From the NCBI GenBank assembly GCA_021813325.1, contig JAKALA010000018.1, forward strand, positions 1-58,337: 58,337 nt of DNA, given 5' to 3'. Each line of letters starts with the position of its first letter. Positions within the stretch are counted from its first letter, which is position 1. A model generated the notes under the pieces. It saw only the letters and a program-made list of their open reading frames with translations. It ran no database searches and was not told the DNA's origin. The DNA is from a bacterium (lineage in GTDB: Bacteria > Verrucomicrobiota > Verrucomicrobiia > Limisphaerales > UBA11358). Of the stretch, positions 1-58,337 are shown piece after piece. A program made the translations under genes and the position numbers.

Positions 1-291
1 CCGATCTTTGTTACTTGGGATACTTCCAAGCTGAACACGGATGGATCGATCAAGGTCCTCACGGTATCGGCGGCCGCTGCTCCGTCGATCACCTCCACAA
101 TCGCCAATGGCAACCTCACGTTGTCCTGGCCGGCTGGTTCAACTGGCTACACGCTCCAAGTGCAAACCAACAGCCTGGCCGTTGGTCTCAGCACGAACTG
201 GGTGAATGTCGCTGGCTCCAGCAGCACCAACTCGGTGACCCTCCCGGTTGATCCAACCGCGGGCGCGGTGTTCTACCGTCTGACCCAATAA
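1..291 (+). CDS. C-terminal end of a secreted beta-rich protein (5' partial)
   Basis: The frame is open from base 1 to TAA at 289-291 and encodes the last 96 residues of a larger protein whose start lies outside the window. The residues are rich in Ser, Thr, Asn, Gly and Val. They contain a 'LSWPAGSTGYTLQ...NWVNV' stretch and end in 'VFYRLTQ'. This pattern is typical of the C-terminal beta-sandwich that closes many large exported verrucomicrobial proteins (autotransporter-associated or LamG-type). No catalytic motif is visible in this piece. A strong terminator follows 29 bases after the stop, so this gene ends its transcript. The family assignment rests on overall style, not on a diagnostic motif. 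Confidence 0.7.
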   Translation, partial: PIFVTWDTSKLNTDGSIKVLTVSAAAAPSITSTIANGNLTLSWPAGSTGYTLQVQTNSLAVGLSTNWVNVAGSSSTNSVTLPVDPTAGAVFYRLTQ

Positions 292-320
292 GTCAGGGGT
301 CGTAAAACGGAATTAAACAC

Positions 321-365
321 TTGGCGGGCAAAGCTGGCGAAAGCCACTTTGCCCGCCAACTTTTT
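321..365 (+). terminator. Intrinsic terminator of the first gene
   Basis: A perfect 13-bp inverted repeat (321-333 with 347-359) encloses a second 4-bp stem (335-338 with 343-346) closed by a GAAA tetraloop. A short T-run follows at 361-365. It lies 29 bases after the upstream stop codon. Confidence 0.88.
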
Positions 366-663
366 GGCAATGCAGATCGGAACCCGCATCGGCTTCACGC
401 CGTTTGAGAAGTATCTGAGTCTGTCCAAAATCGGATAGCTCCTCTCAACTTGCGAATTCAGCGATTTTTCCTTTGGCCAGCGCGCATTTACCATTTGAAC
501 CTAGCTGCCGCAAATCTACGGTTGGAACCAGTCCGGCAATCCCGACCAGAACACGCACCTCGAATTGGTGGGACACGAACGATGGAACATCCGACTGAAA
601 GTTGGCCACAGTTTTTGAAAAGACTTGGATTGATGTGATCTGGCAAAACCAAGTGGAATGTAA
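366..663. other. Intergenic stretch with no supported gene
   Basis: No reading frame here shows a recognisable domain, a signal peptide or a family motif. The short open frames on both strands look like chance frames. The stretch separates the terminator of the first gene from the promoter region of the metal-efflux operon. Confidence 0.6.
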
Positions 664-692
664 TTGAACATTGCTTGCGCTGCCTGTATCAA
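664..692 (+). promoter_or_regulatory. Putative sigma70-type promoter of the metal-efflux operon
   Basis: TTGAAC at 664-669 and TATCAA at 687-692 are separated by 17 bases. This would start transcription within a few bases of the GTG at 700, giving a nearly leaderless message. The assignment is by consensus only. Confidence 0.35.
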
Positions 693-699
693 TAAATGC

Positions 700-1092
700 G
701 TGCGCCGGTTTCGCCACATGTTTTTCGCTTTGGCTGCCTTTCTTTGGCTGCCGGCCGCGGCACATTGCCAGTTGGAGACAGTTCCCGGGCTGGGGTTCTT
801 GCGTTGTGCCGGGGTGACGGCTGGCGATCATTGCACACCGGGCGATTGCGGCCGCTGTTGCGCGGTTGAGCAATCAGATTATAGCCTCAGCTCCGGCTCG
901 TTCAGCGTCTTCGCCCCCAAACTGGTTGCGCTCCCCTTGGGCGTGCCATCAATCACACTGGACACGCTGACCGCCTTGCCTGACGAGGTTACGCTCGGCG
1001 TGCTGGTGGCGGCCCCACCCGAAACGTTTCCGACCCGACACTTTCTCCACCGCACGGCCCTGCCGGTTCGCGCGCCTTCCTTCGCTTCCTGA
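700..1092 (+). CDS. Small Cys-rich secreted protein leading a metal-efflux operon
   Basis: This 130-residue protein begins with a hydrophobic signal sequence after an Arg-rich start (RRFRH, then 'FFALAAFLWLPAAAH'). A short Cys-rich mature segment follows: one Cys right after the signal, then 'FLRC', 'DHC', 'GDCGRCC'. The remainder is Leu/Pro/Thr-rich and lacks Cys. GTG at 700 is preferred because it puts the basic residues at the start of the signal; TTG at 664 and ATG at 718 are alternatives. The residue before the first Cys is His, so it is not a classical lipobox. It sits 97 bases upstream of the TolC-type gene and shares its orientation, so a periplasmic metal-binding or metal-sensing role is inferred. 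I do not recognise a named family. Confidence 0.6.
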   Translation: MRRFRHMFFALAAFLWLPAAAHCQLETVPGLGFLRCAGVTAGDHCTPGDCGRCCAVEQSDYSLSSGSFSVFAPKLVALPLGVPSITLDTLTALPDEVTLGVLVAAPPETFPTRHFLHRTALPVRAPSFAS

Positions 1093-1189
1093 TTCGTCCC
1101 GCTCGGGACACTGCTTCTGTTGTGACGTGAACTGAACTCACGTCTTCGAGTTTTGTTTTACCCATTCGGTTTGGCCGTTTTGATTGTTT

Positions 1190-2485
1190 ATGAAGATTAG
1201 GAAGTATTGTCGTTTGCCACTTGTCCTGCCGGTGGCGCTGGGAAGCGTTATGGCGTTTCCGGCGAAAAGTCAGGGATCCATCTCCAACCCCGACCATGCG
1301 CTGACGCTCAAAGCGGCAGTGCAATGCGCCCTGACGAACAACCCGGAAATCCGCGGGTTGCAGGCCGATGCGGCCTCGGCGCGTGGCGCGGTGAACACGG
1401 CGAAAACCTGGGAAAACCCCCAGTTTTCCATCGCCCCCGGATTCAAGTCGGTGCGTGACCCGTCAGCCACGCAATTTCACGGCAATTTTGGCCTCGAACA
1501 AAAATTTGAATGGCCGGGCAAGCGGGCGTTGCGGCGCGCGCTGGCGGAGAAGGACGTGGCGTTGCGGCGGCTCGCCTTGGAAGGATTTCGCTCGCAACTG
1601 GCCATCCAAGTGCGGCGGGCTTTTGAGGCCCTGCAGACATCGCTTCAATTGGTGGCGTTGCGGGAACAGCAACTCACCATGGCAAAGGCGTTTGCCAACG
1701 CCGCGCAAAAGAAGGTTGAAGGTGGTTTCGCCCCGGATTTTGAAGCCACCAAGGCGGAGGTCGCGATTGTGGCGGCGCAAAAATCGTTGCGCGAAGCCAG
1801 GGCCCAATCCGACGCCGCGCGTGTGCGTTTGAACACACTCATGGGCGCGATGCCGAATCAACCCCTGAGCCTGGCGGATGAATCGCCGGAAGATCCGATG
1901 TGTTCCGATCGCGCCTCTCTGTTAAAGCTGGCGTTGGCGACCAATGCTTCCGTTCGGTTAAAGGAAACCGAGGCCCAACGGGCGGGACTCAACGTGGATT
2001 CCGCAAAAAAATCGCGCTGGCCGGATTTTACCGTCGGACCGGGCTTGGAATATACCCGCGACGAGCAAATTGTCGGGTTCGGGGTGTCCGTGCCGCTGCC
2101 GCTTTGGAATCGCAAACAGGGTGAAATCGCTACCGCCAAGGCGGAATTGGAAAAAACGCGCGCCGGGTTGGACCAGTTGCGGCGCGCAATCGGCTGCGAC
2201 GTGACCATCGCATCGCAGAACTTCACGGCGGCGGCAGACTCGCTCGCTTACTACACCCCTGCGCTGCGGAACAAACTCAAGACGGCGCTTGACGCGGCCG
2301 AGGCGAGTTATTCCGAAGGTCGCGCCTCGCTTTTGTTGTATCTCGAAGCACAGCGAACCTATTTCGACACGCAGGCGGATTATTTTGCCACCTTGCAACA
2401 GCTTCACGACGCCGAGGCGGAGATGGCCTCGGCCATCGGCCTGCCCGTTGATGTGATTTCCCAATCCGTAAGACCAACCCGATAA
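1190..2485 (+). CDS. TolC/CusC-type outer-membrane efflux protein
   Basis: This 431-residue protein has a signal peptide ending near 'AFPAKSQG' and two repeats of the outer-membrane efflux protein fold. These are long Ala/Glu/Arg-rich helices, with 'LTLKAAVQCALTNNPEIRG' opening repeat one. The length matches CusC/CzcC proteins. It would form the outer-membrane duct for the adaptor and RND pump encoded directly downstream. ATG at 1190 is chosen because the upstream in-frame TTG at 1184 adds only two residues and leaves the signal peptide unchanged. The gene is followed after 8 bases by the adaptor gene. It has no N-terminal lipid-attachment Cys, unlike E. coli CusC. Confidence 0.9.
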   Translation: MKIRKYCRLPLVLPVALGSVMAFPAKSQGSISNPDHALTLKAAVQCALTNNPEIRGLQADAASARGAVNTAKTWENPQFSIAPGFKSVRDPSATQFHGNFGLEQKFEWPGKRALRRALAEKDVALRRLALEGFRSQLAIQVRRAFEALQTSLQLVALREQQLTMAKAFANAAQKKVEGGFAPDFEATKAEVAIVAAQKSLREARAQSDAARVRLNTLMGAMPNQPLSLADESPEDPMCSDRASLLKLALATNASVRLKETEAQRAGLNVDSAKKSRWPDFTVGPGLEYTRDEQIVGFGVSVPLPLWNRKQGEIATAKAELEKTRAGLDQLRRAIGCDVTIASQNFTAAADSLAYYTPALRNKLKTALDAAEASYSEGRASLLLYLEAQRTYFDTQADYFATLQQLHDAEAEMASAIGLPVDVISQSVRPTR

Positions 2486-2493
2486 CATTTCCC

Positions 2494-3429
2494 ATGAAAC
2501 ATTTATTCGCCCTCACCGTGCTGGCCGTGGCGGTTGCCGGATGCGGTCAAAAGAACTCGCCGACGGATGCCACTGTGGAGGCTGTTCCTGAATCCGCCCG
2601 TCCGGCAAACATCGTCACGCTGACACCGGAAAATCTGAAGCACATGGAGCTGCAGACCGAGCCGGTGGGAATTGGCGATCTAGGCATGACGGTCAAGGCC
2701 GCGGGCCGGGTCAGCGCCAATTTAAACAAAACGGCCAAAGTGACCTCCACCTTGGAAGGCCGGCTCACCCGGCTGAACTTCGACCTCAACGATCGCGTGA
2801 AAGCCGGCGATGTGCTTGGCCTGGTGGAATCGCCCGAACTGCTCGGCAAGCCGCTGGAACTGAAAACGCCCATTGACGGAGTCATTATTGAGCGGCACGC
2901 CACCACCGGGGAACTGGTGGACAAGGCCCGGACCATTTACACCATCAGCGCCCCGGACGAACTCTGGGTGATTGCCGATGTGAAAGAGCGGGACATCGCC
3001 GCGGTCAAATCCGGCCAGGAGGCAACTTTCACGGTGCTGGCCTACCCGAACGAGCCATTTCACGGCAAGGTGGTGCTCACGGCCAACCAGGTGGAATCCC
3101 AGACCCGCACGCTGGAAGCCCGCATTGTCGCCAATAATGCCGATGGCCGGCTGAAGCCTGGTATGTTTGCCGATGTGGCCATCACCACGACGATCCTCAA
3201 CGGGGTGCTCATCGTTTCGGATTCGGCGCTGCAAACCGACGGTGACGAGCAGACGGTGTTTGTCTCTCTTGGCGATGGCAAATTCGAGCAGCGCATCGTC
3301 AAGCGGGGAGAGGAACAACCAGGAAAAGTGCGGATTCTGGCTGGATTAAAGGCGGGAGAAAAGGTCGTCACCGACGGAAGCTTCATTCTCAAATCGGAAA
3401 TGCTCAAAAGCGAATTCGGCGAGGACTGA
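2494..3429 (+). CDS. Lipoprotein periplasmic adaptor of heavy-metal RND efflux (CusB/CzcB-like)
   Basis: This 311-residue HlyD/RND-MFP family protein opens with a lipoprotein signal ('LAVAVAGC', Cys at residue 17). The order of parts is a beta-barrel strand, a lipoyl-like half motif ('AKVTSTLEGRLTRLNFDLNDRVKAGDVLG'), a second half ('LKTPIDGVIIERHATTGELVD'), then the barrel and membrane-proximal domain ('LKPGMFADVAI'). The alpha-helical hairpin between the lipoyl halves is very short, so this is a compact adaptor without the long coiled coil of AcrA. It has no Met-rich N-terminal segment of the kind CusB uses to bind Cu(I). The stop codon is 1 base from the RND start, indicating one operon. 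Confidence 0.9.
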   Translation: MKHLFALTVLAVAVAGCGQKNSPTDATVEAVPESARPANIVTLTPENLKHMELQTEPVGIGDLGMTVKAAGRVSANLNKTAKVTSTLEGRLTRLNFDLNDRVKAGDVLGLVESPELLGKPLELKTPIDGVIIERHATTGELVDKARTIYTISAPDELWVIADVKERDIAAVKSGQEATFTVLAYPNEPFHGKVVLTANQVESQTRTLEARIVANNADGRLKPGMFADVAITTTILNGVLIVSDSALQTDGDEQTVFVSLGDGKFEQRIVKRGEEQPGKVRILAGLKAGEKVVTDGSFILKSEMLKSEFGED

Positions 3430-3430
3430 C

Positions 3431-6400
3431 ATGATCAATCTCATTCTAAATTTTTCCGTGCGCCAGCGCCTGCTTGTGCTGTTGGCCACCGTCGTGCTCA
3501 TCGGCTTCGGCGGGCGGGCGCTCCGGCAGATTCCGATTGATGCGTTCCCCGATGTCACCAACGTGCAGGTGCAGGTGCTGGCCACGGCCGGCGGCATGTC
3601 GCCGCCGGAAGTTGAAAAGCTGGTGACTTGGCCCATCGAAATCGCGCTCGGCGGCCTGCCGCGACTCGAGGAAATCCGGTCGGTTTCCAAAATCGGCTTG
3701 AGCGTCATCACGGTGGTGTTTCAGGACGGCGTGGACGATTATTTCGCCCGCCAACTGGTGTTTGAGCGACTGCAGAGCGCACGGGACAAATTGCCGGCGG
3801 GCGTGGACGCCGAACTTGGCCCGATCTCCACCGGCTTGGGCGAGATTTATCAATACACTCTGGTCAGCCAGGACAAGCGCTATGACGCCACGGAATTGCG
3901 CGCGATTCAGGACTACCTCGTGCGGCCCATTTTGCGGACGGTGCCAGGCGTGACGGATGTGAATTCCTTTGGCGGACTGGTGAAACAATACCAGGTGATC
4001 GTCAATCCAGATCATTTGACTTCCTACAACATCACGCTGCATCAGGTTTTTGAGGCGCTGGAAAAGAATAATGCCAACGCCAGCGGCAACTTTATCGAAC
4101 ATAAATCCGAGCAATACGTCGTGCGCGGCCTCGGTCTGGTGAAGAACGTGGAGGACATCGAAAACATCATCGTGGCCACCACGCCCGAACATGGTCCCGT
4201 CTATGTGCGGGACGTGGCGGAGGTGAAGATCGGCGCGGAACTGCGCCAGGGAGCCGTCACCGCCAATGGCAACGGTGAAGCCGTGGCTGGCATTGTGCTA
4301 ATGCTTAAAGGAGCGAGTGGTCGGGATGTGGTCAACGCGGTGAGGGCAAAACTGCCGGCGATTCAGAAGGCGCTGCCCAAAGGCGTGGAACTGGTTCCCT
4401 TTTATGATCGCACCGATCTGGTGAAAAAGGCGATTCACACCGTCACCCAGGCGTTGCAGGAGGGGGCGATCTTTGTGCTGCTGGTGTTGATCGTGCTCCT
4501 GGCCGATGTGCGGAGCGCCATCATTGTGACGCTCGTGCTACCGCTGGCGGCGTTGTTCGCGTTCATCATGATGCGGTGGTATGGCCTCAGCGCCAACCTG
4601 ATGTCGCTGGGCGGATTGGCCATCGGCATCGGCATGATGGTGGATGGCGCCGTGGTGATGATGGAAAACATTCACCGACACCTGACCGGGAAAACCATGC
4701 CGGACGCGAGCAAGACGGAAATCGTGCTGTATGCCGCCAAGGAGGTGGGCCGGCCGATTGTCTTCGGCATCTTCATCATTATTGCGGTGTTTTTACCGCT
4801 GTTCACGCTACAGGGGTTTGAAGGCAAGATGTTCAGTCCGCTGGCGTTCACGATTTCATTCGCCTTGCTCGGCTCGCTCATCCTGTCGCTCACGCTTGTG
4901 CCGGTGCTGGCCACCTTCTTCTTGAAACAGCCGTCGCACCCGCAAGATCCCCTCCACATTCGAGGATTGAAACGAGGTTATCGCGCCCTATTGGAACCCT
5001 GCATGCGGCGTCCGTGGCTGGTGGTGGCGCCGGCGGTGCTCGCCCTGGCGGGAGCCCTAGCGCTGGTTCCACGCATCGGCACGGAATTTCTGCCAACACT
5101 GGACGAAGGCTCCATTGCCGTGCAAACCTTCCGGATTCCGAGCATTTCACTGACCAAATCGCTGGAACTGCAAACCCGCGCGGAGAAGATCCTGAAACAG
5201 TTTCCCGAGGTGATCAACGTGGTTTCCAAGACCGGCCGGGCGGACATTGCCTCCGACCCGATGGGCGTGGAAGTCAGCGATGTGATTGTCACGCTCAAGC
5301 CGCGCGAAGAATGGACCACAACCAACTCCAAGGATGAACTGGTGGAGAACATGCGTTCCGCCCTGGCGGAGTTGCCCGGCGTGGCGTCCAGTTTCTCCCA
5401 GCCGATTGCTCTGCGCGTGGATGAACTCGTCAGCGGCGTCAAGTCGGCCATCGGCATCAAAATCTTTGGAGACGATCTGGACGTGCTGAAAGCCAAGGGC
5501 GAAGCGGTTGCCCGCGTGCTCAATACAATTCCCGGCGCGGCGGATGTGAACGTGGAGAAAGTCAGCGGCCTGGCGTATTTGCAGGTGGAGATTGACCGGA
5601 CTAAAATCGCGCGCTATGGCATCAACGTCGCCGATATTCAGGACGTGGTGGAATCTGCCATCGGCGGCAAGGAGGCCAGCAAGGTGTATGAAGGCATGAA
5701 AGTGTTTGGCCTGAACGTGCGTTTCCCGGAATCCGCCCGCAATGATGCGGAGACCATCCGAAACCTTTTGATTTCCTCGCCACAGGGCGCCCAGATTCCA
5801 CTCGGCCAACTCGCGCATGTTTATGTCACGGAAGGTCCGGCCCAAATCAGCCGGGAAGAGGCGCAGCGCCGCATCGTCGTGGAATGCAATGTCACCGGCC
5901 GCGATCTCGGCGGCTTCGTCAAGGAAGCCCAGCGGAAGATTGATGCGGCCGTGCCGCTGCCGCCGGGATATTACCTCACCTGGGGCGGCCAATTTGAAAA
6001 CCAACAGCGCGCGATGAAGCGCTTTGCCATGGTGGTTCCCATCACCATCGCGGCGATTTTCCTGCTGTTGTTCAGTTCGTTTAATTCCGTGAAGCAGGCA
6101 TTGCTGATCATCCTGAATATCCCCTTCGCCCTCATTGGCGGCATCCTCGCGCTAGTCATCGGGCATTTCAATATGAGTGTGAGCGCCAGTGTCGGCTTCA
6201 TCGCGTTGTTTGGGGTGGCCGTGCTGAACGGCGTGGTGATGGTGAGCTATTTCAACGAGTTGCGGCGAACCGGCATGAAAGTCGAACTCGCGGCGGTCAA
6301 CGGAGCGGTCTTGAGGCTGCGGCCCGTGCTCATCACCGCCAGCGTGGCGGCATTAGGCCTGGTGCCGATGCTGTTTGCCACCGGCCCCGGCAGCGAAATC

Positions 6401-6556
6401 CAGAAACCGCTGGCTGCGGTGGTCATCGGTGGACTGGTCAGTTCAACGCTGCTAACTTTGTTCATGTTGCCCACACTTTACCAAGCGTCTGAACGCGAGC
6501 CGGTGAAGGATACGGAAATGCATCTGCCCGAACCACCCGCGACGCAGGAACTTTAG
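3431..6556 (+). CDS. czcA: Heavy-metal efflux RND permease (CzcA/CusA type)
   Basis: This 1041-residue inner-membrane proton antiporter has the usual RND plan: TM1, a large periplasmic loop, TM2-6, then the repeat with a second loop and TM8-12. It exports divalent or monovalent metal ions with the two preceding gene products. In TM4 the acidic residues D405 and E412 are present, but residue 399, an Asp in the classical CzcA 'DFG' motif, is Gly ('AIGIGMMVDGAVVMMEN'). The three Met positions that bind Cu(I) in CusA appear replaced: 'TFRIPS', 'GVEVSD' and 'VDELVSG' stand where CusA has Met. The second loop reads like CzcA ('RVDELVSGVKS...IFGDDLDVL'). Metal specificity is therefore uncertain. It is the last gene of the operon. 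Confidence 0.93.
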   Translation: MINLILNFSVRQRLLVLLATVVLIGFGGRALRQIPIDAFPDVTNVQVQVLATAGGMSPPEVEKLVTWPIEIALGGLPRLEEIRSVSKIGLSVITVVFQDGVDDYFARQLVFERLQSARDKLPAGVDAELGPISTGLGEIYQYTLVSQDKRYDATELRAIQDYLVRPILRTVPGVTDVNSFGGLVKQYQVIVNPDHLTSYNITLHQVFEALEKNNANASGNFIEHKSEQYVVRGLGLVKNVEDIENIIVATTPEHGPVYVRDVAEVKIGAELRQGAVTANGNGEAVAGIVLMLKGASGRDVVNAVRAKLPAIQKALPKGVELVPFYDRTDLVKKAIHTVTQALQEGAIFVLLVLIVLLADVRSAIIVTLVLPLAALFAFIMMRWYGLSANLMSLGGLAIGIGMMVDGAVVMMENIHRHLTGKTMPDASKTEIVLYAAKEVGRPIVFGIFIIIAVFLPLFTLQGFEGKMFSPLAFTISFALLGSLILSLTLVPVLATFFLKQPSHPQDPLHIRGLKRGYRALLEPCMRRPWLVVAPAVLALAGALALVPRIGTEFLPTLDEGSIAVQTFRIPSISLTKSLELQTRAEKILKQFPEVINVVSKTGRADIASDPMGVEVSDVIVTLKPREEWTTTNSKDELVENMRSALAELPGVASSFSQPIALRVDELVSGVKSAIGIKIFGDDLDVLKAKGEAVARVLNTIPGAADVNVEKVSGLAYLQVEIDRTKIARYGINVADIQDVVESAIGGKEASKVYEGMKVFGLNVRFPESARNDAETIRNLLISSPQGAQIPLGQLAHVYVTEGPAQISREEAQRRIVVECNVTGRDLGGFVKEAQRKIDAAVPLPPGYYLTWGGQFENQQRAMKRFAMVVPITIAAIFLLLFSSFNSVKQALLIILNIPFALIGGILALVIGHFNMSVSASVGFIALFGVAVLNGVVMVSYFNELRRTGMKVELAAVNGAVLRLRPVLITASVAALGLVPMLFATGPGSEIQKPLAAVVIGGLVSSTLLTLFMLPTLYQASEREPVKDTEMHLPEPPATQEL

Positions 6557-6691
6557 CCCGACTTCCGCCACTGGAGGGGATGTGTCCCCCCAAAAAACCG
6601 AAAAAACACAATTTGAGACCTCTGAAAAAGTGTGGAAGCAACGCCCAACCGCTTGAGCAACCGGGTGAAAACATGGGGCAAACAACCAAGC

Positions 6692-6868
6692 TTGCGGCGG
6701 CGATCTCGGCAGCAGTTCCCAACCCGGTCGGGCCAAGATCATTTTGGACTCTTTCTCCGGTTGCGTATAGCGGCGGACTATCAATTCCCGCCCATCGGTG
6801 GTGGAAAAGTGCGCATCCGGCATCTGGATGCCCGTAAATTTGTCCAAGATCGCGCGCGGCGTCAGTCC
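6692..6868 (-). pseudogene. Remnant of an IS1634-like transposase (C-terminal part)
   Basis: On the minus strand a run of about 59 codons reads 'GLTPRAILDKFTGIQM', then 'DAHFSTTDGRELIVRRYTQPE', ending with 'PPQ'. From memory this is the signature of the C-terminal end of IS1634-family (IS4 superfamily) transposases, where the conserved text is close to 'PTTDGREL...RYTQPE'. No catalytic part precedes it in any frame, and upstream the frame is broken. Only a decayed fragment remains. The flanking intergenic stretch 6557-7139 contains no other supported gene. A weak GGGGA/TCCCC hairpin lies just after the RND stop near 6576-6589. No terminal inverted repeat was found. Confidence 0.7.
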
Positions 6869-7139
6869 CGAGGCATACCCGGGCCGGCACCGCCCGTTCC
6901 TTGACGATGTTCCAACTGCAATGGTCCTTGCCGCTTTTGAAGCGGCGATAACAGGGCAAAATGGCTCGGCCATACATCCAATACTTTACCAGACTCGCCG
7001 CGCCCACGGGAAGGAGGCGGGTCTGCCCCCCAAACCGATTTTCGAAAGCCCATCCTCCTTCCAGGTGGCGAAAGTCGGGTTAACGGCCGTGGCCAAATGC
7101 CAGGTTGACAAAATGCAAAATGGCGCAAAAAATCACGAC

Positions 7140-8543
7140 ATGAAACCTCTCGCTGTTCTGCTCGCTCTTCTGGTGGCCGGTTCCGCGCTGGCCAATAATA
7201 TTTCCGTAACCAACGTCACCGTGCTCAACGCCGCCGGCGGGCTGGCGGACGTGCGCTTTGATTTGAGTTGGGACAATTCCTGGCACAATTCGTGGGCGGA
7301 AAATGGCGGCTCGCTCAACCTCACGAACTGGGACGCGGCCTGGGTGTTCGTTAAATTCCGCCCGTCCGGCGGGCACTGGCAGCAAGCCATCCTCAGCCCG
7401 TCGGGCCACGTGGCGACGGGCGGGACGCAAATTGATGTTGGCGCGAACATGGCCGGCCAGCCAGTCGGCGCGTTCGTGCATCGTGCCGCCGACGGCAATG
7501 GCACGTTGAGCTGTCCGGCGATGTCGTTGAAATGGAATTACGCCGCGACCGGCCTGGGCGGCACGAATTCGGTGGACGTGAGCGTTTTCGCCATCGAAAT
7601 GGTTTACATTCCACCGGGCGCGTTTTACGTCGGCTCCGGCGGCACGGAATCCGACGCGTTTTACTCCGGGACAAATCCGGCGCAGCCGTATCAAATCACC
7701 AGCGAAGCGGCGATTGCCATTGGCACGAATGGGATGAACTATCGGAATGACAGCGGACGCAGCGGCGACCAGACCGGCCCGATTCCGGCCGCGTTTCCCA
7801 AAGGCTCCGGCGCTTTTTATCTGATGAAATATGAGATTTCGCAGGGGCAATACACCGATTTTTTGAATTTCCTCGATCCCGGCCTGGCCAACACTTGTTT
7901 CCCGAACGCCTATGGCAGTTACCGCAACACGATCTCGCGGACCAATTTGCTTTACACCTGCGATGCGCCGGATCGCGCCTGCAATTACCTGACGCCGCAG
8001 GATTTTCTGATTTACCTGAAATGGGCCGCCTTGAGGCCGATGGACGAACTGGAATATGAAAAAGCCTGCCGCGGTCCGCTCTTTCCCGTGCCGAATGAAT
8101 ATCCGTGGGGCGACACGTTAATCACGCTGATGACCGGCTTCAGCGGCGTGGACGGCAGCGGCACGGAAACCGCCCTGCCCGCCAACGCCAATGCCTGCGT
8201 GAATGGACCGATCGGCGGCCCGGTGCGGGTGGGCCTTTTTGCCACGGCCAACTCCACGCGACGCGACGCCGGCGCCAGTTATTACGGCGTGATGAATTTG
8301 GGGGACAATCTGTCTGAATTAGCGGTGAGCGTGGGCGATGGTTATGGCCGCGCTTTTACCGACGAACCCGGCGACGGCAACGAATGGACCGCTCCGTTGA
8401 CTTGGCCAAATCCGAGCGGCGCTGGCTTCGGCTGGCGCGGCGGCCATTGGCAACACGCCTATCCGACTTCGGATCGAACCAGTGCAGATAGCGCTTACGA
8501 TGGAACCATTTTCGGGGGACGCGGCGCGCGATCAGCCCCGTGA
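7140..8543 (+). CDS. Secreted FGE/SUMF1-fold protein
   Basis: This 467-residue protein has a signal peptide ('LAVLLALLVAGSALA') and an N-terminal beta domain of about 130 residues ('VTNVTVLNAAGGLADVRFDLSWDNSW'). A formylglycine-generating-enzyme fold follows from about residue 155 ('IEMVYIPPGAFYVGS', 'LMKYEISQGQYTDFLNFL', 'PMDELEYEKACRG', 'YPWGDT', 'YYGVMNLGDNLSELAVSVGDG', 'WRGGHW'). The terminal 'RGG' segment lacks the paired Cys of true copper-dependent FGE, so formylglycine formation is unlikely; many bacterial members are structural or ligand-binding. ATG at 7140 is chosen because it opens the signal peptide, although the frame is open further upstream. It overlaps the next gene by 4 bases (GTGA). 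Confidence 0.85.
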   Translation: MKPLAVLLALLVAGSALANNISVTNVTVLNAAGGLADVRFDLSWDNSWHNSWAENGGSLNLTNWDAAWVFVKFRPSGGHWQQAILSPSGHVATGGTQIDVGANMAGQPVGAFVHRAADGNGTLSCPAMSLKWNYAATGLGGTNSVDVSVFAIEMVYIPPGAFYVGSGGTESDAFYSGTNPAQPYQITSEAAIAIGTNGMNYRNDSGRSGDQTGPIPAAFPKGSGAFYLMKYEISQGQYTDFLNFLDPGLANTCFPNAYGSYRNTISRTNLLYTCDAPDRACNYLTPQDFLIYLKWAALRPMDELEYEKACRGPLFPVPNEYPWGDTLITLMTGFSGVDGSGTETALPANANACVNGPIGGPVRVGLFATANSTRRDAGASYYGVMNLGDNLSELAVSVGDGYGRAFTDEPGDGNEWTAPLTWPNPSGAGFGWRGGHWQHAYPTSDRTSADSAYDGTIFGGRGARSAP

Positions 8544-9457
8544 AATTTGCCATGCGCAACTTGGTTTTCATCGCGCTGATGCTGGCGGGCGGCGTCGCGG
8601 CCTTTGCCAATTCCGGCGCGCTGTTCACCGGCGGCAGCGGCGACGGCTGCGCGCGCGCGGATTACCTTTTGCCACCGCCACCGTCACTGGCGTGGCGTTT
8701 TCTTGGCGGCAGCCAGGACGGCTATGCTTCGGCCGGTTGGAACGGTTACCAACCGGTCCTCACACCAGCCATCGCCCGTTTTGCCGGTGGCGCGCGCGAT
8801 GGCTATGCCTCGGGAGATTGGCGTGGTTATCAGCCATCCGTCACACCAGCCCTCGCCCGTTTTGTTGGTGGCCAACAGGATGGCTATGCGGCAAGCGGCT
8901 GGCGCGGCTATCAACCGCCGAAGGTGCCTGCGCTCATGCGGTTCGCCGGCGGTCTGCGCGATGGGTATGCGAGCGCAACCTTTCTGTCTTCCTGGCTGCA
9001 AAATCCGCCGCGCCGTTTTCTTGGCGGCGGGTTTGACGGTTATGACAGCCGCGCGGTGCGCGGACTGGCCAATTGGTCCCTTGGCGACACCGACGGCAAC
9101 GGTCTGCCCGACTGGTGGGAGCTAAAATACTTCGGCGTGCTCACCGGCACGAATCCCGGCGGCGATCCCGACCACGACGGAGCCTCAAACTTGTATGAAT
9201 ATCTCACGGGGACAAACCCGACCAATGCCGTTTCATATTTTCACATCACGCGGGTTGTTTCCGCAGCCACCAACCGGGTGTTTGTTTATTGCGCCCCGCC
9301 ATATTTTTACACACTGCAACGATCCACGAATCTGCCTTCAGGTTGGATGAACGTCACCAACCAGATCCGCATTTCGCCCTCCTCGGAAGGCATTCTGGAA
9401 ATGGACGACTTTTCCAGCGGCGACTGGGTTTTCTACCGTGTCGTGATGGAACAATGA
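8540..9457 (+). CDS. Secreted tandem-repeat protein with a Ca-binding-like Asp-rich segment
   Basis: This 305-residue protein has a signal peptide ('NLVFIALMLAGGVAAFA'). Six copies of a 'FxGGxxDGY' motif follow, three of them in perfect 27-residue periodicity ('RFxGGxxDGYASxxWxGYQPxxxPALA'). Then comes a thrombospondin-type-3/EF-like segment ('GDTDGNGLPDWWE...GGDPDHDGASNLYEYLTGTNP') and a C-terminal beta domain ending 'WVFYRVVMEQ', similar in style to the gene at the window start. Its GTG start overlaps the stop of the FGE-fold gene, so the two are translationally coupled and probably act together outside the cell; ATG at 8552 is an alternative start. I do not recognise a named family. A surface or matrix role is an inference. 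Confidence 0.8.
   Translation: MKFAMRNLVFIALMLAGGVAAFANSGALFTGGSGDGCARADYLLPPPPSLAWRFLGGSQDGYASAGWNGYQPVLTPAIARFAGGARDGYASGDWRGYQPSVTPALARFVGGQQDGYAASGWRGYQPPKVPALMRFAGGLRDGYASATFLSSWLQNPPRRFLGGGFDGYDSRAVRGLANWSLGDTDGNGLPDWWELKYFGVLTGTNPGGDPDHDGASNLYEYLTGTNPTNAVSYFHITRVVSAATNRVFVYCAPPYFYTLQRSTNLPSGWMNVTNQIRISPSSEGILEMDDFSSGDWVFYRVVMEQ
8696..8938 (+). repeat. Tandem 81-bp (27-residue) coding repeats
   Basis: Three consecutive 81-bp units each encode RF-x-GG-x-x-DGYA, then W-x-GYQP and PA. A degenerate copy precedes them near 8624 and two follow to about 9043. Similarity is high at the DNA level, suggesting recent tandem duplication. Confidence 0.85.
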
Positions 9458-9476
9458 CCAAAATTGGGGTGCGTTG

Positions 9477-9651
9477 ACGCCGTTTCATCCGCAGTTCGGT
9501 CGTGGTTTTGACACTGACCTGAAATCGCTGCACATCGGCGTGGTGGCCGGCGCGGCCGGCGTGGCAACGCTTTGCCCCGCGATTTCGCTCTGGGCTTTGC
9601 GCGCTTTGGAGAAGACGCATGGCAAATGCCTTGATTATGTCGAGCCGTTTT
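9477..9651 (+). other. Unassigned open stretch before nadD, possibly the tail of a broken gene
   Basis: The frame from about 9477 to TAA at 9649-9651 reads 'TPFHPQFGRGFDTDLKSLH', then 'IGVVAGAAGVATLCPAISL', then 'WALRALEKTHGKC'. It has gene-like composition with a hydrophobic middle, but no ATG start; it runs out of an alternative frame of the upstream gene. It may be the 3' end of a deleted gene or chance. I cannot name a family. Confidence 0.25.
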
Positions 9652-9735
9652 AATTCAGTTGCCAGCGGCGGGCTGAAAGTTGAAAGTTTGACCGGCAGCG
9701 TCTCCCTTGCGCCTTTGCACTCTGCCACCAACATC

Positions 9736-10308
9736 ATGAAACTTGGAATTTATGGCGGCACTTTCGATCCTGTGCATAACGCTCATCTGCTCGTCGCCCA
9801 GGCGGCGATTGAGGAACTGAAGCTGGACCGGTTGTTTTTTGTTCCCACCGCCCGTTCGCCGTTCAAATTGGATTATCAGCCGGCTCCGGATCTCGCTCGC
9901 TTGCAATTTCTCCGCCTGGCGCTGGCCGGTAAAACCAACTGCGAAGTGGACGACCAGGAAATCCGGCGGGGCGGGATTTCTTATACGGTGGAAACGTTGC
10001 GCAATTTTGCCAAACGTTTTCCCGGGGCGCGGATGTTTTACCTCCTTGGCGCAGACAACGCGGCCAAACTGGCCGAGTGGATGGAACCCGGGGAACTGGC
10101 CCGGTTGGCGGAATTTGTCGTTGTGCCGCGTCCAGACGGCGGGGAGGCGCGTTTCCAGCCGCCGTTTTGCGGGCGCATTTTAAGCGGTTTTCCCTTTGGC
10201 GTTTCCTCGTCACAAATCCGGGCGCGCATCAAAGCGGGGTTGCCGGTGGACACACTGGTGCCGACGGCTGTCGCGGAGGCGATTGGGAAGGCCAATCCGT
10301 ATTTATGA
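9736..10308 (+). CDS. nadD: Nicotinate-nucleotide adenylyltransferase
   Basis: NadD transfers AMP from ATP to nicotinate mononucleotide to give deamido-NAD in NAD synthesis (cytosol). The 190-residue protein opens with the nucleotidyltransferase signature 'GGTFDPVHNAHL' (residues 7-18), has 'FVPTARSPFK', the 'YTVETLRNF' helix and 'YLLGADNAAKLAEW', and ends with the 'SSSQIRARI' motif (the ISSTxIR equivalent). ATG at 9736 is chosen because homology begins at its second residue; the frame is open upstream from 9619 but that extension has no family character. It is followed by rsfS after 91 bases, the usual order in many bacteria. Confidence 0.95.
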   Translation: MKLGIYGGTFDPVHNAHLLVAQAAIEELKLDRLFFVPTARSPFKLDYQPAPDLARLQFLRLALAGKTNCEVDDQEIRRGGISYTVETLRNFAKRFPGARMFYLLGADNAAKLAEWMEPGELARLAEFVVVPRPDGGEARFQPPFCGRILSGFPFGVSSSQIRARIKAGLPVDTLVPTAVAEAIGKANPYL

Positions 10309-10399
10309 GGTTCCGGCCAGCGCGGTTTTGGTTTGGCTGCGAAAGTGAAATTTATCCGTGTCTATCCGCGCGGAACTATGATTAAATAACCCCGCAACT

Positions 10400-10777
10400 A
10401 TGGATTCTAAAAAACTGGCATGGCTTTGCCGCGAACTGGCGGATAATAAAAAAGCTGAAAACATGGTGGTGTTGGACGTGCGTAAATTGTCGTCCGTCAC
10501 GGATTTTTTTGTGATTGTGTCAGGGTCCAGCCAGCCGCATTTGCGGGCCATTGTGGAAGAAATTCACGGCAAATTGCGGGACGATCATGGTTTGCGCCCG
10601 GCGCGCACCGAAGGCGGTGAGGCCGGTTCCTGGGTGGTGTTGGACTATTTTGACGTCATTGTTCACGTCATGCTGGCGGAGGCCCGTGCCCGTTATGATT
10701 TGGAAGGACTTTGGGGCGATGCCAAAAAGGTCAATCCGCCCAAGCCGCGAAAGAAAAAAACGCCGGACGAGAAATAA
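10400..10777 (+). CDS. rsfS: Ribosome silencing factor RsfS (Iojap/YbeB family)
   Basis: RsfS binds ribosomal protein L14 and blocks joining of the 30S and 50S subunits when nutrients run low. The 125-residue protein has the family core 'LDVRKLSSVTDFFVIVSGSSQPHLRAIVEEI', then 'EGGEAGSWVVLDYFDVIVHVM' and 'ARYDLEGLWGDAK', with a short Lys/Pro-rich tail. It lies downstream of nadD, as is common. The gene ends into a terminator shared with the convergent PUR-family gene. Confidence 0.95.
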   Translation: MDSKKLAWLCRELADNKKAENMVVLDVRKLSSVTDFFVIVSGSSQPHLRAIVEEIHGKLRDDHGLRPARTEGGEAGSWVVLDYFDVIVHVMLAEARARYDLEGLWGDAKKVNPPKPRKKKTPDEK

Positions 10778-10794
10778 TCGTTCGCCGGCGTTTT
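10757..10794. terminator. Bidirectional terminator between rsfS and the PUR-family gene
   Basis: AAAACGCCGG (10757-10766) pairs perfectly with CCGGCGTTTT (10785-10794). The A-run on one side and T-run on the other let it work for both convergent genes. Its left arm lies inside the last rsfS codons. Confidence 0.8.
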
Positions 10795-10810
10795 GCGTTA
10801 AATTGGGTGG

Positions 10811-11140
10811 TTATTCCATGGGATCCGGCTGTTTTTCCGGGATTTGCTCCGAGGATTTCACCATGTCATCGACCAATTTTTTAAACTCGGCCAAACCGGT
10901 TGAGGGGATGATGATGGTGTCGCGTCGCCCGCCCACATCTTCAGTGATGCGCAGGAAACGTCCCCGGGGATTTTCTTTGAGTGTGAAGACAAAGTTTTTT
11001 CTTTCGATTTGAATTTCGGCAGATTTCAGCGTGTCTTCGTTGACCGGAGGCCGTGGCTGTTGGTTGTATTTCGACATTCCATAACCCTGATTTTGGTAAG
11101 GACGTCGACCGTATGGGGAAGGTCGTTCGTTTGAGATCAT
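10811..11140 (-). CDS. PUR-family (DUF3276) nucleic-acid-binding protein
   Basis: This 109-residue protein has a Pro/Tyr/Gln-rich, probably disordered N-terminus and one PUR-alpha-like repeat ('SAEIQIERKNFVFTLKENPRGRFLRITEDVGGRRDTIIIPSTGLAEFKKLVDDMV'-type core, about residues 40-95). PUR proteins bind single-stranded DNA or RNA as dimers. In bacteria they occur mainly in spirochaetes, Bacteroidetes and Verrucomicrobia. The biological role is not established. It is monocistronic and convergent with rsfS, with 153 bases between its start and the stop of the PhoH gene upstream. Confidence 0.85.
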   Translation of the reverse strand: MISNERPSPYGRRPYQNQGYGMSKYNQQPRPPVNEDTLKSAEIQIERKNFVFTLKENPRGRFLRITEDVGGRRDTIIIPSTGLAEFKKLVDDMVKSSEQIPEKQPDPME

Positions 11141-11293
11141 AAAACCCTGTTAGAATTTTCAAATGTTAACATGTGCGGATAAACTTCGGCCAATTCGCAT
11201 CGTTGTCAAACCTGAAAAGACAAATAATTCTCCCCCATATTTGGTGTTGATGGGTAACACTCTTGCGCAGCGCGGTTTAGCTAGGTTTTGCTG

Positions 11294-12598
11294 TTAAAGA
11301 ATATTGGCCGCCAATTCGGCTAATTCGGAACGTTCGCCTTTCTGTAATTCAATATGAGCGGCTATCGTTTGGTCGCGGAAACGGCTGATGAGATAATTGA
11401 ACCCGTTTGAAGAGGAGTCCACATAGGGATTGTCGATTTGATACGGGTCGCCGGTGAAAACAATTTTGGTGCCGTTGCCCACGCGGGTGACGATGGTTTT
11501 GGCTTCCAGAGGCGTCAGGTTTTGCGATTCATCGATAATCATGAACTGGTTCGCGATGCTGCGGCCGCGAATGTAGCTCAACGCTTCAACCACAATGCTG
11601 CCGTTGCGCATCAGGTCGGCCGACCGGCGATGATCATGGCCCATGTTCAAGTCACCCAGCATTTCCAGCGCATCGTGAATGGGCTGCATCCAAGGCGCCA
11701 GTTTTTCATCCAGCGAACCGGGCAGAAAGCCCAGTTCTTTGCCCATGGAAATGGTCGGACGAGCCACCACCAGACGGCGGAATTCGCGGTCATTGACCAC
11801 GCGTTTCAAGCCCGCCGCCATGGCAATCAGGGTTTTGCCAGTGCCGGCTTTACCCATGAGCGTGACCAGTTTTACGCGGTCATCCAATAATGCGTCCAAG
11901 GCGAATTGCTGTTCGCGATTGCGCGGCTTGATGCCCCACACTCCTTCACGGCAATCGTGGATGGGAATCAGCTTGGTGCCGGAAAAATCCACCTTGGCCA
12001 GCGCCGTTTTTTTGGGGTTGGCCGTGTCGGTCAGCGTGCAGTATTCATTCGGGAAATACTGCTTGCCGTCCTCCAGCGGCAATTCTCCCTTGGCGCGAAA
12101 AGCCGCGATTTTATCCGCTGAAACGGCCAATTCCACCATGCCCGTGTAAAGATCGGTGATGAACACCCGGTCCGTTTCATAATCTTCGGCCATCAGGCCC
12201 AGCGCATCGGCCTTGATGCGCAGGTTGATGTCTTTGGAAACCAGGATGGTGGCGTTTTTGGGATGCGATTTCTTGTAGTTTGAGGCCAGCGCCAGAATAC
12301 GATTGTCCACCGTATCCGTGGTGAAAATCGTCTCTCCATGGCCGTTTTTTTGGAAAGCGATTTTCAATTTGCCGCCGTTGGGCAAATCCACACCCGCGTT
12401 CAAGCTGCCTTCGCCGCGAAACCCGTCCAACATCCGGGAAACCGTTCGGGCATTGCGGCCCAGTTCGGTGGATTCCCGCTTAAACCGGTCAATTTCCTCA
12501 ATGACTTCAATGGGCAGAAGAACGTTGTTTTCTTCAAAATTAACCAGCGAATTCGGGTCGTGCAGCAGGACGTTGGTGTCAAGGATGTAATTTTTCAC
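11294..12598 (-). CDS. PhoH-family ATPase with N-terminal PIN domain
   Basis: The first 130 or so residues of this 434-residue protein form a PIN nuclease-like domain ('KNYILDTNVLLHDP', 'LPIEVIEEIDRFK', 'TTDTVDNRILALA...LVSKDINLRIKADALG'). The C-terminal half is a PhoH P-loop ATPase with Walker A 'GKAGTGKT', 'RPTISMGKELGFLPG' and Walker B 'FMIIDESQNLTPLEAK'. This PIN-PhoH architecture (YlaK/PhoH2-like) is linked to RNA unwinding and cleavage. GTG at 12598 is chosen because the PIN domain starts at the next residue; an in-frame ATG 60 codons upstream would add sequence with no family character. No clear ribosome-binding site is seen. Confidence 0.92.
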   Translation of the reverse strand: MKNYILDTNVLLHDPNSLVNFEENNVLLPIEVIEEIDRFKRESTELGRNARTVSRMLDGFRGEGSLNAGVDLPNGGKLKIAFQKNGHGETIFTTDTVDNRILALASNYKKSHPKNATILVSKDINLRIKADALGLMAEDYETDRVFITDLYTGMVELAVSADKIAAFRAKGELPLEDGKQYFPNEYCTLTDTANPKKTALAKVDFSGTKLIPIHDCREGVWGIKPRNREQQFALDALLDDRVKLVTLMGKAGTGKTLIAMAAGLKRVVNDREFRRLVVARPTISMGKELGFLPGSLDEKLAPWMQPIHDALEMLGDLNMGHDHRRSADLMRNGSIVVEALSYIRGRSIANQFMIIDESQNLTPLEAKTIVTRVGNGTKIVFTGDPYQIDNPYVDSSSNGFNYLISRFRDQTIAAHIELQKGERSELAELAANIL

Positions 12599-12799
12599 GA
12601 TAAAGGAGAGGCGGCAATAAGGCTGCTGCCGCGCTCGCGGCAACAAGTTGAATATTGAAACAGCGTTGTCAAAATTTCCTTGGAAATTTTCCACGATTTT
12701 TTCAAGCGGAGAAAAAGAGTCAACGATAATTCTTAAATGGCTCAAAATGGCGGACGGAAGAAACCTTGGATCGCCCATTCGGTTGAGATTGCCGCGCGG

Positions 12800-14134
12800 T
12801 TACCCGCCGAGCGAACTGGGATCGGCGACATCGCCTTTGTTGAAATCCACATATTCCTCGGTCAGATCTGCCGCATACATGACGGCGTCGGCCTGGCCTA
12901 AATTCAGGTTGATATGCAGTTCAAATTCTTTAGGCACCACCGCCGCGCACAATTGCTGGAAAGTAACTTTTGTCGGCTGACCGCGTTTCAAACTCCACAA
13001 AATTTTCTTTCCGTTGAGCGCGCTGTATCCAATGTCAATTTTCTCCTCCACAACTTTGGCGGCAGAATAGCCCACGGCATCAATAATTCGCCCCCAATTC
13101 GGGTCGCCGCCGTGCCAACTGGTCTTGACCAGCGCACTGTTTGCCACCGCCCGCGCGGCGGCATCCGCGTCCTGCACCGTTTTCGCGCCCTTGACTCGCA
13201 CTGTGACGACGCGATGAACGCCCTCGCCGTCGCGAACAATTTGTTTGGCGAGATCAAGGCAAACATGCTTCAAAGCCGCTTGGAAAACCTTGAATTCCGG
13301 GCATTTGGTTCCAAATTTCCGGTTGCCAGCCAAACCGTTGGCCAGCACCAAAACCGTGTCGTTGGTGCTCATGTCGCCATCGACGGTGATCCGGTTGAAA
13401 CTTTGAGCCACGGCTTGCTGCATGGCTTGCTGCAACACTTTCCGATCAATCGCCGCGTCCGTCGTGATAAAACCCAGCATGGTGGCGTGCAGTCCGCCAT
13501 GCGGCAGAGCCGCCGGGCGCGCGCCGGTGGCACTCATGCCCGGCTGAATCATTCCCGCGCCTTTGCACATGCCACCGATGCGCACAGTTTTGCCGCCAAG
13601 TTTGAATTCAATCGCCACTTGTTTCGGACGCGTGTCGCTCGTCATGATGGCTTCAACGGCATTATCCGCGTGAACCTGCGTCGCTCCCAGTTCCACGGCG
13701 GCTTCAATAATTCCAGCGCGCACATTGTCCATGGGCAACGTGACGCCAATGCGGCCAGTAGAGCCAACCAGTGCCGAACCAGCAGGAAAATTCAGGGCGC
13801 GTTCGGTGAAGGAAACCATTTCGCGCGCATCCGCCATGCCTTGTTTGCCGGTGCAGGCGTTCGCGTTTCCCGAATTCACCACCACCACGCGGGCTTGGCT
13901 TTTCTGGACACGTTCGACGCACACTTTCACGGGCGCCGCGCATACTTGGTTGGTGGTAAACATGCCCGCCACCGTGGCGGGCGTTTCCGAGACAATGAGC
14001 GCGAGATCACGCTTCTGGCCTTTGTTTGAGCCTTTGCCAGTGCCGAGCTTTTTGATGTCACAAAAAACTCCGCTGGCCATAAAGCCCTGAGGCGCGACGA
14101 CGGATCCCGTGATTGCTTTAAACTGCGTTTTCAT
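12800..14134 (-). CDS. argJ: Bifunctional ornithine acetyltransferase / N-acetylglutamate synthase
   Basis: ArgJ recycles the acetyl group from N-acetylornithine to glutamate in arginine synthesis, and in some species also uses acetyl-CoA. The 444-residue protein shows 'GFMASGVFCDIKK', 'FTTNQVCAAPV', 'NSGNANACTG', 'STGRIGVTLPMD', 'MTSDTRPK', 'GGMCKGAGMIQPGM' and 'HGGDPNWGRI'. The precursor self-cleaves before the Thr of 'ATMLGFITTDA' to form alpha and beta subunits. Unusually, 16 residues (13487-13534) are inserted in frame between 'GMIQPGM' and 'ATML', directly before the scissile bond. ATG at 14134 is chosen because the family N-terminus starts there. It lies 68 bases after the methyltransferase gene and two genes downstream of argC. 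Confidence 0.94.
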   Translation of the reverse strand: MKTQFKAITGSVVAPQGFMASGVFCDIKKLGTGKGSNKGQKRDLALIVSETPATVAGMFTTNQVCAAPVKVCVERVQKSQARVVVVNSGNANACTGKQGMADAREMVSFTERALNFPAGSALVGSTGRIGVTLPMDNVRAGIIEAAVELGATQVHADNAVEAIMTSDTRPKQVAIEFKLGGKTVRIGGMCKGAGMIQPGMSATGARPAALPHGGLHATMLGFITTDAAIDRKVLQQAMQQAVAQSFNRITVDGDMSTNDTVLVLANGLAGNRKFGTKCPEFKVFQAALKHVCLDLAKQIVRDGEGVHRVVTVRVKGAKTVQDADAAARAVANSALVKTSWHGGDPNWGRIIDAVGYSAAKVVEEKIDIGYSALNGKKILWSLKRGQPTKVTFQQLCAAVVPKEFELHINLNLGQADAVMYAADLTEEYVDFNKGDVADPSSLGG

Positions 14135-14202
14135 TTTGCAAGGCGTGATTGAATCAAGAACATGGCTAATTGACAGAAAAATTCCGCGAAAACATTCCGG
14201 CG

Positions 14203-15009
14203 CTAGTTTTTTATCGCGTCGATTTCCAACCGCACCATCCGGACGTGAATTTGCCCCGATTGATCTGCCGGATGTTTGGCAACGTAACGTTTTGTCACCG
14301 CGCTGATAAACTCTTCGCGTTGAGTTTCGGGAACACGCTGCACGTAGGGAATCCAGGTGGTGCGCAGCCAGGTGGCAAAGCCTTCGGCACCAGGATAAAG
14401 CGCGTCCTTGGGCGCCAGCTTTACATGGTTGCTTTTGAAGCCAAATTTCGGAAGCCACCGATCATAATCGCTTGGCGCGTAAAAGAAATAGGGCATTGGC
14501 ATTTTCCGAAAAAAATCACACCAGCGCTTGAGCCGCATTTCTGGGCGCAAGGCGAGGAATACATCATGGGCATTGCCTTTGCCACCGCAGGAGGCAATCA
14601 GCCGGCCGCCAGATTTTAACACTGAGGCGGCGCCTTGCAAAATGGCTTCATGATCATCCACCCAATGCAGCGCCGCATTTGAGAAAACAAAGTCGAACGG
14701 TTGCGCGAAATGAATTTTCCGCGCGTCCATGACTGCGAAGTGGAGATTCGGATTTTTCTTTGCCGGAAATGTTTCTTTGGCAAAGGCGATCATTTCTGCA
14801 GAGACGTCAGTGCCAACAACCGCGCCCTGCGGCAAGGCCTGTGCGATTTCGGCGGTGACTTTGCCGTCGCCGCAACCGATGTCCAGAACGCGTTCGTTGC
14901 CGCGCAAGTTGAACTTGGCGATCAACTCACGTGCCCAGCTTTGCTGCACGACGGAATTGGCGGCGTAAGCCGCAGCGTTCCATTTCATTTTTTGAGCGGA
15001 AGAGACCAT
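14203..15009 (-). CDS. Class I SAM-dependent methyltransferase (trans-aconitate methyltransferase-like)
   Basis: This 268-residue protein carries the SAM-binding motif I 'VLDIGCGDGKVTAEIA' near residue 42, an acidic motif 'VVGTDVSAEMIAFAK' and motif IV 'FDFVFSNAALHWVDDHEAIL'. It resembles Tam-like enzymes in length and in the 'NAALHW' segment. The C-terminal third ('YDRWLPKFGF...EGFATWLRTTW') matches the cap region of that group. The substrate cannot be read from sequence. It starts 1 base after the argC stop codon and precedes argJ, so it is co-transcribed with arginine genes; whether it acts on a pathway intermediate is unknown. Confidence 0.85.
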   Translation of the reverse strand: MVSSAQKMKWNAAAYAANSVVQQSWARELIAKFNLRGNERVLDIGCGDGKVTAEIAQALPQGAVVGTDVSAEMIAFAKETFPAKKNPNLHFAVMDARKIHFAQPFDFVFSNAALHWVDDHEAILQGAASVLKSGGRLIASCGGKGNAHDVFLALRPEMRLKRWCDFFRKMPMPYFFYAPSDYDRWLPKFGFKSNHVKLAPKDALYPGAEGFATWLRTTWIPYVQRVPETQREEFISAVTKRYVAKHPADQSGQIHVRMVRLEIDAIKN

Positions 15010-15010
15010 G

Positions 15011-16072
15011 TCAGACCAGCCCGGCCGTTTCCGGCCAGCCGCTCAAGATGTTCAGGCTTTGCACTGCCTGACCACTGGCGCCTTTAACCACGTTGTCTTC
15101 GGCGCTCATGACGATGAGGCGGCCGGTGCGCGGATCAAGCCGCCACGCAATTTCGCAAACATTGGTGCCGACCACATTTTTTGTATCTGGCAACGCTTTG
15201 CCTTCGAGCACACGCACGAACGGCTCGTTGGCGTAGGCTTTGGCGTAGCAGGCGGCGATTTGCTGGCCGAGTGCATTGGCTTCGTCTGCGGTGGCAAAAT
15301 GCTTTTCCGGAGCAAGATAAAGCGTGGTCAAGATGCCGCGATTCACAGGAATCAAATGCGGCGTAAACTGCATGGTTACTTTGGTGCCCGCGGCAAAGGA
15401 AAGTTGTTCTTCGATTTCGGACAAGTGCCGGTGTTTTGGCACGCCGTAGGGGCGCACGCTTTCATTGCATTCACAGAATAAATAATCAATTTCAGCCTTC
15501 CGCCCCGCGCCGCTGACGCCGCTCAAGGAATCGGCAATGATGCCGTTCGGCTTGATGAGTCTGGCCTTGAGCAGGGGAATGAGTGGCAACAGAATGCTGG
15601 TCGGATAACAGCCAGGCGAAGCGATCAACAAGGATTTTTTGATGTCCTCACGATACACTTCGGGCAGGCCGTAAACAGATTTCTTGAGCAGTTCCGGCGC
15701 CGGATGATCGTGCGCGTAAAACTCCTTGTAGATCTCCGCACTCTTCAAGCGGAAATCGGCGCTCAAATCAATGACCGTGCAGCCTGCGTTGAGCAATGGC
15801 ACGGCAAATTCGGCGGCGACGCCATGGGGCAGGGCGAGGAAAACGACTTCCGCCTGCTTGGCGAGTAACTCGGCATTCGGTTCCACAAAGCGGAGGGTCT
15901 TGGATTTCGGGTGGCTGGCAAATTTGGGGAAAATTTGAGCCAGCGTCTGGCCCGCATTCTGGCGCGAGGTGACCGCGACCAGGTCTGCGTAGGGATGATT
16001 CAAAAGCAACTGCACCAAAACTTCTCCAGAGTAACCGGAGGCACCCACAATGGCGACTTTCTTCGTATTCAT
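15011..16072 (-). CDS. argC: N-acetyl-gamma-glutamyl-phosphate reductase
   Basis: ArgC reduces N-acetylglutamyl 5-phosphate to the semialdehyde with NADPH (third step of arginine synthesis). The 353-residue protein has the Rossmann motif 'GASGYSG' (10-16), 'LPHG', 'IDLSADFRLK' (101-110), 'YGLPEVYRE' and the catalytic Cys155 in 'ASPGCYPTSILLPL'. The length is normal for the family. A -10-like element and a palindrome precede the start. It heads a short arginine operon with the methyltransferase (1-base gap) and argJ. Confidence 0.96.
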   Translation of the reverse strand: MNTKKVAIVGASGYSGEVLVQLLLNHPYADLVAVTSRQNAGQTLAQIFPKFASHPKSKTLRFVEPNAELLAKQAEVVFLALPHGVAAEFAVPLLNAGCTVIDLSADFRLKSAEIYKEFYAHDHPAPELLKKSVYGLPEVYREDIKKSLLIASPGCYPTSILLPLIPLLKARLIKPNGIIADSLSGVSGAGRKAEIDYLFCECNESVRPYGVPKHRHLSEIEEQLSFAAGTKVTMQFTPHLIPVNRGILTTLYLAPEKHFATADEANALGQQIAACYAKAYANEPFVRVLEGKALPDTKNVVGTNVCEIAWRLDPRTGRLIVMSAEDNVVKGASGQAVQSLNILSGWPETAGLV

Positions 16073-16095
16073 TTTTTAAAATTTTAACTGCGAAA

Positions 16096-16108
16096 TGTGA
16101 TTATCACA
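16096..16108 (-). promoter_or_regulatory. -10 element of argC overlapped by a palindrome
   Basis: On the minus strand GATAAT (16105-16100), preceded by TG, is a plausible extended -10 about 28 bases before the argC start. The same bases form the 13-bp palindrome TGTGAT-T-ATCACA, which is not the ArgR consensus. No good -35 is seen. An operator role is an inference. Confidence 0.4.
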
Positions 16109-16144
16109 CGAAAAATTCTGTGCTTCGGGCGGCACAAAACAAAA

Positions 16145-16170
16145 AACCCGCCGGCCTTGGCCAGCGGGTT
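16145..16170 (-). terminator. Intrinsic terminator after rpsI
   Basis: Read on the minus strand, AACCCGCTGG and CCGGCGGGTT form a GC-rich stem with one T:G pair and a 6-base loop. A T-run follows (A-run at 16141-16146 on the plus strand). It separates rplM-rpsI from argC. Confidence 0.85.
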
Positions 16171-16189
16171 GGTAAATTGTCCGTTCGGA

Positions 16190-16588
16190 TTAACGTTTGC
16201 TGAATTGGAAACGTTTGCGGGCGCCGGGCTGGCCGTATTTCTTGCGCTCGCGGGCACGCGGATCGCGCGTGAGGAAACCTTCCGCCTTCAGTTGCGGACG
16301 CAGGTTGGCGTCAAATTTCAGCAACGCACGGGCAATGCCATGGCGGGTGGCGCCAGCCTGACCGAGCGGACCGCCGCCGACCACGTTCACACGCACGTCC
16401 AGCTTGTCAGCGGTGCCGGTAATGGTCAAAGGCGAGGAAACCGTGGCGCGCTGGGCGTCCAACGGGAAATAGTTTTCGAACGCGCGGCCGTTCACGGTGA
16501 TTTTACCGGTGCCGCTGGCGATACGAACGCGGGCAACGGCGGTCTTGCGACGGCCTGTGCCGAGGAATTCATTGGTTTTGGTGGCCAT
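16190..16588 (-). CDS. rpsI: 30S ribosomal protein S9
   Basis: The 132-residue S9 binds 16S rRNA in the head of the 30S subunit, with its C-terminal tail reaching the P-site tRNA. Visible motifs are '[14 protein letters not shown]', '[16 protein letters not shown]', '[24 protein letters not shown]' and the Arg/Lys-rich end 'KRFQFSKR', which carries the conserved terminal Lys-Arg. It follows rplM after 8 bases, the near-universal order, and ends before a terminator. Confidence 0.98.
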
Positions 16589-16596
16589 ACAATAAA

Positions 16597-17031
16597 TTAG
16601 TTAGCGGCTTTGAGCGGGGCGGGCATCTGGGCTTCGTGATGGTGCTTCGGGCCTTTGAACACTTTCAACTTGGTGAGCAACACCCGGCCAAGGCGGTTCT
16701 TCGGAATCATGCCCTTGACGGCGTGCTCAATGAGATGCTCGGGCTTTTTGGCGCGGATTTGCTCCACGGTCCGGTATTTTTCGCCACCCTTCCACCCGGA
16801 ATAGGTCATGTATTCCTTGGCGGTTTCCTTTTTGCCGGTGAGCTTGACCTTCTCAGCGTTGACCACGATGACGAAGTCGCCAGCATCCATATGGGGCGTG
16901 AAGACCGGCTTGTTTTTGCCGCGAAGAATGTCGGCAACCTGCACCGCCAGACGTCCAAGCACGGCGCCATCGGCGTCTATGACGTGCCACTTGCGCTGGT
17001 CCAAATTTACTTTCGGCAAATGCGTTTTCAT
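16597..17031 (-). CDS. rplM: 50S ribosomal protein L13
   Basis: The 144-residue L13 is an early-assembly protein of the large subunit. It shows '[25 protein letters not shown]', '[17 protein letters not shown]', '[10 protein letters not shown]' and '[34 protein letters not shown]'. All family blocks are present and the length is normal. It is the first gene of the rplM-rpsI operon. Confidence 0.98.
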
Positions 17032-17057
17032 TTAAATTCCTAAACAAAGGGACGAGG

Positions 17058-17085
17058 AAGTTATCAAACGCGCATTTTAAGTCAA
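17058..17085 (-). promoter_or_regulatory. Putative promoter of rplM-rpsI
   Basis: On the minus strand TTGACT (17085-17080) and TAACTT (17063-17058) are 16 bases apart, about 27 bases before the rplM start. The assignment is by consensus only. Confidence 0.4.
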
Positions 17086-17235
17086 CAAGTGATTTTGGTT
17101 AAATGGATTGTTTGTGGCCTGCTTTTGGGACTCAAGTGCCGTGTTTTGCCAATCGGGAAATTCGGAAATAAAGCTTCCGGCTGGTCAACTTTTGAACGGC
17201 TCCAAAATCAGCCTTTTTTAAAAGCCGGATGTCAT

Positions 17236-19320
17236 TCACTCCAGACCGGATATCTCCACTGATTTGCCGGCGTCGCCTCCGGACGGCAAACTGACTGTGG
17301 TTGATTTGTGTCCGATCTCGACGCGCAAAACTGCCAGTTTTTGCGTGGGATCGCTGACGAAGACGCGCGCTTGATCCATAAGCAGGAGGCACGGGGCGTC
17401 CACTTTGACCTCACGGCCATCGAGGTTGGCGCTACCGGCTTTCCAGAAAACAGATCCTATCGAACGGTGCCCGTCCGCGCCAATGCTCACGGCCTGTAGA
17501 TTGCGAGTGTTGGACAATATTTCCAGGGCCGGACGATCAATCGTATCTGCTGGAGCAACCGAATAGGCGTAGTGACCGTTATTTACATTGGTTCCGTGCT
17601 CGATCCAGAGGGTGAAAACATCCTTGGAAATATCCGTCTTGGGAGTGGTGGGCGTGGTGAAAACCTGGTTCCAGTTTCCGGTTTGGCGATCAGCGTCAAG
17701 CCACAATTGTTCGGGTTCGAGCGGCGTGTAACGCAATCCGTCCTGTTCCACCCATTTGGCGCCCGCCAAATCCCGGTTGCTGCCGTTCACCGGTTCGCGC
17801 TGGTCGCCGCGCCACACGATGACAGGCGATTGGAGCAGACACTGGTTGATAATGGTGACGACACGCTGATCTCCAGTGGAACAAATACCAGATCCCAGGC
17901 AGACGACGATGTCGCCGGTAAAGAACCATGATTTTCGGGCGCGCACGCTGTCGCGCTGAAAGTCCATGGCCGCGCAGGCATTGGTGCCATCAGAGACGCC
18001 ACCGACGAATGTGGCCGCGGTTTTTCGATCTTCTTTAGACCAGTGGACTGACTCCTTGCCGAGGCAAATCGTGATTCCAGGAATCAAGTGCCAGTCCCAG
18101 ACGGGAAAGATGTCATCGTATTCGTGACCGGTGCGGTAAAAATACATGGCGCCGTCGGCGAGCAAATGGCCGGAAAGATTCTCGCTGTTGACGGTTTCGC
18201 CGCCAACGACGCCCTGCGACGACATCTTCAGGGACATCATCCAGCCGGGGCGGCGATGGATCAGGTAATCCGATCTCCAAAAATAACGGTTGCCGACCAG
18301 GTCGTTTATCGCGCCGGTTTGATTGCGGGCGACAAAAGCAAGGTAGTCGCCAGCGTGACTGGCATCGGCCTTGGTCATGGCCCGCATGACGCCGCGCATG
18401 ACGCCCGCCTTGCTCCAAGGTGAATGCGGGAAAAGTTGCCGCCCGCAGGCGCTGACATCCATCATGCCTTGCCAGCAAACCCAGTTTTCGCCGTTCAACA
18501 GAAAACCGCGCAGGATGTTCATCTTGTCGCTGGAAAACGCCCAGGGCGTTCCGCGCAAAACCGTCGCCCACCGGCTCATTTCCACCGCGCAAGCCATGCC
18601 GTAATTGCCGAACTGCTGCTGCGGGCCATGCTGGTGAAAGCTCCAGTCCGGTTGAATACCCTCGCCGGTGCCGACGCGCAACTCGTCTTGAATGACTTCG
18701 GCCGCCTGGTTCATCAGTGTTTCGTCACCGGTCAAGACCGCGCGCATGACGCCATTGGCAGCCAGCCAGATGCGGTTTTGCCCGGTCATGCTGCCGACTT
18801 TGGACCGCGCCAGCACGGTGCCGGCGATGTAATTTCGTTCGTCCGGCGAAAGGTCATCGCCCAAAAGCAGCGCCACGTCGCCGAGGATTTTGGGCACGCC
18901 AATTTGGTTATACCACCAGTTGGCGCATTGAAAATCGTGGCGGCGCCAATACGCCAGGGCGCGGTGGGAAGCTGCCAGGCAGTTCGTTCGGTCGCTGGCG
19001 GAAGTTTCCGGTCGCAAGGCAAAAACCACCAGTCCCAAGGTGCGCGTGAGTTGGTTGCAAGGCGGCCAGTCGGATCGGGCGGTGGAAAGGTAATCAAGAT
19101 CAGGCCACGAACCGTCATCCCGCAGCTTGCCCAACAACCGATGCGCCTGTTCGGGGCTGGTCTTGGGCAGTTCCACATCGTCCAGCAAGCGTTCGCCGCG
19201 ATCCGTGCTTTCACGCAGACAATATTCGCGAAACTGCCGCGCGACCTGTTCAACCGGCGTTTCCGCCGCCAGGCGGACGGCCGCCGTCAGCAGCAGCAGC
19301 GAAGTCAAAATGGGTTTCAT
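17236..19320 (-). CDS. Secreted polysaccharide lyase family 8 enzyme
   Basis: PL8 enzymes cleave uronic-acid polysaccharides (hyaluronate, chondroitin, xanthan) by beta-elimination. The 694-residue protein has a signal peptide (about 20 residues), an alpha/alpha-toroid domain with 'NWWYNQIG' (134-141), and the catalytic segment 'DWSFHQHGPQQQFGNYG' (His231, Tyr240). The later beta-sandwich holds 'HRRPGWMMSLKMSS' and 'WDWHLIPGIT'. The normal 'DGSF' appears as 'DWSF'. ATG at 19320 is preferred over 19329 because it starts the signal peptide directly. It stands alone, not in a lyase cluster. The substrate cannot be fixed from sequence. Confidence 0.88.
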   Translation of the reverse strand: MKPILTSLLLLTAAVRLAAETPVEQVARQFREYCLRESTDRGERLLDDVELPKTSPEQAHRLLGKLRDDGSWPDLDYLSTARSDWPPCNQLTRTLGLVVFALRPETSASDRTNCLAASHRALAYWRRHDFQCANWWYNQIGVPKILGDVALLLGDDLSPDERNYIAGTVLARSKVGSMTGQNRIWLAANGVMRAVLTGDETLMNQAAEVIQDELRVGTGEGIQPDWSFHQHGPQQQFGNYGMACAVEMSRWATVLRGTPWAFSSDKMNILRGFLLNGENWVCWQGMMDVSACGRQLFPHSPWSKAGVMRGVMRAMTKADASHAGDYLAFVARNQTGAINDLVGNRYFWRSDYLIHRRPGWMMSLKMSSQGVVGGETVNSENLSGHLLADGAMYFYRTGHEYDDIFPVWDWHLIPGITICLGKESVHWSKEDRKTAATFVGGVSDGTNACAAMDFQRDSVRARKSWFFTGDIVVCLGSGICSTGDQRVVTIINQCLLQSPVIVWRGDQREPVNGSNRDLAGAKWVEQDGLRYTPLEPEQLWLDADRQTGNWNQVFTTPTTPKTDISKDVFTLWIEHGTNVNNGHYAYSVAPADTIDRPALEILSNTRNLQAVSIGADGHRSIGSVFWKAGSANLDGREVKVDAPCLLLMDQARVFVSDPTQKLAVLRVEIGHKSTTVSLPSGGDAGKSVEISGLE

Positions 19321-19329
19321 CGCGGTCAT

Positions 19330-19681
19330 TCAAACATTTTCCAGCCGATTTATCCGTCACAAATCCGCCAAAAATGGTAGTGGACCATAAATGTTTTTAT
19401 CGGGTTCGACAATGCCTGGATGTTTGAGGCTCTGACTTTGCGTAACCCCGACTTGTCAGACGCTACTTGCCACGGTTATGCTCAACTGAGAAAGCCAAGA
19501 GACCAGCGTCATGCGGCCAGCCATCGCGTTTAGCGTCAGACGATGGAGTCCCGGACGAATTTAATGGCTTTGCAAGGTGTCCTTGTGCAGTGACCCGGTG
19601 CGCGCGCACTGTGCGCCAGCTCTGCCAATTACGCCTGATGCTCATGGATTGGGCTTTACACCGCCGGCTGGTGGGCAAAAG
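19330..19681. other. Intergenic stretch with no supported gene
   Basis: I see no family motif, signal peptide or convincing promoter between the divergent PL8 gene and the membrane-protein gene. The frame of the latter is open upstream to 19577, but those residues have no family character. Confidence 0.55.
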
Positions 19682-20863
19682 ATGTCGCTCATGAAGAAAA
19701 CGAGTGTTTTGCTCGTCGTCGTGGCCGGATTGCTTTGGCTGCCGCTGGCGGCTTCGGCAGGAATTTCTTCCGCCAAAAACAGCGATCCCAACCCGCCGGC
19801 CAAGAAATTGGCGGAAACGGTTTCCATGATCACGGGCGTCGCCATTTCGCCGTTGCTGGGCGTCGGCGCCGTGGGCGCCTACAATTACTTTCAGGCCAAA
19901 ACTCCGGAGGAAAAAGCGCAACTGCCGTGGTTTGCCAATCCCTGGTTTTGGACGCCGGCGCTCCTGCTGGTGGGCGCTTGTTTTTTGAAGGATACCGCTG
20001 GAATCGCTCTGCCAACCGTCTTGAAAAAACCTTTCGATGTGGCAGACTCGTGTGAACACAAGCTCTCCGGCTTGGTGGCCACCGCGGCTTTTGTGCCGAT
20101 TGCGGCGGCTATTTTCCATTCGCCCCATGCGGAGGGCGCGTCGGTGGCCAGTCTTGGGTTTGCGGCCATTGATTTGCACTGGCTTTACAACGCGCTGATG
20201 GTGCCGTTCGCGATGGTGGCATTTTTCATTGTGTTTCTGGCGTCCAATGCCATCAACATCCTGATTTTGTTAAGCCCGTTCACAATGGTGGATGCCGCGT
20301 TGAAAGGGTTTCGCACCGCGCTGCTGGCCAGCGTGGTGGGCACGTCCTTTGTGAACCCATGGATCGGAGCGCTGTGGGCGGTCATCATCATCCTGCTGTC
20401 CTGGCTGATTGCCGGATGGTCCTTTCGCCTGAGCCATTTCGGCGTGGCCTTCATCTGGGATTTTGTAACCGGGCGCAGGCATCGATTCCGTCCGGATGAC
20501 AAAGCTAATAAAATGTTTTTGGGCGCCAAAATTCAAAAAGTTTCCACCCGCACTTACGGCAAACTTTCACGAAACGAACAGGGTGAACTGATCTTCAATT
20601 ATCGTCCCTGGCTGCTCTTTCCGCCGCGCATGCTGATCTTGCCGGCCGGGAATTATGAAACGGGTCGTGGATTGTTCTATTCGGAAATCATGCGCGTGGA
20701 AGGGGATTCCGCCAAAACCGTGATGCTTCTGCCGCCGCGCTATCGCGGACACGAAGAAGAAATCACCAAGCTTTACCAATTGGGAGGCACGCGTGACGTC
20801 GGCATTCGCGCTGCGTGGACCTGGCTGAAAAGTCTGTTTGGTGGAAAACGCGCTGCGGCGTGA
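19682..20863 (+). CDS. Polytopic membrane protein of unknown function
   Basis: This 393-residue protein has an N-terminal signal-like segment ('TSVLLVVVAGLLWLPLAASAG') and five or six predicted membrane segments ('ISPLLGVGAVGAYNYF', 'WFWTPALLLVGACFL', 'ALMVPFAMVAFFIVFLASNAINILILLSPF', 'GALWAVIIILLSWLIAGW'). A soluble C-terminal part of about 130 residues follows, with 'YRPWLLFPPRMLILPAGNYETGRGLFYSE' and 'LLPPRYRGHEEEITKLY'. ATG at 19682 (followed by another Met, then Lys-Lys) gives a clean signal. I do not recognise a named family. It precedes the DUF2339 gene by 140 bases in the same direction; co-transcription is possible but not shown. Confidence 0.75.
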   Translation: MSLMKKTSVLLVVVAGLLWLPLAASAGISSAKNSDPNPPAKKLAETVSMITGVAISPLLGVGAVGAYNYFQAKTPEEKAQLPWFANPWFWTPALLLVGACFLKDTAGIALPTVLKKPFDVADSCEHKLSGLVATAAFVPIAAAIFHSPHAEGASVASLGFAAIDLHWLYNALMVPFAMVAFFIVFLASNAINILILLSPFTMVDAALKGFRTALLASVVGTSFVNPWIGALWAVIIILLSWLIAGWSFRLSHFGVAFIWDFVTGRRHRFRPDDKANKMFLGAKIQKVSTRTYGKLSRNEQGELIFNYRPWLLFPPRMLILPAGNYETGRGLFYSEIMRVEGDSAKTVMLLPPRYRGHEEEITKLYQLGGTRDVGIRAAWTWLKSLFGGKRAAA

Positions 20864-21003
20864 TTGCGCCGACATCGTTTAATTTGATCAGAGGGGAAAT
20901 TTTTTCGATTCACGACGCGACCTCAGGGCGTGACACACTGAGTGCGCGTTGAATAAACGCCATGGTTATGCCGCGACGTTTTGACTAAAGAAAGACAAAC
21001 CCT

Positions 21004-24000
21004 ATGGAAATATGGCCGTTCATTGTTCTGCTGGTTTTGGGCATTCCCATTACTTTGGCGGTCTGGCTGATCGTTCGAGCCGTGCGTTCGCGCAGCCAGA
21101 TCGAATCATTGATTCGCCGCGTCAATGAATTGGAACTGCAAATGATTCTTCTGAAAAAGTCGGCGACCTCAGCGCGTTCATCCGAGGCGGTTGAGCAACC
21201 CGCTCAATCATTCAAACCGACCATCCTTCCGCCAGTTCAGCCAAAGCCCGTTGTTCTTGAGCCAGAGCTGGAGAAAATTGAACCGGGAATTTCCACTCCG
21301 CCTCAACAATCCAAGCCGGTTGCGCCACCGCCAGTGATGGCAACACCTCCGCCAGTTTTTGCTTCAAAACCCGATCCCAAACCGGCGTTTATTCCGCCAC
21401 AATTTGCGCCTGCTCCCAAAGCCAAAATCAATTGGGAACAATTCATGGGTGTTAAAGGCTTTGCGTGGGTTGGCGGACTTGCGCTGTTCCTGGGCATCGC
21501 ATTTTTCGTCAAATATTCATTCGACAATAACTATATTTCACCGCAACTGCGTGTGGCCATCGGCTTCCTCGCTGGGTTGGGATTGCTTGTCGGCGGAGTG
21601 GTGATGTCGCGTAAAAATTTTCCCGCCCTGTCGCAAACGCTGTGCGCCACCGGCGTGGTCGTATTGTATGCGGTTACGTTTGCCTGTCGCTCGATCTACC
21701 ATTTCGATTTCTTTGGCCCAGTCCCGACTTTCCTCTTGATGTCGCTGATCACGGTGACTGCGTTTCTGCTGGCAGTGAGGCTGGATGCGTTGGTGGTGGC
21801 CATTCTTGGAATACTCGGTGGTTTTCTCACGCCGATTCTGCTTTCCACCGGACAGGACAATCCGCTGGGGCTGTTTGGCTACATTGCCATTCTCGACGCC
21901 GGGTTGATTCTGGTGGCGCTCAATAAACGGTGGAACTTTCTCGCCACGCTGGCGGCCGTTGGCACGGCAGTGATGGAGATTGGCTGGGCTGATGAATTTT
22001 TCCAGAGGGAAAAATATTTTGCCGACAACAAAATTTTAATCGCGCTGGGCGTCCTCCTGGGATTTAACGCGCTGTATCTCGCGGCCAACTGGCTGGCCCA
22101 ACGGCGGAATCAATCGAACTGGTGGCTCGCGGGTGCCAACCTGGGCCTCGCGGCGGTGGCGCTTGGTTTTGTGTTGTTCTTTTTCGATTTGGCACCGCTT
22201 GCGCTGCGACCGGTTTTAATCTTTAGTTTTGTATTCCTGATTGACTTCGTGGTGGCTGTGCTTGCGTGGTTGGATAATAGATTTTCAGTCGCTCAACCCA
22301 TCGCCGGTTTGGCGGTGTTTGGCCTGCTGGCGGTCTGGACGACGAATCATCTTACCAATGAGCTGTTGAATCCAGTGCTGGCATTTTATTTGATCTTCGC
22401 GGTGTTTCACTCTGCTTTACCGGCCTTGTTGCAACGTCGCGCCGGCGAAGCTTTGGGCGGGCGTGGTCCATGGAATCATCTCTTTCCGCCACTGGCATTG
22501 CTGCTGGTGCTGGTGCCAATTTTTAAATTGCAGGAGCTTTCCTTTCTTGTCTGGCCGTTCGTGGCGTTGGTCGATTTACTGGCCATAGTGCTGGCGGTGA
22601 TGACCGCCACATTGCTGCCAGTCTTGGCGGTGTTGCTGCTTACGCTTGCGGCGACGGGCGCCATGATTTTTAAAATCCCGTCGGACCTGACTGGTTTGCC
22701 AAGCTCGTTTTTCCTGCTGGGCGGCTTTGCCGTTTTTTTCGTAATGGCTGGCGTATGGCTGGCGCGCAAATTCAATCCCGACGCCTTCAAATCCGGCTTC
22801 AATCTTAACCCGGACGCCCGTTCGCCCGAGGCTATGGCCGCTGTGTTGCCTGCGAGTTCAGTCGTGCTGCCGTTTATATTGCTCATCATGGTGACGGTGC
22901 GACTGCCCCTGGCCAATCCGGCCCCGGTGTTTGGCCTCGCGCTGTTACTGATTGTGTTGTTGCTCGGGTTGACTCGGTTGTTTGCCTTTGACTGGATGCC
23001 ATTGGTGGGACTCGTCAGCGTTTTTGCCGTGGAATGCGCCTGGTATTTCAATCGCTTTGATCTCACCAATCCCAATCTCATTTCGCCGGTTATGCTGCTC
23101 GGCTGGTATTTAATTTTCTTCGCCGTGTTTGCGTCGTTTCCATTCATTTTATTGAAAAAATTTGCGGATAAAACTCATCCATGGGCGGCGGCGGCACTGG
23201 CGGGGCCCGCGCAATTCCTGCTGGTTTTCCGCCTGGTCAAAGTGGCCTGGCCGAATTCCGTCATGGGCTTGTTGCCGGTGGCGTTTGCTCTTCCTGCATT
23301 GGTCAGTTTGGTTGCCGTGCTGAAAACCATTCCCGTGGAAGTCAAGTCTCGCATGACGCAACTGGCATGGTTCGGCGGCGTGGCGTTGTTTTTCATTACG
23401 CTCATTTTCCCGATCCAGTTTGATCGCCAATGGATCGCCATTGGCTGGGCGCTTGAAGGTGCGGCATTGCTGTGGCTGTTTCATCGCGTGCCTCATCCGG
23501 GCTTGCGTCTGACCGGCGTGGGGCTGCTCATCGCCGCGTTTGCGCGCCTGGCAATGAATCCAGCGGTTCTGACGTATCACGAACGCAGCGTCACGCCCGT
23601 CTTCAACTGGTATCTTTACACCTACGGATTGGCCACAGTGGCGCTGTTTCTGGGCGCGCGATTGCTGGCGCCGCCGCGGAATGTCGTGTTGAAATCCAAT
23701 GCCCAGGCCATTCTGGCCAGCTTGGGCACCGTGCTGGCGTTCCTGCTGTTGAACATTGAGATCGCCGATTACTTCAGTGCGCCCGGCTCCACATTGACAT
23801 TTCAGTTCACCGGTAATTTTGCCCGCGACATGACGTATTCCATCGCTTGGGCGTTGTTTGCTTTGGGCCTGCTGGTTTACGGCATCTGGAAAAAAACACC
23901 GGCGGCCCGCTATTCGGCCATGGCGTTGCTCTGTGTCACACTTTTGAAATTGTTCTTTCACGACCTAGCACAACGCGGACAGCTTTATCGGATTGGGGCA

Positions 24001-24117
24001 TTCATCGGCGTGGCGGTGATTACCATGCTGGCTTCCTATGCGTATCAAAAATTCTTTTCGGCAACGGCAAAACAAGCGGAAACTAAAAATGAAAATCCTC
24101 CGAAACCTGCCAGCTAA
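21004..24117 (+). CDS. DUF2339 family multi-pass membrane protein
   Basis: This 1037-residue protein starts with one membrane segment and a coiled-coil stretch ('SLIRRVNELELQMILLKK'). A Pro-rich linker of about 100 residues follows, then the DUF2339 core beginning 'INWEQFMGVKGFAWVGGLALFLGIAFFVKYSFDN' and running through more than 20 membrane segments. It ends with a Lys/Glu-rich tail. DUF2339 proteins are large integral membrane proteins of unknown role, often encoded next to DUF3999 proteins, as here. The downstream start codon lies 29 bases inside this gene, so translation is probably coupled. Confidence 0.9.
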   Translation: MEIWPFIVLLVLGIPITLAVWLIVRAVRSRSQIESLIRRVNELELQMILLKKSATSARSSEAVEQPAQSFKPTILPPVQPKPVVLEPELEKIEPGISTPPQQSKPVAPPPVMATPPPVFASKPDPKPAFIPPQFAPAPKAKINWEQFMGVKGFAWVGGLALFLGIAFFVKYSFDNNYISPQLRVAIGFLAGLGLLVGGVVMSRKNFPALSQTLCATGVVVLYAVTFACRSIYHFDFFGPVPTFLLMSLITVTAFLLAVRLDALVVAILGILGGFLTPILLSTGQDNPLGLFGYIAILDAGLILVALNKRWNFLATLAAVGTAVMEIGWADEFFQREKYFADNKILIALGVLLGFNALYLAANWLAQRRNQSNWWLAGANLGLAAVALGFVLFFFDLAPLALRPVLIFSFVFLIDFVVAVLAWLDNRFSVAQPIAGLAVFGLLAVWTTNHLTNELLNPVLAFYLIFAVFHSALPALLQRRAGEALGGRGPWNHLFPPLALLLVLVPIFKLQELSFLVWPFVALVDLLAIVLAVMTATLLPVLAVLLLTLAATGAMIFKIPSDLTGLPSSFFLLGGFAVFFVMAGVWLARKFNPDAFKSGFNLNPDARSPEAMAAVLPASSVVLPFILLIMVTVRLPLANPAPVFGLALLLIVLLLGLTRLFAFDWMPLVGLVSVFAVECAWYFNRFDLTNPNLISPVMLLGWYLIFFAVFASFPFILLKKFADKTHPWAAAALAGPAQFLLVFRLVKVAWPNSVMGLLPVAFALPALVSLVAVLKTIPVEVKSRMTQLAWFGGVALFFITLIFPIQFDRQWIAIGWALEGAALLWLFHRVPHPGLRLTGVGLLIAAFARLAMNPAVLTYHERSVTPVFNWYLYTYGLATVALFLGARLLAPPRNVVLKSNAQAILASLGTVLAFLLLNIEIADYFSAPGSTLTFQFTGNFARDMTYSIAWALFALGLLVYGIWKKTPAARYSAMALLCVTLLKLFFHDLAQRGQLYRIGAFIGVAVITMLASYAYQKFFSATAKQAETKNENPPKPAS

Positions 24118-26074
24118 ATGGCTAACTATCTGGCTGCTGCTTGGCACTCTGGCCGTCAACGCGGCTTTGCCAGCGCCATGGCAATATCAACAGACATTCG
24201 ATGTCGCCGCGCCCGGGCTGATGAAAATCAGTCTGCCGCTGGACACCCTCGACTCAGCCCGGCCGGCGCTCGAAGACCTGCGGCTGTGCGATGATGCTGG
24301 AAATGAACTGCCGTTTCTCATCGAACGGCCCGCGCCGGTGGCAAAGGCGATTCAACCCGCAAAATCATTTCACGTTTCGCTTGAGCCAAGTGCCACGGTC
24401 ATCACCTTGGAAACGGGTTTGGTCCAACCACTCGATGCAGTGACCCTGGAATCGCCGGCGCAAAATTTCATCAAGGCGGTGCGCGTGGATGTTTCGAATG
24501 ACGGCCAAACCTGGCGAAATGTTGTCCAAGGTCAGCCGATCTTTCGTCAGCCTTACGGAGCCGGAAATTTGAAGGTTGGCTTTCCGCCAACTTCGGCGCA
24601 TTGGCTGCGCCTCACTGTGGATGACCGCCGTTCTCAGCCTGTTCCGTTTATCAGTGCCCGCGTTTTTGCGGCCACGGCGGAAGCTGCGGTTTCGGAGACG
24701 CAAAGCGCCGTCATTACCGAGCGAATTGAAAATCCCGGCGAAACCCGGCTGACGCTCAATCTTGGCGCGGCGAATTTGGACGTGGCCTCGGTCCAGATCG
24801 AAACGTCTGCGCCACTGTTTACGCGCCAGGTGACGCTGGCGGTGCCGCAAGTCACCGAGGCCGGCGTCGTTGAGCAGATGATCGGGCAGGGGACGATTTA
24901 CTGTGTCGCGGTGGATGACCAGCCGTCCCGCGCCAACCTGGTTATTCCATTAGATCAACGCGTCAGTTCGCGTGAACTCATTTTGCTGATCCATAACGAA
25001 GACAGTCCGCCGCTCCCGATTTCCGGCGTGCGTTGCGAACGACGGCCCGTTTATCTCGCTTTCATGGCGCCGAACGCAGGCCCATATCACCTGCTCACCG
25101 GCAATAAATTGTGCGCCTCCCCGCATTACGATTTGGCCACGCTTGCGGGCAAATTGAAAATTGCCGAGGTCACTGCGTTGAAAATTTCACCCGTGTCGGA
25201 TAACCCTGATTATCACGCTCCAGAAGCGCTGGCGGGTCTCGACCTCGCGGGCGCGCCGCTGGATGTTGCCGGCTGGAAATATCGCAAACCAATCCAGACC
25301 CAACGGGCCGGAGTCCAGCAAGTGGAACTCGATCTGGAGGTGTTGTCCCATGCGAACGGCAGTTTCAGCGATCTGCGCGTCATGCACGGCAGCAACCAGG
25401 TGCCGTTTCTGGTTCAACGCACGTCCATCAGGCGTTCCCTGGAGCCGGTGGTGACTTTGACCAACGACGTCAAAAATCCAAAAATCTCCCGCTGGCTGAT
25501 CAAATTACCCCGCGCCCATTTGCCGATAACCCGGCTGACGTGTATCTCAACCACGCCGCTGTTTCAACGCAACGTCACGCTCTCGGAGCAATACACGGAC
25601 GAGCGCGGTTACACGTTTTTTCGTCAGCTTGGCAACGCTACTTGGATAGAAACCATGGATCACAAAAGCCGCGAATTTTCGCTGGTTCTCAACAGTGTGG
25701 TGGACAGTGACACGCTGGTTCTGGAAACCCAGAACGGCGATAATCCAGCCATCGGCTTGGAAAAGTTTGCCGCGTATTATCCCGCCACCCGACTGCTGTT
25801 CAAATCGCCTGCCGACGATGGATTGTTGCTTTACTACGGAAATCCGCAGTCCGCTTCTCCGAGCTATGACTTAAATCTGGTTGCGGGCGAATTGCTTTCA
25901 GCTGACAAGGCAACTGCGACGTTGGGTGCCGAGGTGCTGCTCAAGAAATCGTCCTGGGCAGAACGGCAATCGCCCGGCTCGGGCGGCGCGTTGTTCTGGG
26001 GAATTCTTGCCGTCGTGGTTATCGGTTTGCTCGCCGTTATTTCGCGGTTGTTGCCCAAATCACCTCCAAACTGA
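24089..26074 (+). CDS. DUF3999 family exported protein
   Basis: This 661-residue protein has a signal peptide ('WLTIWLLLGTLAVNA'), then 'LPAPWQYQQTFDVAAPGLMKISLPLDTLDSARPALEDLRLCDDAGNELPFLIE', the opening typical of DUF3999. Two similar beta-rich halves follow; the second starts near residue 396 with 'WKYRKPIQTQRAGVQQVELDLEVLSHANGSFSDLRVMHGSNQVPFLV'. A C-terminal membrane helix ('ALFWGILAVVVIGLLAVISRLL') ends the protein. It is probably anchored at the membrane with the bulk outside the cytoplasm. ATG at 24089 gives the signal peptide. Its end is 7 bases from the convergent threonine aldolase stop. Duplication of the first domain within the protein is an inference. Confidence 0.88.
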   Translation: MKILRNLPAKWLTIWLLLGTLAVNAALPAPWQYQQTFDVAAPGLMKISLPLDTLDSARPALEDLRLCDDAGNELPFLIERPAPVAKAIQPAKSFHVSLEPSATVITLETGLVQPLDAVTLESPAQNFIKAVRVDVSNDGQTWRNVVQGQPIFRQPYGAGNLKVGFPPTSAHWLRLTVDDRRSQPVPFISARVFAATAEAAVSETQSAVITERIENPGETRLTLNLGAANLDVASVQIETSAPLFTRQVTLAVPQVTEAGVVEQMIGQGTIYCVAVDDQPSRANLVIPLDQRVSSRELILLIHNEDSPPLPISGVRCERRPVYLAFMAPNAGPYHLLTGNKLCASPHYDLATLAGKLKIAEVTALKISPVSDNPDYHAPEALAGLDLAGAPLDVAGWKYRKPIQTQRAGVQQVELDLEVLSHANGSFSDLRVMHGSNQVPFLVQRTSIRRSLEPVVTLTNDVKNPKISRWLIKLPRAHLPITRLTCISTTPLFQRNVTLSEQYTDERGYTFFRQLGNATWIETMDHKSREFSLVLNSVVDSDTLVLETQNGDNPAIGLEKFAAYYPATRLLFKSPADDGLLLYYGNPQSASPSYDLNLVAGELLSADKATATLGAEVLLKKSSWAERQSPGSGGALFWGILAVVVIGLLAVISRLLPKSPPN

Positions 26075-26081
26075 GATTGCT

Positions 26082-27119
26082 TCACCCGAGGATTTGCTTC
26101 AAATCCGCGATGAAACTGTCCACGTCCTCGGCGGTCGTGTCCCAACTGCACATGAGCCGGGATTCTTCTGGAGTAATGACACCAGTGTAAAAATGCCAGC
26201 CGCGCTCGTGCAATTTCGCTTCGGCGGCCGGCGGCATTTTGGCGAACACCGCATTGGATTGAACCGGGTAGGAAATCTTGACGCCGCTCATCGTCTTCAA
26301 TCCCGCTTCCAGCCGTTGGGCCATGGCGTTGGTATGACGGGCATGGCGCAGCCAGGCGCCATCCTTCAACATGCCGAGCCAGGGCGCGGAAAGAAACCGC
26401 ATCTTGGACGCGAGCTGGCCGCCCTGTTTGCAGCGGTAATCGAACTCATGCGCCAGGTCATGGTTGAAGAACACCACGGCTTCGCCCAGGGCAATGCCGT
26501 TCTTGGAGCCGCCAAAGCAAAGCACATCCACACCGGCGCGCCAGGTGATGTCGGCGGGCGAAACATTTAGCGATGCGACAGCATTGGCGAAGCGTGCGCC
26601 GTCCATTTGCACGCGCAGGCCGAGTGATTTGGCGGTGCTGGTGAGCGCTTGAAGTTCAGCGGCGGTATAGGCTGTGCCGACTTCCGTCACCTGCGTGAGG
26701 CTCAAGGCGCCGGGCTTGGGATAGTGAATATCGCTGCGGCGCTTCACGGCGTGTTCCACTTCGGCGGCGGAGACTTTTCCGTTTTCACCGGGAAGCAGCA
26801 GGATTTTGCTGCCATTGGAAAAGAATTCCGGCGCGCCGCATTCCGAGGTTTCAATGTGGGCCAGTTCGTGGCAAAGAATGCTGTGATACGACTGGCAAAG
26901 CGACGCAAGCGAGAGTGAATTGGCCGAGGTGCCGTTGAAGACAAAAAATACCTCGCAATTGGTTTCAAAAATTTCGCGGATCATGTCCGCGGCGCGTTGG
27001 GTCCAGACATCGTTGCCGTAGCTGACTTCGTGTCCGGCATTGGCTTCGGCCATGGCGGCCCAGGCTTCCGGGCACATGCCGGAATAGTTGTCGCTGGCAA
27101 AGTGGCGGGTTCGTTTCAT
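26082..27119 (-). CDS. ltaE: Low-specificity L-threonine aldolase
   Basis: This PLP enzyme cleaves threonine or allo-threonine to glycine and acetaldehyde. The 345-residue protein has 'RHFASDNYSGMCPEAWAAM', 'GNDVWT', 'FNGTSANSLSL', 'HIETSECGAPEFF', 'VQMDGARFANAV' with Asp173, and the PLP Lys206 in 'CFGGSKNGIALGEAVVFF'. ATG at 27119 matches the family N-terminus; the frame is open upstream without family character. It is divergent from an amino-acid permease (133-base gap), which suggests shared amino-acid metabolism. The exact stereospecificity cannot be read. Confidence 0.9.
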   Translation of the reverse strand: MKRTRHFASDNYSGMCPEAWAAMAEANAGHEVSYGNDVWTQRAADMIREIFETNCEVFFVFNGTSANSLSLASLCQSYHSILCHELAHIETSECGAPEFFSNGSKILLLPGENGKVSAAEVEHAVKRRSDIHYPKPGALSLTQVTEVGTAYTAAELQALTSTAKSLGLRVQMDGARFANAVASLNVSPADITWRAGVDVLCFGGSKNGIALGEAVVFFNHDLAHEFDYRCKQGGQLASKMRFLSAPWLGMLKDGAWLRHARHTNAMAQRLEAGLKTMSGVKISYPVQSNAVFAKMPPAAEAKLHERGWHFYTGVITPEESRLMCSWDTTAEDVDSFIADLKQILG

Positions 27120-27252
27120 GGGGGGCATTATTCCGCAAACGGGGTGGGTTTCGCCAGCGGGAATTCTGCCAAAAGATAAATTCGCGTCGCATTTGCTTGA
27201 CGGCCGCAGGGGAAAGCGGCATTTAACCGCGCCAGCAGAGGTGCAATTTTTC

Positions 27253-28755
27253 ATGAAACTTTTCCGACGCAAACATGCCGCGGACTTGCAGGCCGAGGCG
27301 CATTCCGACCAGAGTCTTAAACGCGCGCTGGGCCCCGTTAACCTCACCGCGCTGGGCATCGGCGCCATTATTGGCGCGGGCATTTTTGTGCTGACCGGCC
27401 AGGCTGCCGCGAAATATGCCGGACCGGCCATTGTCATTTCTTTTGTGCTCTCCGGACTGGCGTGCGCGTTCGCCGGGTTGTGTTATGCGGAATTTTCCGC
27501 GCTGATTCCCGCGTCCGGTTCGGCTTACACTTACGGCTACGCGACGCTCGGAGAGTTTGTGGCCTGGATTATCGGCTGGGATTTGATTTTGGAATATCTT
27601 TTTGCCGGCGCCACGGTGGCGGTGGGTTGGTCGGGCTACGTGGTTTCTTTCCTGAAAGAATTTGGGGTCACTATTCCAGCGCAATTCACTTCGGCGCCAT
27701 TTGACCATCACCCGCCCGCCGATGCGGGCTGGAACATGTGGCGGTTGTTCACCGAAGGCTGGGTGAGCACGGGCGCGACGCTGAACGTGCCGGCCATGCT
27801 TATCGTTGGTTTTGTCACTTTCCTGCTGGTCATTGGCATCAAGGAGTCGGCCTCGTTCAACAATGTCATCGTGGCGATCAAACTAACGGTCATATTCACC
27901 TTCATTGCCGTTGGCTTTGCGTTCATTAACCGGCACAACTGGCATCCGTTTGTGCCGCCGAGCGCGGGCGACGGTCAATTTGGCTGGAGCGGCATTTTGC
28001 GGGGCGCGGGGGTGATTTTCTTTGCTTACATTGGATTCGACGCCGTGTCCACCGCGGCGCAGGAGGCCAAAAATCCGCAACGCGACATGCCCATTGGGAT
28101 GCTGGCATCACTCGGTATTTGCACGATTCTTTATATCGTGGTGTCGCTGGTGCTGACCGGAGTGGTGAGTTACAAACTGCTGAATGTTTCGGCGCCGATT
28201 GCCGTGGCGGTGGATGTTTTTGGCGAACACCTGGCGTGGCTGCGGACGCTGGTGAAAATTGGCGCGATTGCCGGCCTTTCATCGGTGATACTGGTGCTGT
28301 TGCTTGGTCAACCGCGCATTTTTTACTCAATGTCGAAGGACGGTTTGCTGCCGGCGGTGTTCAGCGCGGTGCATCCGAAGTTTAAAACGCCCTGGCTGGC
28401 GCAAATTCTAACCGGGATTCTGGCCATGCTCATTGCGGGGTTGTTTCCGATTGGCCTGCTGGGCGAGCTGGTTTCCATCGGCACATTGCTGGCCTTTCTG
28501 ATTGTTTGCGCGGGGGTATTGGTGCTGCGCAAGCTGCACCCGGAAATGCACCGTCCATTCCGCACGCCGGCCGTCTGGCTGGTGGCGCCGCTGGGGATTA
28601 TTTGCTGTGGCGGATTGATGGCCGGTTTGCCCCGCGATACTTGGGCGCGGCTGATCGTGTGGATGTTGATTGGCTTTGTGATTTATTTTGCTTATAGCCA
28701 CCGGCACTCGAAGCTGCATCACGGTCTCATGGGGAAAAACGTTCAGGACAAATAG
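27253..28755 (+). CDS. APC-superfamily amino-acid permease (cationic amino-acid transporter type)
   Basis: This 500-residue inner-membrane transporter has about 12-14 helices. It shows 'LGIGAIIGAGIFVLTGQAAAKYAGPAIVISF', 'GLCYAEFSALIPASGSAYTYGYATLGEFVAWIIGWDLILEY', and 'GAGVIFFAYIGFDAVSTAAQEAKNPQRDMP', all hallmarks of the CAT/YfnA-like branch. ATG at 27253 is chosen since the transporter N-terminus 'FRRKHAADLQ...SLKRALGPVNLTALGIGA' starts right after it. It runs divergently from the threonine aldolase gene. The substrate is not fixed by sequence; cationic or branched amino acids are typical. Confidence 0.9.
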   Translation: MKLFRRKHAADLQAEAHSDQSLKRALGPVNLTALGIGAIIGAGIFVLTGQAAAKYAGPAIVISFVLSGLACAFAGLCYAEFSALIPASGSAYTYGYATLGEFVAWIIGWDLILEYLFAGATVAVGWSGYVVSFLKEFGVTIPAQFTSAPFDHHPPADAGWNMWRLFTEGWVSTGATLNVPAMLIVGFVTFLLVIGIKESASFNNVIVAIKLTVIFTFIAVGFAFINRHNWHPFVPPSAGDGQFGWSGILRGAGVIFFAYIGFDAVSTAAQEAKNPQRDMPIGMLASLGICTILYIVVSLVLTGVVSYKLLNVSAPIAVAVDVFGEHLAWLRTLVKIGAIAGLSSVILVLLLGQPRIFYSMSKDGLLPAVFSAVHPKFKTPWLAQILTGILAMLIAGLFPIGLLGELVSIGTLLAFLIVCAGVLVLRKLHPEMHRPFRTPAVWLVAPLGIICCGGLMAGLPRDTWARLIVWMLIGFVIYFAYSHRHSKLHHGLMGKNVQDK

Positions 28756-28781
28756 CTTCCACGCCGGGGAACAACTTAAGA

Positions 28782-28820
28782 TTGACAAATGGGCGAGCTT
28801 TACCTACCGTTCGGTAGGTT
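28782..28820 (+). promoter_or_regulatory. Promoter and TetR-type operator of the efflux operon
   Basis: TTGACA at 28782-28787 is followed after 17 bases by a weak -10 (TACCGT, 28805-28810). Over the -10 lies the palindrome ACCTACCG-TT-CGGTAGGT (28802-28819, 8-bp perfect arms), ending 2 bases before the tetR ATG. A TetR dimer bound here would block both promoter and start codon, so autorepression of the whole operon is inferred. Confidence 0.7.
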
Positions 28821-28821
28821 T

Positions 28822-29433
28822 ATGGCTAAAGACGTATCCGATACTCGTCAGCAAATTCTCCGTGCGGCGCTGAAATGCTTTGCGGATGCAGGCTATGCGG
28901 CGACGTCGGTTCAACATATTGTCGATGACGCCCAGGTTTCCAAGCCGGCGTTATATTATCATTTCACGGACAAGGCTGGGTTGTTTCGGGCGCTGGTGCA
29001 TGAGGCCCATGATGAGCGCTACCGGTTGATCACGGAGGCGATCGAAAATCAAAAGGGCATTCAGGCGCAGTTGGAGGCGGCATTGACCGCGCTGTTTGCC
29101 TATTTCCGGGAGAATCGCGAATTGATGCGCATTTCCTTTGCGACGATGTTTGCCGCGCCCGGCGAAGTGCCGGAGGATGCCGCCTGCGCCGAAAAATGTG
29201 AGCGTAATTTTGAATACGTTCATTCGCTCATCAAGCAGGCTATGAAGAATGGGGAGCTGGATAAATATTTTGACAGCCAGGAGCTCGCCTTCGGCTTTTA
29301 TGGGCTGGTGAATTTTTACTTGGTTGGTCACTTGGTATGCAAGGACTGCCAGCCGGATCAATTGACCGCCAAGAGAATTGTGGAATTATTCCTCGCCGGT
29401 GCCGGACCGAAGTCACCGGGCGGGAAAAATTGA
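28822..29433 (+). CDS. TetR/AcrR family transcriptional regulator
   Basis: This 203-residue protein begins with the TetR DNA-binding domain ('TRQQILRAALKCFADAGYAATSVQHIVDDAQVSKPALYYHFTDKAGLFRALV', residues 8-59; recognition helix near 40-46). An all-helical ligand-binding and dimerisation domain follows. ATG at 28822 is preferred over 28789 because the earlier start would place the operator inside the coding region. The perfect palindrome just before the start and the efflux genes just after indicate a repressor released by an exported compound. The ligand is unknown. Confidence 0.93.
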   Translation: MAKDVSDTRQQILRAALKCFADAGYAATSVQHIVDDAQVSKPALYYHFTDKAGLFRALVHEAHDERYRLITEAIENQKGIQAQLEAALTALFAYFRENRELMRISFATMFAAPGEVPEDAACAEKCERNFEYVHSLIKQAMKNGELDKYFDSQELAFGFYGLVNFYLVGHLVCKDCQPDQLTAKRIVELFLAGAGPKSPGGKN

Positions 29434-29450
29434 CTTTTAAAAGGAGAAAC

Positions 29451-30569
29451 ATGAAGAAAAACCTCATATTCGGGTTCATTGTCGTCGTCATGGTGACGGG
29501 CGCAGTGGCCCTGGTTAAGACGCTGCAAATTCGCAAACTGATGAGCACCAAAATGGTGCCGCCGCCCTCCACGGTGGCCACCGCCGTGGTGCAGGCCGAG
29601 CAGTGGCCGGAAAGCTTGCCCGCCGTCGGTTCGGTAACCGCCGCGCAAGGCGTGATGGTCTCGCCGGAAATTGCCGGCACCGTCAGCGAAATTACCTTTG
29701 ATTCCGGCGCGACCGTTAACAAGGGCGATTTGCTCGTAAAACTGGACACCTCCACCGAGGTGGCGCAGTTGCAGGCCGCCGAAGCCCAGGTGAAACTCGC
29801 CCGGCTCAACGCCGACCGCACGCGGCAACTGCGCGCGGATAAAACTGTTTCCCAGGCGGAACTGGACCAGGCCGAGGCCACCTTGCAGGAAAGCCAGGCC
29901 AATGCTGATGCCATCCGCGCGGCGATTGATAAAAAGACCATTCGCGCGCCGTTTTCCGGCAAGCTCGGCCTTCGGTTGGTGAATCTGGGCGAACAGTTGG
30001 ACGTGGGCAAAAGCATCGTCTCACTGCAATCGCTTTCGCCGATGTATGTGGATTTTTCGCTGCCACAGCAGGATTTGGGCAGGTTGGAAACGGGCCTGAA
30101 AGTGCGCGTTTCCACCGACGCCTACCCCGGCCGCGAGTTTGAAGGGAAATTGACCGCCATCAATCCGAATCTCAACGCCACCACGCGCAGCGTCCAATTG
30201 CGCGCGGAATTCGCCAATGCCGATCAGGCATTGCGACCGGGCATGTTTGTGCGGGCAGCGGTGGAACTGGCCGGCGAAGACCAGGTGCTCGCGATTCCGT
30301 CCACCGCCGTGCTCGCCGCGCCGTATGGCGACGCGGTTTATCTGGTGGAAACCCAGGCCACCAATGGAGCAAGTCACCTGACCGTCCAGCAGAAATTCAT
30401 CCGCACCGGCCGTTCCGTCGGCGATTTTATCAGCGTCGAATCCGGCCTGAAAGCCGGTGATCGCGTGGTATCATCGGGGCTTTTCAAATTGCACAACGGC
30501 GACACCGTTTTGGAAAACAACACCAATTCGCCGACCGCCTCGTTGACGCCCAACCCGCCAAACAGCTAA
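29451..30569 (+). CDS. RND efflux periplasmic adaptor (HlyD/MFP family)
   Basis: This 372-residue adaptor has an N-terminal membrane anchor ('NLIFGFIVVVMVTGAVALV'), the lipoyl half 'VSPEIAGTVSEITFDSGATVNKGDLLVKLD', a coiled-coil hairpin ('QLQAAEAQVKLARLNADRTRQLRADKTVSQAELDQAEATLQESQANADAIRAA' region), the second half 'KKTIRAPFSGKLGLRLVNLGEQL', and barrel and membrane-proximal domains ('LRPGMFVRAAVEL'). An AAGGAG site (29441-29446) fixes the start at 29451, although the frame is open from 29337 inside tetR. It partners the RND pump encoded 12 bases downstream. No dedicated outer-membrane factor lies in this operon. Confidence 0.93.
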   Translation: MKKNLIFGFIVVVMVTGAVALVKTLQIRKLMSTKMVPPPSTVATAVVQAEQWPESLPAVGSVTAAQGVMVSPEIAGTVSEITFDSGATVNKGDLLVKLDTSTEVAQLQAAEAQVKLARLNADRTRQLRADKTVSQAELDQAEATLQESQANADAIRAAIDKKTIRAPFSGKLGLRLVNLGEQLDVGKSIVSLQSLSPMYVDFSLPQQDLGRLETGLKVRVSTDAYPGREFEGKLTAINPNLNATTRSVQLRAEFANADQALRPGMFVRAAVELAGEDQVLAIPSTAVLAAPYGDAVYLVETQATNGASHLTVQQKFIRTGRSVGDFISVESGLKAGDRVVSSGLFKLHNGDTVLENNTNSPTASLTPNPPNS

Positions 30570-30581
30570 ACCGCCACGCGC

Positions 30582-33500
30582 ATGAAATCTTTTACGGATC
30601 TTTTCATCCGCCGGCCCGTGCTGGCCACGGTGGTCAGTTTGCTCATCCTGATCGCGGGACTCCAGGCGATCCGTTCGCTCAACGTCCGGCAATACCCGCA
30701 CAGCGAAAACGCCACGATTACCGTGACGACCGTTTATGTGGGCGCGAGCGCCAATCTGGTGCGCGGGTTTCTGACGCAACCGCTGGAACGCGCCATCGCG
30801 GCGGCCGATGGCATCGATTACATGGAGTCGTCCAGCGCGCTGGGCATGTCCACGATCACCGTGCATTTGCGCTTGAATTACGACTCCAAAAAGGCGTTGG
30901 CGGAAATCAGTTCCAAGGTGGACCAGGTGCGCAACGATCTGCCGCCCGAAGCGGAAATTCCCACGCTCGCCATCACCACGGCGGACTCGCAAACCGCCTC
31001 GGCCTACCTGAGTTTTTCCTCGGATATTCTCCAGGCCAACCAGATCACCGATTATCTGCTGCGCGTCGTCCAGCCGCAATTGACGGCTCTTGAAGGGGTG
31101 CAAAGAGCGGACATCCTTGGCGGACGCACTTTTGCCATGCGCATCTGGCTCAAGCCCGACCGGCTGGCGGCCTACAACATCAGCCCCAGCGAAGTCCGCG
31201 CGGCGCTGGTGGCCAACAACTTTCTTTCCGCCGTCGGACACACCAAAGGTTCGCTCATCCAAGTGAACCTGACGGCCAACACGGATTTGCGTTCCGTCCA
31301 GGAATTTAAAAATCTCGTGGTCCGCCAGAATGGCGATCAACTCGTGCGGTTGGGCGATGTGGCCGACGTGGTGCTGGGCGCGGAAGACTATGATTCCGAG
31401 GTGCGGATGACCGGCGAACGCGCGGTTTTCATGGGCGTGTGGGTGCTGCCCAACGCGAATTCGCTGGATGTGATCAAACTGGTGCGCCAGCAAATGGCGT
31501 CCATTCAGAAAGACCTGCCCACGGGCCTGAGCGCGCGGGTGGCCTATGACGCCACCGCTTACATCGCGGACGCGTTGCACGAAGTGGTGTTCACGCTGGT
31601 CATCACGCTGGTCATCGTATCCGTGGTTATCTTCCTGTTTCTCGGATCGTTCCGCTCGGTGCTGATTCCGTTGGTGGCCATCCCGTTGTCGCTCATTGGC
31701 GCGGTGTTTCTGATGCAGGTGTTCGGGTTCACGTTGAATCTGCTCACGCTGCTGGCCATCGTGCTGGCGGTCGGCTTGGTGGTGGACGACGCCATTGTGG
31801 TGGTGGAAAACGTGGAGCGCCACGTGCGCGAAGGCAAAACGCCATTTGAAGCGGCCTTGCTCGGCGCGCGGGAACTCATCGGTCCGGTCATCGCCATGAC
31901 CATCACGCTCGCGGCGGTTTACGCGCCCATCGCGTTTCAAGGCGGGCTGACGGGGTCGCTGTTCCAGGAATTTGCCCTGACGCTGGCCGGCGCGGTGTTC
32001 ATCTCCGGCATTGTGGCGTTGACGCTTTCACCGGTGATGGCCTCCAAGCTGTTGAATCATGACCGCGAAGAGCACGGCTTGGCGGGGCGTATCAATCGCG
32101 ATTTTGACCGGTTGAAGAATTTCTATGGCCGGGTGCTGGACTGGACGCTCGCGCGGCGGCCGCTGGTTTATGCCGTCTGGATTGGGCTGACGCTGCTGAC
32201 GATTCCGATGTTCAAGATGGCCTGGCAGGCCAAGGAACCGGCGCCGGCGGAAGATCAGGGGGTCATTTTCGGCGTGGTGGAAACACCGCCGGATTCCACG
32301 ATCGATCAAACTTCATATTATGCCGACCGGGCCGAGGGCATGTTCTCGCGGATCCCGGAGACGGAGCAGGTGTTTCAATTGACCCAGCCCACGTTTGGTT
32401 TTGGCGGCATGGTGCTCAAGCCGTGGGGCGAACGCAAACGAACCGTGTTCCAGATCGTGCCAGAAGTGCAGGCGATGGTGAACGCCATTCCGGGCATTGC
32501 GATGCACATGGTCACCCCGTCACCGTTGCCGACCGGCGGAGAAAATTTCCCGCTGAACCTGGTGATCTCCTCCACCGGCGAGCCGGCGGAAATTTTAAAG
32601 TATGCCCAGCAGTTGCAACAGATTTGCGCGACGAATGGCATGTTCGCCTTTCCGCCGATGCTGGACACCAAGGTGGACCAGCCGGAAGCGGAGCTGGTCA
32701 TTGACCGCGACAAGGTCGCCGCGCTCGGCCTGGATTTGCAATCGGTCGGCTCCGACCTGGGCGTGCTCGTCGGCGGCAATTATGTCAACCGGTTTGACTT
32801 CTCGGGCCGCAGTTACAAGGTCATCCCGCAACTGGTGCGTGATGCGCGTTTGAACGCCGATCAGCTTAAGCACACTTACGTCAAGGGGCCGGGCAACCAG
32901 TTGATTCCCGTGAGCACCTTTGCGCACCTGGAAAACCACACCACGCCGCGCGCGCTGAACCGCTTCCAGCAGTTGAACTCGGTGAAGCTCAGTGGCGTGG
33001 CCATAGTGCTGCTGGACACCGCCCTGAAATTTCTGGAATCCGAATGCGCCCGGATTTTGCCGCCCGGCTACAAGCTGGATTACACGGGCGATTCGCGCTT
33101 CCTGCGCAAGGAAGGCGACAAGTTTCTGCCGGCGTTCATGCTGGCGGTGGTGCTGATCATCCTGGTGCTGGCCGCGCAGTTCAACAGTTTCCGCGATCCG
33201 TTCATCATCATCTTTGGCTCGGTGCCGCTGGCGCTGTTCGGCGCGCTCGTCTTCATTTTCTGGAAGATGCCCAATCCGAACCTGCATTTCTGGACGGATG
33301 GCTGGACCACTTCGATGAACATTTATTCCGAGGTCGGACTGATCACGCTGGTGGGATTGATTGCCAAAAACGGCATTCTCATCGTGGAATTCGCCAACCA
33401 GCTTCAGCGCCAGGGCCGCACTAAAATCCAGGCCATCCGGGAATCGGCCATGCTGCGGTTGCGTCCGGTGCTCATGACCAGCGTGGCCACGGTGGCGGGT

Positions 33501-33692
33501 AATTTCCCGCTCACCCTCGTGACCGGCGCGGGCGCGGCGGCGCGCAATTCCATCGGCATCGTGCTGGTGGCCGGCATGACCATTGGCACCCTGTTTACAC
33601 TGCTGGTGATTCCCGCCATCTACATGTTGATTGCCAAGGATCATGCGGGAGAACAGTCCGCGAACCTGCGGACGGAGTCGATTTATGAGTGA
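30582..33692 (+). CDS. Multidrug efflux RND permease (HAE1 family)
   Basis: This 1036-residue proton-driven pump of the hydrophobe/amphiphile exporter group starts 'FIRRPVLATVVSLLILIAGLQAI'. It has the TM4 double-Asp motif 'VGLVVDDAIVVVENVERH' (proton relay) and the porter-domain 'GVQRADILGGRTFAMRIWL', and repeats the plan in the second half ('GDSRFLRKEGDKFLPAFMLAVVLIILVLAAQFNSFRDP', 'GLIAKNGILIVEFANQLQ'). The length is normal. The DD motif and absence of heavy-metal signatures set it apart from the czcA gene in this window. Its TGA lies inside the first codons of the EmrA-like gene (ATGAGTGA), an 8-base overlap. Confidence 0.94.
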   Translation: MKSFTDLFIRRPVLATVVSLLILIAGLQAIRSLNVRQYPHSENATITVTTVYVGASANLVRGFLTQPLERAIAAADGIDYMESSSALGMSTITVHLRLNYDSKKALAEISSKVDQVRNDLPPEAEIPTLAITTADSQTASAYLSFSSDILQANQITDYLLRVVQPQLTALEGVQRADILGGRTFAMRIWLKPDRLAAYNISPSEVRAALVANNFLSAVGHTKGSLIQVNLTANTDLRSVQEFKNLVVRQNGDQLVRLGDVADVVLGAEDYDSEVRMTGERAVFMGVWVLPNANSLDVIKLVRQQMASIQKDLPTGLSARVAYDATAYIADALHEVVFTLVITLVIVSVVIFLFLGSFRSVLIPLVAIPLSLIGAVFLMQVFGFTLNLLTLLAIVLAVGLVVDDAIVVVENVERHVREGKTPFEAALLGARELIGPVIAMTITLAAVYAPIAFQGGLTGSLFQEFALTLAGAVFISGIVALTLSPVMASKLLNHDREEHGLAGRINRDFDRLKNFYGRVLDWTLARRPLVYAVWIGLTLLTIPMFKMAWQAKEPAPAEDQGVIFGVVETPPDSTIDQTSYYADRAEGMFSRIPETEQVFQLTQPTFGFGGMVLKPWGERKRTVFQIVPEVQAMVNAIPGIAMHMVTPSPLPTGGENFPLNLVISSTGEPAEILKYAQQLQQICATNGMFAFPPMLDTKVDQPEAELVIDRDKVAALGLDLQSVGSDLGVLVGGNYVNRFDFSGRSYKVIPQLVRDARLNADQLKHTYVKGPGNQLIPVSTFAHLENHTTPRALNRFQQLNSVKLSGVAIVLLDTALKFLESECARILPPGYKLDYTGDSRFLRKEGDKFLPAFMLAVVLIILVLAAQFNSFRDPFIIIFGSVPLALFGALVFIFWKMPNPNLHFWTDGWTTSMNIYSEVGLITLVGLIAKNGILIVEFANQLQRQGRTKIQAIRESAMLRLRPVLMTSVATVAGNFPLTLVTGAGAAARNSIGIVLVAGMTIGTLFTLLVIPAIYMLIAKDHAGEQSANLRTESIYE

Positions 33693-34905
33693 AGTTCAAA
33701 CAGCGGGAAGTTCCGCGGCGGTGGAGGGAAATGCGGCAAAACAAAGAAAGCGGATGTTCGTCTGGCCGGCGGCGATTGTCCTGGCCGTGCTGCTCTATTT
33801 CGGGTTGGACTATTTGTTCAACGCCTTTACCCACGAAGAAACGGATGACGCGTTCATCACCAGCCACGTGGTCGAAATCGCTCCGCGCATTTCCGGGCAG
33901 GTGACGTCGGTGCGGGTCAACGACAACCAGGTGGTTCGCTCCAACGATCTGCTGGTGGTCATTGATCCGGCTGACTACGCGATGACCAGCGAGCAGAAAC
34001 ATTCCACCGCCGAGGCGCAGACGGCCAATTATCAGACCACGCTGGCGGCCTTGGAATTGATGCAGGCCAAGGTGGCCACCGCCCAGGCCGTCGCCCGCCA
34101 GAGCCAGGCGGACGCCGACGCCGCCGAAGCCACGGCCAGCCGCGCCAAGGCGGATTTCGAGCGGGCGCAGGATTTGCGGAAACAAAACACCACTTCCGCG
34201 CAGGAGTTCGATTCCGCCCAAGCCGCCGCCAAGGAAGCGGAAGCCAGCTTGATTTCGGCCCGGCAAAAGGCGGTTGCCGACGCCTCCAAAATCAAGGAGT
34301 CCGAAGCCCAATTCAATGCCGCCAAGTCGGCGGTTGCCATGGCGCTGGCCCAGGCAAACTCGGCCCAAAAAGACGCCGCCGCCGCGGAACTTAATTTGTC
34401 CTACACCAAGATTTACGCGCCCGCCGCCGGGCGCGTCACGCGCAAATCCGTTGAAGCCGGTGATTATGTCCAGACCGGCCAGCAGTTGATGTCGCTGGTG
34501 TCACAGGAAGTTTGGGTGGTGGCCAACTTCAAGGAATCGCAGTTGGAAAAGATGATGCCTGGCCAGCCCGTGCAGGTGGAAATTGACGCCTTGGGCGGAC
34601 GGAGATTTGCCGCGCATGTGGACAGCGTCCAGGCGGGCAGCGGCGCGGCGTTCAGCCTGTTGCCGCCGGAAAATGCCACGGGCAATTTCGTCAAGGTGGT
34701 GCAACGGGTGCCCGTCAAAATTGTCTTTGATGAGCCGCTGCCGGCGGATCATGTGATCGGTCCCGGCCTGTCGGTGATTCCCAGTGTTCAGGTGAGCAAA
34801 TTTGTCTTCCCGGCCTGGGGCATCGCCATCATCGCCGCGATCCTGGCCATTAAATCCGCCTTCATCTTCGTTTTTGTCACCGGTCGCAAGCCGCCCGGCA
34901 ACTGA
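33685..34905 (+). CDS. emrA: EmrA-type membrane-fusion protein
   Basis: This 406-residue protein has a cytoplasmic N-terminus, one membrane helix ('FVWPAAIVLAVLLYFGLDYLF'), the EmrA signature 'HEETDDAFITSHVVEIAPRISGQVTSVRVNDNQVVRSNDLLVVID' and a long Ala/Gln/Glu coiled coil (about residues 95-235). The second lipoyl half is 'YTKIYAPAAGRVTRKSVEAGDYVQTGQQLMSLV', followed by a barrel. A second hydrophobic segment at the C-terminus ('FPAWGIAIIAAILAIKSAFIFVFV') is unusual for EmrA and would place the end at the inner membrane again. ATG at 33685 overlaps the RND stop; the upstream frame belongs to that gene. Confidence 0.9.
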   Translation: MSEVQTAGSSAAVEGNAAKQRKRMFVWPAAIVLAVLLYFGLDYLFNAFTHEETDDAFITSHVVEIAPRISGQVTSVRVNDNQVVRSNDLLVVIDPADYAMTSEQKHSTAEAQTANYQTTLAALELMQAKVATAQAVARQSQADADAAEATASRAKADFERAQDLRKQNTTSAQEFDSAQAAAKEAEASLISARQKAVADASKIKESEAQFNAAKSAVAMALAQANSAQKDAAAAELNLSYTKIYAPAAGRVTRKSVEAGDYVQTGQQLMSLVSQEVWVVANFKESQLEKMMPGQPVQVEIDALGGRRFAAHVDSVQAGSGAAFSLLPPENATGNFVKVVQRVPVKIVFDEPLPADHVIGPGLSVIPSVQVSKFVFPAWGIAIIAAILAIKSAFIFVFVTGRKPPGN

Positions 34906-34911
34906 TGGCCC

Positions 34912-36471
34912 ATGCACGAGGATTGGAAACCGCGCCATAGTCCCTGGCTCATCGCCGTGGGCGTGATGCTGGCGACATTCATGGAAGTGCTGGACACGTC
35001 CATCGCCAACGTCGCGCTGCCGCACATCGGCGGGAATCTTTCAGCGACGGCGGAGGAAGCCACCTGGGTGCTGACCAGCTATCTCGTGGCCAACGCCATC
35101 GTGCTGCCCACGACCGGCTGGCTGGCAAATCACTTCGGCCGCAAGCGCGTGTTCATGTCGTGCATTGCATTGTTCACGGTATCCTCGGCAATGTGCGGGC
35201 TGGCGTGGGATCTGCCGGCGCTCATCGTGGCGCGGATTCTTCAGGGGCTCGGCGGCGGGGCCATGGTGCCGATCGCGCAGGCCATCATGCTGGAGAGTTT
35301 TCCGCGCCAGAAACGCGGCGCGGCCATGGCCATCTTCGCGCAAGGCGTGGTCGTGGCGCCCATTCTCGGGCCGACGCTTGGCGGCTGGATTACCGACAGC
35401 TATTCGTGGCACTGGATTTTCTACATCAACCTGCCCGTGGGTATTTTCGCCATGTTCATGGCGCAATGGCTCGTGGAAGACCCGCCTTACATCAAGCGTA
35501 ACCTGAAAGCCACGATTGATTATGTCGGTTTTGGTCTGCTGGTCGTTTGGCTGGCCACCTTGCAGATTTTGTTGGACAAGGGGCAGGAAGCCGACTGGTT
35601 CAGCGCGGATTGGGTGCGCTGGTTTACGGTGGTGTCGGTGCTGGCGTTCATCGGGTTTGTCTGGTGGGAATTCACGACTGACCATCCGCTGGTGGACTTG
35701 CGGGTGTTCAAATATCGCAATTTCACGCTGGGTTTGATTTTGATGCTGACACTGGCGGGCATTCTTTATGGCACCACCGCGCAAATTCCATTGTTTCTGC
35801 AAACGCTGATGGGCTATCCGGCTTTGCAAAGCGGCTATGCTTTGTCGCCGCGCGGCATCGCGGCGTTTTTTACCACGTTCTTTGTCGGTCGGTTGGTCGG
35901 CAAGGTGCGTTCCAAATATCTGCTGTGCATTGGATTTAGTGTTCTGGCAACTTCATCTTTTATGTTGAGCCGCCTGAATCTGCAAGTTTCCCAGTGGAAC
36001 GTCATTTTGCCCAGCCTGGTCAACGGCGTCGGCATCAGTTTCATTTTCGTGCCGCTGACCACCATTACGATGAGCCAGTTGGGCCAGCAGCAGCTCGGCA
36101 ACGCCACCGGCCTCTACAATCTCACGCGCAATCTCGGCGGCAGCATCGGCATTGCCTTTGTCACCACCATGCTGGCGCGCGGATCGCAGGCGCATCAGGC
36201 TTACCTGGTGAGTCATCTCACGCCGGCGGACCGGCCCTTCGTGGAGCGCTTTGAGGCGGCCAGACAAATGCTCGCGCAACATGCCGATCCCGTGACGGCG
36301 GCGCGTCAGGCGTATGCGGGGATTTACTCCATGCTCGACCAGCAGGCGCATCTGTGGGCTTATGTGGACAATTTCTTCAAGTTTGGCCTGATGGCGGTGT
36401 GCACCATGCCGCTGATCTTATTGTTCAAACGCGTATCGCATCCGGCCAAACCGGCGCCGGGCGCTCGTTAA
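34912..36471 (+). CDS. emrB: EmrB/QacA-type MFS drug exporter (DHA2 family)
   Basis: This 519-residue transporter has 14 predicted helices. It shows the DHA2 motif 'MLATFMEVLDTSIANVALPHIGGNLSATAEEATWVLTSYLVANAIVLPTTGWLANHFGRKRVF' (motifs D1 and A) and motif C 'GVVVAPILGPTLGGWITDSYSWHWIFYINLPVG'. With EmrA it would export hydrophobic compounds across both membranes together with an outer-membrane factor encoded elsewhere. It begins 6 bases after emrA and is the last gene of the TetR-controlled operon. Confidence 0.94.
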   Translation: MHEDWKPRHSPWLIAVGVMLATFMEVLDTSIANVALPHIGGNLSATAEEATWVLTSYLVANAIVLPTTGWLANHFGRKRVFMSCIALFTVSSAMCGLAWDLPALIVARILQGLGGGAMVPIAQAIMLESFPRQKRGAAMAIFAQGVVVAPILGPTLGGWITDSYSWHWIFYINLPVGIFAMFMAQWLVEDPPYIKRNLKATIDYVGFGLLVVWLATLQILLDKGQEADWFSADWVRWFTVVSVLAFIGFVWWEFTTDHPLVDLRVFKYRNFTLGLILMLTLAGILYGTTAQIPLFLQTLMGYPALQSGYALSPRGIAAFFTTFFVGRLVGKVRSKYLLCIGFSVLATSSFMLSRLNLQVSQWNVILPSLVNGVGISFIFVPLTTITMSQLGQQQLGNATGLYNLTRNLGGSIGIAFVTTMLARGSQAHQAYLVSHLTPADRPFVERFEAARQMLAQHADPVTAARQAYAGIYSMLDQQAHLWAYVDNFFKFGLMAVCTMPLILLFKRVSHPAKPAPGAR

Positions 36472-36512
36472 TCGGTCCCAATAAAATCCCGGCTTCAACC
36501 TTATGGCGGTTT

Positions 36513-36695
36513 AATTAACCCGAACTCCGCAGTTGGGGAGCGCCGGCCGCTGGCCGGCGGTGTTTGGCGGCCCCCCATGATCTTCACCGAACGGAACGGG
36601 GAAATATGGGTTCAACGAGGTTTTCGGCCGGCCGCCGAAAACCACACGCGAGCCGCGGGTGGTTCCCATGCCAACTGCGGTTTTCGGGTTTAATT
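36513..36695. repeat. MITE-like element with terminal inverted repeats
   Basis: The ends 36513-36536 and 36671-36695 are inverted repeats (22 of about 24 positions match with one gap; cores AATTAA, CCCGAA, CCGCAGTTGG). Inside are two more perfect inverted repeats: CGCCGGCC/GGCCGGCG (36541-36548 with 36552-36559) and GGTTTTCGG/CCGAAAACC (36619-36627 with 36635-36643). It encodes nothing convincing. I recall similar text from other verrucomicrobial genomes, often mis-called as small proteins, so a dispersed miniature element is likely. No target-site duplication is certain. Confidence 0.65.
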
Positions 36696-36710
36696 CTGTC
36701 GCCATCCAAA

Positions 36711-36730
36711 GGCGGCGCAGCAGCGCCGCC
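36711..36730. repeat. GC-rich hairpin (REP-like)
   Basis: GGCGGCGC (36711-36718) pairs perfectly with GCGCCGCC (36723-36730) around AGCA. It sits directly beside the MITE-like element. Its dispersed nature is assumed, not tested. Confidence 0.5.
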
Positions 36731-37048
36731 CTACCTGTATTTGGCAGGGTAGAGCTGCCGCTCGGCCCCAATTTTCCGATGGTTACGCGGCTATAGTTTT
36801 TCTAAAACCGCCCTAGTTGAACTGGAAATCAAAGTGCGTGAATTGTTGCCGTTACGCCGCGAGGCTATGGCACTTCACATCAATTCTGGCACCTTGGCAT
36901 TGAGTCTGAAAGTTATCCGGTGGAGTGCGCCTCGTCCGCCAACCCGCTTTGAGTTGCCCGCCTGCTCAAATGGGAGTTTTGCCAGCCAGGCCGACGCCGG
37001 TCCTACGGCATTGTCATGGCCATAGGTAACGCAATCAGGCCGTGGCAC
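36731..37048. other. Intergenic stretch with no supported gene
   Basis: Between the repeats and the convergent phosphomutase gene I find no frame with family features and no strong terminator. The short open frame at 36834-37025 has no recognisable motif. Confidence 0.5.
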
Positions 37049-38533
37049 TCAGGCTGCCACGATGGCCAGCGCTCGGGCGGTGATTTCGCGGGCGCGCTCG
37101 TCCGAACTGGCTTCGGCATAGCAGCGGAATTCCGGGGCGTTGCCCGAAGGGCGCAAATGTATGACTTCCTCGCTGGCAAAGGTGATGCGCAAGCCGTCCG
37201 TCCGGTTCAGGCTGGTCACGGTGCCGCAGAGGCCGCCGAACATGACTTCAAGCGCGGTTTTATCCGCGGCGTCCGCGCCGGAATTAAATTTCGCGAGCAT
37301 GGCCTGGCTTTTTTCCGTGGCAAAACTTTTCAGCCGATCGCTGGCGGTGAAGCGTGCTGGCAAAGCGGCCACCAGCTCGGAAATCTTTTGGCTCTGCTGT
37401 TTGGCCAGCAATAGAATCCCCAGCATGACGATGACCGAATCGCGGGTGGGCAGGGCGCGGAGCTTTTTGCCGTCGCGTTCCATGTCTGAGTTCAAAAGGA
37501 AACCGCCATTGGCTTCATAGCCCACCACGCATTGGGCGCCCGCGGCCGAAGCTTCCAGCATGGAAGCGACCACGAATGGCGAACCAATGCGAGTGCGCCG
37601 GATTTCCGGGAACCAGCCGCATTTTTCAACGGCGGAATTGCAGCTCACGGGCGTGCAAACCGTGTCTGCTCCGAGAAATTTGGCGCACAAAATGCCCGCG
37701 ACATCGCCGCGCAGCCAGTTGCCGCGCTCGTCGCTGACCAGCGGACGATCGCTGTCGCCATCGGTGGAGACGATCGCATCAAATTTGCCGGTTGCCGCCC
37801 ATTCCGAAGCCAGTTTCACATCCTCGGGGCGGATGGCTTCAGTGTCCACGGGAATGAATTTTTCCGACCAGCCCAGGGCGGTGATGGTCGCGCCGAGACC
37901 TGAGAAAATTTTTACCATAGCATCGCGGGCCACGGCGGAGTGCTGGTAAATGCCGATGCGCAAACCTTTCAAGGCGTCGCGTCCGAAAAAACAGAGATAG
38001 CGTTCCACGTAATCATCACCTGCATCGCCGGAAACCCGGCGGCGAACCGGAATTTGCCGGGCGAAATGGCCGTCGGCATTGAACAACGCCTCATCCCATG
38101 CCACGATCTGACTGCTCATCCCGCGCTCGTCGTCCTTGAGCACTTCGCCGTTTGGCTTGTTAAATTTGATGCCGTTCCGGTCATCCGGAATATGGCTGCC
38201 CGTCACCATGATTGAGGAAATGTTGTTGCTGAACCCGAACAACGCGACTGCCGGTGACGCCACTTTGCCGCAATTCATTGGCGTATAGCCCAGGTCTTCG
38301 GCAGCCCGGCAAACGGCTTCCATGACGCGGTCGGTGCTGGGACGAAAATCGCCGCCAACGGCAACCATCTCGCCCGCGCGTTTCAACTGGCCGCAACTTT
38401 CCAAATATTGCAAAAAGCCCTTGGTGTAGGCGTAACAAACCAGATCGGTCATGGCCGTGGCCAGGCCGCGGGCGCCGCTCGTGCCGAAGGCCACACCACT
38501 GTTGAGCATCAATTCTTGAATGGATTTCTTCAT
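37049..38533 (-). CDS. Phosphohexomutase (phosphomannomutase/phosphoglucomutase family)
   Basis: The enzyme interconverts hexose 1- and 6-phosphates through a phosphoserine. The 494-residue protein has 'FGTSGARGLA' near the start and the active-site Ser113 in 'VTGSHIPDDRNGIKF'. The metal-binding loop is 'STDGDSDRPLV', the sugar-binding loop 'VGYEANGGFLL' and the phosphate-binding loop 'LRPSGNAPEFR'. All four functional regions are present. It is the last gene after the GH2 and GH116 genes on the same strand (37-base gap), so it may channel released hexose. Specificity for mannose or glucose phosphate is not readable. Confidence 0.92.
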   Translation of the reverse strand: MKKSIQELMLNSGVAFGTSGARGLATAMTDLVCYAYTKGFLQYLESCGQLKRAGEMVAVGGDFRPSTDRVMEAVCRAAEDLGYTPMNCGKVASPAVALFGFSNNISSIMVTGSHIPDDRNGIKFNKPNGEVLKDDERGMSSQIVAWDEALFNADGHFARQIPVRRRVSGDAGDDYVERYLCFFGRDALKGLRIGIYQHSAVARDAMVKIFSGLGATITALGWSEKFIPVDTEAIRPEDVKLASEWAATGKFDAIVSTDGDSDRPLVSDERGNWLRGDVAGILCAKFLGADTVCTPVSCNSAVEKCGWFPEIRRTRIGSPFVVASMLEASAAGAQCVVGYEANGGFLLNSDMERDGKKLRALPTRDSVIVMLGILLLAKQQSQKISELVAALPARFTASDRLKSFATEKSQAMLAKFNSGADAADKTALEVMFGGLCGTVTSLNRTDGLRITFASEEVIHLRPSGNAPEFRCYAEASSDERAREITARALAIVAA

Positions 38534-38570
38534 TATTAGCGATTGCTTAAATTGGTTGTTCCACGCCGCG

Positions 38571-41500
38571 TTAGCTGGCGGTAATGCTTAAGGTTTGGCC
38601 CGGCTCCAAAACCGCTGGTTGTGCCAGTAAAATCACAACCCGCTGGTCGGTGCGCCTGACCGTTGCCGGCCATTCCTTTGTGCCGACATGAACGTGGAAT
38701 GAATCCACTTGCGGAAACTCCAAGCCGATGCTTTTTACCCGCATTTTGCCCCAGCGGACAGACATTTCTGCGTGCCAATGGTGATTTTTTTTCTGCTGCG
38801 AAAAGCTGCCCCAAGCCGTGGCGCTGGTGAAGGCGGAGCGAAAATGTTCCGGTGTGAGTTTGGGACTGAACGCGATATGCGCTTTCGATCCGTCATATTC
38901 AAAACCGCAAGCCGCCAGGAAGACGCCATAGCTGGCCATGCTGCGGGCATAATGATCACCGCATTCCACTTCATTCCAAGGATTGCGTCGCGAGGCGTGG
39001 TAACGATCATGCACGGCGCGTTCCACGGCCAGACCTTCCAGCAACATTCCTTCCCAGATCATGTGGCCGGCGACCTGATGTTCAAAGCCGTTCATGCATT
39101 CGTTGAAATATCCCGCCGCCCATTCCGGACCTTTGCCTTTGGCCTGGGCGTAGTCCCAATCCCTGCGCGGGAACGAACACATCAACAAGCCCGCTTCGCC
39201 CGCCAGCGCATACCAGCGGCCCGATTTGTAGATTGATCGATACGAACCCGCATCCGGCGTGAAATTGTAACGCCAGAGTGATTTAAGCGCGGCAGCGGTT
39301 TCGTTCTGCGGCAGCACGCGGGGCAGGCCGACTTGGAATGCCCAGCTCTGTGCGAATACCTGGTCAATCTCGCAGCCGGTGCCGGAATTGATGGCATCCA
39401 GATGCCTGGGATCGACTTGGTTGATGAAGTATTCGCCATCAAAAAGTTGTTCTACGAGATGTTTGCGGCCCGCTTCAACAATTTTGCGACATTGACTGGC
39501 GAACGCCGTGTCGCCCATGACATCCGCCATGGCCGCGGCCGCTTGCAGAGCGGCGAGGTAAAGTCCGCTCAACCACGCCACGGCGCCAAACCAGTCGGTA
39601 TCCAGCGTATTGTGCTGATTGCTTTCAATGATGCCGTCGTTATTGGCATCTTTGGCGATCAACCATTCCGTGGCGCGTTTGATGCCGGGCCAGTTGCGCT
39701 GGAGAAATTCGTTGCTGTCGGTCATCTGATGTTCCCGCAAGGCGCGCAAGATGGTGCCAGCCTGGCCGTCCACGGCGGGGATCTGATTGGCTTCCGCGCG
39801 GAAATGAATGGCGCCATCCGGTTGCAGGGCCAGACCGAAATCGACTCGTTCGCGGGTGATGCGTTCCAATTCAGGGAAAATTCGTGCAATGGCGTGGGCG
39901 TAATGATAGACGTGTCCGCAGGTTCCTGCGCAGCAGCCGACGCCTTCCCATCCGTAAAACCGGCCATCCGCAAAACGATAACTGGTGGAGGTGGCCAGGG
40001 TTGACGTGTTCAGAAAAGTCCGGTCGAGAAACCAAAATGGCAGGGTGGAGTCATACCACGTGTCGCGCCACAGCCTGGTTTGTCCGGCCAGCCGGTCAAA
40101 GTTTTCGGCGATATGGCTGGCCACCGCGTGGGCGGAATCAAACGGGGTGGCGTAGTAGCGCCCTTGCTTGGCGATGTTGGGCAGACGATTCAGATTGGGA
40201 AAATGCCACGCAAAAATAAATGTCACCGTTTCGCTCTGTCCGGGTTTAAGCTTCAATTTACGCCCCAGTTTGCCAACGATTTTTTCCGCAAGCCGCTTGG
40301 TCTGATTTCCCGAATCAACATCCGCAGGCGCTCCAAGCAAACCCAAACCCATGGTTCCATAATCGGGGAGTTGCTCCAACGCCAGCGCGCCTTCGTCGTG
40401 ATCGGTGAATACAATCCGGCCAAGGCCAATATTTCCCCACGGCCCGGTTTCATCATCCACGACCTCCAGCACGGCCTGTTTGCCTTCCAATTCACTGACA
40501 TCAAAAAACTGGAGGGTCATGCGATTGTCGTCCTGCCCTGTGGTTGATCGCACGACTTTTCCATCCACTTTCAGATTAAGACAGGTCTTATTTTTGTGGC
40601 TGCCGCCTCCGATCCAAAACTTGATGAAATGCCGTTCGATCAGGAATGGCCGACTGGTGAGCTGGCCCATTGCATGGTCGCGTTGCTCGACGCTGTTGCC
40701 CGGTGCCGAAGCATGGGTGTTCACCACCCGCTCGGTGTCGCCGCCCACATCGCCTTGATAACCAGGAATGGCCGATTTCAAAATAGGCCCGCTGCCAAAA
40801 GCGGTTCCAGTCACGGTCCAGCCGGAATAGTCGGACTTGTTCCAGTCCTCGAACAGGATATCAGGACGCGGAGGAGATTGGGTGGGCGCTGGCGGCTGTG
40901 CCGAACTTTCCAGAAAAGTGTAGCCGGAACCTTGAATTAGTTGATTCCGGCGCGTGCCGCGCTTTTCATGGTGATGCAAACATACTCCATTCTCCAACGA
41001 GCCGAGTAAAGTTGCTGCCAATTCGGCATTGGACGAATTGCGGATCGTGAATTGCATCACGGTGGCCGGCAGACTGGAATCATCTGTGTTGAGCGGGATG
41101 AACGGCGAAAACGCCTCCAGTTTCACTTCGCACGGAACGTTCGGATCTTTGTATTCCACGGTGCCAATGGGATATTGTCCGCAGAAGGCCACATCGGAAA
41201 AACCAGATTTATCAAGCGGAATGATACGCTCGCCAAGTTGAAGCGAAAAACTTTGTTCCAGCGGCGAACTGGGCTCCGGTGGGTGCGCGTAATGCGCGTC
41301 GCCAGTGGCTGGCCAGAGGTTGAAAATGTCCCAACACCACAACTTGCCGTCGCCGCCGAGATAAAGTTGTCCTGCACAGATGCCGCCCACCGGCATGCCG
41401 ATGAATCTTAATTCCTTGCCGCGATAAACTGTCGGCTCACCACGGGCAAACAGCGATTTGACCCAATCCGGATGCAGCTTTTTATCCGCCGGCACCCAAT

Positions 41501-41609
41501 GGTCGAAATCTTCGCGGCTGAAGGGGCCGGCCATTACCGGCCAGTTAGAAAACACCAGACCGGCGGCAGCCGTGCCGGTCAGTTTGAAAAAATCGCGGCG
41601 GGGCAGCAT
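38571..41609 (-). CDS. Tat-exported GH116-like glycoside hydrolase with an inserted beta-sandwich
   Basis: GH116 enzymes include bacterial beta-glucosidases and glucosylceramidase relatives. The 1012-residue protein has a Tat signal ('RRDFFKLTGTAAAG') and an N-terminal domain ('GMPVGGICAGQLYLGGDGKLWCWDIFNLW'). The catalytic (alpha/alpha)6 domain contains 'WEGVGCCAGTCGHVYHYAHAIARIFPELER' (from residue 554), 'AVDGQAGTILRALREHQ' and 'NQHNTLDTDWFGAVAWLSGLYLAAL' (Asp670, probable acid/base). Residues 250-404 interrupt the N-terminal domain with a 'GWTVTGTAFGSGPI...FWIGGG...LNLKVDGKVVRSTTG...GRIVFTD' block like the carbohydrate-binding sandwich found on GH32-type enzymes. It begins 7 bases after the GH2 stop. 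Confidence 0.87.
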   Translation of the reverse strand: MLPRRDFFKLTGTAAAGLVFSNWPVMAGPFSREDFDHWVPADKKLHPDWVKSLFARGEPTVYRGKELRFIGMPVGGICAGQLYLGGDGKLWCWDIFNLWPATGDAHYAHPPEPSSPLEQSFSLQLGERIIPLDKSGFSDVAFCGQYPIGTVEYKDPNVPCEVKLEAFSPFIPLNTDDSSLPATVMQFTIRNSSNAELAATLLGSLENGVCLHHHEKRGTRRNQLIQGSGYTFLESSAQPPAPTQSPPRPDILFEDWNKSDYSGWTVTGTAFGSGPILKSAIPGYQGDVGGDTERVVNTHASAPGNSVEQRDHAMGQLTSRPFLIERHFIKFWIGGGSHKNKTCLNLKVDGKVVRSTTGQDDNRMTLQFFDVSELEGKQAVLEVVDDETGPWGNIGLGRIVFTDHDEGALALEQLPDYGTMGLGLLGAPADVDSGNQTKRLAEKIVGKLGRKLKLKPGQSETVTFIFAWHFPNLNRLPNIAKQGRYYATPFDSAHAVASHIAENFDRLAGQTRLWRDTWYDSTLPFWFLDRTFLNTSTLATSTSYRFADGRFYGWEGVGCCAGTCGHVYHYAHAIARIFPELERITRERVDFGLALQPDGAIHFRAEANQIPAVDGQAGTILRALREHQMTDSNEFLQRNWPGIKRATEWLIAKDANNDGIIESNQHNTLDTDWFGAVAWLSGLYLAALQAAAAMADVMGDTAFASQCRKIVEAGRKHLVEQLFDGEYFINQVDPRHLDAINSGTGCEIDQVFAQSWAFQVGLPRVLPQNETAAALKSLWRYNFTPDAGSYRSIYKSGRWYALAGEAGLLMCSFPRRDWDYAQAKGKGPEWAAGYFNECMNGFEHQVAGHMIWEGMLLEGLAVERAVHDRYHASRRNPWNEVECGDHYARSMASYGVFLAACGFEYDGSKAHIAFSPKLTPEHFRSAFTSATAWGSFSQQKKNHHWHAEMSVRWGKMRVKSIGLEFPQVDSFHVHVGTKEWPATVRRTDQRVVILLAQPAVLEPGQTLSITAS

Positions 41610-41616
41610 GGCAATA

Positions 41617-43455
41617 TCATTGATTGCTGGCTTCCGCTGCTTTATCCGCGTAGATTTTTTTCAGCACCGAGAAGGCGGCTTTCTTTTCGCCGTTGGAACC
41701 GATCAGGCCTTTGCGATTCCATCCGTCTTGAATCCCCGGTAATTGGCGTTTGGGCGAACGGAAATCGCAAAGAATCCACGGCGTGCAGCCACTGAACGCA
41801 GGGATTTTGTCCAGCATCGCCATCGTGCGCTGATACACATCCGCCTGATATTCCTCGCTGAAACGCGTCAGGGCATCGGCGTGAAAACCTTGTTTGGCGC
41901 CAGCGCCGAATTCGCTGATGACCACGGGTTTTTCGTATTTGAACGACCAATGAACTTTATCAATTTTTTCCGGCAATCCGTCATACCAGCCGACGTATTC
42001 ATTGAAGCTCAACAAATCCGTGAATTCGCCAAATGGATCATCCACGATCTTGTGCGGCGAATCTTTCGGATCGGCGTGAACCTCCATCGCGGCCGAAATC
42101 AACCGCGTGCCATCCAACTCGCGCGCCTCGTTGACGAGCGTCCGCAAAAATGTGGTGCGTGCCGGACTCACCGGGGTTTCATTGGCCACCGACCAGACGA
42201 TGACGCTGGCGCGATTCCAATCGCGGGTAATCAGGGCATGGAGTTGTTGCTGGGCGTTGGCCAGCGTTTCGGCGTTGGTCCAGTCGATGGTCCAATAAAC
42301 CGGAATTTCCTCCCAGACCATGATGCCCATTTCATCCGCCAAACGGGCCATGTGTTCGTTGTGCGGATAATGCGCCAGCCGGACGAAATTGCAGTTCAGC
42401 TCTTTGGCCCAGCCCAAAAGCAACCGGGCGTCCGCTTCGGACCAGGCGCGTCCGCCGCGCAGGGGATTTTCCTCGTGAATGCTGACGCCCCGCAGAAACA
42501 CGGGGTGGCCATTCAATAGAACTTTGGTGCCGCTCGTGGCAATGCTGCGAAAACCGATTCGGTCTTTCAATTCGTCCGTGCCAGTGCCGATCACCACGTC
42601 GTTCAGCGTCGGCGATTTTGGCGACCAAAGCGCGAGGTTGGGAGCGTTCAATTCGGATCGTGCCACGCCATGGTCATCCGCCATCATTTCTGCGGAGAGG
42701 GGCAAAGTAGGAAGTGAAATTTTGACCATTTGCCTGAGATCAGCGCCGTCCAGTTGAATCGTCGCGGCCACGGTATTCGTCGTGCCGGGTTTCAGTTGCA
42801 CGCGGAAATTGGAAATGAATGTGGCCGGCGTTTTCACCAGCAGCACATCGCGCGTAATGCCGCCGTAATTCCACCAGTCAGTGTTCACGGTGGGCACGCC
42901 TTCCACATGACGCTGGTTGTTGACGCGCACCACCAGCGAATTGTCGGATGCCCTTGCCAGTTTGGTGATTTCGTAGGCAAACGGAGTGAACCCGCCGATG
43001 TGCTTGCCGAGCTTGTGGCCATTGAGATATACGTCTGCCTCATAATTCGCCGCGCCAAAATAGACGAACAGCCGCTGTCCGTCCGTAAGGTTGGGCGCGT
43101 TAAATTTCCGGCGATACCAGATCGAACCTTCGTAATAGAACAGTTTATCGTCCTGCGAATTCCAATCGCCCGGAACGTTCAAGGTCGGGCTGGTGTCGAA
43201 GTTATATTCGATCAGGTCGGATTTGTTTTTCGCCTGCTGATCAAGCGCAAAACCGCCCGTGACCTTGCCGCTTTCATCAAATGGCTGGTGGCGATAATCA
43301 AAATAGCCCGTGTCATACGGGTCCACGATGACGTTCCATTTGCCGTTCAAACTGGTCGTCTGGCGCGCAAAGACATCCGCAATGACCGTTTCACTGCCAA
43401 CGGCGATCCGGGCAAACGCCAGCCCGGCTAGAATGGCCCCAAGAGGTTTGTTCAT
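41617..43455 (-). CDS. Secreted glycoside hydrolase family 2 (beta-glucuronidase/beta-galactosidase-like)
   Basis: This 612-residue protein has a signal peptide and the three-domain GH2 core. The sugar-binding jelly roll contains 'YYEGSIWYRRKF...VYFGAANYEADVYLNGHKLGKHIGGFTPFAYEIT', followed by an Ig-like domain. The TIM barrel contains 'FLRGVSIHEENPLRGGRAWSEADARLLL', 'RLAHYPHNEHMARLADEMGIMVWEEIP', the acid/base Glu in 'VIVWSVANETP' and the nucleophile Glu in 'KPVVISEFGAGA'. 'VNTDWWNYGGITRDV' is typical of beta-glucuronidase-like members. It is the first gene of a GH2-GH116-phosphomutase operon, divergent from addB (109 bases apart). Confidence 0.92.
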   Translation of the reverse strand: MNKPLGAILAGLAFARIAVGSETVIADVFARQTTSLNGKWNVIVDPYDTGYFDYRHQPFDESGKVTGGFALDQQAKNKSDLIEYNFDTSPTLNVPGDWNSQDDKLFYYEGSIWYRRKFNAPNLTDGQRLFVYFGAANYEADVYLNGHKLGKHIGGFTPFAYEITKLARASDNSLVVRVNNQRHVEGVPTVNTDWWNYGGITRDVLLVKTPATFISNFRVQLKPGTTNTVAATIQLDGADLRQMVKISLPTLPLSAEMMADDHGVARSELNAPNLALWSPKSPTLNDVVIGTGTDELKDRIGFRSIATSGTKVLLNGHPVFLRGVSIHEENPLRGGRAWSEADARLLLGWAKELNCNFVRLAHYPHNEHMARLADEMGIMVWEEIPVYWTIDWTNAETLANAQQQLHALITRDWNRASVIVWSVANETPVSPARTTFLRTLVNEARELDGTRLISAAMEVHADPKDSPHKIVDDPFGEFTDLLSFNEYVGWYDGLPEKIDKVHWSFKYEKPVVISEFGAGAKQGFHADALTRFSEEYQADVYQRTMAMLDKIPAFSGCTPWILCDFRSPKRQLPGIQDGWNRKGLIGSNGEKKAAFSVLKKIYADKAAEASNQ

Positions 43456-43564
43456 GGAAAGGTAAATTGGTTCCGTTCACAGTAGTCAATCGGACCGGGC
43501 GAAGGAACCAATTTTCCCGGTAAAATTCCATTGCACCTGGCCGCGGTTCGCCGAAAATTTCCCC

Positions 43565-46500
43565 GTGCAAGCGCGATTTCTTCTCGGCCCGGCCGGCAGC
43601 GGAAAAACCTTCCGGTGCCTGGCGGAAATTCGTGCCGCCTTGCAGGCGGAGCCGGACGGTCCGCCGCTGGTCTTGCTCGCGCCAAAGCAGGCTACGTTTC
43701 AGCTCGAACGCCAGTTGTTGGCGACGGGTGAGATTGCCGGGTTCACCCGGCTGCACATTTTCTCCTTCGACAAGCTTGCCCGCCATGTTTTTGAACAACT
43801 TAATCAGGCGCCGCCGAAAACGCTTTCCGGCGAAGGCCGGGTCATGGTGCTGCGCGCATTGTTGCTGCGCCATGAAGCGGACTTGAAATTATTCGGGCGC
43901 AGCGCCCGTCGTCCCGGTTTTGCAGCGGAACTCGCCAAATTGCTTTCTGAATTGCAGCAGCAGCAGGTGACTTCGGCAAAACTCCAGCGACTCGGCAGCT
44001 CCGGCAAATTGCCGGACGAATTGCGGAAAAAACTGACTGATCTCGCGCTGTTGAACGCGCTTTACACTTCCTGGCTGGAAAAGCACGGGCTGAACGACGC
44101 GGATTGCCTGCTTGATTCCGCCACGGAAGCGCTCCGGCGCTCCGGCGTTCCGGCGGCGTTTCGCATTCAGCATCTTTGGATGGACGGTTTTGCGGAGATG
44201 ACCCCGCAGGAGCTGGATTTTTTGGCGTCAATTCTTGGCTTTTGCTCTCAGGCCACGCTGGCGTTTTGCCTGGATGGCGATCCGGAGAAATCCTTGCCAG
44301 CGCTTTCGGTTTGGTCGGCCATCAGCAAAACCTTTCAGCAGTGCCGGGCCAGAGTCGGCCAGTTGCCGGACGTGAATTTAAATGTTGAAACATTGTCGCG
44401 CCAGGCGCGGGCAAATCGGTTTTCTGGCCGTGCAGGCTTGCGGCATTTGGAAAAAGCCTGGGTCAACGGCGCCGATAAAGTGGCGTTGCGGGCGGATGCC
44501 GCAGGAGACGCGGTGCGGGTGGTTTCCTGCGCCGATTCTGAAGCCGAAGCCGTTCTTGCCGCCCGCGAAATTTTGAAGTTTGTCCGCGCCGGGGCCGGCG
44601 AAAATCGTTTCCGTGATTGTGCGGTGCTGACCCGCACAATCGATTCGCATCACAAAGTCTTGGCCCGGGTCTTCCGGCGTTACGAAATTCCGTTTTTTCT
44701 CGATCGGCGCGAAAGCGCGGCGCATCACCCTTTGGCGGAACTGACCCGCAATGCCTTGCGCACGGTGGCATTTGACTGGCGGCATGACGACTGGTTCGCC
44801 GCCTTGAAATGCGGGTTTTCACCGGCCTCGGAAATCGAAATTGACCGGCTGGAAAATACGGCTTTGGAGTTTGGCTGGCGTGGTGAAAAATGGCGCGAGT
44901 CCATGGAGCCGGAAGAATTCGCACGAATCGTTGAGAAAATTCTTCCGCCGTTTCAGAGGCTGTTTGAACAACTCGCCAAGCTTAATTTTAAGCCGGATGG
45001 AGCCATGCTGGCGCGTTTTATCCGGGGGCTTTGGAACGGTCTGAACGTCGAAGCAAAATTGGAAGAGTGGGGGATTGGCGGGGAAGAACTGGCTGCAAAT
45101 GACCGGCAATCCGCCATGCATGCGACGGTTTGGGAGCAGATGAACAACTGGGTCGATGATCTGGCGCTGGCGTTTCCCGGCGACGCTTTGCCGCTGGCGG
45201 ACTGGTTGCCGGTGCTTGACGCGGGATTGGCGGGCTTGACGGTGGGCGTGGTGCCGCCGGCGTTGGATCAGGTGCTGATTGGCGCTGTGGATCGCGCGCG
45301 TAATCCGGACTTAAAATTGGCGCTTTTGCTCGGAGTCAACGAATCAATTTTTCCGGCCACGCCGGGTTCGCCGGTCATCTTGACGCGCGCGGACCGCGAT
45401 GAGTTGGATCTGCAAAAGGTGCCGCTTGGTCCCGGCCTTTTTGATCAAATTTCGCGCGAACGCTATCTCGGTTACATTGCCTGCACGCGGGCCAGTGAGC
45501 GTCTCGTTCTTTCCTTTTCGCAACGCAACCACGATGGCAAAACGCTCAATCCCTCGCCGTTCGTTGCCCAACTTCAGAAAATTTTTCCCGCGTTAAATAT
45601 TGAGGAGTGTGCTGGCGACGAGGCTTCGCCGAATGCCTGCCACGTCAGCGATTTGGTGCCGCTCATTTTGGCGTCGCGAGCTGGTGACGATGGAGAACGT
45701 GATAAACCGCACGTCGGATTTCCAAGTGATTTTACCACGGCTGAACCCGGGCGTTCGTTGTGGGAACAGCCGGCGCTCAAATCATTGTCGGACCGGCTGG
45801 CGGCGTTGCATGAGCCTGATGGAAAGGAAGCTTTGTCACGCATGATGGCCGGCGCGCTCTATGGACCGGTGCTGCGTTCATCGGTCAGTCGTCTGGAAGA
45901 ATTTGCCCAATGCCCCTTCAAGTTTTTTATGCGCGTGGGATTGCGGGCAGGCGAACGAAAAGTGTTTGAGTTGGACGCCCGCGAGCGCGGAAATTTCCAA
46001 CACAACGTCTTGAAAACCTTTCATGAACAGTTGCAATCCGGGCGCCGGCGCTGGCGCGACTTGACGCCTGCCGAAGCGCGCGAACGGATCAAATCCATTG
46101 GCGCCGCGCAATTGGAGAGTTTTCGGAACGGGCTGTTTCGCGACTCGGCGGAATCACTGTTTGCCGCCCGCTCCATGGTTCTCGCCTTGCAGGATTTTAT
46201 TGAGGTGATCGTCACGTGGATGCGCGGCCAATATGAATTTGATCCAGTGCGCGTGGAACTGGGTTTTGGCGGCAACAATGACTTGGCGCCTGCCTGGAAA
46301 ATCGACCTGGGTCAGGGTTTGACGCTGGCGTTGCAGGGAAGGATTGACCGGGTTGATCTCTGGCGCAAACCGGGCGACGCTGCGGCTCTGGCGGTGGTCA
46401 TCGATTACAAATCCGGCGGCAAAAAACTGGATTCTTTGCTGGTGGAAAACGGCGTGCAGTTGCAGTTGCTGGCGTATCTGGGGGCGTTGCGGCATTGGCC

Positions 46501-46984
46501 CGATGCCGCGACTGCTTTTGGGGTGAAGAGCATCGTGCCCGCCGGCGCTTTTTATGTGAGTCTGTTGGGAAAATATGAAGCGGCGGATTCACGGGATGAG
46601 ATGTTGGACGATGCCAATGCAAAGTGTCTGGCTTATCGTCATAATGGGCGGTTTGATGCCACTCATCTGCGGTTACTCGACCGGCGGACGGATGTTGCGA
46701 AAGGCGACCAGTTCAATTTCCGTTTGAACAAGGACGGCGGATTGCCGTCCAATTCCACGGAAGCGTTGCCGCGCGAGAAGTTCATGGCGCTGTTGGACGA
46801 TGTGGAGGTCCGGTTGAAAGAATTGGGGACCAATATCTTTTCCGGCGCAGCCGCAGTGGATCCGTATCGTCAGGGCAAAACAACGCCGTGTGATTTTTGT
46901 GATTATCGCGCCGTCTGCCGGATTGATGTGTGGACCCATGAATGGCGCGGGCTGTGCGCCGCGTCCAAGGAGACCAAATCATGA
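43565..46984 (+). CDS. addB: AddB/RexB-like helicase-nuclease subunit (PD-(D/E)XK nuclease)
   Basis: AddAB processes double-strand breaks for recombination. The 1139-residue protein has Walker A 'GPAGSGKT' (8-15) and a degenerate UvrD-like body. Its C-terminal RecB-type nuclease has 'GRIDRVDLW' and '[10 protein letters not shown]' (Asp947, Lys949). The AddB iron-sulphur cluster Cys set is complete: C783 ('[10 protein letters not shown]') and C1109-x2-C1112-x5-C1118. GTG at 43565 is chosen because Walker A follows at once and no ATG is nearby. The AddA partner is not in the window. The next gene, msrB, overlaps by ATGA. Confidence 0.9.
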
Positions 46985-47526
46985 AACGAATCGTGATGTT
47001 GCTGGCGATGCTGGCCTGGCCGTTGGTGAACGGCTGCGGGGCCGGCCCAACCCCAACCCCGGCGGCCATGAACAAGCCCACCAACACCACCATGAAATTC
47101 CCGTTCGAGCGAACCGAAGCGGAATGGCGCAAAATCCTGACGCCGGAGCAATATCACGTCCTGCGCGAAGCGGGCACGGAGCGGGCTTTCAGCGGGAAAT
47201 ACTGGAACACCAAGGAGCCTGGGGTTTACCGTTGCGTGGCGTGCGGCGCGGTTTTGTTCACGGCCAAAGACAAGTTTGATTCCGGCTGCGGCTGGCCCAG
47301 CTTTTCGGATCTGGCCGCCAAAGGCACGGTGATCGAACGCGAGGACGACAGTCTGGGCATGCATCGGACGGAGGTGCTTTGTGCCAATTGCGGCAGCCAC
47401 CTCGGGCATGTTTTTAACGACGGTCCGGCGCCAACCGGACTGCGTTATTGCATCAATTCTGCGGCGATTGATTTGGTTCCAACGAATTCCACTGCCAACG
47501 GCGTGGAGCCAAATCAGCGAAAATAG
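46981..47526 (+). CDS. msrB: Lipoprotein methionine-R-sulfoxide reductase
   Basis: MsrB repairs oxidised methionine. The 181-residue protein carries a lipoprotein signal ('LVNGC', Cys19), so it acts in the periplasm on the membrane surface. The MsrB domain starts at about residue 39 with '[37 protein letters not shown]'. It has zinc ligands C85, C88, C134 and C137 and the catalytic Cys157 in 'RYCINSAA'. The start at 46981 lies in the overlap ATGA with the addB stop and gives the signal peptide. Pairing an envelope repair enzyme with a DNA-repair nuclease is unexpected; a shared transcript may be incidental. Confidence 0.95.
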
Positions 47527-47692
47527 GAGAATTTGACTTCGCACGGCGGCGAAAACGGGTGGCAGATTTTTTTTAAACCGGCAGAGCAAAAGGCGAAAAC
47601 CGGACTGGGTTTTCTGGCCGCAGCGTGTGAATGCGCGGGATAAGCAAGTCTTGTCACTTTGGCGGGGCCGCTTGAAAAGACACTAATTCCGA

Positions 47693-48132
47693 TGTCTGGG
47701 GCGAATGTCGAGACGCCCGACAGAAAAACATGCCAAGGCGAAGGTGCGGTGCGGGGGGTGTGGATCCCCGTTCCACATCGGGAAGAATATGTTCCGGCAT
47801 CGGAAAGCGAGGCACCGGGGACTGGCCAAGAAACGGCCATCAACTCTACATGCTTCTTTGCCCTGGCCAACGTGGTGATCGGCACCCGCGCGCGGGCCAC
47901 GGTGTGAAAAGAGCCAAACCATCCGCTTGAAGCGGTGGAAGCGACGAAGCAACGCGGATCGAATCCGCTTGGGATTCCCCCGTGACCGCCAAGCCGGGGG
48001 CAGCCAAGGTGAATCACCGCTGCGGACGGTTGGTCTTTTCGTCAGTGCCAACGCCAATCTGAAATCCAAGCTTTATGTAACGTCTCCTTAAGTGCTTCAG
48101 GGTCAGTTTGCCACCCCAAAGAGGAGGTGGCA
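47693..48132. ncRNA. Candidate structured RNA or repeat element (strand undetermined)
   Basis: In a 679-base gap between convergent genes, a dense series of hairpins appears: 47693-47703 with 47714-47722 (9 bp, 2-base bulge), 47759-47764 with 47772-47777, 47823-47827 with 47835-47839, 47871-47875 with 47897-47901 enclosing a self-complementary CCCGCGCGCGGG, 47954-47959 with 47963-47968, 47977-47982 with 47995-48000, 48029-48033 with 48048-48052, and 48109-48115 with 48126-48132. GATT 47973-47976 can also pair with AATC 48012-48015 around the sixth. No frame has protein-family features. It could be a non-coding RNA or a multicopy genomic repeat. An eight-T run at 47567-47574 follows the msrB stop. 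Confidence 0.4.
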
Positions 48133-48205
48133 GCGCAGCCATTCATCGGATCAGCCCAAGTGGAACTGAGCTTTGCCGGCGGTTGTTGTGGGTTTTGAGC
48201 CGCGC

Positions 48206-51200
48206 TCAATAAACCACGATGCGGTAGAACATCTGTTTTGCATCCGCTATCAGACGGTCGTCAGTGACCGTGACGTCGCTGCCGGTTCCGGCAATGCCGT
48301 CCGCGAGCGTATCCCACGTCACCAGGTCGCTGGAGACTTCCACCCGATAGGTGCGGTTTATGGCGGTGCTGAAGGTGATGTCGTATTGGTTATACGGCCC
48401 GGAGGGTTGAACGCTGCTGATGGCGAACACCGACTTGGTGTTGATTGGGTTCAAGCCGGCGAGATAATCCTGCCAGACCATCAGCCCGTTGCCGTTATAA
48501 TCATTGGTTTCATTGGCCGCCCAATTATTGGCGTTGGTAAATCCGTAGCCAATCAACCACGGAACGGGCGTGCCGTGGGGCAGGGCGGGATAGACCGTGA
48601 CGAATTGGTTGGTGTTTTCAAAGTTGAAATTTTGATTGCCGGTGTTGGTGTAAATCGTGTTGTCAATGGTCAAGAAGCTGAAGGCGTTGCTGGCATTCAG
48701 CACATCGTGGAAGTTGAAGTTGAGCAACGGACCAAAACTGGCGAATGGAATGCTGGTGCTCAGAACCTGCTGGTCTGGGCTACTCAACGTGGCCCAATAT
48801 CCGCCCGCTCCGTCGTTGGTTTGGGAGAGACTCCAATGGTAGAGCAGGTCGCCGCTGTTGGTGGAGGCCAAGCTGACGTCACACGGCCAATTCACACGGT
48901 AATGCAGGCGAATTTGCCGGATGTAACGCGGCACATAGGTGGCGCGCAGCGTAACGCCGGAAGGTTTCACATCCGCATTGGCCACCAGGCGGAGCGAGCC
49001 GACTTTAACATCGCCCGCATAATTCGAAGGTTTATACCAGTTGATGATGTAATTGGTGGTGTAAATGGTAATATTCGTCATTACCGTCGAGCCGTCGGAG
49101 TTGGTCATTGGAATATTGTTTGTGTCCAAGACCGGAACGTTGGTGGTGCTGGTGATGATCGGATTGGTGGGCGAATCAGCCGTGATTTCCTGATAGGTAA
49201 TCTGGAATGAAGGCATGAAACTGGTCGATGAACGTTGCAGCGTTGCCCAACGGAGAATGTATTGCCCGCTCAAATCTTTGGCGATTTGCGCAAAATCGGC
49301 GGATAGGGCAATTAAGTTGGTTGCTTCATAAAAACGGCCTTCGGTGCTGGAAGTGATATTCTGAAGGGTGTTAGTGTCAATAATGTCACCAAACCCAACG
49401 CAGTAGATTTGGACTTTTGCCGCCGTGGCAGCGCTGATGACATCGTCCACAGTATTGGTGCTGGAGGTGTCGTAACCGTCAGAACAGAAGACAACCACAT
49501 GTTGTTCGTCAGCGTTGGTGGAACTTAATCCTTTGATGGCCGCCATAAGTGCATCCCAGCAGCGCGATCCAGCGGGGAAATTCTGAACGTAATTGATCCA
49601 GATGCCGCCAATATCATTATTCAGAAGGGTTTTATCTGTGGTCAGCGATTGCACCAACTGTGGATCAAGATCATCCCGATGAAACTCATAGATGCCAATC
49701 TGGGCGTCATCCGGCTGCATGTTCACAAAATTTTGAGCGGCGCTGACTTCGGTTTCCACGGCGTCGGAAATGCCATTATGGTTGGTATCCCCATTGGCCA
49801 GCGAGGCGATACTTTCGCTGAAGTCGAGCACTTCGTAGGCTTTGAGCACTTTGGCACTGAGACCGGAAATCCGAATCGAAGTCTCATTGGTGCTGATCAC
49901 CTGGCCGTTTTCCATGGCGGTCACAGCCAGATTGCTGGGGTTGGCAACGACGGCGTTCCCGGTGGCAGCATCGGAGTTGTCGCGCAGTGAAAATTGAAAT
50001 TCCAGCAGATAGGGTGACAAATAATTCGTCGTAACATTTTGGATGAACAGACCGGAAAGTGGTGCGTTGCCAACGGTCAATTGCAGGTTGGCGGTGGCCG
50101 CTCCCCACGCGTTGGTCGCAAAAATCGGGATTGAATAAGTTCCCGCGTAAAGTGGATAGCCCGAAATCACACCGTTGGTGGTATCGATGTTCAAACCCAC
50201 CGGAAGATCGCCGGCCCCGTAGCTGGCGGGGGATTCAGTGGCCTTGATTTGATAATTGAAAAGGGTTTGCTCGGTGCCGGACGCCATGGTTGCACTGGTA
50301 ATGACCGGGACCGAGGATGAAATATTCAACGTATAATTGGTCTGCGCTGGACCGCAGCTATTCGCCGCCTCCAGCGTCAGTTGGTAAGTGCCGGAAACCA
50401 AGGGCGCGCCGCTGATGAGGCCATTGGTGGTGTTGATGGCCAGTCCAGGTGGCAGATTATAGGCATTGAAAGTTGTGGGGTTGTTTTTTGCGATAATTGT
50501 GTAGCTGAAGGCGACGCCTTGTTTGCCGCTGCCCGAGATCGCGCTGTAAATCACCGGCAAATCGCACTCCGGCGGACGCCAGAAGGGCGGCAATTGCGTG
50601 CCGCTGCTGGTCACGGATCCCAGTGCGTTGGAGACGATCACGGAAAAATAGCTGCCATTCGGAATCGGGAAATTATTCAAGACGAGCAGCGCATTGGTGG
50701 CGCCGTCAATGTTCGTTCCGTCCTGAAGCCATTGATAACTAAGCGGAGTCTGGCCGCTGGCGGTGACCTGAAAATAAGCCGTGCCCGAATTGGCATTGTA
50801 TTCGCCAACGGGTTGGCTGGTGATGACGGGCTGGCCGTCGCCCATGATCGCCAGGTTGTTGAAACTTCCGGCGGCAATTCCCACCACGTTGGTCAAGTCG
50901 GCCGGAAGGTTTGTTTGAAAATAGGTGTTGTCGCCCCAAACCACCACGGTGCCGTTCTGTTTCAAGGCCATGCTGTGGTAGGCGCCGGCGGCGATGGCCA
51001 CCACATTGGACAGGTTGGCCGGAACCGAGCTTTGCCCCCAGGAATTATCGCCCCAGGCCACCACTTTGCCGTCCCTTTTCAGGGCCAAATTGTGAAACTG
51101 TCCGGCCGCAATGGCCACCACATTGGACAAACTGGCGGGAACATTCGTTTGTCCCCAGGTGTTATTGCCCCAGGCGATCACGTTGCCCTCGCCGTTGAGG

Positions 51201-51769
51201 GCCAGACTGTGTTGATAGCCGGCGGAAATCGCGACAATGTTTTCGACTCCGTTCGTCGGCGCCGGAACGGCTCCCATGGAAACCACGTTTCCGTTGTTGG
51301 CCAGGACCATTAGATTGGAAGAGGCGGCGGAGATCGCCACAATGTTGCTGCTGTTCAATCCGGCCAGCGGATAGGTCACGGTTTTACCCCAGGGAATCAC
51401 CTTGCCAGTGTTGAGCAAAGCCAGACTGTAGCCGTCGCCCGCCGCCAAGGCCGTGACGTTGGTGAGATCGGATGGCATGGTGGTTTCACCAAACGTGTTG
51501 TCGCCCCAGCCGACCACCGTGCCATCCGCGCGCAGGGCCAATGTGTGGGCTGTCCCGCTGGCCAGGGCCGTTACGTTGGTGGCGCCGGCCGCCGGGGTGC
51601 TCTGGCCGGAACTATCGCGCCCCCACCCAACGACCGTTCCGCTGGCGAAGGCCGATTGGCCGGCCAGCAAAATGGCGGCCATAGCCGCCGCGCATTTGGC
51701 AAGGTGCGCGCGGGTTGTATTTGTGCGCGTCTTGGAGCGACCCGGAAACGGAAATAACTTGGGGATCAT
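48206..51769 (-). CDS. Large secreted RCC1-repeat / Ig / VWA protein
   Basis: This 1187-residue protein has a late signal peptide (about residues 25-43). Seven RCC1-type repeats of about 39 residues follow (44-310, 'VVxWGDNxxGQxxVPxxLxNVVAIAAGxxHxLALxxDG'), forming a beta-propeller-like unit. Then come one Ig-like domain ('QPVGEYNANSGTAYFQVTASGQTPLSYQWLQDGTNIDG') and two putative-Ig (He_PIG) repeats ('LPPGLAINTTNGLISGAPLVSGTYQLTLEA', 'LPVGLNIDTTNGVISGYPLYAGTYSIPI'). A von Willebrand A domain has MIDAS 'DFSES' and 'FCSDGYDTSS', and a TSP3-like 'GDTNHNGISD' lies inside it. The C-terminal beta domain ends 'FYRIVVY'. It is probably surface-exposed and adhesive. It is monocistronic. Confidence 0.88.
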   Translation of the reverse strand: MIPKLFPFPGRSKTRTNTTRAHLAKCAAAMAAILLAGQSAFASGTVVGWGRDSSGQSTPAAGATNVTALASGTAHTLALRADGTVVGWGDNTFGETTMPSDLTNVTALAAGDGYSLALLNTGKVIPWGKTVTYPLAGLNSSNIVAISAASSNLMVLANNGNVVSMGAVPAPTNGVENIVAISAGYQHSLALNGEGNVIAWGNNTWGQTNVPASLSNVVAIAAGQFHNLALKRDGKVVAWGDNSWGQSSVPANLSNVVAIAAGAYHSMALKQNGTVVVWGDNTYFQTNLPADLTNVVGIAAGSFNNLAIMGDGQPVITSQPVGEYNANSGTAYFQVTASGQTPLSYQWLQDGTNIDGATNALLVLNNFPIPNGSYFSVIVSNALGSVTSSGTQLPPFWRPPECDLPVIYSAISGSGKQGVAFSYTIIAKNNPTTFNAYNLPPGLAINTTNGLISGAPLVSGTYQLTLEAANSCGPAQTNYTLNISSSVPVITSATMASGTEQTLFNYQIKATESPASYGAGDLPVGLNIDTTNGVISGYPLYAGTYSIPIFATNAWGAATANLQLTVGNAPLSGLFIQNVTTNYLSPYLLEFQFSLRDNSDAATGNAVVANPSNLAVTAMENGQVISTNETSIRISGLSAKVLKAYEVLDFSESIASLANGDTNHNGISDAVETEVSAAQNFVNMQPDDAQIGIYEFHRDDLDPQLVQSLTTDKTLLNNDIGGIWINYVQNFPAGSRCWDALMAAIKGLSSTNADEQHVVVFCSDGYDTSSTNTVDDVISAATAAKVQIYCVGFGDIIDTNTLQNITSSTEGRFYEATNLIALSADFAQIAKDLSGQYILRWATLQRSSTSFMPSFQITYQEITADSPTNPIITSTTNVPVLDTNNIPMTNSDGSTVMTNITIYTTNYIINWYKPSNYAGDVKVGSLRLVANADVKPSGVTLRATYVPRYIRQIRLHYRVNWPCDVSLASTNSGDLLYHWSLSQTNDGAGGYWATLSSPDQQVLSTSIPFASFGPLLNFNFHDVLNASNAFSFLTIDNTIYTNTGNQNFNFENTNQFVTVYPALPHGTPVPWLIGYGFTNANNWAANETNDYNGNGLMVWQDYLAGLNPINTKSVFAISSVQPSGPYNQYDITFSTAINRTYRVEVSSDLVTWDTLADGIAGTGSDVTVTDDRLIADAKQMFYRIVVY

Positions 51770-51909
51770 ATTGGGGAAGACGTTAGAGATTTTGCGAAGT
51801 CGATCAAGATTAAAACTTAAGCAACATTAGATTTCTAGTTTGCCATCGAATCATGCCGGGAACGGGCGGCGTCGGAAATCCCAGCCGGACTGTCTCGTTC
51901 TGGAATTAA

Positions 51910-51939
51910 TTGACGCAAAAGTGACTTTGCCCCGATAAC
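51910..51939 (+). promoter_or_regulatory. Putative promoter of glgB-xthA
   Basis: TTGACG at 51910-51915 and GATAAC at 51934-51939 are 18 bases apart, about 65 bases before the glgB start. The assignment is by consensus only. Confidence 0.35.
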
Positions 51940-52004
51940 CGTCGCTTTCGACTTGAATTTTGCTGTTTCTTTTCTCGTGTCCTGCCGGCGCTTTGTGCTA
52001 AATC

Positions 52005-54206
52005 ATGCCCATGATTCTGACAGCCGACGAACTTCGGAGTTTGGTTGAGGTCAAACATCAGTCGCCGCACTCGCTGCTGGGCATGCACCCGTTGGGAGAT
52101 CAAACGGGGCTTGTTGTTCGTGCCCTGCTGCCGGATGCCAGACAGGTCGAGGTCTGTCCGGTTCATGAAGCGGACAAGCCGGCTTTTGAGTTGAAACGAA
52201 TTTCCAACACCGATGTTTTCGAGGGGGTGACCAAGGCGGCAACTTCTGTCTATGCCTACGATCTGGTCATTACGAATCATCAAGGTCAGACTTGGCGCAC
52301 GCGCGATGCTTTTTCCTTTTTGCCCACGCTTGGCGAGGCCGATTTGTATTTGTTGGGAAAGGGCGACGAACGCAAAATTTACGAGAAACTGGGCGCGCAG
52401 CTCCGCACCATTGACGGAGTGAACGGCACCAGCTTTGCCGTTTGGGCGCCCAATGCCCAGCGCGTCAGTGTCGTGGGGGATTTTAACAGTTGGGATGGCC
52501 GGGTTCATCCGATGCGCTTGTTGGGCACGTCCGGCGTCTGGGAAATTTTCATTCCCGGCGCGGGGCCGGGCAACCATTACAAATTTGAAATTCGCGACGC
52601 CCACGGTCATATCAAATTGAACACCGATCCGTGCGGTTTCTTCTTTGAAGTGGCGCCCAAGCAGGCGGCCATTGTCTGGAACACGCAAAAGTTCCAATGG
52701 ACGGATGCCGCCTGGCTGCAAAAACGCCGCGAACGGGATTCCTTGCGATCGCCCATGAGCATTTACGAGGTGCACGTGGGTTCCTGGCAGAAAAAGGCGG
52801 CGGCAGAATCGTGGAGCTACCGTGAGCTGGCCAAGCCGCTGGTCGAATACGTCACACGCCTGGGCTTCACGCACGTGGAGTTTTTACCCGTGGCGGAACA
52901 CGCCTTTTATCCGTCGTGGGGTTATCAAGTCACCGGCTTTTACGCGCCCACCAGCCGCTTCGGGACGCCGGATGATTTTCAATTTCTCGTCAATGCCCTC
53001 CACGAAGCCGGCATTGGCGTCATTGTGGACTGGGTGCCGGCGCATTTTCCCCGCGACACTTGGGCCTTGGCCCGGTTTGATGGCACGGCGCTCTACGAAC
53101 ACGAAGATCCGCGCAAAGGCGCTCATCAGGATTGGGGCACGCTGATTTTCAATTTTAGCCGACACGAGGTTTCCAATTTCCTCGTCGCCAATGCCCTTTA
53201 CTGGTGTGATCGCTATCACATCGATGGACTGCGCGTGGATGCCGTTGCCTCCATGCTCTACTTGGATTACTCGCGGAAGCAAGGGGAATGGATTCCCAAT
53301 CAATACGGCGGACGCGAAAACCTCGAAGCCATCGAATTTCTAAAAAAATTCAATCACATCACCCAGACTGAATATCCGGGAGTGGTGACCATTGCCGAAG
53401 AATCGACCGCCTGGCCGCAGGTGACCCGCCCGCCATACATCGGCGGATTGGGCTTCTCCTTTAAATGGAACATGGGTTGGATGCACGACACGCTGGGCTA
53501 TTTCAAGCACGAGCCGATCCATCGCAAATTTCATCAAAACGATCTCACCTTTGCGATGCTTTACCATTATCACGAGAACTTTGTGCTGCCGCTTTCGCAC
53601 GATGAAGTGGTTCACGGCAAATGCTCATTGCTTGGGCGGATGCCGGGAGATGAATGGCAGAAATTCGCCAATTTGCGCGTGTTGATCGGTTATCAATGGC
53701 TGTTCCCAGGCAAAAAATTAATGTTCATGGGCGGGGAACTGGGCCAGCGCGCGGAATGGAATGAAAATTCCCAGCTCGACTGGTGGCTGCTGGATGCCGG
53801 CCCGTTCCATCGCGGCATGCAACGATTTGTGGCGGACTTGAACCAGCTTTACACCGCCTCACCCGGCCTCTGGCAATCGGATTACGATCCCGCGGGTTTC
53901 ACCTGGCTGGACTGTTCCGACCACGACCAAAGCGTCCTGTCTTTCCTTCGGCAGACGTCCGATGGGAAAAATCAAACCGTGGTGATTTTGAACCTGACGC
54001 CGGTGCCGCGTCCCAATTATCGCATGGGCGTTCCCAAAACCGGCTTTTGGAAAGAAGTGCTGAACAGCGACGCTTCCGTTTATGCCGGCAGCAATTCCGG
54101 AAACAGCGGCGGCGTGATGGCGGAAAACCATCCGTCACACAACCAGCCCGCCTCGGCGGCCTTCTTTCTTCCGCCCTTAAGCGTGTCAGTTTTTCAAGCG
54201 GCATGA
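52005..54206 (+). CDS. glgB: 1,4-alpha-glucan branching enzyme
   Basis: GlgB introduces alpha-1,6 branches into glycogen (GH13). The 733-residue protein has an N1 domain ('LVEVKHQSPHSLLGMHPLGDQTGLVVRALLPDA'), a CBM48 domain ('GTSFAVWAPNAQRVSVVGDFNSWDGRVHPM') and the GH13 barrel. The catalytic residues are D412 ('DGLRVDAVASML'), E465 ('IAEEST') and D533 ('LSHDEVVHGK'), each exactly 7 residues after the E. coli positions 405/458/526. An all-beta C-terminal domain follows. The length is that of full-size type 1 GlgB. ATG at 52005 or 52011 are both possible. It overlaps xthA by ATGA. Confidence 0.97.
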   Translation: MPMILTADELRSLVEVKHQSPHSLLGMHPLGDQTGLVVRALLPDARQVEVCPVHEADKPAFELKRISNTDVFEGVTKAATSVYAYDLVITNHQGQTWRTRDAFSFLPTLGEADLYLLGKGDERKIYEKLGAQLRTIDGVNGTSFAVWAPNAQRVSVVGDFNSWDGRVHPMRLLGTSGVWEIFIPGAGPGNHYKFEIRDAHGHIKLNTDPCGFFFEVAPKQAAIVWNTQKFQWTDAAWLQKRRERDSLRSPMSIYEVHVGSWQKKAAAESWSYRELAKPLVEYVTRLGFTHVEFLPVAEHAFYPSWGYQVTGFYAPTSRFGTPDDFQFLVNALHEAGIGVIVDWVPAHFPRDTWALARFDGTALYEHEDPRKGAHQDWGTLIFNFSRHEVSNFLVANALYWCDRYHIDGLRVDAVASMLYLDYSRKQGEWIPNQYGGRENLEAIEFLKKFNHITQTEYPGVVTIAEESTAWPQVTRPPYIGGLGFSFKWNMGWMHDTLGYFKHEPIHRKFHQNDLTFAMLYHYHENFVLPLSHDEVVHGKCSLLGRMPGDEWQKFANLRVLIGYQWLFPGKKLMFMGGELGQRAEWNENSQLDWWLLDAGPFHRGMQRFVADLNQLYTASPGLWQSDYDPAGFTWLDCSDHDQSVLSFLRQTSDGKNQTVVILNLTPVPRPNYRMGVPKTGFWKEVLNSDASVYAGSNSGNSGGVMAENHPSHNQPASAAFFLPPLSVSVFQAA

Positions 54207-54955
54207 AACTCATTTCCTGGAACGTCAACGGCCTGCGCGCCGTGCTGAAAAAGACTTTTTTGGAATATCTCGAAACCGAGGCGCCGGATGTGTTGTGTTT
54301 GCAGGAAACCAAATGCACGCCGGATCAGGTCGAGCAATTGTGGCCAGCCCACTACACCACCTTTTGGAATTGCGCCGAAAAGAAAGGCTATTCCGGCACG
54401 GCCATTTTTACCAAAACACGTCCGCTGAAAGTGACTCCGCACATCGGTATTGATGAACACGACAGGGAAGGGCGCGTCTTGACGGCTGAATATCCCGATT
54501 TTTTTCTGGTCAATGTTTACGTGCCCAACTCCAAACGGGCACTGGAACGCCTGCCGTATCGCCAACAATGGGATCGCGATTTTCTCGGTTACCTGAAGTC
54601 GCTGGAAAAGAAAAAGCCCGTGATCTTCTGCGGCGACCTCAACGTGGCGCACACGGAGATTGATCTGGCCAATCCCAAGGCCAACGTGCGCAATCACGGT
54701 TTCACCATCGAAGAACGCAACGGTTTCAGCGCCTTTGTCGGTGCGGGCTTTTTGGATGCATTCCGCGAGTTTGAGAAGGGCGGGGGACACTACTCCTGGT
54801 GGAGTCCCATGGGCGGCGCCCGTTTAAGAAACGTTGGGTGGCGGATCGATTACTTTCTGCTGTCGCAATCCCTACGTCCGCGATTGAAAAAAGCCTTTAT
54901 TCAGTCAAAAATCCTGGGCAGCGACCACTGTCCAGTGGGTATCGAAATCAACTGA
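54203..54955 (+). CDS. xthA: Exodeoxyribonuclease III (AP endonuclease)
   Basis: ExoIII cuts abasic sites and trims 3' ends in base-excision repair. The 250-residue protein has 'MKLISWNVNGLRA', the catalytic metal Glu in 'CLQETKCTPDQ', 'GYSGTAIFTK', 'VNVYVPNSKR', 'VIFCGDLNVAHTEIDL', 'GGHYSWWSP...NVGWRIDYFLLS' and the final 'GSDHCPVGIEI' with the catalytic Asp-His. The start lies in the ATGA overlap with glgB, and homology begins at residue 1. It ends 16 bases from the convergent hemerythrin gene. Confidence 0.97.
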   Translation: MKLISWNVNGLRAVLKKTFLEYLETEAPDVLCLQETKCTPDQVEQLWPAHYTTFWNCAEKKGYSGTAIFTKTRPLKVTPHIGIDEHDREGRVLTAEYPDFFLVNVYVPNSKRALERLPYRQQWDRDFLGYLKSLEKKKPVIFCGDLNVAHTEIDLANPKANVRNHGFTIEERNGFSAFVGAGFLDAFREFEKGGGHYSWWSPMGGARLRNVGWRIDYFLLSQSLRPRLKKAFIQSKILGSDHCPVGIEIN

Positions 54956-54971
54956 ATGCGCCAAGTCAAAA

Positions 54972-55415
54972 CTAGGTTCGGCTGACTTCGCGGCGGCGCA
55001 GCCAGGCTTCACCCAGTTCCTTCAACGTTTTGGCCTTGAGCACGTGTTCAGCCATGGGGAAAACAATCCGTTCTTCTTTGTCGAAATGCTCCCGTGAACG
55101 CGCCACGGCGCTGAGCAGTAATTTTTTTGCCGACTTGATGTCTTTCGCTTTGTGAATTTTGGCGAGTTCGGCATCAATCTGAACATGCTCTGCATGAAAC
55201 GTTTCGTTCTGGCCGATCTGATCGAAATAATGTTCCAACGGCTCGATGAACAGGTCGTCCTCGGTTTTGGAATGCGGCGCCAGCAAGGTTTCCACCACCG
55301 TGGTCAAAGATTTCACCTCGGCGAGCGTGCGCACGTTGGGAAGCGCGGCTTCGATATGGTCAAACAAGTTGTGGAACACGGCGTGTTCCGCCCGCAAAAC
55401 GTCAGTGATTCTCAT
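54972..55415 (-). CDS. Hemerythrin domain protein
   Basis: This 147-residue four-helix protein has the di-iron ligand set H15, H48, E52 ('HSKTE'), H77, H110, E114 ('HFDKE') and H124 ('EHVL'). Such stand-alone hemerythrin-like proteins bind oxygen or nitric oxide, or protect and repair iron-sulphur proteins. No signal peptide is present, so it is cytosolic. It is monocistronic and convergent with xthA. The specific role cannot be read. Confidence 0.9.
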   Translation of the reverse strand: MRITDVLRAEHAVFHNLFDHIEAALPNVRTLAEVKSLTTVVETLLAPHSKTEDDLFIEPLEHYFDQIGQNETFHAEHVQIDAELAKIHKAKDIKSAKKLLLSAVARSREHFDKEERIVFPMAEHVLKAKTLKELGEAWLRRREVSRT

Positions 55416-55614
55416 GATGTAAAGTTGAATTGCTGGCCATAAAATCCACCAGCTTGCCGCTGAACGCCAGCCGAAAGTGTCAAAGGCCCGGTTGCCAACA
55501 AGGCCGAAATGTTACGGGCGATTGCTGATCCCCGAAACCCTGCCGTTGTTGATGAAGCTTCTTTATTTTTAATAAAACTTGACTCACTAATTGTAGTCTT
55601 CTTTTCTAACCCGA

Positions 55615-56390
55615 CTACAGCCTTTCCCAAACCCAAGGCGCTGATTCAATCGCTGTCGGAAAATCTGCTGGAAACTTTCCGCCCCGCGCCGTTGCTCGAC
55701 GCCTACGACGTTTATCAGCACCTCATGGATTATTGGGCGGAGACGATGCAGGACGATTGCTACCAGTTGGTGCATGACGGCTGGAAAGCCGTGGCCGATG
55801 GCCAGCCGAACACCGACCTGATTCCTGAATCGCTGATGATTCGGCGCTACTTCGCCACGGAACAGGCGGCGATTGAGAAACTCGAAGCCGGGCGCGACGA
55901 CCTCACCCGCCAGATGGAGGAAATGGATGAGGAACACGGCGGCGAAGAGGGTTTGCTGGCCGAGGCCAAGACCGAGAAGGGCAAATTGAGCAAAGTCAGT
56001 GTGGCCACGCGACTCAAGGAAATCAAAGGCGACAAAGACGCGGCGGACGAACGCAAGGTGCTGGAGGAATATCTGGCGCTGATTGAAAAAGAATCCGCTG
56101 CCGGTAAAAAAGTGAAGGACGCCCAAAAAGCTCTGGCTGCCGAGGTCGCGAAAAAATACGGCAAGCTGACCGTGGACGAAATCAAAACGCTGGTGGTGGA
56201 TGACAAATGGCTGGCGGCGCTGGCCGAGGCCGTGCAATCCGAATTGAATCGGGTGTCGCAGGCGCTGACCGGACGCATCCAACAACTGGCGGAACGCTAT
56301 GCCACGCCGCTGCCGAAACTCTCCGGCGAAGTTTCCGTGCTCGCCGCCAAAGTGCAGGGACATCTCGCCAAAATGGGATTCAAGCCATGA
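55615..56390 (+). pseudogene. hsdM: 3' remnant of type I restriction-modification methylase gene hsdM
   Basis: From about 55615 the frame reads 'FPKPKALIQSLSENLLETFRPAPLLDAYDVYQHLMDYWAETMQDDCYQLVHDGW'-type sequence, then a long charged coiled coil (about 55870-56170) and 'LNRVSQALTGRIQQLAERYATPLPKL'. This is the C-terminal region of long HsdM subunits. The SAM-binding and 'NPPF' catalytic parts, several hundred residues, are absent, so no methyltransferase activity is possible. The frame is open from an ATG at 55509, but the first 35 codons have no HsdM character and come from AT-richer flanking DNA. It overlaps the rhuM remnant by ATGA, preserving an old operon. Confidence 0.85.
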
Positions 56391-56794
56391 GCAAAGAAAA
56401 AAAACTCCAAATCCGCAACAGCACCGCCGAGTTCCTTGTGTTCACCCGGCAGGCGGGCGAAGACGGCATTGAGGTCCGCGTGGAGAATGAAACCGTCTGG
56501 CTCACGCAAAAACTCATGGCCGCATTGTTCGACGTTACGGTGCCGACCATCAGCGAACACCTGGCCAATCTTTTTCAACAGGGGGAAATTTCCGAGGCGG
56601 CAACTGTTCGGAATTTCCGAACAGTTCAAAAGGAAGGCGCTCGTGCCGTGACGCGCAACGTGGATTTCTACAACCTCGACGCCATCATCGCCGTGGGTTT
56701 TCGCGTGAACTCCGCCCGCGCCATCCAATTCCGGCAATGGGCCGCCGTTACCTTGCCACCCAACCCGACGCCGAAGTGTTGGCCGACTTGGTAG
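56387..56794 (+). pseudogene. rhuM: Truncated RhuM-family protein gene
   Basis: The 135 codons begin 'KKLQIRNSTAEFLVFT', continue 'IEVRVENETVWLTQKLMAALFDVTVPTISEHLANLF' (a DNA-binding-like N-terminus) and 'VTRNVDFYNLDAIIAVGFRVNSARAIQFRQWA'. These are hallmarks of RhuM/Fic-associated proteins that accompany type I restriction loci. Full-length members have roughly 300 residues or more; here homology stops at 'QFRQWA', followed by about 15 foreign residues and a stop. Another frame from about 56745 to 56913 ('YLATQPDAEVLADLVG...') may be a piece of a third gene. The locus is decayed. Confidence 0.8.
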
Positions 56795-57203
56795 GGGTGA
56801 CTGAAAAGGCTCATCACAACACCACACTTGAAATCTGGCCCAAGTGCGCTGACGAAGTTTTTATGGGTCAGTCATTCCACTCAAAATCCGACGCCGACGA
56901 ATCGCCCGTCTAAATCGGTTCAATCGTTCCACGTCGAGGGGTCTGTCCCGTTGCGCCAGACGGTCTGGGGCGTGTTCTTGACCGTCAGACCGTGTGGATT
57001 TACCCCAGAAACACAGGAACGCAAGGCCAGACGGTCAAATCCCCATTTTCTTCAGTTCGTCGCCGTTGTTCTGGTTTGTGTTCTGGTTTTACGGTGATTT
57101 AACCCATGTTCCAGACGACGGAAGACAACCGAAGTGAAAAGGCGGATTCTCAAAAAACGATTGATTTCATTGATGCTTTACAACGGGAAAAGAAGTTTAA
57201 CGG
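56795..57203. other. Gene-free stretch between the RM remnants and the tRNA
   Basis: No supported gene is present. The 3' part of an unidentified frame runs to TAA at 56911-56913. Short repeats of an AGACGGTC-type motif occupy 56956-57036. No attachment site matching the tRNA 3' end was found here. Confidence 0.55.
56956..57036. repeat. Cluster of AGACGGTC-type motifs
   Basis: CCAGACGGTCTGG (56956-56968, a near-perfect palindrome), GACCGTCAGACCG (56980-56992, two inverted copies) and CCAGACGGTC (57027-57036) share a core. They could be protein-binding sites or a short repeat. No function is assigned. Confidence 0.4.
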
Positions 57204-57280
57204 TGGTGCGCGCGGCGGGAGTTGAACCCACAACCTTCGGCTTCGGAGACCGACGCTCTATCCAGTTGAGCTACGCGCGC
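57204..57280 (-). tRNA. tRNA-Arg (anticodon CCG)
   Basis: Read on the minus strand it folds into a full cloverleaf: acceptor GCGCGCG/CGCGCGC (57280-57274 with 57214-57208), D-arm GCTC/GAGC, anticodon stem TCGGT/GCCGA with loop CTCCGAA (anticodon CCG, reads CGG), and T-arm GTGGG-TTCAACT-CCCGC. The discriminator is A and CCA is encoded (57206-57204). It borders the decayed restriction-modification remnants, a usual integration neighbourhood. Confidence 0.95.
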
Positions 57281-57370
57281 AGCGATGTCGAGCGCCGGAT
57301 TATTATGCGGGGTTTCGCCGAGGCGGCAAGCAGTATTGCGGGGCCATTTGAAATTTGGGCAAACAAAAAA

Positions 57371-57394
57371 ACCGGCTGTCGTCAGACAGCCGGT
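57371..57394 (-). terminator. Intrinsic terminator of the Gfo/Idh/MocA gene
   Basis: A perfect 10-bp stem (57371-57380 with 57385-57394) has a 4-base loop. Read on the minus strand it is followed by a T-run (A-run at 57365-57370), 30 bases after the stop codon of the oxidoreductase gene. Confidence 0.9.
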
Positions 57395-57423
57395 GGTGTT
57401 TGAAACAGATTGGCAACGGTTGC

Positions 57424-58337
57424 TTACGAAAGCTGCCAGGGATCGCGATCGGTGCGCTTGACAAACCGGGCGGCTTCCGGAGCGTTGGTGACGCGCATCG
57501 CGGGACCGTCCCATTCAATCTTCTTGCCGACGCGCAGCGAAACGCACCCAAGCAGCATGATTTCGGTCAATTGCGCGCCGATGTCAAAGCGGGAATAGCA
57601 TAATTCCGGCTTGTTTTCCTTGATGGCGTTGATCCATTCAAGGTGTTGGCGATGATCATTGTCACCTTTGAACTGGTTGCGCGGTAGCGATTCCGGGATC
57701 GTGGCGACAATTTCATGTTTCTTGTAATGCACGAATTTTTTGTCGTCGGTCAACTTGATGAAGAATTGTTCGCCGTAATCGTCCGGTGAAAACACCTGGC
57801 CTTTGTCGCCCACGAGCAGGCAGCCGCTGCCGGGAATTTCCCCCAACAGTGATTCGATGTCCGCAGTCACTTCACGCGGCGGTTTATTGCTGCCGTCGTG
57901 CCGGCTAGGATGGTCGGGTTGTGGCTGGCCCCCGTCAAACCACCAAAGCGTTACCGGGGATTGTGCCAGCGTGTCGTAATGGTGGAACAGGGTCCGATGC
58001 TTGGCGGGCGACTTGGTTTTGCGGGCGGGAAATTCAAAGCGGATTTTGGAGCCGATGGGATAAGTTTCCTGGTTCATCCCGTTGATGGGCGTGGCTTCAA
58101 TTTCCGTTGGATAGCCCAGATTCAACGAGCGGAACGGCATGTTGACCGTGTGGCAGGCCATGTCGCCCAAGGCCCCGGTGCCGAAATCGAGCCAGCCGCG
58201 CCAGTTGAAGGGTTCATAGACCCCTTGCTTGTAGGGACGCATGGGGGCGGGGCCGATCCACGTGTTCCAATCCAGTTCAGCGGGAATGGGGTCGGAACCT
58301 TCCGGACGGCTCATGCCCTGCGGCCAGATCGGACGAT
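57424..58337 (-). CDS. Gfo/Idh/MocA family oxidoreductase (5' partial)
   Basis: The frame runs through the window edge, so the N-terminal Rossmann domain is missing. The 304 residues present begin 'RPIWPQGMSRPEGSDPIPAELDWNTWIGPAP' and continue 'YKQGVYEPFNWRGWLDFGTGALGDMACHTVNMPFRSLNLGYPTEIEA'. They match the C-terminal alpha/beta domain of the Gfo/Idh/MocA proteins that are abundant in Planctomycetes and Verrucomicrobia, with the conserved 'GDMACHTVN' segment. These enzymes oxidise or epimerise sugars with NAD(P). Tat or Sec export is common but cannot be checked without the start. A terminator follows the stop. Confidence 0.92.
   Translation of the reverse strand, partial: RPIWPQGMSRPEGSDPIPAELDWNTWIGPAPMRPYKQGVYEPFNWRGWLDFGTGALGDMACHTVNMPFRSLNLGYPTEIEATPINGMNQETYPIGSKIRFEFPARKTKSPAKHRTLFHHYDTLAQSPVTLWWFDGGQPQPDHPSRHDGSNKPPREVTADIESLLGEIPGSGCLLVGDKGQVFSPDDYGEQFFIKLTDDKKFVHYKKHEIVATIPESLPRNQFKGDNDHRQHLEWINAIKENKPELCYSRFDIGAQLTEIMLLGCVSLRVGKKIEWDGPAMRVTNAPEAARFVKRTDRDPWQLS

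Follow-up and report, generated by a model that had tools for sequence, protein, structure and literature searches.

Positions 47728-48087 (plus strand) of the window, the whole 58,337-nucleotide stretch of bacterial DNA that was analysed, very probably hold a degraded 3' fragment of an ordinary IS5-family insertion sequence (IS), a dead remnant truncated at its 5' end; we put the probability of this reading at about 94%. The fragment corresponds to approximately positions 870-1214 of a 1214-position element. A profile of 1214 positions, made from eight IS copies of which some were partial, was searched against 46901-48400 with nhmmer and matched 47728-48088 (E 2.5e-58) over profile positions 870-1214, reaching the last position. 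By blastn over approximately 357 nt, the fragment is 81% identical to genome G001 and 74% identical to genome G076.

The left part of the fragment is the C-terminus of a transposase pseudogene at 47723-47907 on the plus strand, lying in three different frames. In order these read AKVRC..FHIGKNMFRHRKARHRGLAKK, NGHQLYML and FALANVVIGTRARATV followed by a stop, and at each of the two switches between them (frames 47705, 47730 and 47659) one base is present in excess of the profile and of intact copies. Searching by tblastn with an intact transposase recovers 47723-47833 at 61% identity (E 6.4e-6). The preliminary description had seen a gene-free stretch at 47580-48132 in which no frame has protein-family features, which is misleading even though, taken singly, three of the four frames that we scanned (two minus, two plus) have no Pfam match at E 0.001. 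The plus-strand frame 47705-47875 gives weak Pfam matches below the cut-off, the best being zf-Mss51 (E 0.012), and by itself has neither an NCBIfam match nor a match to a transposase family. What that description missed is the broken transposase C-terminus, which shows up only when relatives are compared.

Following the pseudogene is a non-coding 3' tail of approximately 160 nt (47908-48070, plus strand), delimited by alignment to L002, L007, L008, L026, L050 and L045; the distance from the transposase stop to the right IS end is approximately 180 nt. The right terminal repeat, CTTTATGTAACGTCTCC at 48071-48087 (plus strand), was located using the relatives' pattern CTTTATTCAGCGTCTCC, obtained by motif search in oriented copies, and the 21-base right-end pattern (TTAA included) has three mismatches in the window. 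The flanking tetranucleotide TTAA (48088-48091, not assigned to a strand) is of the YTAR type that the IS duplicates. TTAA was seen on the right side only, with no left target duplicate, and a search of 46901-48600 for the left terminal repeat allowing up to 8 mismatches returned nothing except an 8-mismatch site at 48194, to the right of the element. The fragment does not show the pair of terminal inverted repeats that 15 relatives carry, one at each end, and its IS5-type DDE transposase is present as a broken C-terminal remnant only. Like IS5-family ISs (NF033581, transpos_IS5_4), the fragment has a transposase C-terminus, a right terminal repeat and a YTAR-type tetranucleotide; unlike them, it is without the left end and approximately 70% of the element, and its transposase runs over three frames. 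We file the fragment as a piece of an IS5-family element and not as a complete member, and it is presumably not mobile by itself.

Relatives occur both in the same genome and beyond it. Counting the present one, the genome has five places at the DNA level and nine at the transposase level, the latter comprising one 340-aa open frame (C28) and eight partial matches, some of which are probably pieces of one copy. A DNA search of 97 genomes (own included) gave matches in 11, that in G088 being only weak (25 bases). With L007, a better-kept relative, as the query, matches are scattered patchily over 27 of 320 genomes from the order, the window's own among them, those in G178 and G072 being weak and short. 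The earlier suggestion of a multicopy element therefore held up in kind, as an IS fragment with relatives in its own genome and in these 27 of 320.

Full transposases can be read upstream in, for example, L003, L008, L009 and L011, and those of L003, L008 and L011 match NF033581 (IS5 family), DUF772 and DDE_Tnp_1, with E 4.4e-101 for NF033581 (transpos_IS5_4) against L011. Copies having two ends are 1145-1243 nt long and have left ends of the GGAAACGCTGATTTAA type. Merging orientations reduced the 23 rows for such copies to 15 loci, 13 of which show both flanks (L009 and L068 are without one). The flanking 4-mers are identical in 9 of these 13 (L003, L008, L011, L031, L032, L035, L037, L043 and L065) and conform to YTAR in 8 of the 9, L037 being the exception; they are unequal in L015, L046, L070 and L107. 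According to PMC10359306, the target duplication conserved in IS5 is YTAR. Transposase relatives number at least 552 among at least 596 matched stretches, of which the best 80 were kept. Among these best 80 as listed, the first seven are Verrucomicrobiota or its families or genera; genera mostly of Proteobacteria follow. Judging by these names, the window itself probably comes from Verrucomicrobiota, perhaps from the order Limisphaerales. Of 37 IS tails, 28 measure 172-185 nt of non-coding DNA from stop to right end, though sequence and transposase diverge widely. As a separate observation, interspersed, REP-like hairpin repeats around GACTTTCCAGTC were found at L011:1702-1827 and 2560-2963 (G042:C60). 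This sequence has 35 exact matches in G042, where the reversed control has none, a further 3 in the window's genome and 2 in G035; it is absent from G001, G020 and G009, and from the window even when one mismatch is allowed.

The stretch at 47580-48132 is flanked by convergent genes, as had been described. By Pfam domain scan, its left neighbour is a SelR-domain (MsrB-like) gene on the plus strand ending at 47526, and its right neighbour, on the minus strand (51769-48206), is a long gene with RCC1/VWA domains. The msrB-like gene is adjoined by an AddB-type gene (43565-46984, plus strand) having ADDB_N and PDDEXK_1 domains, and the end of addB aligns together with msrB in L055, L056, L059 and partly L057, all of the same genus. 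An empty site, sought in 11 msrB loci with flanks of approximately 1.5 kb, did not turn up: blastn gave no match beyond 47507, and by tblastx on the same loci only three short or stray stretches extend past 47520. To the left of the IS fragment lie 148 nt (47580-47727, no strand assigned). Searching 47527-47727 against the 97 genomes (own included) found one relative only, in G076 (L024), where 31 bases match in what looks by eye like a coding frame. Together, 47580-47727 and 48088-48132 make up the 193 nt of the 553-nt stretch that are not IS.

The three perfect stems named in the preliminary description are all present. GCGGAT/ATCCGC (47954-47959/47963-47968) and CCCCCG/CGGGGG (47977-47982/47995-48000) lie in the non-coding IS tail, and TGCCACC/GGTGGCA (48109-48115/48126-48132) lies outside the IS; this last hairpin (48109-48132) has no T-run downstream on either strand. 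The accompanying claim that stem density is far above that of neighbouring regions was not borne out by counting. Perfect stems of at least 6 bp with loops of up to 60 in 47580-48132 number 12, while 200 dinucleotide shuffles average 7.7 (sd 2.8). Of these shuffles 22 have 12 or more, as do 19 of the 105 pieces of 553 nt into which the whole window, this stretch included, was cut without overlap. Stems of at least 7 bp number 2, with a shuffled mean of 1.8 and 2 or more in 111 of 200 shuffles. Hairpins are about as frequent here as elsewhere in the window and are not beyond chance. The fold of 47540-48140 shows a mild excess of stability (z -1.73 on the plus and -2.03 on the minus strand, with 0 of 20 shuffles equally stable on either strand). 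The most reasonable view of the hairpins is that they pair by chance within a decaying tail.

ROOL, GOLLD and OLE are long structured bacterial ncRNAs, which the stretch resembles in being long, intergenic and many-stemmed; it differs from them in that specific covariation was not found and in that Rfam, searched over the whole window at gathering score, found only one tRNA, elsewhere, and nothing here. We consider it very improbable that a functional structured RNA, free-standing or residing in the IS tail, folds from 47905-48045. In this copy, where a long imperfect hairpin spans 47906-48040, that part of the tail does fold stably (z -3.31 on the plus and -4.36 on the minus strand, with 1 and 0 of 200 shuffles as stable), but the 141-nt piece was chosen post hoc from the fold. 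For the 184-nt tail as a whole z is -1.12/-1.89, in five related tails it ranges from -1.29 to +0.87, and among unselected window pieces (30 shuffles each) 17 of 826 and 2 of 826 are as low as the plus and minus z of the chosen piece. Stem conservation was tested in a seven-row alignment, A1, for the two named stems that lie within the IS, and conservation with compensatory changes was not found there: 65.4% of cells are paired versus 63.2% when shuffled (79/500), and 2 pairs show two-sided change, a number that 92 of 500 shuffles reach. The fold of the window's copy has 9 pairs with two-sided change across the seven rows, where the shuffle mean is 4.4, 1 of 500 shuffles reaches as many and slid controls give 3-5. 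As a control, all seven rows of A1 were folded on both strands and counted alike. Besides the two folds of the window's copy, those of L002 plus (9 pairs, 4/500), L008 plus (8, 1/500) and L008 minus (8, 3/500) show a similar excess, while the remaining 9 of the 12 other row/strand folds show none; the window's hairpin is thus not singled out by it. For the seven rows together, RNAalifold gave 23 pairs, 3 of them with two-sided change, at -16.21 but with an unfavourable covariation term of +0.78. A weak excess was seen for a seven-row subgroup of tails, at -11.72 versus -6.78 column-shuffled on the plus strand (3/60 as low) and 6/60 on the minus strand. For a broader set, tails were collected by a tblastn search at E 1e-4 whose query was the C-terminal 80 aa of the L011 transposase, keeping matches that extend to query residue 65 or further; L047, which is without a right end, was excluded, and 37 tails plus the window remained. 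The 37 tails have a mean z of -0.79 (plus) and -0.56 (minus) versus -0.32 for window pieces, a slight excess. Removal of five rows whose tails were short or oddly cut (L041, L065, L005, L033 and L018) left 33 of the 38 rows, and removal of columns with more than 60% gaps left 175 of 234; this alignment folded at energy 0 on both strands, and its shuffles also gave 0 or nearly 0, a test without power. Elsewhere in the window, comparable folds were observed at 53299-53439 (z -4.17 minus, -2.63 plus) and 25663-25803 (z -4.31 and -3.86 on the two strands), two stretches that look coding by eye, the frame at 53299 presumably resembling a glycogen-branching-enzyme type. The uncharacterised ncRNA proposed at the outset does have homologous DNA, but its named stems in the IS show no covariation beyond shuffles, the signal of the longer hairpin is non-specific, and the homologous stretch is, in its left part, what remains of a real protein gene, that of the IS5 transposase. 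The structured-RNA reading of the stretch is not supported. We find it similarly doubtful, and to be held only as a very slight possibility, that a fast-evolving hairpin, subterminal in position and used by the element, is present in the non-coding 3' tail of this IS5 clade, with the relic keeping an unusually clear copy; if so, the tail hairpin might, for example, insulate or regulate transposase expression.

It is highly unlikely that the stretch is an IS-derived MITE, mobilised by the transposase that the full-length copy in its own genome supplies. That full-length copy is present, together with further pieces having only the right end (L002, L004 and L005), but the stretch has one terminal repeat only, with no left end found in 46901-48600 apart from the 8-mismatch site at 48194, and the pieces in the genome have differing left limits and 79-80% identity to the fragment, which argues for decay and not for recent spread. 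Two terminal repeats, a short non-coding core and several near-identical copies, as expected of a MITE, were not found here, and none of the genome's DNA-level places is a near-identical two-ended copy with duplications. That the minus strand encodes a protein, at 47514-48017 or 47683-48069, is extremely unlikely: these frames are open for 167 aa and 128 aa, but neither matches Pfam at E 0.001, and transposase coding sequence aligns with the left part of the region in the opposite sense. These antisense frames are presumably open by chance.

The degraded IS5-family fragment probably arose as follows. The DDE transposase of an IS5-family element would have placed the element at a YTAR-type tetranucleotide between the two convergent genes; the left end and the greater part of the transposase gene would then have been lost, and what remained of that gene would have gained frameshifts. 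Neither the left end nor the left target duplicate was found, and that a complete insertion once stood at this spot is an inference; the remnant is presumably without present function. The stretch is an ordinary decayed insertion-sequence fragment, and it carries two cautions: a frameshifted transposase remnant seems gene-free when its frames are read singly, and decaying DNA at 58% G+C, the value for 47580-48132, gives many short perfect stems. Comparison with relatives at the DNA level resolves such cases quickly.
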